Assembly (NCBI GenBank): GCA_949285605.1 | Contig: CASDZI010000015.1 | Location: 1-33,041 of the forward strand | Reading direction: 5' to 3' | Length of the DNA stretch: 33,041 nucleotides | Source: an uncultured Christensenella sp. | GTDB taxonomy: Bacteria > Bacillota > Clostridia > Christensenellales > DTU072 | In this document: positions 1-33,041 of the stretch, piece by piece | Numbering within the stretch: the first letter of the stretch is position 1 | Layout of the letters: each line of letters begins with the position of its first letter | Position numbers and translations under genes: made by a program | Notes under the pieces: model-generated | Database searches by the model: none | Seen by the model: only the letters and a program-made list of their open reading frames with translations | Told to the model about the DNA's origin: nothing

Positions 1-39
1 TTATACCACACAATGCGTTTTCCCACAACTGAAAATCCT

Positions 40-71
40 AAAAAAAGCGTCCGCCTGCAAGGGCGGACGCT
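40..71 (-). terminator. Intrinsic terminator of the purine ABC operon
   Basis: A perfect 10-bp stem (46-55 with 62-71, 6-nt loop) is followed on the minus strand by a run of seven T. It lies about 20 nt past the stop of the last permease gene and ends the operon that begins at xpt. Confidence 0.92.
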
Positions 72-90
72 GTCTGATTTAATCGAAAAG

Positions 91-1044
91 TTATCTTTCC
101 TCTCGGAAATAAGGCAATCCGAGAGAAGCCGGCGGCTGAGTTTCTTTTTTGTTAAAGAAGGAAATAATTATGAGTACCAAAGCCGTTACGGCATAAGGAA
201 TGATTTTCATGATTTCTTTTTCCGCAAAGCCTATTCCGGTAACGTAATTGGGTAATATATAAAGCAAACCGAAAATAATAGAACCGAAAATACCTATACC
301 GGGACGCCATAATGAGAAAATAACCAACGCAACGGCAAGCCAACCCATCGCTTCGATAACACCGGGTTCTATGCTTCCTCTAGTACAATCGAGATAATAA
401 AAAGCTCCTCCCACACCGGCAATGGCCGCACCTATTATCGAAGAGATGTATTTATATTTAATAACGTTAATCCCTGCTGCGTCTGCGGCGGCGGGATTTT
501 CGCCTACGGCAACCAAAGACAACCCCGTCCTCGTCCGTCTTAAAATCAAAGCGGTTATTATCGCTATAATTATCGCAACATAAACCAAAGTCCCGTGAGA
601 AAGGAAAATGGTACTGAACCAATCGCTCCCTACGTTGCCAAACATAGGTTTGGTAAAATAGAGGCTAGACTTAAAAAACGTTATGCCTTGAGACCCCATT
701 TGGGAACTCCAGTATCCGAGAACCCCCGAACCGAAAGTGGTGATAACCAATCCGGTTACGTTTTGGTTGCATCTCAACGAAATGGTAAATATACCGTAAA
801 GCAGTCCCATACCGCCTGCGGCAAGCATTGCAAAAAATATTGCGCTGAGAATAACCGCAAAAGCGCCGGCATTGGCGTTTGCCGCAAGGTTTGCCCCGAA
901 GCAACCGCCCATCGCACCGAAACACATTATACCAGGAATACCGAGATTGAGATGACCGGATTTTTCAATGATCGTTTCTCCTGTCGCACCGTATAAAAAC
1001 ACCATTCCGAGATGTATGGCTTCTTTCAAAATGGTCGCTATCAT
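91..1044 (-). CDS. Nucleoside/simple-sugar ABC transporter permease (NupQ/YufQ-like)
   Basis: An inner-membrane permease of 317 residues, the usual length for the second, shorter permease of Bmp-type nucleoside importers (B. subtilis NupQ/YufQ family). It is hydrophobic throughout with about eight to ten membrane segments. The N-terminus has the family's typical GATGETIIEKSGHLNLGIPG stretch, and the middle has the cytoplasmic-loop motif GENPAAADAAGI, which contacts the ATPase. Its ATG overlaps the stop of the preceding permease as ATGA, so the two are probably translationally coupled. The substrate is inferred to be a purine nucleoside or base from the xpt gene in the same operon. This is the last gene before the terminator. 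Confidence 0.93.
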   Translation of the reverse strand: MIATILKEAIHLGMVFLYGATGETIIEKSGHLNLGIPGIMCFGAMGGCFGANLAANANAGAFAVILSAIFFAMLAAGGMGLLYGIFTISLRCNQNVTGLVITTFGSGVLGYWSSQMGSQGITFFKSSLYFTKPMFGNVGSDWFSTIFLSHGTLVYVAIIIAIITALILRRTRTGLSLVAVGENPAAADAAGINVIKYKYISSIIGAAIAGVGGAFYYLDCTRGSIEPGVIEAMGWLAVALVIFSLWRPGIGIFGSIIFGLLYILPNYVTGIGFAEKEIMKIIPYAVTALVLIIISFFNKKETQPPASLGLPYFREER

Positions 1045-2342
1045 TTTTCTTCCTCCTCTGCCGAATCCGAAACTTCTTTCGGCGCTTCTTCGGAAACGGA
1101 TTCCGCCGTAACTTCTTCGGAAAGAATCTCGTCTTTAATCGATTCCTGCAAATCTTTTTCGCCGCCGTCGGACTCTGTCGAATTATTCTCGGATGCGGCG
1201 ACTACGGCAGGACGTTTTTTCAATTTGGCGAACGCATTGACTACAGGCGCGAAATATTCTCTTATTTTATCGCCGTTACGGAATTTGATCTGATAATTTA
1301 TAAAAAATTCCGAAGCGATAAGGACGAAAAGGAACACGCCGCACAATACGTCCGGAAAAGATCCGCCAAGTCTTCCGATCGTCCCTACTCTCGTTGCTCC
1401 CCTGAAAAAGAAGGAATAAACGAAGGAACCCAAAGCTATTCCGAGCGGATTGAAGTGTCCGAGCCAGCTTATCAGAACTCCCGTAAAACCTTTTCCGCCC
1501 ACCGTGGAGTCACTGTTCAGACCGTAGTCGGTGGCGCTCACCAATAAAAATCCTATCAGTCCGCACAGAACACCGCAAAGGACCAATGTTCTTATTATAA
1601 CTTTTTTAGTATTTATCCCTATGTATCTGGCGGTGTTTACGCTTTCTCCCACAACGGTAAGTTCGTACCCGTGTTTAGTGTATTTCAGATAAATACCCAT
1701 AATCAAGGTCACTACCACGGCTACCACTATTTTCAAGATAAATTCATTCCCGACGGGTCCGATCAATCCGACTTTATTGCTGAAATTCAGTATTCCCGTT
1801 CCGCTTGAAGCGACCTTTTTGATAAAATAATCTACCAGACAAACGGCGATATAGTTCATCATCAAGGTAAGCAGGGTTTCGTTGGTATTCCATTTGGCTT
1901 TGAAAATGGCAGGTATCACCGCCCAAGCCACACCGAAAGCCAAGCTCAGAATCAAAGACAGCACTATAACCGAAGCGTGCGGATAACTGCCAGCCATGGA
2001 ATTTACGATAACCGAACAACCGAGCGCCCCCATCAGAATTTGTCCTTCGCCTCCGATATTCCAGAATTTCATTTTGAAGCACGGAGTGACGGCAAGAGCG
2101 ATGAGAAGCATTATCGCCGTGTCGTGAAAGAGGTTCCAAATAAGTCTTTCCGTTCCGAAAACACCTTTGAAAAAGTTGGAAAAGAAGAAATCCAATCCTC
2201 TGCCCGACATTATTGAGGAAATGACGGCGCACAAAAAGAAGGAGATTAAAAAAGCGGCTATTCGAACGGACCAAGCCAGTTTCTGACTTGCTTCCACCCT
2301 TTTTACGAGGTGAATCAGTGGTTCATGATGTTTCCTATTCAT
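1041..2342 (-). CDS. Nucleoside/simple-sugar ABC transporter permease (NupP/YufP-like)
   Basis: The larger permease of the Bmp-type importer, 433 residues from the chosen start. An in-frame start 60 nt upstream exists, but the ATG at 2342 has an AGGAG about 8 nt before it, and the upstream extension is only a lysine-rich run inside the ATPase gene, so 2342 is preferred; it overlaps the ATPase stop by 8 nt. About ten membrane segments are followed by the loop motif GESVNTARYIGI. The last 50 or so residues form a very acidic Glu/Ser-rich cytoplasmic tail (ending SDSAEEEEK), which is longer than family members usually carry and has no obvious domain. Confidence 0.92.
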   Translation of the reverse strand: MNRKHHEPLIHLVKRVEASQKLAWSVRIAAFLISFFLCAVISSIMSGRGLDFFFSNFFKGVFGTERLIWNLFHDTAIMLLIALAVTPCFKMKFWNIGGEGQILMGALGCSVIVNSMAGSYPHASVIVLSLILSLAFGVAWAVIPAIFKAKWNTNETLLTLMMNYIAVCLVDYFIKKVASSGTGILNFSNKVGLIGPVGNEFILKIVVAVVVTLIMGIYLKYTKHGYELTVVGESVNTARYIGINTKKVIIRTLVLCGVLCGLIGFLLVSATDYGLNSDSTVGGKGFTGVLISWLGHFNPLGIALGSFVYSFFFRGATRVGTIGRLGGSFPDVLCGVFLFVLIASEFFINYQIKFRNGDKIREYFAPVVNAFAKLKKRPAVVAASENNSTESDGGEKDLQESIKDEILSEEVTAESVSEEAPKEVSDSAEEEEK

Positions 2343-4047
2343 CTTTTTCTCCTTTTTGTTCAACGGTTTCCTCTTCTTCCTCGCCGAAACGGGATCTGAC
2401 ATCGGGCAAAGTCGTCATAAGCAAACCGATTTCTTCTTTTTTTACATTTCTTGCGTCCACAATCCCGCTGACTTTACCTTCGCACATAACCAGTATCCTG
2501 TCGCAAAGCTGCAACAATACGTCGAGGTCTTCGCCTACGAAAATAACGGCTACCCCTTTCGCTTTCTGTTGATTGAGAAGATTATAAATGGTGTAGGAAG
2601 AGTTGATGTCCAAGCCTCTTACCGGATACGCCGCCATAAGCACGGTGGGCGTCGAAGAAATTTCCCGCCCGACGAGCACCTTCTGCACGTTCCCGCCCGA
2701 CAGACGTCTGACGGGAGTTTTGACCGAAGGCGTGGATACGGCTAAATCTTCCACTATATGTTCGGCAAGATGTTTGGGTTCTTTCCTGTCCAGAAACAAA
2801 GAATGACCTTTTCGGTAGGACCTGAGCATGATGTTGTCCGTAAGATCCATATTCCCCACGAGTCCCATTCCGAGACGGTCCTCGGGAACGAAGGAAAGCC
2901 TTACTCCGAGTTCTCTTATCTGAGTGGGATTTTTTTGCCTCAAGTCCGTAGGCTTGCCGTTTTCTTTGGGATCGAAATAGGTTATTTCGCCGCGTTCGGA
3001 TCTGTTCAATCCGGCTATCGCCTCGAGCAGTTCCCTCTGTCCGCTTCCGGAAATACCGGCTATCCCCAATATTTCGCCGCTCTTTGCGGTAAAGGAAACC
3101 TCGCTTATGGCGTAAACGCCCTCCCTGTTTTTACAGGTAAGTCCTTTGACCTCCAATCTCGGGATGTTGTCCACCGGTTCGCTGCGGTCGATATTGAGTT
3201 CGATTTTCTCGCCTACCATAAGCTCGGTCAGTTGTTGTTCGTTCGTTTCGGCGGTATTGACGGTGCAGATATGTCTGCCCTTCCTCAATATGGCGACTCT
3301 GTCGGATATCTCCATAACTTCGTTTAACTTATGGGTGATTATGACTATGCTTTTCCCGTGATTTTTCATATTCCTGACTACTTCGAAAAGTTTGTCTATT
3401 TCCTGCGGGGTAAGCACCGCAGTCGGTTCGTCGAGAATAAGAATATCCGCGCCCTTGTAAAGCGCTTTGATTATTTCCACGGTTTGCTTTTCGCTGACGG
3501 ACAAATCGTAAATTTTTCTGGTCAAATCGATCCTGAAACCGAATTTGTCCACTATTTGCTGTAATTTTTTGATCCTGCTCTTCCGCAATACGTCGAAGGA
3601 ACAATATCTTCCGAACGCTACGAAAGGAAGCGCAATATATTTGAGCACGGACAAGAATTTATCTTTCGCCGTGTTTTTTGTTTCGCTTTTGATTTTTGCC
3701 GCTTCCGCACCGAAATCGAAATTGAACTTTTCGCCTAAAATAATGTTATCGCAAGCGGTCAACAGATCGACCAGCTTAAAATGCTGATGGACCATTCCGA
3801 TTTTATTTTTGAAAGCGTCTATGGGAGATCTGATCACTACTTCTTCGCCGTTTACGAATATTTTTCCTTTATCGGGAGTATAGATCCCCGCAAGCATATT
3901 CATAAGGGTGGTCTTACCGCTTCCGTTCTCTCCCAAAACCGAAAGTATTTCCCCTCTTCTTATATCCAAACAAACGTCTTCGTTCGCTACGACGTGTCCG
4001 AAAGTCTTGGTAATGTTCTTAAGTTCTATCGCAATAGGTTTATCCAC
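2335..4047 (-). CDS. Tandem ABC ATPase of nucleoside importer (NupO/YufO-like)
   Basis: A double-nucleotide-binding-domain ATPase of 570 residues that energises the two downstream permeases. The first domain has Walker A GENGSGKTT, signature LSVSEKQ and Walker B ILILDEPTAVLT. The second has the degenerate Walker A GISGSGQRE, signature RLSGGNVQK and the Walker B region AAYPVRGLDI, which is the normal asymmetry of the sugar/nucleoside branch. The start is GTG (4047) behind GGAGGG. The first domain carries an extra lysine-rich and partly hydrophobic stretch (about residues 113-160, between the Q-loop region and the helical subdomain) where relatives are shorter, so the protein is longer than the usual 500-515 residues. 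Confidence 0.94.
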   Translation of the reverse strand: MDKPIAIELKNITKTFGHVVANEDVCLDIRRGEILSVLGENGSGKTTLMNMLAGIYTPDKGKIFVNGEEVVIRSPIDAFKNKIGMVHQHFKLVDLLTACDNIILGEKFNFDFGAEAAKIKSETKNTAKDKFLSVLKYIALPFVAFGRYCSFDVLRKSRIKKLQQIVDKFGFRIDLTRKIYDLSVSEKQTVEIIKALYKGADILILDEPTAVLTPQEIDKLFEVVRNMKNHGKSIVIITHKLNEVMEISDRVAILRKGRHICTVNTAETNEQQLTELMVGEKIELNIDRSEPVDNIPRLEVKGLTCKNREGVYAISEVSFTAKSGEILGIAGISGSGQRELLEAIAGLNRSERGEITYFDPKENGKPTDLRQKNPTQIRELGVRLSFVPEDRLGMGLVGNMDLTDNIMLRSYRKGHSLFLDRKEPKHLAEHIVEDLAVSTPSVKTPVRRLSGGNVQKVLVGREISSTPTVLMAAYPVRGLDINSSYTIYNLLNQQKAKGVAVIFVGEDLDVLLQLCDRILVMCEGKVSGIVDARNVKKEEIGLLMTTLPDVRSRFGEEEEETVEQKGEKDE

Positions 4048-4085
4048 CTGTCGCCCTCCGTAAAATTTTACCGTAAAAACGAATT

Positions 4086-4112
4086 ACGGACGGGAAGACG
4101 CTTCCCGTCCGT
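4086..4112 (-). terminator. Intercistronic hairpin between Bmp and ATPase genes
   Basis: A perfect 12-bp stem with a 3-nt loop lies between the lipoprotein stop and the ATPase GTG. On the minus strand it is followed by AATTCGTTTTTACGG, a weak T-tract. It probably acts as a partial terminator or 3'-end stabiliser that keeps binding-protein mRNA more abundant than permease mRNA. The role is inferred. Confidence 0.7.
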
Positions 4113-4132
4113 TTCGAAACTAATGTTTTTGC

Positions 4133-5404
4133 TTAGAATTTGGAATTGAGTAAGGTTATTCCGTCGATCTGAATGTCGAAATAAGGAGCGGAACGGAATT
4201 TGGATTCCTTGAACACGCCGTTTTCCACGACCTGAGTGTCGGCGGTGTAGGCTGCGTCGGTATCTACGTCTGCCATATAACCGGTGAGTTTTCCGTTTCC
4301 GTCGATGGTGGCGTTGACGTTCTTGTCGGCGGTCTTGGTCACGGTGAACGTAGCGGTATCGAAGACGTTGAGGGTGCCGTCGACGAGTTTTGCTTTCGCA
4401 GCGGCGATAGCTTCGGCAGTGCCTGCGGCAGCAGCGTTCGTGTTAACGTCGGTCAGAACTACGGAGCCGGTAGCGATGGTGCCGGTCCAGTCGTAAGCGA
4501 CCTGTTCGCCTTTAACGACGGAATTGATGAGATACTTGAAGTAAGGAGCCCAGTCGATTCTGGAAGAAACGATGAAGGTGTTGGGGCAAGCGGACAAGGT
4601 GGAGCCGTTGTAGCTTACGTTGGGAACGCCGGCCGCTTCGCAAGCGTTGGGGGCGCCCATACTGTCGGCGTGCTGAGAAATCAATACGCAACCGTTCTGG
4701 ATAAGGCTGGTAGCACTCTGGCTTTCGGCGGTCTGATCATACCAGGAACCGGTAAAGGTTACTTCCATGGTAACGGAGGGGCAAACGGATTTCGCTCCGA
4801 GATAGAAAGAGGTGTAACCGGAGATAACTTCGGCGTAGGTGTAAGCTCCGACATAACCCATTTTAGCCTGATCGGCGGTGATCTTACCGGAATCGATCAT
4901 TTCGTTGAGTTTCATACCTGCGGCGATACCGGCAAGGTAACGACCTTCGTAAATGGAAGCGAAAGCGTTAGCGAAGTTGGAAAGGTTTTCGGTATGAGCC
5001 GTGGTCCCGGTAGCGTGAGCGAACTGGACGTTGGGATAAGCTTTTGCGGCTTCGAGGATATAAGGTTCGTGACCGAAGCTGTCGGCAAAGATAACGTCGC
5101 AACCGAGATCCGCAAGTTCGTAAGCGGCCTCTTTGCAGGCGTTGTTTTCACCTACCTCGGTTTTGATTATGACCTGATCTTCGGTGAGTCCGAGTTCAGC
5201 GGTAGCACTCTTGAAAGCGTCTATGAAGTTTTTGTCATAGGTGGAGTTTTCGTCGTGCAAGCAAATGATACCCACTTTGAATTCGGGATCGTTAATGTCA
5301 AACGTAGGTTTCTTATTGCCGTCTTCGCAACCGACGAAAACAGCACAGAGCACCGCGGCCAAACAAACGATAAGCAGGGTAGCAAGAATTTTCTTAACTT
5401 TCAT
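4133..5404 (-). CDS. Bmp-family nucleoside-binding lipoprotein
   Basis: The extracytoplasmic substrate-binding protein of the importer (Bmp/Med/PnrA family), 423 residues. The N-terminus is a lipoprotein signal: KK, a hydrophobic core and lipobox FVGC with the acylated Cys at residue 26. The mature part starts with the family's first strand (FKVGIICLHDENSTYDKNF), then GCDVIFADSFGHEP and YEGRYLAGIAAG, the conserved hinge and ligand region. The C-terminal third is longer and richer in Ala and Thr than compact family members such as TmpC/PnrA. The start has GGAGG 8 nt upstream. It sits directly behind xpt, consistent with purine nucleoside or nucleobase uptake. Confidence 0.93.
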   Translation of the reverse strand: MKVKKILATLLIVCLAAVLCAVFVGCEDGNKKPTFDINDPEFKVGIICLHDENSTYDKNFIDAFKSATAELGLTEDQVIIKTEVGENNACKEAAYELADLGCDVIFADSFGHEPYILEAAKAYPNVQFAHATGTTAHTENLSNFANAFASIYEGRYLAGIAAGMKLNEMIDSGKITADQAKMGYVGAYTYAEVISGYTSFYLGAKSVCPSVTMEVTFTGSWYDQTAESQSATSLIQNGCVLISQHADSMGAPNACEAAGVPNVSYNGSTLSACPNTFIVSSRIDWAPYFKYLINSVVKGEQVAYDWTGTIATGSVVLTDVNTNAAAAGTAEAIAAAKAKLVDGTLNVFDTATFTVTKTADKNVNATIDGNGKLTGYMADVDTDAAYTADTQVVENGVFKESKFRSAPYFDIQIDGITLLNSKF

Positions 5405-5439
5405 TGTTTTTACCTCCGTGTTGTATTGTTTTTATTTTT

Positions 5440-6012
5440 TTATTGTCTGAAAGTTAAATCGGAATCGGTCATACTGTCGATTATCGCAAGGGATTCCACC
5501 TTTATGCCTTTTGCTCTCAGGCGGTCGCCTCCCCCCTGGAAACCTTTCTCGATGACTATTCCGCAACCGGCGAGTTTCGCTCCCGCCTGGTTTACTATGT
5601 CTATAAGACCTTCCAGTGCCGCTCCGTTGGCGAGAAAATCGTCCACGATGAGCACTACGTCGTCTTTGCCTAAAAACTCTTTAGAAACAATAATGTCATA
5701 TACTTTTCCGTGCGTATATGACATTACTTTACCCGTGTAAACGGTATCCGCTATATTCTTGGTGCGGTTTTTCTTCGCAAAGAGCATCGGGACGTTGAAC
5801 TCCTTGGCGGTAAACGCCGCTATTCCTATTCCCGAGGACTCTATGGTCAGAATTTTATTGACCCCGGTACCCGCAAAAAGCCTGCAAAACTCCTTCCCTA
5901 TCTCTTCCAGCAGTCCCACGTCTATCTGGTGATTCAGAAAACTGTCCACTTTCAGAATATTGTCGGGGAACACCTTACCGTATTTGAGAATTTTGTCCTT
6001 TAATAACTGCAA
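5440..6012 (-). CDS. xpt: Xanthine phosphoribosyltransferase
   Basis: Converts xanthine (and often other purine bases) plus PRPP to the nucleotide in the cytoplasm. At 190 residues it is the normal length of Xpt. It shows VDSFLNHQIDVGLL, the TIESSGIGIAAF loop, and the PRPP-binding motif VVLIVDDFLANGAAL followed by GCGIVIEKGFQGG, all close to B. subtilis Xpt. The start is TTG at 6012, chosen because the family begins M-x-x-L-K and no better start lies further in; the SD is weak. It is the first gene of the operon, supplying salvage for what the ABC transporter imports. The roughly 30-nt leader is too short for a purine riboswitch. Confidence 0.94.
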   Translation of the reverse strand: MQLLKDKILKYGKVFPDNILKVDSFLNHQIDVGLLEEIGKEFCRLFAGTGVNKILTIESSGIGIAAFTAKEFNVPMLFAKKNRTKNIADTVYTGKVMSYTHGKVYDIIVSKEFLGKDDVVLIVDDFLANGAALEGLIDIVNQAGAKLAGCGIVIEKGFQGGGDRLRAKGIKVESLAIIDSMTDSDLTFRQ

Positions 6013-6045
6013 CGGGAGCCTACCATCCTTAACTGTTATATTTCC

Positions 6046-6074
6046 ATTTTATAAATTGCAAAATTCATTGTCAA
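6046..6074 (-). promoter_or_regulatory. Sigma-A promoter of the xpt/ABC operon
   Basis: Minus-strand TTGACA (6069-6074), 17-bp spacer, TAAAAT (6046-6051). It predicts transcription starting near 6039 and a leader of about 27 nt. No guanine riboswitch core was found between it and xpt. Confidence 0.8.
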
Positions 6075-6163
6075 ACGAAATAGCGACAAAATATTATTTT
6101 TTTTTACCTTAACCGTTGTTAAAATTTTCCTATGTCGATTTTTGGCTTCTTTCTTCCGAAAAT

Positions 6164-6193
6164 AAAAAAGACGTACGTTTGAGCGTACGCCTT
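6164..6193 (-). terminator. Intrinsic terminator of the EF-G-like gene
   Basis: An 8-bp stem (6170-6177 with 6184-6191, one G-U pair on the minus strand, extendable by two A-T pairs) followed on the minus strand by six T. It lies 17 nt past the stop of the EF-G-like gene. Confidence 0.88.
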
Positions 6194-6210
6194 TTATATA
6201 TAAGGATTGA

Positions 6211-8268
6211 TTATTTCGCGCGTTTCTTCTTTTCGTCCTCTATTATTTTGGCGACGTTCCCTGCGGGGACTTCGTCGTAACGGGCAAATTCCATGGAGAA
6301 GGTACCTCTGCCCTGAGTCATACTGCGTAAATCGATGGCGTAACGGTGCATTTCCGCCATCGGCACTTCGCCGCTTATGACGGTCTTGCCCTTGTCGCTT
6401 TCCATACCGAAAACTTTACCTCTGCGCTTGGTGATATCGCCCATAATGTCGCCCATAAAGTCGCTCGGAACGGTAACTTTGATATTGACTATCGGTTCCA
6501 AAAGCACGGGATTGGCTTTCGGGATACCTTCTTTGAAAGCAATTTTCGCAGCTTCGATGAATGCCGCTTCCTTGCTGTCCACGGGGTGGTAGCTTCCGAA
6601 ATAGAGGACCGCACGGAAATTGACCATCGGGCAGCCTGCCAGCACGCCGGTTTGTTTGATCTCCCTCAGACCTTTTTCCACCGAGGGGAAATACTGTTTG
6701 GGCACGGCTCCGCCCACGATCTCTTCGGCAAATTCGAAGTCCACGTCGGGCGCCGGTTCGAAACGGATATAAACGTCCCCGAACAGACCGCTGCCGCCGT
6801 TCTGTTTCTTGCATCTGCCCTGCTGTTCCACCGTCTTTTTGATGGTTTCTCTGTAAGCCACTCTCGGTTCGGTGAGCTTGGCTTCCACTTTATATTTGTT
6901 CTTGACCTTTTTGCAAAGTACGTCTATCTGGGTTTCGCCCATACCGCTTACCACGGTTTCCTGGGTCTCGGAGTTTTTCTCCACCTTGAAGGTGCAATCC
7001 TCGTCCATCAGTTTACGCAATCCGTCCACCACCTTGTCGGCGTTGCCCTTTTCGTCGGCAACCAAAGCCATGGTAAGTACGGGTTTCGGGAAATCTATCG
7101 GAGCAAAACGTACCGCTGCCGACGGGTCGCAGAGCGTGTCGCCGGTGGAGGTGTAGTTGAGTTTAGCGAAAGCTCCCATATCTCCTGCCGAAAGCACGTC
7201 GGCGTTTTCCTGCTGTTTTCCTTTAAGCATATACAGAGCGCTTATCTTTTCGTTTTCGTCACGGTTTACGTTGAGGACGGAGTCGCCGCTCTTTACTTTA
7301 CCGTTGATAACCTTGAACAACAGAAGTTTTCCCACAAACGGGTCCACGATGGTCTTGAAAACTCTCGCAACAAACGGAGCGTTCTCGTCGTAATCGAGCG
7401 AGACTTCCTCCTCTCCCTTGTACGCCTTGGCGGGTCCGCATTCGCCGGGATAAGGCATAAGGTTGACGATGTTGTCGAGTAAATCGGCAAGTACGGGTTT
7501 GCCTACGGCTACTCCGGCAACCACGGGTATAAACTCGCAGCCGGTCACCATCTGCTTGATACCGACGACTTTGTCTTCCTTGGCAAGATCCCCTTCCTCG
7601 AAGAATTTTTCCATAAGTTCTTCGCTGGCGCTGGCGGCTATTTCGGTAAGCTCGGCGTTATCGGCGGCTACGGCGTCGGCTAAATCTGCCGGAACGGCGA
7701 TCTCGCTGCCGTCGTTGGCGTACGCTTTGTTGGCGAGTATGTCCACATACCCGGTCATATCGTTTCCGTTCATTATCGGAAGTTCGATGGCGCTTATCTT
7801 GTTGCCGTATTTCGCCTTTATTGCGGCGACGGTGTTGGCGTAATTGGAATTTTCCTTATTGACGCCGTTTACGAAAAGCAAAACGGGTATCTTGCGTTCC
7901 AGGCAGTAGTCCAAAGCTTTTTCGGTGCCTACGCTGAGGTTGCCCGACGCCTGAGTGACCACTATGGCTCCGTCGCAAACGGTCAATGCGCTGACCATTT
8001 CCCCTTCGAAATCGAAGAACCCGGGTACGTCTATGACGTTGATCTTATAATCCTTATAGTATAAATAGCTCATACTGAGCGAAATGCTCATTTTTCTGCT
8101 GATCTCTTCGGCGTCGTAGTCGCTTACGGTGGTGCCGTCGTCCACTTTGCCCAATCTGTCTATGGCTTTCACCGAAAAAAGCATGGCTTCCATAAGAGAA
8201 GTTTTACCTTCGCCGCCGTGACCGATGAGGGCTATATTTCTGATTTTTTCTTTACTGAATTGAGGCAT
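6211..8268 (-). CDS. EF-G-like translational GTPase (FusA2 type, altered G motifs)
   Basis: A five-domain EF-G-family protein of 685 residues. The P-loop GHGGEGKT (16-23) is intact. Domain II/III features, domain IV (from about residue 470, EPRVAYRETIKKTVEQQGRC) and a domain V with MGDITKRRGKVFGM and QGRGTFSMEF are all present. The G3 motif reads DVPGF (80-84), where canonical EF-G has DTPGH with the catalytic His. The position of the G4 NKxD guanine-specificity motif reads NGVN (134-137). Clostridia commonly carry a second, non-essential EF-G with a less active GTPase, and this fits that group better than the housekeeping fusA, which normally sits with rpsL/rpsG. It is monocistronic, with its own promoter and terminator. 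Confidence 0.9.
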   Translation of the reverse strand: MPQFSKEKIRNIALIGHGGEGKTSLMEAMLFSVKAIDRLGKVDDGTTVSDYDAEEISRKMSISLSMSYLYYKDYKINVIDVPGFFDFEGEMVSALTVCDGAIVVTQASGNLSVGTEKALDYCLERKIPVLLFVNGVNKENSNYANTVAAIKAKYGNKISAIELPIMNGNDMTGYVDILANKAYANDGSEIAVPADLADAVAADNAELTEIAASASEELMEKFFEEGDLAKEDKVVGIKQMVTGCEFIPVVAGVAVGKPVLADLLDNIVNLMPYPGECGPAKAYKGEEEVSLDYDENAPFVARVFKTIVDPFVGKLLLFKVINGKVKSGDSVLNVNRDENEKISALYMLKGKQQENADVLSAGDMGAFAKLNYTSTGDTLCDPSAAVRFAPIDFPKPVLTMALVADEKGNADKVVDGLRKLMDEDCTFKVEKNSETQETVVSGMGETQIDVLCKKVKNKYKVEAKLTEPRVAYRETIKKTVEQQGRCKKQNGGSGLFGDVYIRFEPAPDVDFEFAEEIVGGAVPKQYFPSVEKGLREIKQTGVLAGCPMVNFRAVLYFGSYHPVDSKEAAFIEAAKIAFKEGIPKANPVLLEPIVNIKVTVPSDFMGDIMGDITKRRGKVFGMESDKGKTVISGEVPMAEMHRYAIDLRSMTQGRGTFSMEFARYDEVPAGNVAKIIEDEKKKRAK

Positions 8269-8323
8269 ATTGTTTATTCTCCCGATTAAATATTGATTAT
8301 AGTAAAAAAATATACTATTTTAT

Positions 8324-8352
8324 AGTTTACCATTATTCCTTCTCTTTTTCAA
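8324..8352 (-). promoter_or_regulatory. Probable promoter of the EF-G-like gene
   Basis: Minus-strand TTGAAA (8347-8352), 17-bp spacer, TAAACT (8324-8329). The -10 box is imperfect, and alternatives (TATAAA or TATAAT just downstream) overlap it. Confidence 0.5.
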
Positions 8353-8418
8353 GAGGGAATTTTCGCTTTTTAAGCGATACCGTGTTTCCTCGCCCCGAAA
8401 AATAAACGTAATCGCTAT

Positions 8419-8445
8419 AAAAAAGCGGCCGCTCGTGCGACCGCT
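8419..8445 (-). terminator. Intrinsic terminator of the Wzz-like gene
   Basis: A 9-bp stem (8424-8432 with 8437-8445, one G-U pair, 4-nt loop) followed on the minus strand by six T, 34 nt beyond the stop of the Wzz-like gene. Confidence 0.9.
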
Positions 8446-8478
8446 CCGTCAATTTCCGTTAAAAAAAGCTCTTCCCGA

Positions 8479-9864
8479 TCATTCCGCTTGCCCTTCGGGC
8501 GTTGCGTCGCTTTCGGGTGCGGAGGGGGTATTTGTGTTTTTAGCTTTTTTCTTTTCCGCAACCGCAGTCGTAATGACCGCCGCAAACACTCCGACAAGCA
8601 CTATGATCACAAACGCCACTATCGCCGCAAAGAAACTTATGTCGGTCACGGTGTAGGCGCTGTTGACCACTCTTACGCCGGTGTTCATGACTTCTTTGGA
8701 GGCGTAATCGGAAAGCTCCTTGTTGACCGATTCCACCAAACTTGCGTACATCTCGGCTAAATTCGAAAATCCGTTTTCCACATAAGTCCGGTTTTGTGCG
8801 GTGCAGAGCGTAGTCCCTATAAGAGTTAGCTTATCGCTGAGTTCATTAGCTCTTGCCTGATAAGTCGTCTGAAGCCTGACTGCGTTTTTATTGTCGTTGA
8901 CGAGAGCGTTATAGGTGGAAACGTCGTAGCTGTTGATGGTTATCTTGTCTCCGCTGACCGTTACCGACTCGAATATCTGCTGATATTTCTCTATAGCCGT
9001 TGTCAAAGATTTAGATTGATTTTTATATATTTTTGCTTGATAATCAAAAGAATTTTTACGGGAAGTCAGATTGTCGTTCAAAGAAAGTTTCGCTCCTTCC
9101 TTCTGGACATTGTTGATGAGAATGTAGTTTTCCAGTTCGGTAAGATAGGAATCGATGACGTTGATCTGCGAAGTGAGTTTACCGGTTATCGCCGAGTAGG
9201 AAGCGGGCAAGGCGTTGACGGACGCCTGAACTTCCTCTATTTCCAGTTTGTAGTTGTAAATGAGGTCGTAATAATCCGCCACGTTGTCGATTGCGTTGGC
9301 TCCTATCGCCACGAAGGGAGTAATGGCATAGGAATAGTACTCCTTGAAATATTCCACATAACTCTTCATAAGGGCGTTGACGAAAGCAGTGTATTGCGTA
9401 TCGGAAAATCCCGTTGCCTTGTCGTAGACCGCTTTTACGATATAACGGCTGGGATAATAGGTATAGGAGGCGTTGGTTTCCATTTCCTTCTGCACGTTGG
9501 CGGGGATATAGGGTTCGATGTAGATATTCTCCTCCAAAATCAAGGAAACGGCGGCTATTTCCTCCTCCGCAATGCCCATAGACTGAAGGGCGGCGTTGAT
9601 GACGGAAGAAGTTTTTATCCTGTTATAATCGAGTACGTTCCCGTCGGGGTCAAGCCCGTCGTCGATCCCGCTGTGGGTGAACTCCAGCACTCCGCAATAT
9701 TCCTTTTCGCCTATGGTGGTAACGGCTATGACCGCAGCCACGCAGGCGCCGATTATAACGGCGATTATGGTGAATACCAATAACCTCTTTCCGCTTTTTT
9801 TGATCATCTCCCAAAATTTTCTGAGAGTAAATTCTTCCTGTGTGTTCTGAATATTCTCGTTCAT
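8479..9864 (-). CDS. Wzz-type polysaccharide chain-length determinant-like membrane protein
   Basis: A membrane protein of 461 residues. Topology is classic for the Wzz/PCP co-polymerase group: short cytoplasmic N-terminus, TM1 (about residues 26-50, LLVFTIIAVIIGACVAAVIA), a long extracytoplasmic segment (about 50-410) rich in predicted coiled coil, and TM2 near the C-terminus (FFAAIVAFVIIVLVGVFAAV) followed by a short basic tail ending in a Pro/Ser/Glu-rich stretch. The ATG at 9864 has GGAGG upstream; an upstream in-frame start lacks one. No tyrosine kinase or glycosyltransferase genes are adjacent, so a role in surface polysaccharide length control is by architecture only. It has its own promoter and terminator. 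Confidence 0.7.
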   Translation of the reverse strand: MNENIQNTQEEFTLRKFWEMIKKSGKRLLVFTIIAVIIGACVAAVIAVTTIGEKEYCGVLEFTHSGIDDGLDPDGNVLDYNRIKTSSVINAALQSMGIAEEEIAAVSLILEENIYIEPYIPANVQKEMETNASYTYYPSRYIVKAVYDKATGFSDTQYTAFVNALMKSYVEYFKEYYSYAITPFVAIGANAIDNVADYYDLIYNYKLEIEEVQASVNALPASYSAITGKLTSQINVIDSYLTELENYILINNVQKEGAKLSLNDNLTSRKNSFDYQAKIYKNQSKSLTTAIEKYQQIFESVTVSGDKITINSYDVSTYNALVNDNKNAVRLQTTYQARANELSDKLTLIGTTLCTAQNRTYVENGFSNLAEMYASLVESVNKELSDYASKEVMNTGVRVVNSAYTVTDISFFAAIVAFVIIVLVGVFAAVITTAVAEKKKAKNTNTPSAPESDATPEGQAE

Positions 9865-9917
9865 AATACCTCCGAAATATTCAAGCCTCACCCCTTCGGT
9901 TCGGCTCAAGGTAATTA

Positions 9918-9947
9918 ATTATATCATTATAAACGGTTGTTTATCAA
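9918..9947 (-). promoter_or_regulatory. Sigma-A promoter of the Wzz-like gene
   Basis: Minus-strand TTGATA (9942-9947), 18-bp spacer, TATAAT (9918-9923), immediately downstream of the MreB-like gene stop. Confidence 0.7.
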
Positions 9948-9961
9948 GTAAAAAGCGGAAA

Positions 9962-10978
9962 TTATACCGAAGGTCTTTCGGTGTTTTTTCTGAGATTGAG
10001 GTAATCCGCTACGAAACTTTCGTCGGAAAACAACGCTTCCGCTCCCGAAAACGGGAGTCTGTCCTCCACTCTCGCCACATAGACAGGCACTTCGAGGTTC
10101 TTGGCAAAATAATCGGAAACTCCCGAAAAAAGGCTTCCGTATCCTGCGATAAGGATACCCGTTTTCTCCACGGCACGCACGGTTTCCGCAGGAGCGGAAA
10201 TAAGACAGGCGCTGAGAACTTTCAATATCCTCGCAAAGACGTAAACCGCTTCGGGGTAGAGTTCCTTGGCTCCGATGCCGATTTTTTTGATACGGCCGGT
10301 GAGGACGTCTCTGCCGCTGACGAAAAATTTCGTGGTATCGTCCTCATAGAGGGAAGCGGCGTCTCTTTTTAGTCTTTCGGCGCCCTCTTCGGAGATGACT
10401 ATTTTATAATTGTCCCTTACGAAATCCTTTATACGGGCGTTGACGGTGGCGCTGCCCACGTCGAGGCTGTAAGCGATAATGGGTTTACCGCCTTCGAAAA
10501 TTCCTATTTCGGTATTTTCCGCTCCGATGATTATTCCCGCTTTTATGCCGAATTTAACCGAAGCCTGCTGCAATCCCCACAAACTTTCCATAAGGAAAAT
10601 ATCGGTAAAACCGGCTTCGAGGAAAGCTTTTTCTATATCCAGACGCTGTTCCGGGGAAAGGCCGCAACCGACCAGCACGCATAGAGAAGGCGAATGTTTT
10701 CCGCAGGCTTGACGGAGATACTCTCTTATCATAAGGACGCACCCTTCCCTGTGTACCACGGCCCCTTTTCTAATAGGGAATATCAATAATTCCTCTGCGG
10801 TGACGTCGTACATTCGTTTTACCGCTTCTTCGCCCGAATAAATAAGGGTGGGTCGGAGACTTTTTTTCAAAATGACGGCGGAAGGCTTACGCAAAAGCAC
10901 TCTTCCTTCCGAAAAAATCGTAAAATAAGCAGACCCGAAATCCACTACGGCTTTAATTTTCCTCGAACCCGAACTCAT
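9962..10978 (-). CDS. Degenerate MreB-like actin-fold protein
   Basis: A protein of 338 residues that aligns by eye along most of MreB/Mbl: phosphate-1 region VVDFGSAYF (family DLGTANT), PIRKGAVV (family PLxDGVI), an NTEIGIFEGG strand, FVRDNYKIVISEEGAERLK (family YIRxxYNLLIGExTAExIK), GRDVLTGRIKKI (family GRDLxTGLPKTI) and GILIAGYGSLFSGV (family VLTGGGALLxGL). The ATP-contacting glycines are lost: the second phosphate loop DIGGGTTE is replaced by IGAENTE and GGGA by GYGS, so nucleotide binding may be weak or absent. It overlaps the maf stop by 26 nt and has AGAGG before ATG. The Maf neighbourhood is where Bacillota keep mreB, which supports the family call. A structural rather than polymerising role is possible. 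Confidence 0.75.
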   Translation of the reverse strand: MSSGSRKIKAVVDFGSAYFTIFSEGRVLLRKPSAVILKKSLRPTLIYSGEEAVKRMYDVTAEELLIFPIRKGAVVHREGCVLMIREYLRQACGKHSPSLCVLVGCGLSPEQRLDIEKAFLEAGFTDIFLMESLWGLQQASVKFGIKAGIIIGAENTEIGIFEGGKPIIAYSLDVGSATVNARIKDFVRDNYKIVISEEGAERLKRDAASLYEDDTTKFFVSGRDVLTGRIKKIGIGAKELYPEAVYVFARILKVLSACLISAPAETVRAVEKTGILIAGYGSLFSGVSDYFAKNLEVPVYVARVEDRLPFSGAEALFSDESFVADYLNLRKNTERPSV

Positions 10979-11504
10979 AAAGAACCTCTTTTATTTTCCC
11001 CGACGGCAATCCGACTATGTTGTCGTAATCGCCTTCGTAACTTTCGGTAACCGCTCCGTCCTGGATCCCGTACGCCCCCGCCTTGTCGAAAGGACGGTAT
11101 TTCCCGACGTAATCGGTAATTTCCTCGGGAGTAAGTTTTTTCAACGTAACAAAGGACTTGACGCCGAAAATTTTTTCTTCTCCGTCCTTTGCCATATAGA
11201 CGCCGCCTATGACTTCGTGAGTTTTTCCCGTAAGGGCGGTAAGGGTCTTTACGGCATTTTCGAAATTCCCCGGTTTCCCGTAGATGACTCCGTCGAGGGA
11301 AACCACCGTATCGCAAGCTATGACTATCGCACCCTCCGAGGAAACCGACCGTCCCTTCAAAGCGGCGTTCGTTTCGGCAACGTACAAGGGCTCCCCTTCC
11401 GTTATTTCGGAAACGTCGGGAGAAACCGTCTCGAAATTTCCCACTATCCCGGACAATATCTCCTTCCTTCTCGGAGAAGTGGAAGCGAGAACGATCCTCG
11501 TCAT
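10953..11504 (-). CDS. maf: Maf-family nucleotide pyrophosphatase
   Basis: A house-cleaning nucleoside triphosphate pyrophosphatase (dTTP/UTP type) associated with septum formation in Bacillota; 183 residues, a normal length. It shows the N-terminal substrate loop LASTSPRRKEIL, the catalytic region IVIACDTVVSLDGVIYGKP, LTGKTHEVIGGVY, and the C-terminal KAGAYGIQDGA motif. It starts 4 nt after the ppx-like stop, so it is cotranscribed, and it overlaps the MreB-like gene downstream. Confidence 0.93.
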   Translation of the reverse strand: MTRIVLASTSPRRKEILSGIVGNFETVSPDVSEITEGEPLYVAETNAALKGRSVSSEGAIVIACDTVVSLDGVIYGKPGNFENAVKTLTALTGKTHEVIGGVYMAKDGEEKIFGVKSFVTLKKLTPEEITDYVGKYRPFDKAGAYGIQDGAVTESYEGDYDNIVGLPSGKIKEVLYEFGFEEN

Positions 11505-11508
11505 GACC

Positions 11509-13023
11509 TTAAAGAATATCGAGGTTCTTTTTGAACGCCCGTTTGAACTCTGCGGTTGCGCTCATGGCGTCCTTGATCTCCAAGGTGCAATCCGCCACCG
11601 CTTCGGTCTTGAGTATGACGCTGTCGCCCAGCACGTCGCAGGTAAGGGAGGTTATGACTCCGCCCATACTTCTGTCGAAACATTCGGCTATACGGACTAT
11701 CACGCCGAGTTTCCTGACTGCGTCAATATCCTCTTCGGTGAGCATATTGAGGTATTGCTGAATTTCCACTCCGTCCAGAGGCTGCGGTCCGTGCAACCCT
11801 GCCACCAACGCCGCCATGACGAGATCTTTCTGCTGTATCCCGTAGAGGTTGCTGTTGAGGATAAAATAGAAAGAGTGCTTGTGATGGTCGTAGAACTTGA
11901 AACTGCTGCCTATATCGTGCAACTGAGCCGCCGTACGCAAAACCTTAACGTAGCTTCTGGGCAGTTTATGTAATACTTTCAACTGGCGGTACAGCTGAAG
12001 GGAAATGTCGAAAACGTGCTCGGAGTGAGCTATATTCATATTGAAATGCGAAAGCATCGTGTAGATGCTGTGCCCCAACACGTCGCCTATGGGTTTTTCG
12101 GCGGTACTCGGCACGGCGTAACGGAACATGGCTCCTTCCCTCATTCCCGCTCCCGAAATAATCAACTCGGGGAAAGAAGAGGTGTTCTCGATGGCTTTCA
12201 GACAGCTCAGAGCCGCAGGCAATATGTCGGCACGGGCGCTGCTGAGTCCCTTTATGCGGGAGGCCCTGGTAATATCCACCGCTTTGAGGGTGTTGTAAAT
12301 ATTGTTGAATTCGTCGAAACCGATATGGTAATTGTGCGCCATATCCAAAGGATATCTCTTGAAACGACGGCTGATTTTCCCGAGGTTCCTTATGGAGCCG
12401 CCCACGCCTATAAGCTGGACGTCGGGCTCCACGTTGTTATACCATTCGATCTTCTTGAGGTGTTCGGTGACGTACTCTTCTATCATCCTCGCCCGTTCCA
12501 CGCTGTCGGAGGTGGCGTCGGCAAATTTTTCGGTAAGCGTGACCGCCCCGAACGGCAAGGTGTCCTGAGCGATGAGCACCCTTCTGTTGTAATAAATGAG
12601 TTTTATGCTCGCTCCGCCTATGTCCACGATGACGCCCTTGGGCACGTCCATGGAATTTATGACGGCGATATAAACCAGACTCGCCTCCTCTTCCTGGCTG
12701 AGTACGGTAAGTTTTATCCCGCAACTGGACAGAATTTCGTCCACGAAACTCTTTTGGTTTTTCGCCCGTCTGACAGCCGCCGTTGCGTAAGCAAAAACTC
12801 TGCTGACATTGTGACTTTCGTAAAGATTCTTGAAAGTTTTGAGAGTTTTCACCATTTGCTGAACTCTCAACGGACGCAGAAATCCGTCTATCTCCATTCC
12901 TTTTGCAAGCCTGACCGGCTCTTTCAGTTCGTCGATAACGGTAAAATACCCCCCCTCGCGGATATTGACTATGACTATCCTCGCAGTATTGGAACCGATG
13001 TCGATAATAGCTATTTTTTCCAT
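11509..13023 (-). CDS. Ppx/GppA-family exopolyphosphatase
   Basis: An ASKHA-fold phosphatase of 504 residues that would hydrolyse polyphosphate and/or pppGpp. It shows IAIIDIGSNTARIVIVNI at the N-terminus, the second phosphate loop VIVDIGGASIKLIYY, and LIGVGGSIRNLGKI. The C-terminal half is the HD-like helical domain with LHDIGSSFKFYDHHKHSFY, as in the long two-domain members. It is the first gene of the ppx-maf-mreB-like operon, with GGGAGGG ahead of the ATG. Exopolyphosphatase and guanosine pentaphosphatase activity cannot be told apart from sequence alone. Confidence 0.92.
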   Translation of the reverse strand: MEKIAIIDIGSNTARIVIVNIREGGYFTVIDELKEPVRLAKGMEIDGFLRPLRVQQMVKTLKTFKNLYESHNVSRVFAYATAAVRRAKNQKSFVDEILSSCGIKLTVLSQEEEASLVYIAVINSMDVPKGVIVDIGGASIKLIYYNRRVLIAQDTLPFGAVTLTEKFADATSDSVERARMIEEYVTEHLKKIEWYNNVEPDVQLIGVGGSIRNLGKISRRFKRYPLDMAHNYHIGFDEFNNIYNTLKAVDITRASRIKGLSSARADILPAALSCLKAIENTSSFPELIISGAGMREGAMFRYAVPSTAEKPIGDVLGHSIYTMLSHFNMNIAHSEHVFDISLQLYRQLKVLHKLPRSYVKVLRTAAQLHDIGSSFKFYDHHKHSFYFILNSNLYGIQQKDLVMAALVAGLHGPQPLDGVEIQQYLNMLTEEDIDAVRKLGVIVRIAECFDRSMGGVITSLTCDVLGDSVILKTEAVADCTLEIKDAMSATAEFKRAFKKNLDIL

Positions 13024-13097
13024 AAATTTCTTCCCTCCCTTTTTCTTGCGAAAAAGCTCATTTGAATACCTGTCGATATTTTAGCACTATAGTATAT

Positions 13098-13127
13098 ATT
13101 ATATAACTAACCGCAATCTGTTTGCAA
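13098..13127 (-). promoter_or_regulatory. Sigma-A promoter of the ppx-maf-mreB-like operon
   Basis: Minus-strand TTGCAA (13122-13127), 18-bp spacer, TATAAT (13098-13103), giving a leader of roughly 65 nt. Confidence 0.72.
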
Positions 13128-13169
13128 TACCATTTACTATTTTTTTACTCTCTGCTACCGTTCTTAACA

Positions 13170-13194
13170 AAAAAAAGCCGACATAAGTCGGCTT
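13170..13194 (-). terminator. Intrinsic terminator of the rplU operon
   Basis: An 8-bp perfect stem (13175-13182 with 13187-13194, loop of 4) continues on the minus strand into a run of T. It lies about 30 nt past the NYN-protein stop. Confidence 0.92.
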
Positions 13195-13226
13195 TGTAAG
13201 GTTTTGACGATAATAAGAAATAAATC

Positions 13227-13820
13227 TTACTTTTTGTATCTGGCGAGAATGCTTTCTCCGCTGAGAACCTTCTTGACGTCGGAGACGTATCTGTTCTCCG
13301 CCTTGACGGGTTCGGCTGCGGGAGCTTGTGCGGGAGCCACTTTTTTGGGGGCTTTTTTCGCTTTTTTGATGGTGGGAGCCGCATATCCTTCACGCAGATA
13401 AGACATATCCACTTTGATAAATCCGCTGAATTCGGGGGTATAAATCGATTCGTCGATGTTGATGTCGATGACGTCTTTTCCCTTCAATTTGAGAAAACTT
13501 ACTATGGGAAGGATATCTCCTTCGCCTACCGCCATACCTACGGCGTCCACCGTGGAATTGGTTGCAATAAGCGTTCCGTCGATGACCTGACGGGTATCGA
13601 GCTTGTTTCTTCTTCTCGAAGCGATGGGCGTTACGGCGTCGTAACCTTTAGCTGCGATGTATTCGTTGAAGTCACGGTTGCGTTTCGCAACGTAGCTGTA
13701 GAACTTGACGCTCACTATATCGTATTCACGTTCGATCTCCGCAGCGAGTTTCTTGAAACCTTCGCAGGAAATTCTGAGACTGGCAAGGTCTATCAGTAAC
13801 GCTATTTTAGGTTTTTTCAT
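13227..13820 (-). CDS. NYN-domain (LabA/DUF88-like PIN-fold) protein
   Basis: A protein of 197 residues. The first 130 or so match the NYN family of PIN-like putative RNases: strand 1 IALLIDLASLR with the metal-binding Asp, the central NKLDTRQVIDG, and VGMAVGEGDILPIVSFLKLKGK, where the usual SGDGDF reads GEGD. The C-terminus is a Lys/Ala/Pro-rich linker followed by a short conserved-looking end (RYVSDVKKVLSGESILARYKK). Of two adjacent ATGs, the second (13820) has the better 5-nt spacing to GGAGGG. It is the last gene of the rplU operon, 19 nt after the glycosylase. The substrate is unknown; an RNA-processing role next to ribosomal protein genes is plausible. Confidence 0.8.
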   Translation of the reverse strand: MKKPKIALLIDLASLRISCEGFKKLAAEIEREYDIVSVKFYSYVAKRNRDFNEYIAAKGYDAVTPIASRRRNKLDTRQVIDGTLIATNSTVDAVGMAVGEGDILPIVSFLKLKGKDVIDINIDESIYTPEFSGFIKVDMSYLREGYAAPTIKKAKKAPKKVAPAQAPAAEPVKAENRYVSDVKKVLSGESILARYKK

Positions 13821-13839
13821 CATATCCCTCCATTAGTAA

Positions 13840-14688
13840 TTATATGACAGTGTTTATTTTATTTTCCCTGAAGTAATAGAACAGATACTGTTGGGCGTAT
13901 CCGGCAAGGTCGCCGAACATTTCCTCCAGCCTGACCGCCATTTTACGGGCGGATCTTTCCTCTCCGAGCGACAATGCCGCATATATCTTCCTGCTCCAGG
14001 TATCCACCGGGAACACGTCCGTCCTCCCGAACCCGAACAAAAGTATGCAATCCGCTACCTTAGGACCTACGCCTTTTATCGCCAGAAGTTTCTTCCTGGC
14101 GAGGGCGGTGTCGGCTCGATATACCCCTTCGTAATCGAACTCGGCAAGCGTCTTTGCCGCTTCGACCAGGTATTCCGCTCTGTAACCGGCTCCGCATTCC
14201 CGAAAAAATCCTTCGTCGGCCTTCGCCAGTTGCGTAACCGTCGGAAATGCGTAATAACCGCCTTTCTCCTCGCCCAGCCCGCAACAGATCTTTTCGATGA
14301 TTTTCTTTATTCTCGGGATATTGTTGTTCGCGCTGATTATAAAGGAAATAATCATTTCGAACGGATCCTGTCTCAGTATCCTTATCCCGTTTCCAAAAGA
14401 AACCGCCTTTTTCAAAAGCTCGGGGAAATCCTCGCTCAACGCACGCTTTATTGCGGCATAATCGGTCTTTAAGTCGAAATACTTCTCAAAGAAATCCCTT
14501 TGCTCGGTATTGATTATAACACGATTATCCTCTTTACGCAATAGGCATTTGCAATTTTTTGCAAAAAGAGTATAACAATCCCCCTCTTTTCGGTATCTAA
14601 AAACCTGTCCACAGTCAAGTATATGCGCTATATTGAACTCGGACAGGTCTTCGATAATGATGTCGTTACCGTCGATACGGTATTCCAC
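13840..14688 (-). CDS. 8-oxoguanine DNA glycosylase/AP lyase (OGG1 family)
   Basis: A base-excision repair enzyme of 282 residues. The N-terminal OGG domain shows HILDCGQVFRYRKEG (family GQxFRW). The helix-hairpin-helix LAIKGVGPKVADCILLFGFG contains the Lys that acts as the lyase nucleophile in the family (GVGxKVADC), followed by VFPVDTWSRKIY with the catalytic Asp. The order OGG_N, HhH, Asp is intact, so it should be active on 8-oxoG. It follows rpmA by 8 nt, within the ribosomal operon. Its own SD is weak, so it may be translated by coupling. A generic 3-methyladenine glycosylase (AlkA-like) is less likely because of the Lys. Confidence 0.9.
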   Translation of the reverse strand: MEYRIDGNDIIIEDLSEFNIAHILDCGQVFRYRKEGDCYTLFAKNCKCLLRKEDNRVIINTEQRDFFEKYFDLKTDYAAIKRALSEDFPELLKKAVSFGNGIRILRQDPFEMIISFIISANNNIPRIKKIIEKICCGLGEEKGGYYAFPTVTQLAKADEGFFRECGAGYRAEYLVEAAKTLAEFDYEGVYRADTALARKKLLAIKGVGPKVADCILLFGFGRTDVFPVDTWSRKIYAALSLGEERSARKMAVRLEEMFGDLAGYAQQYLFYYFRENKINTVI

Positions 14689-14696
14689 GGATAGGG

Positions 14697-14984
14697 TTAG
14701 TCGGCAGCGTAAACGCTGACTTGCTTATAGCGTTTGCTGCGGGTGCCGGCTTCCTCGAACCTCACCACGCCGTCGATTTTGGCAAACAAGGTATCATCCT
14801 TGCCTACGCCTACGTTGTGACCGGCATGGAATTTGGTGCCTCTCTGTCTGACCAGAATGTTTCCTGCCAGACAAGCCTGTCCGTCGCTTTTCTTGGGTCC
14901 GAGACGTTTGGCTTCGCTGTCACGTCCGTTTCTGGTGCTGCCCATACCTTTCTTATGGGCGAATAATTGAAGATTCATAAACAT
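14697..14984 (-). CDS. rpmA: Ribosomal protein L27 with Prp-cleaved N-terminal extension
   Basis: 50S protein whose N-terminal tail reaches the peptidyl transferase centre; 95 residues. The sequence starts [13 protein letters not shown]: the Bacillota-type extension NLQLF is removed by the protease Prp, whose gene lies immediately upstream, leaving AHKKG. The core ([19 protein letters not shown] and the [10 protein letters not shown] region) is typical. ATG 14984 is preferred over 14978 because GGAGG is 9 nt upstream. Confidence 0.97.
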
Positions 14985-14985
14985 A

Positions 14986-15318
14986 TCAGATTTCCTCCAC
15001 TTTTACAAAAGCCTTATAGCCTTTCTCGATATCCCGTAACCCTTCCAGCATCGTTTCCGTGATGGCTTCCGTCCTGTAATTTTCCTTTTCGTCCGAAGAC
15101 GCAGGCACGGTAAAGGAGAGATATCCGTCTTTAATAATGTAAGCGACTCTTGCTTTCCCGCAGAATTTGATAAGTCCCGATAAAGCCGTCTGCACCACCG
15201 CGCTTACCGCCGAACAAACTATGTCCTCGCCCGGATCCCGGTAAAAAGCGTGGCCTTTGACGCATACTTCGGAAATTCTGCCGTCTTTGCGCTTTAAGGT
15301 CGCCTTGATCATTGTCAA
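14986..15318 (-). CDS. prp: Ribosomal-processing cysteine protease Prp
   Basis: The cysteine protease that removes the N-terminal extension of L27 during 50S assembly; 110 residues, the family length (YsxB/DUF464). The catalytic pair is visible as [20 protein letters not shown], with His in GHA and Cys in CSAVS. It lies in the conserved rplU-prp-rpmA order. Its start overlaps the rplU stop by 4 nt and it ends 1 nt before the rpmA start, so all three are coupled. Confidence 0.96.
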
Positions 15319-15623
15319 CCCACTATGGAAACGATTTTTACTTCGGTGTAGGGCTGACGGTGTCCTTGACGTTTACGCTCGTTTTTCTTGGCTTTGTACT
15401 TGAAAATGTCGATTTTTGCGCCTTTGGCGTGCTTTACGACCTGAGCTTCGGCGTAAGCGTTTTCGATAACGGGGGTCCCTACGGTGACGTTTCCGTCTTT
15501 GGAAATCATCATCACGTCGAACTTAACGGTTGCGCCCACTTCGGCGGCGAGACTTTCCACTCTCAAAACCTGTCCGTCCTCTACTTTGTACTGCTTTCCG
15601 CCCGTGCAAATTACAGCGTACAT
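15315..15623 (-). CDS. rplU: Ribosomal protein L21
   Basis: 50S subunit protein that binds 23S rRNA; 102 residues from MYAVICTGGKQYKVEDG. A longer in-frame reading from 15680 exists, but it runs through the leader RNA and lacks an SD, whereas ATG 15623 has AAGGAGG. The C-terminus KKNERKRQGHRQPYT is the canonical rRNA-contact stretch. It is the first gene of the operon. Confidence 0.97.
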   Translation of the reverse strand: MYAVICTGGKQYKVEDGQVLRVESLAAEVGATVKFDVMMISKDGNVTVGTPVIENAYAEAQVVKHAKGAKIDIFKYKAKKNERKRQGHRQPYTEVKIVSIVG

Positions 15624-15702
15624 AAAAACATAACCTCCTTTTAGAAGACTCGCTAACTTCGGGTGGCGAAAAACACGCACTTAAACCCTTCTTATGCGGT
15701 TA
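15624..15702 (-). promoter_or_regulatory. Structured leader of the rplU operon (L21-leader type)
   Basis: The roughly 80-nt untranslated leader between the predicted start of transcription and the rplU ATG contains nested pairings (AGAAG with CTTCT, GGGT with ACCC, TCGC with GCGA) ending at the AAGGAGG. Position and arrangement fit the L21 leader described in Bacillota, which autoregulates this operon. The assignment rests on position and hand-drawn pairing, not on a covariance search. Confidence 0.65.
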
Positions 15703-15708
15703 CAAAAT

Positions 15709-15737
15709 AATTTACCATAAACGCCGAATTTATGCAA
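15709..15737 (-). promoter_or_regulatory. Sigma-A promoter of the rplU operon
   Basis: Minus-strand TTGCAT (15732-15737), 17-bp spacer, TAAATT (15709-15714), just upstream of the structured leader. Confidence 0.65.
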
Positions 15738-15862
15738 GCGAAATTTTATCTGTTTTCGGAGTTTTGTAAAAAAATTTTTCTCGATTTTTACCCGTCCGTT
15801 CCGAAAAACCATTCCTCGCCGGAAAAAGCGTTTTTCGTCATACGGCGTCAGACGTCCTTAAT

Positions 15863-16246
15863 TCAATCGCTTATGAGCCTGGAGGAAATGACGTAATCGG
15901 CTGTGGCTTTGTTGGTGGCTATGGGGATGTCGTATACCACGGCTATCCTCAACAACGCTTTCACGTCGGGATCGTGCGGTTGCGCCTGCAGCGGATCCCA
16001 AAAAAATATCACCCCGTCTATTTCCCCTTCGGCGATCTTGGCGCCTATCTGCTGGTCTCCCCCCAACGGACCCGAAAGGTATCCGTGTATCTTTAGTCCC
16101 GTGGCTTCCGCCACCAGTTTGGAAGTGGTGCCCGTACCGCACAGCGAGAATTTCGATAGAGCGGATTTGTTCCGCATCGCCCAGGAAACCATTTCGGCTT
16201 TTTTGTTGTCGTGCGCTATTATCGCAAGCGTTTTAAGTTCTTTCAT
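15863..16246 (-). CDS. mgsA: Methylglyoxal synthase
   Basis: Converts dihydroxyacetone phosphate to methylglyoxal and phosphate, a bypass relieving sugar-phosphate stress when phosphate is low. At 127 residues it is near the family's usual length. It shows the N-terminal IAIIAHDNKKAEMV-like strand (here LAIIAHDNKKAEMV), the phosphate loop CGTGTTSKLVAEATGL, the catalytic-Asp region SGPLGGDQQIGAKIAEG, and FFWDPLQAQPHDPDVKALL. AAGGAG lies 5-6 nt before the ATG. It is monocistronic, and no clear terminator was seen downstream. The nearby Na/Pi transporter gives a loose thematic link to phosphate, which is inference. Confidence 0.95.
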   Translation of the reverse strand: MKELKTLAIIAHDNKKAEMVSWAMRNKSALSKFSLCGTGTTSKLVAEATGLKIHGYLSGPLGGDQQIGAKIAEGEIDGVIFFWDPLQAQPHDPDVKALLRIAVVYDIPIATNKATADYVISSRLISD

Positions 16247-16292
16247 ATATCTCCTTTCGTTGCGGAAGCCTCCGCTTGTTTATCCTTAATAT

Positions 16293-16321
16293 ATTATAAA
16301 GGAAAAATTCCTTTCTGAAAA
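16293..16321 (-). promoter_or_regulatory. mgsA promoter with a dyad between -35 and -10
   Basis: Minus-strand TTTTCA (16316-16321, weak), 17-bp spacer, TATAAT (16293-16298). A 7-bp perfect inverted repeat with a 3-bp centre (16298-16314) fills the spacer, a position where a repressor could act. The function is inferred. Confidence 0.45.
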
Positions 16322-16396
16322 GTCCCCCGCTTTTATTTGAAAACGAAACGTCGGAAAAATAATTTTTGCAATTTCCGCAAAAGTGCTTTCAAAAAC

Positions 16397-16425
16397 TTGA
16401 CAAGCCTTTTTTTGCGGCATATAAT
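16397..16425 (+). promoter_or_regulatory. Consensus sigma-A promoter of the amt leader
   Basis: TTGACA (16397-16402), exactly 17 bp, TATAAT (16420-16425): a full-consensus promoter. The predicted start is near 16432, leaving a leader of about 290 nt before amt. Confidence 0.9.
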
Positions 16426-16445
16426 CAGTCACATAAACGGCAAAG

Positions 16446-16472
16446 ACGTCGCAGCAATCTGCGGCGTTTTTT
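16446..16472 (+). terminator. First hairpin-plus-T-tract in the amt leader
   Basis: A 9-bp stem (16446-16454 with 16459-16467, one G-U pair, loop CAAT) followed by six T, only about 14 nt after the predicted transcription start. Placed here it would stop transcription of everything downstream, so it is best read as an attenuator. Confidence 0.75.
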
Positions 16473-16520
16473 CTTTATTATACGGATAAATTTCATAGTC
16501 GTCCGATTATCCGATCTTTG

Positions 16521-16566
16521 CGGCAAAGGCGTCGCGGATTGCTCCGCTCCGTCTTTGCCGTTTTTT
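16521..16566 (+). terminator. Second, longer attenuator hairpin in the amt leader
   Basis: An outer 11-bp stem (16521-16531 with 16550-16560, one G-U), a 2x2 internal loop, an inner 4-bp GCGG/CCGC stem and a 6-nt loop ATTGCT, then TTTTTT. The 3' arm is also perfectly complementary over 11 nt to the first leader segment at 16438-16448, so the two ends can pair alternatively. A hexaloop with A at position 1 and G at position 4 is the signature recognised by ANTAR antiterminators; that link is inference. Confidence 0.75.
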
Positions 16567-16590
16567 ATTAAGCGAAAAAGGAGGTCCGCC

Positions 16591-16689
16591 ATGCGTAAAG
16601 AAAATCTTTCACCCTATCCCTTTACCGTCAATTACGCAAATTCGTCGGACGTATTCCGACAGCGAAATTGCCGCAGCGAAAACAATTGA
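16591..16689 (+). CDS. Small ORF (32 aa) in the amt leader
   Basis: A 32-codon reading frame starting ATG with AAGGAGG 6 nt upstream, one of the strongest ribosome binding sites in the window. It lies after the second attenuator and ends 35 nt before amt. The peptide begins MRKENLSPYPFTVNYANSS, with a C-terminus rich in Arg, Asn and Gln; there is no membrane segment and no domain I recognise. It may be a leader peptide coupling translation to amt expression or a small regulatory protein. The coding nature is supported mainly by the SD and position. Confidence 0.5.
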   Translation: MRKENLSPYPFTVNYANSSDVFRQRNCRSENN

Positions 16690-16724
16690 CACTTCACTTT
16701 TAACGATTTAATAAGGAGCTTATT

Positions 16725-18428
16725 ATGGAAATAACCAACATTATGGAACTTTTTTCGGACGTAAACACTATGTGGGTGCTGATTGCCACCGCACTTGTGT
16801 TCTTTATGCAGGCAGGCTTCGCTATGGTGGAAACGGGCTTTACCCGAGCCAAAAACGCCGGTAACATCATTATGAAAAACCTTATGGACTTCTCCATCGG
16901 GACTCCGCTGTACTGGTTGGTAGGTTTCGGTATAATGTTCGGCACGCAGAGCGCCGTGTTCGGCGGAATAGACTTCTTCACGCAAGGAGATTATTCGGCT
17001 ATCCTCCCCGAAGGCGTGGACTTCTACGCTTACTTTATCTTCCAGACCGTCTTCTGCGCCACTTCGGCTACCATAGTCTCCGGCGCCATGGCGGAAAGAA
17101 CGAAATTCAGCAGTTATTGCATTTACAGCGCAATCATCAGTTTGCTCATCTATCCCATTTCCGGTCACTGGATATGGGGCGGCGGCTGGCTCGCCGACCT
17201 CGGGTTCCACGACTTTGCAGGCTCCACCGCAGTCCACCTCGTAGGAGGCGTTGCGGCTTGCGTGGGCGCAATTTTCGTCGGACCCAGGATAGGTAAATAC
17301 GTCAACGGCAAATCCCGCGCGATCCCCGGTCACAGCATTCCCCTCGGAGCGCTCGGCGTATTCATACTTTGGTTCTGCTGGTTCGGCTTCAACGGCGGTT
17401 CCACCGTCTCCATGACCAACGGAAACGCCGCCGTCGCCGGAAAGGTATTCTTCAACACCAACCTCTCCGCCGCCGTCGCCACCGTCACCGTAATGATTCT
17501 TTCTTGGATAAAATATAAAAAGCCCGACGTCTCCATGACGTTGAACGGTTCTCTTGCAGGTCTCGTAGCCGTCACGGCTTCCTGCGACATCATCGATCCC
17601 TGGGCTGCCGCCGTCATAGGCTTTGTCGCAGGCATAGCAATGCTCTTCGGCATAGAATTCATAGATAAGGTACTCAAAATCGACGATCCGGTAGGCGCAA
17701 TCGGCGTTCACGGAATAAGCGGCGCTCTCGGGACCATACTGGGAGGTCTGCTCGTCAACAACGAATCCCTTGCCGCAATGGAAATCTCCAGAGGTAAATT
17801 TTTCGGCGTGCAGCTTCTCGGCGTAGTCGTTACCGTCGCCTGGGTAGCCGTCACCATGACCATACTTTTCTTCGTCCTGAAAAAGACCGTGGGACTAAGG
17901 GTCAGCGCCGCAGAAGAGCTCTCCGGACTGGATATTCCCGAACACGGACTTGCCGGCGGAGCGTATGCGGACTTTATGCCCGTCAAGTCTCTCCCTGCCG
18001 AAACGACCGCCGTTTCCGAAGACGAAGCCGTTCCCGTTACTCTCAAGACCGCTCCCGTCGCTACCGACGGCGTCAAAATGAGCAAGGTGGAGATACTTTT
18101 CAAACAGGAGCGTTTCGAATCGCTCAAGAACGCCATGAAGGAAATCGGTATTACGGGAATGACCGTCTCCAACGTCCTCGGTTGCGGAATGCAGAGAGGA
18201 AAACCCGAATATTACCGTGGCGTCAAGAGAGAGATCGATCTGCTTCCGAAAATGCAAATGGATATAGTGGTCAGCAAGATCCCCGTATCCGAGGTCATCG
18301 CCGCCGCCAAGAAAGCGCTCTATACCGGTCATATCGGAGACGGCAAAATCTTCGTTTACAACGTGGAGAACGTCGTCAAAATCCGTACCGGAGAAGAAGG
18401 TTACGACGCTTTGCAGGACGTGGAATAA
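16725..18428 (+). CDS. amt: Ammonium transporter with fused C-terminal PII domain
   Basis: An inner-membrane ammonium channel/transporter fused to its own regulator, 567 residues. Residues 1-410 are Amt/MEP/Rh with 11 membrane segments: an N-terminal FMQAGFAMVETGFTRAKN, the substrate-site Asp in DFAGSTAVHLVGG with the first pore His, the second pore His in IGVHGISGALG, and the Amt C-terminal EELSGLDIPEHG. After an Ala/Thr-rich linker of about 45 residues, residues 453-567 form a complete GlnB/GlnK domain: the T-loop EYYRGVKREIDLLPK with the modifiable Tyr, the B-loop TGHIGDGKIFV and the C-loop IRTGEEG. PII normally plugs the channel in trans; here it is tethered. AAGGAG precedes the ATG. Confidence 0.95.
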   Translation: MEITNIMELFSDVNTMWVLIATALVFFMQAGFAMVETGFTRAKNAGNIIMKNLMDFSIGTPLYWLVGFGIMFGTQSAVFGGIDFFTQGDYSAILPEGVDFYAYFIFQTVFCATSATIVSGAMAERTKFSSYCIYSAIISLLIYPISGHWIWGGGWLADLGFHDFAGSTAVHLVGGVAACVGAIFVGPRIGKYVNGKSRAIPGHSIPLGALGVFILWFCWFGFNGGSTVSMTNGNAAVAGKVFFNTNLSAAVATVTVMILSWIKYKKPDVSMTLNGSLAGLVAVTASCDIIDPWAAAVIGFVAGIAMLFGIEFIDKVLKIDDPVGAIGVHGISGALGTILGGLLVNNESLAAMEISRGKFFGVQLLGVVVTVAWVAVTMTILFFVLKKTVGLRVSAAEELSGLDIPEHGLAGGAYADFMPVKSLPAETTAVSEDEAVPVTLKTAPVATDGVKMSKVEILFKQERFESLKNAMKEIGITGMTVSNVLGCGMQRGKPEYYRGVKREIDLLPKMQMDIVVSKIPVSEVIAAAKKALYTGHIGDGKIFVYNVENVVKIRTGEEGYDALQDVE

Positions 18429-18451
18429 CAATTTCTCGATCTTATACAGCG

Positions 18452-18480
18452 AGAGGAGGACGTACGTTCTCCTCTTTTTT
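18452..18480 (+). terminator. Intrinsic terminator of amt
   Basis: A 9-bp stem (18452-18460 with 18467-18475, including one G-U pair, around CGTACG) followed by a T-tract, 23 nt after the amt stop. Confidence 0.88.
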
Positions 18481-18613
18481 TACCTTGCGGCAATTCTCTT
18501 CATTTGCTTTATTATCTTTTTCCGTTGGGATATAATAAAAATCGGAAGGGAAAATTTATCCTTCGGAAAAATTCGTTACAAATCGGCTGGCAAGCCGTAA
18601 AGGATAAGAATAT

Positions 18614-20263
18614 ATGACGGCAACGGAAATCATCTATACCCTGCTCGCCGCCCTGAGCGGACTGGGGGTATTCGTATTCGGAATGAAGCTCATGGGAGAC
18701 AGCTTGGAATCGGTCTCGGGCAACAGCATCAAACGTATGTTTTCCAAAATCGACAACAACCCCTTCCTCGGCATCGGGATAGGGCTCGGGACCACGGCGG
18801 TAATTCAAAGCTCGTCGGCGATGACCGTAATGCTCGTAGGCTTCGTCAACGCAAATTTAATGACCCTCTATCAAGCCACGGCGGTTATTTTCGGCACCAA
18901 TATCGGGACCACGGTGACCGCTCAGCTGGTAGCCTGGGGTTACGGCGGAATAGCCTCTTTCGACCTGACGGCAATTTTCGCTTCCTGCGCAGGTATCGGG
19001 GCGTTTATGATACTTTTCATCAAGAAAAACGACCTCGCCAAGAAAATCGGCACCATAATCTGCGGACTGGGTATGATTTTCGTAGGATTGTCGGTAATGG
19101 GCGACGGAATGAGCGCTTTCGGCGAAGATCCCTCGGTAGTGGAAGTTTTCGGGAAGGTCACGAACCCTCTCCTCCTGCTTCTGTTGGGCACGGCGATAAC
19201 CGCCGTCATTCAGAGTTCGTCGGCAATGAGCGGACTGGTCATAACCATGAGCGCGGCGGGGGTCCTTACCTTTCCGCAAGCTATGTACATCGTGGTCGGC
19301 AGCAATATCGGCACCTGCATAACCGCACTTTTAAGTGCGATAGGCACCGGCACCAATGCCCGCCGCACCGCAGTGGTTCACCTTCTTTTCAACGTATTCG
19401 GCGTAGTGATTTTTATGCTGACCGACCTGTTTGCCCACTACGACCGCCTGCTTATGAGGTGGTTCGACACGCCGCAGGTGCAGATAGCCATGCTCCACAC
19501 CCTTTTCAACGTAGCAACGGTAATTATCCTTTTGCCCTTTATGAAACTCCTGGTAAAACTGACGGTACTCCTCGTTCCCGAAAAGAAATCCGTCCGCAAG
19601 CCTTCGGTGCTGAAATACCTCAACGAACAGATCCTTTCCGCTCCCCCTCTTGCGGTAGCCAACCTGAAAAAAGAAATCCTCGCAATGCTCGAACTCGCCA
19701 AGGAAAATTTCGAAGCGGCTCTGGAGGAAGCTACGTCCCTGTATTTTGCCGAGAGTAAAAGGATAACCGAAAGAGAAAAAGAGATCAACGACCTCAACAG
19801 GGAAATAACCGCATTTTTGATAAAATTGTCCGACGTGGAGCTTTCCGCCTCCGATAAACGCTTCGTCGCCGAAGCTTTCCACACCGTAAGCGACATCGAA
19901 AGGATCGGAGACTACGCCGAAAACATTTCCGAATACGCCGAACGGCTGAAGGAGTACAAACTGACTTTCTCGGCGGAAAGTCTTGCGGAAATAGAAACGC
20001 TGAAAGCCACGCTGGAAAAGATGTTCGCCCTCACCGTTGAAATATACGAAGGGAACGACCCGTCGCTTATTCCCGAACTATACACGCACGAGCAAAACGC
20101 CGACGATCTGAAAGTGCTCATGGGCAACAACCACATTACCCGCCTGCACAAAGGCGTCTGCACGCCCGAAGCCGGCGCCCTCTACCTCAGCCTGTCCAGC
20201 GACTGCGAAAGAATAGCCGACCACCTCACCAACGTCGCCAACACCGTCAAGAATCCTTCTTAA
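18614..20263 (+). CDS. Na/Pi cotransporter family protein with PhoU-like tail
   Basis: A sodium-phosphate cotransporter of the NptA/YjbB branch, 549 residues. Two inverted repeat units each carry the QSSSA motif (TAVIQSSSAMTVM at about residues 62-74 and TAVIQSSSAMSGL near 200), each followed by GTNIGTT or GSNIGTC. Eight or so membrane segments end near residue 325. The remaining 220 residues are a soluble helical PhoU-like domain containing HTVSDIERIGDYAENISEYA and SDCERIADHLTNVANTV, the repeated E/DRIxD metal-binding motifs. It could import or export phosphate. The start has a modest AAGGAT. It is convergent with the next gene, with only 28 bp between the stops. Confidence 0.93.
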   Translation: MTATEIIYTLLAALSGLGVFVFGMKLMGDSLESVSGNSIKRMFSKIDNNPFLGIGIGLGTTAVIQSSSAMTVMLVGFVNANLMTLYQATAVIFGTNIGTTVTAQLVAWGYGGIASFDLTAIFASCAGIGAFMILFIKKNDLAKKIGTIICGLGMIFVGLSVMGDGMSAFGEDPSVVEVFGKVTNPLLLLLLGTAITAVIQSSSAMSGLVITMSAAGVLTFPQAMYIVVGSNIGTCITALLSAIGTGTNARRTAVVHLLFNVFGVVIFMLTDLFAHYDRLLMRWFDTPQVQIAMLHTLFNVATVIILLPFMKLLVKLTVLLVPEKKSVRKPSVLKYLNEQILSAPPLAVANLKKEILAMLELAKENFEAALEEATSLYFAESKRITEREKEINDLNREITAFLIKLSDVELSASDKRFVAEAFHTVSDIERIGDYAENISEYAERLKEYKLTFSAESLAEIETLKATLEKMFALTVEIYEGNDPSLIPELYTHEQNADDLKVLMGNNHITRLHKGVCTPEAGALYLSLSSDCERIADHLTNVANTVKNPS

Positions 20264-20291
20264 GCTTGCTTCCGCTTGAAAGAGTCCTTTA

Positions 20292-22937
20292 TTAGGCAGA
20301 TTTTTCTTTGCTGTCTATAATCGCCCAAACGACATTCATCAAGTCATAAAATACGGTTTGTTGATTGGCTTCGCCAAATTCTCTATAAGACTTGAGACAA
20401 TGATGCATCTTCTTCATCTCGTCTTTTGTTTCGCCGTAGATCCAACCGAAAGCCATATGAAGTCTCACCCATCTGTCGTGTTCTATCGCGGATAAAAGTC
20501 TGAAGTCGTATTGATCAGAAACCATCGTTTGTTTTGCAAGAAAGCCCAAAACCGAGGCAAAGGTGCACACTTGCAAATTTGAATATTGTTTCCATAAACT
20601 GTTTGTATTAAATACATCATAGCATCCCTTCACATCAATCTTTCGCTTCTCGGTGTTTTTTTCCGAAGATCCTTTTTTCTTCTCAAGCATACTATCCACA
20701 AATTGTTCGGCTATTTTTAATATCTCGCCGTTCCAGTCATCTGAATCATAAGAGGGAGATTGCTGTAATTGATCTATTGATTTTTGGAAATCATTTATTA
20801 TATTCTTATAAAGTTTCTTATAAAGTTTTTTTTCTTTTAAAACCCTAAGCGTTTCTTTTAAAGCCAAAAGCGATTTCTCCGTTAAAGCATAAAAACATCT
20901 TATCGCCTTTGTTACTTTGCCATCGTCTTTAGTTTTTCCTATAATATATTTTTCCGAAGCTCCTATTGCATTAAATCCTTTCTTTATTTTGTCACTGATT
21001 CTTTCATAAGTAAAGTGATATCTCGACGGGTCTTCGTCTGAAATATATTTATATTGATAGATATCGTTGAAATTACCTACCGTCAGAACTTTGAGGTAGG
21101 AGTTATCCGGTTTGATGACCCTGTGGTTATTGTTTTTGTCGGCGATATGTACCAAGAGGTATTGTGAGACAGTATTGCTTTCCTGTAAAACATCCTGAAT
21201 AACGGTATTCGCTATTTGGATATTCAAATCGTCGTCGCCTGTGGCTACCACTATGACTTTCGGATAATATACTCCGTTAAAATACTTTTTCCATTGAGTT
21301 TCGACTTTGGTTTTCTTGTAATCGCCTTTAACCGAATCACTGAGCAATTTTAATATCTCAGCGCCTGTCGACGCTGTCCCGGAGGTAAGCCCGGCGCAAT
21401 CCTTACCGGTTTCCTTATCTATAATATCAAAGAAATTAAATTCCCGACAATCCGTTTGACGAAAACGGTAAATGGGTTTAGGTAACGATTCGTTATATTT
21501 CCCTTCGAAAATTTTCTCAGGTTTGGCGAACAACGCTCCCACCGATTTTATATGACGGCAGACCGTATTGATATCCTCTTCACTTATTCCCGTATCCTTT
21601 AATTTTTTTAATTTATTTTTTTTAGCTTTACAAATATTATTTATTTTATTTTCTTCATTCTTTGTCACCAATAAGTAATTGGGATGGTTGGCTCGAAAAA
21701 TTCCGCCTATGCGTTCGGCTTCCTTATCGAAAACCTCCGCAAAAAACTTGCGCGGAATAAACTTTATGCTTGCCCCGTCCTTGCTGGTGACTTGGCATTC
21801 CACATTCGCAGTTTTTATATAAATTTCCCGAGCTATCGCTTCGCCTCGCGAACCGAAACCGATAGACCACATATATAACGGTTTATTGTCTTTTAACTCC
21901 TCCAAAAAATTGTTTTCTATTAAAGTTTCAAAAGACTGTAACCCTATCATATCGGCTTCACACCAGCATTTAATGTTGAAAAAGTCATTAAATTTGTCTT
22001 TTTCCATTCCAGAGTTTTTCACAAATTTTTCTTTTAATTCGTCTACCATTTTCTGATAAGCCGGATAATCTATTTTGTCTCTGATCAGAATATAGTATTC
22101 TATTCTTAAACTATCTTTATGCTCTATTCTGGTACAAACGTCGTCATAGACTGTGTCGATATTTTCCGATTCCAAAGGAATATGGTTTTCGGAGGCGAAA
22201 GCAAAGACTCTTATTCTTTTTTTGTAATTGCCTACGTTGCGGTACACTCCGCCTTTGTTCCCGAATCCGAAACAACCGCTCAAGCTCGCCGCTATGCTTT
22301 TAACCGAAACGATACCTCCGTCTTTGATCTTCTTCTTTTTGGCGTATGACCAGTAAAGCATTCCGTTGGACATAACTCTTCGGCACAGTTCATTCTTTCT
22401 GTCGAAGACTGCTATTCTCGGTCCGGCAAAAACTATAAGGCTTTTTTTGTCTCCTTTTCGGATACTTTCGGCAAGTTTTATCGTTTCCTCCGATAAGTCG
22501 GTAATAATATATATATTTTTATTCAGCACGAACTTCAATCTGATTTTGGAATAAAATTCGTAACTTGCTCTGGCGGACAATATAAACAAAGTCATGATAC
22601 CGGCGTAAAGCGGGGCTCCGTAAAACAAGATAAGACTTATTTCGGAAACCTCTTTACCGACGCCCGTTGCGGCGTCCGGCAGTCCTTCAAAGGTCAAACC
22701 GCCTATTCCGGTATAAAGAGCTTCGAAAAATTTAGATAGAGTAAGGGTCCCGCCGGCATTGACGCCCCAAACGACGGCTTTGACGGCAACGCTGAAAATC
22801 AATACCGCCGCAATAAAAACAAATTCCACTATGGCTTTAGTGTATGCGAACTTCCTTCTGAAGAAAAAATAGGCCATTATGCTTAACATCAATAAAGCAA
22901 ACCAACCTACCAATAACAAAATCTCTAAAAAGCCCAT
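20292..22937 (-). CDS. Channel-like membrane protein with RCK/TrkA-like and RyR domains
   Basis: A protein of 881 residues that I recognise by parts. N-terminal membrane unit: TM1 5-27, TM2 33-57, a re-entrant pore-loop-like segment 66-86 (FFEALYTGIGGLTFEG) and TM3 98-124, the layout of a two-to-three-TM ion channel, though the canonical TVGYG filter is absent. Cytoplasmic part: Rossmann/RCK-like strand NIYIITDLSEETIKLAESI (141-159), a second one WSIGFGSRGEAIARE (357-371), and a third VIVVATGDDDLNIQIANTV (561-579). The C-terminus (812-860) is a RyR domain: EHDRW, GWIYGE, KKMHHCLKSY. It sits downstream of the vWA/PP2C/kinase/TerD operon with its own consensus promoter and a GGGGGAG SD. It is likely a ligand-gated membrane effector; ion selectivity and ligand are unknown. 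Confidence 0.75.
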   Translation of the reverse strand: MGFLEILLLVGWFALLMLSIMAYFFFRRKFAYTKAIVEFVFIAAVLIFSVAVKAVVWGVNAGGTLTLSKFFEALYTGIGGLTFEGLPDAATGVGKEVSEISLILFYGAPLYAGIMTLFILSARASYEFYSKIRLKFVLNKNIYIITDLSEETIKLAESIRKGDKKSLIVFAGPRIAVFDRKNELCRRVMSNGMLYWSYAKKKKIKDGGIVSVKSIAASLSGCFGFGNKGGVYRNVGNYKKRIRVFAFASENHIPLESENIDTVYDDVCTRIEHKDSLRIEYYILIRDKIDYPAYQKMVDELKEKFVKNSGMEKDKFNDFFNIKCWCEADMIGLQSFETLIENNFLEELKDNKPLYMWSIGFGSRGEAIAREIYIKTANVECQVTSKDGASIKFIPRKFFAEVFDKEAERIGGIFRANHPNYLLVTKNEENKINNICKAKKNKLKKLKDTGISEEDINTVCRHIKSVGALFAKPEKIFEGKYNESLPKPIYRFRQTDCREFNFFDIIDKETGKDCAGLTSGTASTGAEILKLLSDSVKGDYKKTKVETQWKKYFNGVYYPKVIVVATGDDDLNIQIANTVIQDVLQESNTVSQYLLVHIADKNNNHRVIKPDNSYLKVLTVGNFNDIYQYKYISDEDPSRYHFTYERISDKIKKGFNAIGASEKYIIGKTKDDGKVTKAIRCFYALTEKSLLALKETLRVLKEKKLYKKLYKNIINDFQKSIDQLQQSPSYDSDDWNGEILKIAEQFVDSMLEKKKGSSEKNTEKRKIDVKGCYDVFNTNSLWKQYSNLQVCTFASVLGFLAKQTMVSDQYDFRLLSAIEHDRWVRLHMAFGWIYGETKDEMKKMHHCLKSYREFGEANQQTVFYDLMNVVWAIIDSKEKSA

Positions 22938-23058
22938 AGTCTCCCCCTTCTAATTCCGCTTGTCGGTTAAAAACCTTTATAGGGACTTAATCGGAAATTT
23001 CCTCGTGAATTCTTTAATGCGTCCTTCTATATCGATTATTTTCGACAAATACTTACAT

Positions 23059-23087
23059 ATTATAACATGGCTTTTTTACAAGGTCAA
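23059..23087 (-). promoter_or_regulatory. Sigma-A promoter of the RCK-RyR membrane gene
   Basis: Minus-strand TTGACC (23082-23087), exactly 17 bp, TATAAT (23059-23064), giving a leader of about 115 nt. Together with the terminator at 23173-23199 it makes this gene a separate transcription unit. The remaining bases of the 304-bp gap hold nothing else I can identify. Confidence 0.85.
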
Positions 23088-23172
23088 CGCCGGGTTGATT
23101 AGACTGGGAAAATTCTGCAAAGCAGTCGGCTCATAGATAATATATTGCAAAAACACATAGTGTTCGCCGGAT

Positions 23173-23199
23173 AAAAAAAGATCGGGGTATTCCCCGATC
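23173..23199 (-). terminator. Intrinsic terminator of the vWA-to-membrane-protein operon
   Basis: A perfect 8-bp GATCGGGG stem (23180-23187 with 23192-23199, 4-nt loop) followed on the minus strand by seven T, 42 nt after the stop of the zinc-finger membrane gene. Confidence 0.93.
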
Positions 23200-23241
23200 C
23201 CGAACGTGACCGCATAGACGGCGTTGCGGAAATTTATAAGG

Positions 23242-24879
23242 TTAATTTATAACGGTAAAATATAAAACTATCAGTATTATATTTATGACCAAAACAATTC
23301 CGAATTCCAATAAGCTCAGCTTATTTCCCAATTTGAACTTTTTCAAAAAAACCGTTTTGATAATAGTGACCAACGATATCGCCGCACAAGATATCACCGT
23401 TCCTATAGAATTAATGTATATCAGCCAATATATGTTTATTAACGTCACAATACAAAACAAAAGACCCTGCATGTTTTCGGAAAAATTTTCCGAAAAGTCT
23501 TTTAACAAATGCTCGGTGATAAAAAACTCCGAAATAACGCTTATTATAAAAAACGCTGTGATAATAATTGAAAACAACTCTATTCTTATCCTTCCCTGTT
23601 CCCTGAGATATAACAGTAAGACCGATATTGCCGAAAGCGCTACCATTAAATTTGATTTGAATTTTAACTTGTCTTCGCTGCGGATTGAAAAATCAATCGT
23701 AAGAAGCAATCCGATCAAGGTTATCCCGGCTATCAAGGCTAATGTCGTTATATCCGTACTAATCCATTCCGATCTGATACTGACAAGTATGGATACTAAA
23801 TAAAGATTCGACAAATACAGATTTAAATAACGTCTTGTGTCGTAACCCCGTCTTGCCATAAAAGCGGAATAGAACGCATCCGCTATTTGGAAAGCATACG
23901 CTATAATAAGAAAATAACAAAAAAACAGCGAAACCGAAGGACTGTTTTCCCACCACCACACTCCGTAGCTTCGGGCGTTAATGATGAACGCTACCGATAC
24001 CGCAGCTAAAAGAATGTTGTATATCCCTAAGATGATATTGCTTTTTCTTCCTGTAAAAAAGAAAAGCAACGCCTTGATCAAAGCCGCAACCGCCGCCACT
24101 ATAAAGAGTGCGGATGCAAAATACGCTAAGGTTCTATCGTAAAACAAAATCGATATTCCTGCCAAACAAGTTAGATACGATAAAATGCTCAGCACAAAAA
24201 AGATTTTTTTTCGATTGAAGTGCAGTTTTTCCACCCCTGCCGATATCAGCGTAACCGAGAAAGGTATAGCTCCGCCGAAAATACCGAAAACCAACTGTAT
24301 TTTACTTTCCTCGATATTTTCTTTCAGATATAATGCTAACGTCACGCCCAAAGCAACGGAAATAGTTATATTCGCTAAAAGCCCTAAAAATATAAAATGA
24401 TTTTTATACCGCAATATTCCTACTAAGAGATAAATGAACGTTATGGCGAGAAAAATATAATTTATTACCGCAGCGAGACGATACTCCGGACTGAATAAAG
24501 AACATATATAGGTAATAACCATATATAGCGTTGCTGCCGACACACCGATCACAACGGTGTTTTCGCAATCGAACTTGACGGTACAAATTACACATATAGT
24601 CATACTTAAGGCGAAAATAAATACTGTTGCGACGATACCCCACTCTGCCGCATCGAATTCCTTGACTATACCTGTTATCAAAGTGCACAGGACCGTTGCG
24701 GCGTACACCGATGCCGCCGCAACTAAAACCTTTGTACCGGAAATACTCTTCTTTATTGCGTCAAGAAAGGTTCGAAAACTTATATCCTTTTTCGAAAACG
24801 GTTTTTTCTTCCCGCACACATAACAAGCCCGATTTCCGTCATTATTGCATGTATCGCAATCAGGGCATATCCAAGCCAT
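23242..24879 (-). CDS. RanBP2-type zinc finger fused to polytopic membrane protein
   Basis: A protein of 545 residues with no close family I can name. Residues 3-22 (WICPDCDTCNNDGNRACYVC) fit the RanBP2 zinc-finger pattern W-x-C-x2-C-x3-N-x6-C-x2-C exactly. From about residue 45 the protein is almost entirely membrane: roughly fourteen to fifteen hydrophobic helices in close succession to the C-terminus, with short polar loops, the longest near residues 325-345 (MARRGYDTRRYLN). No transporter signature motif is visible. It is the last gene of the vWA operon, 21 nt after terD, with AAGGAG before the ATG. The finger may bind a partner such as the TerD protein, which also carries a zinc ribbon (inference). 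Confidence 0.7.
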   Translation of the reverse strand: MAWICPDCDTCNNDGNRACYVCGKKKPFSKKDISFRTFLDAIKKSISGTKVLVAAASVYAATVLCTLITGIVKEFDAAEWGIVATVFIFALSMTICVICTVKFDCENTVVIGVSAATLYMVITYICSLFSPEYRLAAVINYIFLAITFIYLLVGILRYKNHFIFLGLLANITISVALGVTLALYLKENIEESKIQLVFGIFGGAIPFSVTLISAGVEKLHFNRKKIFFVLSILSYLTCLAGISILFYDRTLAYFASALFIVAAVAALIKALLFFFTGRKSNIILGIYNILLAAVSVAFIINARSYGVWWWENSPSVSLFFCYFLIIAYAFQIADAFYSAFMARRGYDTRRYLNLYLSNLYLVSILVSIRSEWISTDITTLALIAGITLIGLLLTIDFSIRSEDKLKFKSNLMVALSAISVLLLYLREQGRIRIELFSIIITAFFIISVISEFFITEHLLKDFSENFSENMQGLLFCIVTLINIYWLIYINSIGTVISCAAISLVTIIKTVFLKKFKLGNKLSLLEFGIVLVINIILIVLYFTVIN

Positions 24880-24900
24880 GTTTTTCTCCTTATAATCAAG

Positions 24901-25809
24901 TTATACTTTTCTGCAATCGGGCAACATTTCGTCAATGCTTCTGGCTTTACTGCTTTGCCCGAGCGCTTTGAAAATCCAACCGCCGTCAGCAGCCTTCCTT
25001 GCTACTCCGATAATCAATGCGGTGTCGGTTTTGAGGTTATCGGTAACCTTATATTCTATCAGAAGTTTGTTGTTATCGGGATCGTAAAGCTTTATGTACA
25101 TATTCTTCACGTCACCAAATACTTGCTGCCTTTTTTTGCAGTCGTATATGTTGAGAATAAACACTAATTTATCCCTGTTGTCCGGAACTTTATAAAGATA
25201 AACGTCTATGCTTTCGTCATCCGCATTGGCACCTAAGTCTATTCCGGTAAGGTTGTCTCCGTGATGTATCACGCAACCGCTCGGATGCTTTCTGTTGCCG
25301 AAATATACCACCTCTTCTCCGGAACATCCGGAAACCACCACGGAGGAATCTATATCCATATCCTTTCCTTGTTGCACGGGATCCCAACCGGTTCCCACAA
25401 GAATATGCCTTAAAGGTTTTCCGTTATTGCTGATTTTTACTTCTTGTCCCTGGGAAAGCTTTATGGTTTCTCCTTCTCTGTGATTTCCCGTCATCACTGC
25501 CGGAGCACGATCGATCTCCAATTCGGAGCAATACACGCATTGAAAATTATATTCGTTTTTCTTAACTCCGCATTGGGACATACAACTACATCCGCCGACG
25601 GTTCTTTGCCCGCATTTTTTACAAGGCAAAAGACTTTTCGCCGTTTCGAATTTTTCCTGGCAGATTTGGTTTTGCATAACCGACGCTTCTTCTTCGGAAA
25701 TTGCAATAAAGTTTATTACCTTCCATTTCGACTCTAAACGTTTGACTTCCAGGGCAAAATGCCTCCCGGTCTTCTTGCAGCAGACTTTGACCATTTGAGT
25801 TTCATTCAT
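24901..25809 (-). CDS. TerD-family protein with N-terminal zinc ribbon
   Basis: A protein of 302 residues. Residues 60-95 hold a cysteine cluster (CKKC at 63-66, then C74, C76, C80, and CVYC at 91-94), probably one or two zinc sites. Residues 115-300 are a TerD domain: LSQGQEVKISNNG, HILVGTGWDP, the acidic DMDIDSSVVV, HHGDNLTGIDLGANADDESI, the diagnostic LVFILNIYDCKKRQQVFGDV, and WIFKALGQ. TerD domains bind Ca2+ through such acidic clusters and belong to tellurite, phage and chemical stress systems. The N-terminal 50 residues resemble a small beta domain. It lies 22 nt after the kinase with a GGAGG SD, so it is the likely soluble partner or substrate of the kinase/phosphatase pair. Confidence 0.88.
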   Translation of the reverse strand: MNETQMVKVCCKKTGRHFALEVKRLESKWKVINFIAISEEEASVMQNQICQEKFETAKSLLPCKKCGQRTVGGCSCMSQCGVKKNEYNFQCVYCSELEIDRAPAVMTGNHREGETIKLSQGQEVKISNNGKPLRHILVGTGWDPVQQGKDMDIDSSVVVSGCSGEEVVYFGNRKHPSGCVIHHGDNLTGIDLGANADDESIDVYLYKVPDNRDKLVFILNIYDCKKRQQVFGDVKNMYIKLYDPDNNKLLIEYKVTDNLKTDTALIIGVARKAADGGWIFKALGQSSKARSIDEMLPDCRKV

Positions 25810-25831
25810 AATTGACCTCCTGTATTATCGA

Positions 25832-27250
25832 TTAAGTTAGTTTCTTTAAGTAGCCTTTAAGGATAATATTGCTTACCACCATAGTGATTAAGCTGTTATT
25901 GGTACGTTCCAATGCATATTGATCCTTACCGTCGGATCTTATAAGCACGATACCCTTGTATCCGTCCTTTCTTAAAAGGGCTTCGTCTATCGTATATTTC
26001 GTGCCTCTGAAATTGATGTTTTTAACGCTCTCACGTCTTGTCGCATCTACTTTTTTCACTTTTTTAACAGGCGTAGTATGCTCGGCATATCCTAAAAGAA
26101 CAAGGTTGTTGCGACTCTTGGTTTCGATCTCGCCTTTATCTTTATAAAGCTCGTAGGAACGGCGGCCCGCTTCTTCCTTCCGTTCAATCGCAACATAATT
26201 GCGTTTCTTGAGTTCTTCGATCTTGAAAACGATTTCATCCTCTTCCCACGGCTCGCAGAAAGATTTGGGAGCTGTCGTTTTTCGGGATACGCTCCTCTTC
26301 GTTTTATTTCCGCCGATATATTTTACTCCCGGATTGTCTTTTACTTCGAGAACTCTTCCGTTGTGAAGCGCCTTTATGACTTCCTGCGCCGAAAGACGTT
26401 CTTTCGGATCCGAATACAGCATATTTGCGATAACCGAACGCAAAAATTCGTTTTTTATTGCATCCCCTATACGGAGCCTCATGCCTTTAAGGACCGCTTC
26501 CCCGCAATACATGGTGCCGCTTTTTAAGCATTTTCCAGATTTATCGATAATATCCGGAAATTTCCCTCCCGAAAGATAGTTGTAAAACACCAAGCCTAAA
26601 GAGAAAATATCGGATTTGTCGGACAAGTCTTTTATCGATTCATCGGAATAATCGCTTATAAGGCACTTAACCAACTCCGGAGACATATAGCACTGATCTC
26701 CTCCCAGGTCATCGGGTCTTATATTGTTTATATCGTAGCTTTTGTCGAAGTCGATGATTTTTGCGACGATCCTCTTTCCCGAGCTGCTTCGAACAACTAT
26801 AATATTGGATCTTTTAAGATCGCTGTGTACGATACCTTTTCCGTGTATAGCTTCCAACGAGGCAACCGCAGTCAACATAAGGAATTTTTTATCGACCTCG
26901 TCTAACAAGTAAATCTGGCTTTCGTCGAAAACATTGTCGAAGAACTCCGTAGCTTCCACAAAGCAACAGTCGTTTACAAAACTATCCGTCGGAGAAACTA
27001 TGTTCCCTCCGCTCCCGGAGATCTCTTTAAGTTTGCTGTTGATATTTTCTCGACTTTTTTTAAAATCGTTAAACCTCTTTTGCGACCGTTCGTAAGACTG
27101 TGCCGTCATGGAACTTTTGGAACGGGGGAATTTATATCCGGAGTATTTCTTAAGAAAATACTTTTTTCCGCCCTTCTCTGCCAGAGTCGTATAGCCTGTG
27201 TTGGATATCTCCCACTCTTTCAAAATATTATAACCGTTAACTATATTCAT
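25832..27250 (-). CDS. Ser/Thr protein kinase of the vWA-PP2C-kinase triad
   Basis: A soluble kinase of 472 residues, no membrane segment. The kinase domain spans about 8-296: ATP Lys in YFLKKY (K34), catalytic loop IVHSDLKRSNIIV (HSD instead of HRD, with catalytic D144, K146, N149), metal-binding DFD (167-169, for DFG), YMSPEL (APE equivalent) and SDKSDIFSLGLVF. All catalytic residues are present, so activity is expected. The HSDLK-type loop fits kinases of the Ter-associated triad. After a basic linker the C-terminus has two similar 50-residue segments (about 340-389 and 417-468) that I do not recognise. Its ATG overlaps the PP2C stop as ATGA, a sign of fixed stoichiometry. Confidence 0.93.
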   Translation of the reverse strand: MNIVNGYNILKEWEISNTGYTTLAEKGGKKYFLKKYSGYKFPRSKSSMTAQSYERSQKRFNDFKKSRENINSKLKEISGSGGNIVSPTDSFVNDCCFVEATEFFDNVFDESQIYLLDEVDKKFLMLTAVASLEAIHGKGIVHSDLKRSNIIVVRSSSGKRIVAKIIDFDKSYDINNIRPDDLGGDQCYMSPELVKCLISDYSDESIKDLSDKSDIFSLGLVFYNYLSGGKFPDIIDKSGKCLKSGTMYCGEAVLKGMRLRIGDAIKNEFLRSVIANMLYSDPKERLSAQEVIKALHNGRVLEVKDNPGVKYIGGNKTKRSVSRKTTAPKSFCEPWEEDEIVFKIEELKKRNYVAIERKEEAGRRSYELYKDKGEIETKSRNNLVLLGYAEHTTPVKKVKKVDATRRESVKNINFRGTKYTIDEALLRKDGYKGIVLIRSDGKDQYALERTNNSLITMVVSNIILKGYLKKLT

Positions 27251-28869
27251 ATTTTAGCCTCCATTCGGAAACAGTCGTACTGCGCATAATAATCTTTCAT
27301 CAGTTCGTTTCTCTTTTCCATACATTGAATTACGGCGATGTTCCGCTCCCTGATCTCTAAAGCTTTACTATTCAACGCCTCCACTACGGATTCGGGTAAA
27401 ATATCCCGGTGAAGATACCATATTTCTTTGATCACCGCCGAACTGTTCGCACGCCAGTATCTATCGGTCATATTTTCGGTAATTTCCTGTCGTAAGTTTT
27501 CGGGTAAATCGTCTATCGGATCGGTCTTATTCCATTCCCAAAGCCAATTCTTCAGTTCATTGGTAGTAAATTGCTCCGATAAATACTTTGTTTTGGCTTT
27601 TTTTATCGCCTCGACATAGGGTTTGTAATCCTTTTCCCGTATGATTCCGGCAATATATTCCCTTATTTTAGGTAACTTTATCCACCTCGCTGCCTCAATG
27701 GTCAGATAATTCTCGAATTCCTCTTTTATCGGCATATATTCCCTTTCATAGTCCCTAACGAGGATGTCTGGCAAAGGCTTCAGGAATTTATCTTCCATAT
27801 ACTTACGTCTTCTGTTGACGGCAACTTTGAAAGATTTATAATTCTTGTACCCTAAGGTTTTGATTGCCATACTTCCGCTGTCGTCGTGATTCCCTATCTC
27901 TTCGAAATATTTCTTCAGCTTTTCCCCCGCTTTTTTCAAACTGACGCATTCGGAAAAGATTTTCAACAACCTCGCTTCCATATGAAGAGGAGTTTTGAAC
28001 GCTGCGCTTTTGTAAACACCGTCGGTCATATTGAAAAGCACACACGGTTTTTCGAATTGGAAATAAGCGGTTTCCAAAAAGAAATCCTTGCTGAGAGAAA
28101 CGAGATTGGTCATGACTTCGTTTTTTTCGTGATCTGTCGTCAGCTGATGCAACCCGCTTTTGTTCCACATATAAGCGCGCGAATCTCCCGCCCAGAAATA
28201 ATAAACGTCTACCTTGTCGGACGTTTCCTTATATAAAGCGAAATTAAGAGTGGTCGGTAATAAATACGCTCCCGTTATATTCGCTTCGTTGACAAGAGAA
28301 AGTTTGTCGGCTATTCTGCCGAGTTTGTCCTTTATGGTTTTGACAAGGTACGCCGCATAATCTTGGGCTGCCGCCGCAGGCTCGTCGGAATTAAAGAAAA
28401 GTTCCGACGCCGGGCGCTGCCCGTACTTCAATTCGTATAAAACCGTTGCCGCAACAATTCTCGAGGCGAAATATCCGCTTGTTCTGACGGTTTCTTCGAA
28501 ATTCTTATAGTAGTCCCGCATTTTGAACAATTCCCCAAAACACTTCTTAAAATAATATTTCGTATCATCCGTTTCGGAAATTTTGTCGTAATTTTCAAAC
28601 ACATCGGCAAACGCTTTTCTGCAAAATTCTTCTTTTTGCAAATCCTGATCGGCAGTTCCGGCCAATACTTCTTCTACGACCTTGCTGTTATGACGATAGC
28701 CGCCTCTTCCGCCCAGGCCGTCCGCTACCAGCAAAATGCCGTCACCGGAGTAAGGAAACACGTCCTCTCCCAAATAGATGATCCTGAAATTGCGTTGCAA
28801 GGTCTTTTGCCTGTATATGCTCCAAGAGGAGACTTTCTTATAATTGATATTCTTCTTTATTTTTTGCAT
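27247..28869 (-). CDS. PP2C-family protein phosphatase of the triad
   Basis: A phosphatase of 540 residues from ATG 28869, which has AGGAG 6 nt upstream; an in-frame extension to 29007 runs back into the vWA gene and lacks an SD. PP2C motifs are in order: ILLVADGLGGRGG (metal Asp 50 and Gly 51), YYFWAGDSRAYMW (228-233 GDSRAY), LTTDH, NMTDGVYK (D283) and NHDDSGSMAI (D329/D330), so the metal centre looks complete. Residues 350-540 form an extra helical, Lys/Glu/Trp-rich region beyond a normal PP2C and may dock the kinase or vWA protein. It would reverse the phosphorylation placed by the coupled kinase. Confidence 0.92.
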   Translation of the reverse strand: MQKIKKNINYKKVSSWSIYRQKTLQRNFRIIYLGEDVFPYSGDGILLVADGLGGRGGYRHNSKVVEEVLAGTADQDLQKEEFCRKAFADVFENYDKISETDDTKYYFKKCFGELFKMRDYYKNFEETVRTSGYFASRIVAATVLYELKYGQRPASELFFNSDEPAAAAQDYAAYLVKTIKDKLGRIADKLSLVNEANITGAYLLPTTLNFALYKETSDKVDVYYFWAGDSRAYMWNKSGLHQLTTDHEKNEVMTNLVSLSKDFFLETAYFQFEKPCVLFNMTDGVYKSAAFKTPLHMEARLLKIFSECVSLKKAGEKLKKYFEEIGNHDDSGSMAIKTLGYKNYKSFKVAVNRRRKYMEDKFLKPLPDILVRDYEREYMPIKEEFENYLTIEAARWIKLPKIREYIAGIIREKDYKPYVEAIKKAKTKYLSEQFTTNELKNWLWEWNKTDPIDDLPENLRQEITENMTDRYWRANSSAVIKEIWYLHRDILPESVVEALNSKALEIRERNIAVIQCMEKRNELMKDYYAQYDCFRMEAKI

Positions 28870-28896
28870 TACGTTCTCCTGTGTCTGTTGTTTGAA

Positions 28897-28923
28897 GCGG
28901 CATGCCTTATTCAGGCATACCGC
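28897..28923 (-). other. Intercistronic hairpin between vWA and PP2C genes
   Basis: A 10-bp stem (28897-28906 with 28914-28923, one G-U on the minus-strand RNA, 7-nt loop) in the 83-nt gap. There is no T-tract after it, so it is more likely an mRNA stabiliser or processing site that favours the vWA transcript than a terminator. Confidence 0.6.
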
Positions 28924-28952
28924 TCCTTCCCCCTTTCCTTGACAAACCGGAG

Positions 28953-29618
28953 TTAAATGGAATTGACGAGAATCCTTATACACGTTTCCATATCGTTTTC
29001 CCCACAACCGGCACCGGCTTGAGAGTAATACGGGAAAGTCTGTTCCCAGTCTTCCAGCTCATTCCAAGGCCAGACGTTCGGCGCAAAAACGATAAGGCGT
29101 TTAGCGCGATTTTCCATATTCTGTCCGTCCCACCACTCTCGTAGTTCGGCAAGGTCCATAGGCATATCTTCCGGATATTTTTCGGAGTCTTTCCTATCCT
29201 GCAATGCCAAAGCGGGTGCGTCGGTGTACATAAGCGTTACATGACGTCTGACCGTTCCGCTTTTAGTCCAATCGGACTTTAAAGCCGCCGCCAAAGCTTC
29301 GAGCGAGTTTTCCGCCTCGTCTCCGCCACCGGTTGCCGTAATATTGTTTACGAAATCGATAAATTCGGTTTTTTCTTCGTCCAGTTTGAAAAACTTAGAT
29401 TCCGTAAAAGGTTCCGCATCGCATCCGAAATCACGGAAGGCAATAATTTTAATACGAAGGTTTTCCACCCTCTTGTTCGCTTTTTTCATCTCATCCAGGA
29501 ATTTTTCCCTAAGACGAGTCGCATTGTTTTTTACTTCGTCAATAATGGGAGACATACTCCCCGTTGCGTCGATACACATAACTATATCGACATTGTAATC
29601 AAGTTCTTGAAGACTCAT
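28953..29618 (-). CDS. TerY-type vWA domain protein
   Basis: A single-domain vWA protein of 221 residues. The MIDAS is complete: DATGS (17-21), the Thr of ITATGGGDEAENS (T96) and the Asp of LMYTDAPA (D133). The surrounding LRIKIIAFRDFGCDAEPF, ITATGGGDEAENSLEAL and KRLIVFAPNVWPWNELEDW are the long signature stretches of TerY-group vWA proteins. It is presumably the metal-dependent scaffold or adaptor that brings kinase, phosphatase and TerD together. First gene of the five-gene operon, with AAAGGAG 8 nt before the ATG. Confidence 0.92.
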   Translation of the reverse strand: MSLQELDYNVDIVMCIDATGSMSPIIDEVKNNATRLREKFLDEMKKANKRVENLRIKIIAFRDFGCDAEPFTESKFFKLDEEKTEFIDFVNNITATGGGDEAENSLEALAAALKSDWTKSGTVRRHVTLMYTDAPALALQDRKDSEKYPEDMPMDLAELREWWDGQNMENRAKRLIVFAPNVWPWNELEDWEQTFPYYSQAGAGCGENDMETCIRILVNSI

Positions 29619-29725
29619 AGCATAATTCTCCTTTTTTTAGATTTTTTTGGTTGTTATACGGCTTGCGATAAGAAATATTCTTACATCTTTTACCTCCCTC
29701 CCTCTTTTGCTTTATCTATGCTTCT

Positions 29726-29754
29726 ATTATAAAAATTACAAAAAAAACAAACAA
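29726..29754 (-). promoter_or_regulatory. Promoter of the vWA-PP2C-kinase-TerD operon
   Basis: Minus-strand TTGTTT (29749-29754), 17-bp spacer, TATAAT (29726-29731). The -35 box lies inside one arm of the inverted repeat at 29747-29775, so anything binding that dyad would block this promoter. The leader is about 100 nt. Confidence 0.7.
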
Positions 29755-29775
29755 GCTTATTTTTCGCTTGTTTGT
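29740..29775 (-). terminator. Terminator of the XRE gene overlapping the operon promoter
   Basis: A perfect 10-bp inverted repeat (29747-29756 with 29766-29775, 9-nt loop) followed on the minus strand by eight T. It lies 117 nt after the XRE gene stop. It could serve as terminator, operator, or both; the shared sequence with the -35 box is seen directly, the regulatory role is inferred. Confidence 0.75.
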
Positions 29776-29891
29776 ACAAATAATTTTAATTTTTATGCAA
29801 TTTTTATATCAAAAATACATGAAAATTGTAAAAATTACAGCTCCGTTACCGCAATAATATATATTATAATACTTTAACTATTGATATAGAA

Positions 29892-30251
29892 TTATCTTTC
29901 TTCGAGAATAAGAATATCAAAGATATTCATTTTACAGATTTGGCAATAAAAGAGCAGATCGTCGATATCGGGATTCGTTCTGCCGCTTTCCCAATTAACG
30001 ATAACGCTGTCCGAAACTCCGAAAACTTGTGCAAGTTCCTTTTGGCTGATCCTTTCGTCCATTTCGAATCTGCAATTTTCACAATCGCGCCGAGAACAAT
30101 TTTCAATTTTGCCCTTAAGCTGAAAACAAACGTATTTTCTTAAGTTTTCGTTATACTGCCGCAATAAAGCCAGATTTTTACTGGTTTTTTTCCAATCCAC
30201 AAATTGTCTCTTGTTTTTGTCCAAAGTATTGTTCCCCTCTATCTTTTTCAT
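29892..30251 (-). CDS. XRE-type HTH regulator with cysteine motifs
   Basis: A protein of 119 residues. The C-terminal half is a Cro/CI-type HTH: RISQKELAQVFGVSDSVIVN then WESGRTNPDIDDLL. Just before it lies NCSRRDCENC (C52, C57, C60), and after it CQIC (C103, C106), enough ligands for a zinc or redox site flanking the DNA-binding domain. The N-terminal 50 residues are basic and helical. AAGGAG lies 6 nt before the ATG. Its position directly upstream of the vWA operon, in the same orientation, makes it the likely local regulator, perhaps sensing metal or oxidation. Confidence 0.85.
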   Translation of the reverse strand: MKKIEGNNTLDKNKRQFVDWKKTSKNLALLRQYNENLRKYVCFQLKGKIENCSRRDCENCRFEMDERISQKELAQVFGVSDSVIVNWESGRTNPDIDDLLFYCQICKMNIFDILILEER

Positions 30252-30295
30252 TTTATACTCCTTAAATCATCGACAAAACTACTATACGGAAGACA

Positions 30296-30324
30296 ATTAT
30301 ATCACATACCAAGCTATTCTGCAA
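30296..30324 (-). promoter_or_regulatory. Sigma-A promoter of the XRE regulator gene
   Basis: Minus-strand TTGCAG (30319-30324), 17-bp spacer, TATAAT (30296-30301), leader about 38 nt. Confidence 0.72.
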
Positions 30325-30438
30325 TTATAATATTTTAGGAGTGCTTTATTTATAAATTGAGAGTTTTATAGCACAAAATAATTATATTTCTAATATAATA
30401 AGGTTTTTTATCTCGTTTAAGGTAAAACTATTTATTCT

Positions 30439-30648
30439 TCAAAGATCCTCATCTGTCGACTCGACAAAAATTCTTATACCGGCTCTTCTAAACATAAATG
30501 CGAAAGCATTGTATCCGAATTCCTTATCCTGCGGGTGTTTAATCAAAAGCTCCTATGCTTTCTCGGAAATAAATCTACGAAATTCGATATTAATATTCCC
30601 TGCTTCAAAGCTGCCGATATCGGACCGTGCCGTAACGCATCGGATCAC
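30439..30648 (-). pseudogene. Broken small gene coupled to the TIR gene
   Basis: A 70-codon minus-strand frame starts GTG, overlapping the TIR stop as GTGA, and is interrupted at codon 32 by TAG (30553-30555). Both halves read as ordinary protein: ARSDIGSFEAGNINIEFRRF before the stop, and LLIKHPQDKEFGYNAFAFMF then RRAGIRIFVESTDEDL after it. TAG is a normal stop here (it ends the ABC ATPase), so this is probably a nonsense-mutated gene. I do not recognise the family. It could instead be a sequencing error or the detached C-terminal end of a longer TIR protein. Confidence 0.45.
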
Positions 30649-31904
30649 TTATGGCTTTTACTTGATTGTTTCAATTTCTTAAGTAACCGGCGATAAACAT
30701 CTTTATTGTAAGCTATTACTTCTTTGGGCATATCTTTGCACCAAATATTGCACTTTTTAATAGTTTCATAATCAAGCCTGTCAATGTTTTGCCACTTTCT
30801 ACTCTCATAAAAAGTGTACAATATACTCAGGTCTAACGAGCGATAAGCCATTTTGCCTTGCGATTTTTTAAGCCTGTTGATCCTTGCTCTGCGACAATTA
30901 TCCCACGGAGCCGTGCCGTCGTCCAAATATAGATATGGATCTTTGCCGACTACATCGTTAAAAAATATTAACGTCCAGGAGCGGTTGACAACATCTTCGT
31001 CATAGCCGTGAAATATCCTTTTGGCAAATTCATAAGGCACGGTATATTCGCCTAATGAAGCCAAGCCGTAAGCTAACGATTGTCTTTGCCATACATCGGG
31101 TTCTTTATAATAAAATTCTTTTAATTTTTCGATAATGGCGTTATCGATCAAACTACGGCACAACCTTGTCAGATAAAATATCAGTTGCCCTTTTATGGCA
31201 TACTCCCGCCTGCCGCTTATGTTGCCGTCAAGCTGTACTCTGCCGTATGCGCCAATCAGGTTATCGGCAACTGTTTTCTTTGTATCGACAGACAAACCGT
31301 CATAGGTAAGATACACATATTGATTAACATCGGCAAAATGAAGATTGCTCAAAATATCAATAGTTTCCTTTATACCGCTACAAAAAGCTTCTACCATTTG
31401 TCTCGCAATATCTATCAACTGTGCCTTACTCATAGTTTTCTCTTGCTCAATATTACTAAACTTATTGATTTTGAGTGGACGTCCGTCATATCTTTCACCG
31501 GCAAAGAGCTTAGCTATATCCCTTAAAATATCGGCAGTGGCATTATCGTTTATATCTACACTCTTGACACATTGCGATACTTGCGTATTGGACAACAAAA
31601 ACTTAAACTCGTCATTTAACTCAAACTGTTCCAACAGAACTCCAAAAACAGGCTTTTGGTAATTGATGGCACGCTCTATTTCCTTGTTAATCCAAGGCGA
31701 ATAGCAAATAGCTTCTGTCATAATGAGCAGCAGGCACTTACAGTTCCTGATACTTTTTTCAATAATATTAGCGTATCTTTCTCCTACAGGTATATCGTTA
31801 GGCGCTATCCAAACATTATAGTTTTGCTGTTCCAGTAATTTCTTGAAGTCAAAAGCAAATTCTCTGTTCTTGGTGCTGTAACTTATGAAAATATATTCTT
31901 CCAT
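30645..31904 (-). CDS. TIR-domain protein with unrecognised C-terminal region
   Basis: A protein of 419 residues from ATG 31904, which has AAGGAG 5 nt upstream; a TTG 24 nt further up is a weaker choice. Residues 1-130 are a TIR domain: EEYIFISYSTKNREFAFDF, LLEQQNYNVWIAPNDIPVG, IRNCKCLLLIMTEAI and SPWINKEIERAI, whose Glu sits where TIR NADases have the catalytic Glu, then KPVFGVLLE. Residues 140-419 are helical with polar/aromatic repeats and no motif I recognise, possibly a sensor or HEAT-like region. Bacterial TIR proteins of this layout often deplete NAD+ in antiphage defence. No partner such as a Thoeris ThsA is visible. It is a separate unit from the vWA operon. Confidence 0.85.
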   Translation of the reverse strand: MEEYIFISYSTKNREFAFDFKKLLEQQNYNVWIAPNDIPVGERYANIIEKSIRNCKCLLLIMTEAICYSPWINKEIERAINYQKPVFGVLLEQFELNDEFKFLLSNTQVSQCVKSVDINDNATADILRDIAKLFAGERYDGRPLKINKFSNIEQEKTMSKAQLIDIARQMVEAFCSGIKETIDILSNLHFADVNQYVYLTYDGLSVDTKKTVADNLIGAYGRVQLDGNISGRREYAIKGQLIFYLTRLCRSLIDNAIIEKLKEFYYKEPDVWQRQSLAYGLASLGEYTVPYEFAKRIFHGYDEDVVNRSWTLIFFNDVVGKDPYLYLDDGTAPWDNCRRARINRLKKSQGKMAYRSLDLSILYTFYESRKWQNIDRLDYETIKKCNIWCKDMPKEVIAYNKDVYRRLLKKLKQSSKSHK

Positions 31905-32790
31905 CATATCTCCTTGTGTATTATCCAAAAGCGTAAATTGATAATATTTTCTTTTTCAGATTTTTATCGGCAAACGGCACATTCCCTTACAGCGTATGAA
32001 TATCTGCAAGGGTAGTAAAACAACAATTATTTTTTATTTTGGTTTTCGGCATAAAAACGATTTTTCGTAACTTTAGCATAAGCGTCGCAGTTCCCTATCG
32101 AGATTTCCGTTTACTCGGATACATCACCTGTTCATTATAGAAAGTAGTTATGAGCATAAAACGGTTAAATTTCGTTCTGAGTTGTAAGCCAACTGTTGCG
32201 CTTTTCCCTCGCATTGAATATGGCACACTTCTCGTTTTCGTTCAAGCTGTACCATATTTTGCCTTTAGATAATGATAAGTGTGATTTTATTATACATAAA
32301 TTCGCAATTGATTACAATAATAGAACATTATTTTCTATGGCATTCAATTATAAATTACCTATAACTTTTTCTAATATATGTATTTGAATTTAGTTGCCGT
32401 TTTTTTTGCGTATCCGCTATAAGATCTGAAAACCCTGCAATCTGTATCTCCCTCCCGTTAATCCTTTCTCGTTTTTCCGCAAAAAATATGGCGTTTTTGA
32501 ACGCATGGTTTATATTGATCATTGACGATGCTGTCTTTTATTCACGGCTCTCGAAGCTTCTCGAAATACATAAATGTAATATCTGCGATTGCGCGTATTA
32601 ATTGCAAAACCATCTTAAAGTTGCCTTTCTCTGCGTTATTTTATTCTTTTTTAATCGTATTTCCGCAAAATCCGCATCTGTCTGTTGACCTCGCAATTCC
32701 CCTTTCATAGCGAATCTTATTTCTCATAATACTACTACGCCTTTGCCTGCGACGCGTCTGGCAAGCATTCCGCCTACCTGCAAGGAATAA
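31905..32790. other. Gene-poor AT-rich intergenic stretch
   Basis: About 890 bp without a gene I can support. Two open frames of 62-63 codons on the plus strand (32196-32387 and 32522-32710) have no ribosome binding site or recognisable content. Minus-strand frames near 32630-32780 contain protein-like pieces such as LARRVAGKGVVVL, broken by stops, and may be remnants of a dispersed element. No convincing tRNA, CRISPR or promoter was found; one TATAAT on the minus strand (32133-32138) lacks a good -35 box. Confidence 0.4.
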
Positions 32791-32810
32791 CCTAAAAAAA
32801 TAAACTCTAA

Positions 32811-32891
32811 ATTATATATCCTATTACCAAGAAACAAAGCGAAAAGAAGGCGGCAGATTTTGCTCTTTTCAAGTGCGGAAACAAAGGAGCA
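32811..32891. repeat. Tandem 81-bp direct repeat, copy 1
   Basis: This 81-bp unit recurs at 32920-33000 with about nine differences by eye and a period of 109 bp. It contains a 39-bp stretch identical in both copies that includes GAAAAG...CTTTTC, able to form a short hairpin. Both copies stay open in the same relative frame (RRQILLFSSA). Confidence 0.9.
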
Positions 32892-32919
32892 AGGTATGAC
32901 AAAATAAAATGATTTTTAG

Positions 32920-33000
32920 ATTATATATCCTATTACTGAAAGGCAAAGAGAAAAGAAGGCGGCAGATTTTGCTCTTTTCAAGTGCGGACGTAAAGGAGCA
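32920..33000. repeat. Tandem 81-bp direct repeat, copy 2
   Basis: Second copy of the unit at 32811-32891. It continues into CATACTAAGTCGTATG, a small palindrome, and stays open to the window edge, so the element may extend beyond it. Confidence 0.9.
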
Positions 33001-33041
33001 TACTAAGTCGTATGTGACTGCAACGCCCGTCACGCAGAAAA

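Follow-up and report, generated by a model that had tools for sequence, protein, structure and literature searches.

The leader 16397-16566 of the ammonium transporter gene is very probably a transcription-attenuation leader in which two ANTAR-responsive attenuators stand in series before amt-PII. It is a shorter version of the known ANTAR nitrogen-control switch, and the mutual exclusion is between a mini-hairpin and a terminator inside each hairpin rather than long-range. We computed the promoter, the terminators, the mini-hairpins, their covariation in relatives, a regulon and a single linked ANTAR gene. The features of the leader and its gene, all on the plus strand of the window (the whole 33,041-nt stretch of DNA analyzed here), are as follows.

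16397-16425, plus strand: sigma-70/A type promoter TTGACA-17-TATAAT, 12/12 consensus
16438-16451, plus strand: ANTAR-type mini-hairpin 1, CGGC[AAAGAC]GTCG, with hexaloop AAAGAC at 16442-16447 (A1, G4); from hexaloop scan, family covariation and RNA model
16442-16472, plus strand: terminator T1, 13-bp stem and T6, the hexaloop of mini-hairpin 1 lying in its 5' arm
16483-16514, plus strand: linker hairpin CGGATAA...TTATCCG with 16-nt loop TTTCATAGTCGTCCGA; from fold and sister-species sequence
16517-16538, plus strand: ANTAR-type mini-hairpin 2, TTTGCGGC[AAAGGC]GTCGCGGA, 8 bp, with hexaloop AAAGGC at 16525-16530 (A1, G4); from hexaloop scan, family covariation and fold
16520-16566, plus strand: terminator T2, stem 16520-16561 and T6 16561-16566, the hexaloop of mini-hairpin 2 lying in its 5' arm
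16591-16689, plus strand: small ORF between T2 and amt, coding for 32 aa (MRKENLSPYPFTVNYANSSDVFRQRNCRSENN); ribosome-binding site AAAAAGGAGG
16725-18428, plus strand: 567-aa ammonium transporter with a P-II domain fused at its C-terminus (Pfam)

The promoter, called full-consensus in the earlier note, indeed scores as such, and no second 12/12 match was found in the 4 kb scanned. The two hairpin-plus-T6 terminators that the note placed after it also fold as described, with energies of −17.0 kcal/mol for T1 (16442-16471) and −29.0 kcal/mol for T2. On energies alone, the mini-hairpins reach just −2.5 and −8.6 kcal/mol against these values, and protein binding would therefore be required for antitermination. 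The leader as a whole is far more stable than shuffled sequence (z −7.6), largely because T1 and T2 share sequence, the first arm of one fitting the last arm of the other. The downstream gene is the only amt gene of the genome, and its product matches the Pfam families Ammonium_transp (residues 16-409) and P-II (452-557).

In each attenuator, an A1/G4 hexaloop is closed by a stem of 3 bp or more, and the mini-hairpin so formed shares bases with the 5' base of an intrinsic terminator; both features are hallmarks of an ANTAR target. Because mini-hairpin and terminator share bases, the arrangement has the signature of a switch, and mini-hairpins 1 and 2 are the predicted antiterminator forms of attenuators 1 and 2. 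The first hairpin had been said to lack an A1/G4 loop; this was mistaken, as T1 has AAAGAC at its 5' base and T2 likewise has AAAGGC. As proposed, the top of T2 can be folded with ATTGCT as its apical loop, flanked by GCGG and CCGC, but the loop likely to be recognized is the 5'-base hexaloop instead. In the attenuator family, A1/G4 hexaloops occur as apical loops in only 3/115 cases. Thus, the suggested ANTAR link is strongly supported by conservation, gene neighborhood and regulon, although it had been assigned to the wrong loop.

Conservation was examined in leaders from relatives (108 amt, 39 glnN and 23 GOGAT), and the element was present in 43/108, 25/39 and 14/23 of these, respectively. 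Many amt genes lie inside a glnN operon, where they need no element of their own. Among named genome loci, 47/80 have the element, including those of Anaerocolumna sedimenticola and Blautia schinkii. When the loop sequence was left unconstrained, 81 of the 88 hexaloops at terminator 5' bases of amt, glnN and GOGAT leaders had A1 and G4, where equal bases would give 1/16. At sites picked by AANGR, three stem pairs formed at loop size 6 in 90/120 cases and in just 2-7 at loop sizes 4, 5, 7 and 8.

Covariation, which the earlier note had proposed to look for before amt genes of relatives, was seen in amt, glnN and GOGAT leaders of related genomes: the mini-hairpin covaries, and so does the terminator stem that overlaps it. 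Across 59 diverse sites, 82 cells changed on both sides of the mini-hairpin stem (18.1 in shuffles) and 206 did so in the terminator stem (67.8 in shuffles), these cells coming from related sequences. Both counts drop at every slide of the control alignment. The 59 sequences were pre-selected for three mini-stem pairs plus a terminator, which inflates the paired percentages, and the compensatory counts and the loop-size test on AANGR sites are the safer evidence.

The layout is conserved as well. In relatives, the glnN-amt operons and the divergent GOGAT-glnA-ANTAR operons begin with a near-perfect promoter, followed after ~6-20 nt by the hairpin. A promoter of at least 10/12 stands in this layout before 51 of 90 related attenuators, compared with ~2% in shuffles, and the 6-20 nt spacing holds for most glnN and GOGAT cases. 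The exact tandem amt leader, with linker hairpin and small ORF, is common to this and one sister species only.

The earlier note had called for a search for an ANTAR regulator, and the genome contains exactly one ANTAR gene, directly behind glnA; it lies at L033:2081-2665 on the minus strand and encodes 194 aa. The ANTAR domain of its product is a clear match (55.8 bits), while the receiver-like domain matches Response_reg weakly, below the cut-off. In the aligned glnA-linked ANTAR proteins, the acceptor Asp is replaced by Asn, so that the protein does not have the phosphorylatable receiver domain of EutV-type ANTAR response regulators; judging from this substitution, its input is probably something other than phosphorylation. 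Some of the residues through which EutV contacts RNA are also changed, as read off the alignment (Arg168 to Glu, Arg175 to Cys and Arg177 to Ser). In relatives, the ANTAR gene lies behind glnA or in a GOGAT operon opposite glnN-amt. Among 98 related genomes, 38 have both amt and the ANTAR gene, 3 have amt only, 16 have ANTAR only and 41 have neither (Fisher p 4e-11, uncorrected for relatedness). One genome (G079) has amt with the element, yet no ANTAR gene was found in its 93% complete assembly.

By sequence, the same one-hexaloop element is also placed before glnN, encoding type III glutamine synthetase, and before a glutamate synthase gene. An exact copy of GGCAAAGRCGTC occurs in the genome only in the amt leader (twice) and in the glnN leader (once per strand, in its palindromic hairpin). 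The RNA model matches mini-hairpin 1 with E 1.2e-5, this sequence itself being in the training set; the glnN leader (E 3.3e-7) and the GOGAT-gene leader (E 0.0048) match from outside it. The next match in the genome has E 0.6, and the matches are thus confined to ammonium-assimilation genes. Given the element before amt, glnN and GOGAT, the ANTAR protein would govern an ammonium-assimilation regulon. The glnN leader hairpin (L033 4147-4192; G000:C2:82146-82191) is an almost perfect 20-bp palindrome, which is why the RNA model matches both strands, and the glnA-ANTAR operon, which is faced by its opposite strand, has no clear attenuator in its own leader. In other genomes, several matches that were inspected proved to be ordinary terminators, so that the RNA model alone was rejected as a specific finder.

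In the proposed mechanism, the nascent RNA would by default fold into T1, any polymerase that escapes would meet T2, and amt-PII would be off. An active ANTAR protein would bind the A1/G4 hexaloop of each mini-hairpin as the RNA emerges, so that the 5' arm could not pair with the 3' arm of the terminator and polymerase would read through to amt. With the mini-hairpins stabilized in this way, polymerase would pass both terminators, probably under nitrogen limitation. We infer binding, antitermination and the signal, and the role of the ANTAR protein as an activator under nitrogen limitation is proposed by analogy. In Clostridium saccharobutylicum, the ANTAR protein NitR acts by antitermination to switch on GS/GOGAT genes when nitrogen is limiting (Stutz et al. 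2007, as summarized in the review PMC6316151). The system proposed here would likewise use ANTAR antitermination to that end, whereas its predicted targets include amt and glnN. Two attenuators in series should lower leakage. The sensor could possibly be an ANTAR protein held inactive by glutamine synthetase, an idea whose sole basis is the constant linkage to glnA.

EutV recognizes A1/G4 hexaloops and blocks terminators, thereby causing antitermination (Ramesh 2012, PMC3369931). Like the targets of EutV, NasR and AmiR, the elements described here have a short stem capped by an A1/G4 hexaloop at the terminator 5' base, mutually exclusive with the terminator, and the genes behind them are nitrogen genes, among them ammonium transporters. 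The C-G closing pair, often with A-U next, resembles that of the EutV P1 loop. In contrast to those targets, however, the elements here have one hexaloop and no P1, the mini-hairpin sits at the predicted 5' end of the RNA, and amt has two attenuators in series. The ANTAR protein also differs, being of a pseudo-receiver type linked to glnA.

Could the leader nonetheless be a canonical EutV-type target, with P1 and P2 formed by mini-hairpin 2 and the apical ATTGCT loop, or by mini-hairpins 1 and 2? Both loops of T2 do have A1 and G4, and the glnN hairpin of the same genome also has an apical A1/G4 loop, AACGGA. However, apical loops of this kind are rare in the family, as noted above, and in the sister species the apical loop of the glnN hairpin is 7 nt long. 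The ATTGCT stem shares bases with the 8-bp mini-hairpin 2, and mini-hairpins 1 and 2 are 65 nt apart, more than the 2-25 nt linker used for ANTAR RNAs (PMC8164766). Furthermore, no P1 hairpin with an A1/G4 hexaloop was found in the 45 nt upstream at any of the 90 sites (0/90; 2.0 expected from shuffles, 3-bp stems), and where a promoter is recognizable there is no room for one. We consider this explanation unlikely. The elements, which do not consist of two hairpins joined by such a linker, fall outside the dual-hexaloop family as defined, yet appear to work like it.

A still less probable alternative is the long-range RNA switch of the earlier note, where pairing of 16438-16448 with 16550-16560 would remove both terminators. 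The complementarity itself is real: the 11 nt CGGCAAAGACG at 16438-16448 are exactly complementary to 16550-16560, the match is identical in the sister species, and when the whole leader is folded, the giant hairpin so formed has the lowest energy, −60 kcal/mol. Yet it is an automatic by-product of two copies of one mini-hairpin sequence. Nor would the pairing do what was claimed for it, as the T2 3' arm is made ~79 nt after the U-run of T1, too late to spare T1, and even with that arm paired to 16438-16448, a G+C hairpin would still abut T6. Conservation in relatives, on which the note had staked the idea, failed in most diverged tandem leaders. Namely, cross-pairing is at chance in L102 and L165 and weaker than the own terminators in L094, L107, L159 and L164; among tandem leaders with diverged copies, only L170 keeps it.

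We give very little credence to the idea that the leader senses nitrogen without a protein, as a metabolite riboswitch or otherwise. The linker hairpin with its 16-nt loop, conserved in two species, would be the candidate: within 16472-16516, the sister species (L003) has the identical loop TTTCATAGTCGTCCGA between differing flanks. This hairpin is nevertheless absent from the other leaders, and from all fetched genomes other than the sister species. An Rfam scan at gathering score found no riboswitch or cis-regulator at the leader, including the glutamine riboswitch, and a relaxed scan gave no convincing weak match. Family-wide conservation is limited to the hexaloop and the terminator pairing, which is too small for a binding pocket. 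The idea that these are ordinary intrinsic terminators, constitutive or at gene ends, whose hexaloops are there by chance has equally scant probability: AAAG..CTTT arms are generally common in terminators, but A1/G4 invariance, a loop size of exactly 6, a promoter lying 6-20 nt upstream of most glnN and GOGAT attenuators and, in this genome, restriction of the element to ammonium-assimilation genes all oppose it, and the covariation of the mini-stems already contradicts it.

The ANTAR-responsive tandem attenuator would bring ammonium uptake and assimilation in gut Clostridia under control at the RNA level, with a defined regulator, RNA signature and regulon. The minimal ANTAR binding motif is a single hexaloop, although EutV antitermination still needs two (Walshe 2022, PMC8934654). 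The elements here resemble the single-hexaloop sites proposed in that study; those sites were proposed for settings free of the time limit set by a transcribing polymerase, whereas ours lie inside transcription attenuators. They bear on why EutV needs two hexaloops though one binds, and the covarying one-hexaloop family offers natural test RNAs. We lean, with some reserve, towards the wider view that P1-less ANTAR attenuators are widespread in Clostridia, that one hexaloop at the 5' end suffices with a glnA-linked pseudo-receiver ANTAR protein, that the EutV recruitment-hairpin model is not general, and that tandem copies (amt here, glnN elsewhere) make a tighter, two-gate switch.

The 32-aa ORF between T2 and amt (16591-16689) has a strong ribosome-binding site. 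It is kept in the sister species, where codons 1-26 show 5 synonymous differences and a single Asp/Glu exchange, a pattern suggestive of translation into a small protein or a leader peptide. A family search with it returned no match, and weak matches in other relatives look like chance. A plasmid near-identity search gave a sole match of 104 bases, which is coding.

Several other features were observed in the window. A ribosomal protein L21 leader lies at 15636-15711 on the minus strand (Rfam RF00559, 39.8 bits). The minus-strand cluster at 24901-29618 encodes TerD, a Ser/Thr protein kinase, a PP2C-like phosphatase and von Willebrand A proteins, resembling tellurite-type stress or defense signaling clusters. 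A TIR-domain protein (30645-31928; TIR_2, with the Thoeris ThsB model also matching) is adjoined by the gene for a small HTH regulator (29892-30251). Finally, a RyR domain close to the C-terminus is the only assigned part of the 881-aa protein encoded at 20292-22937.
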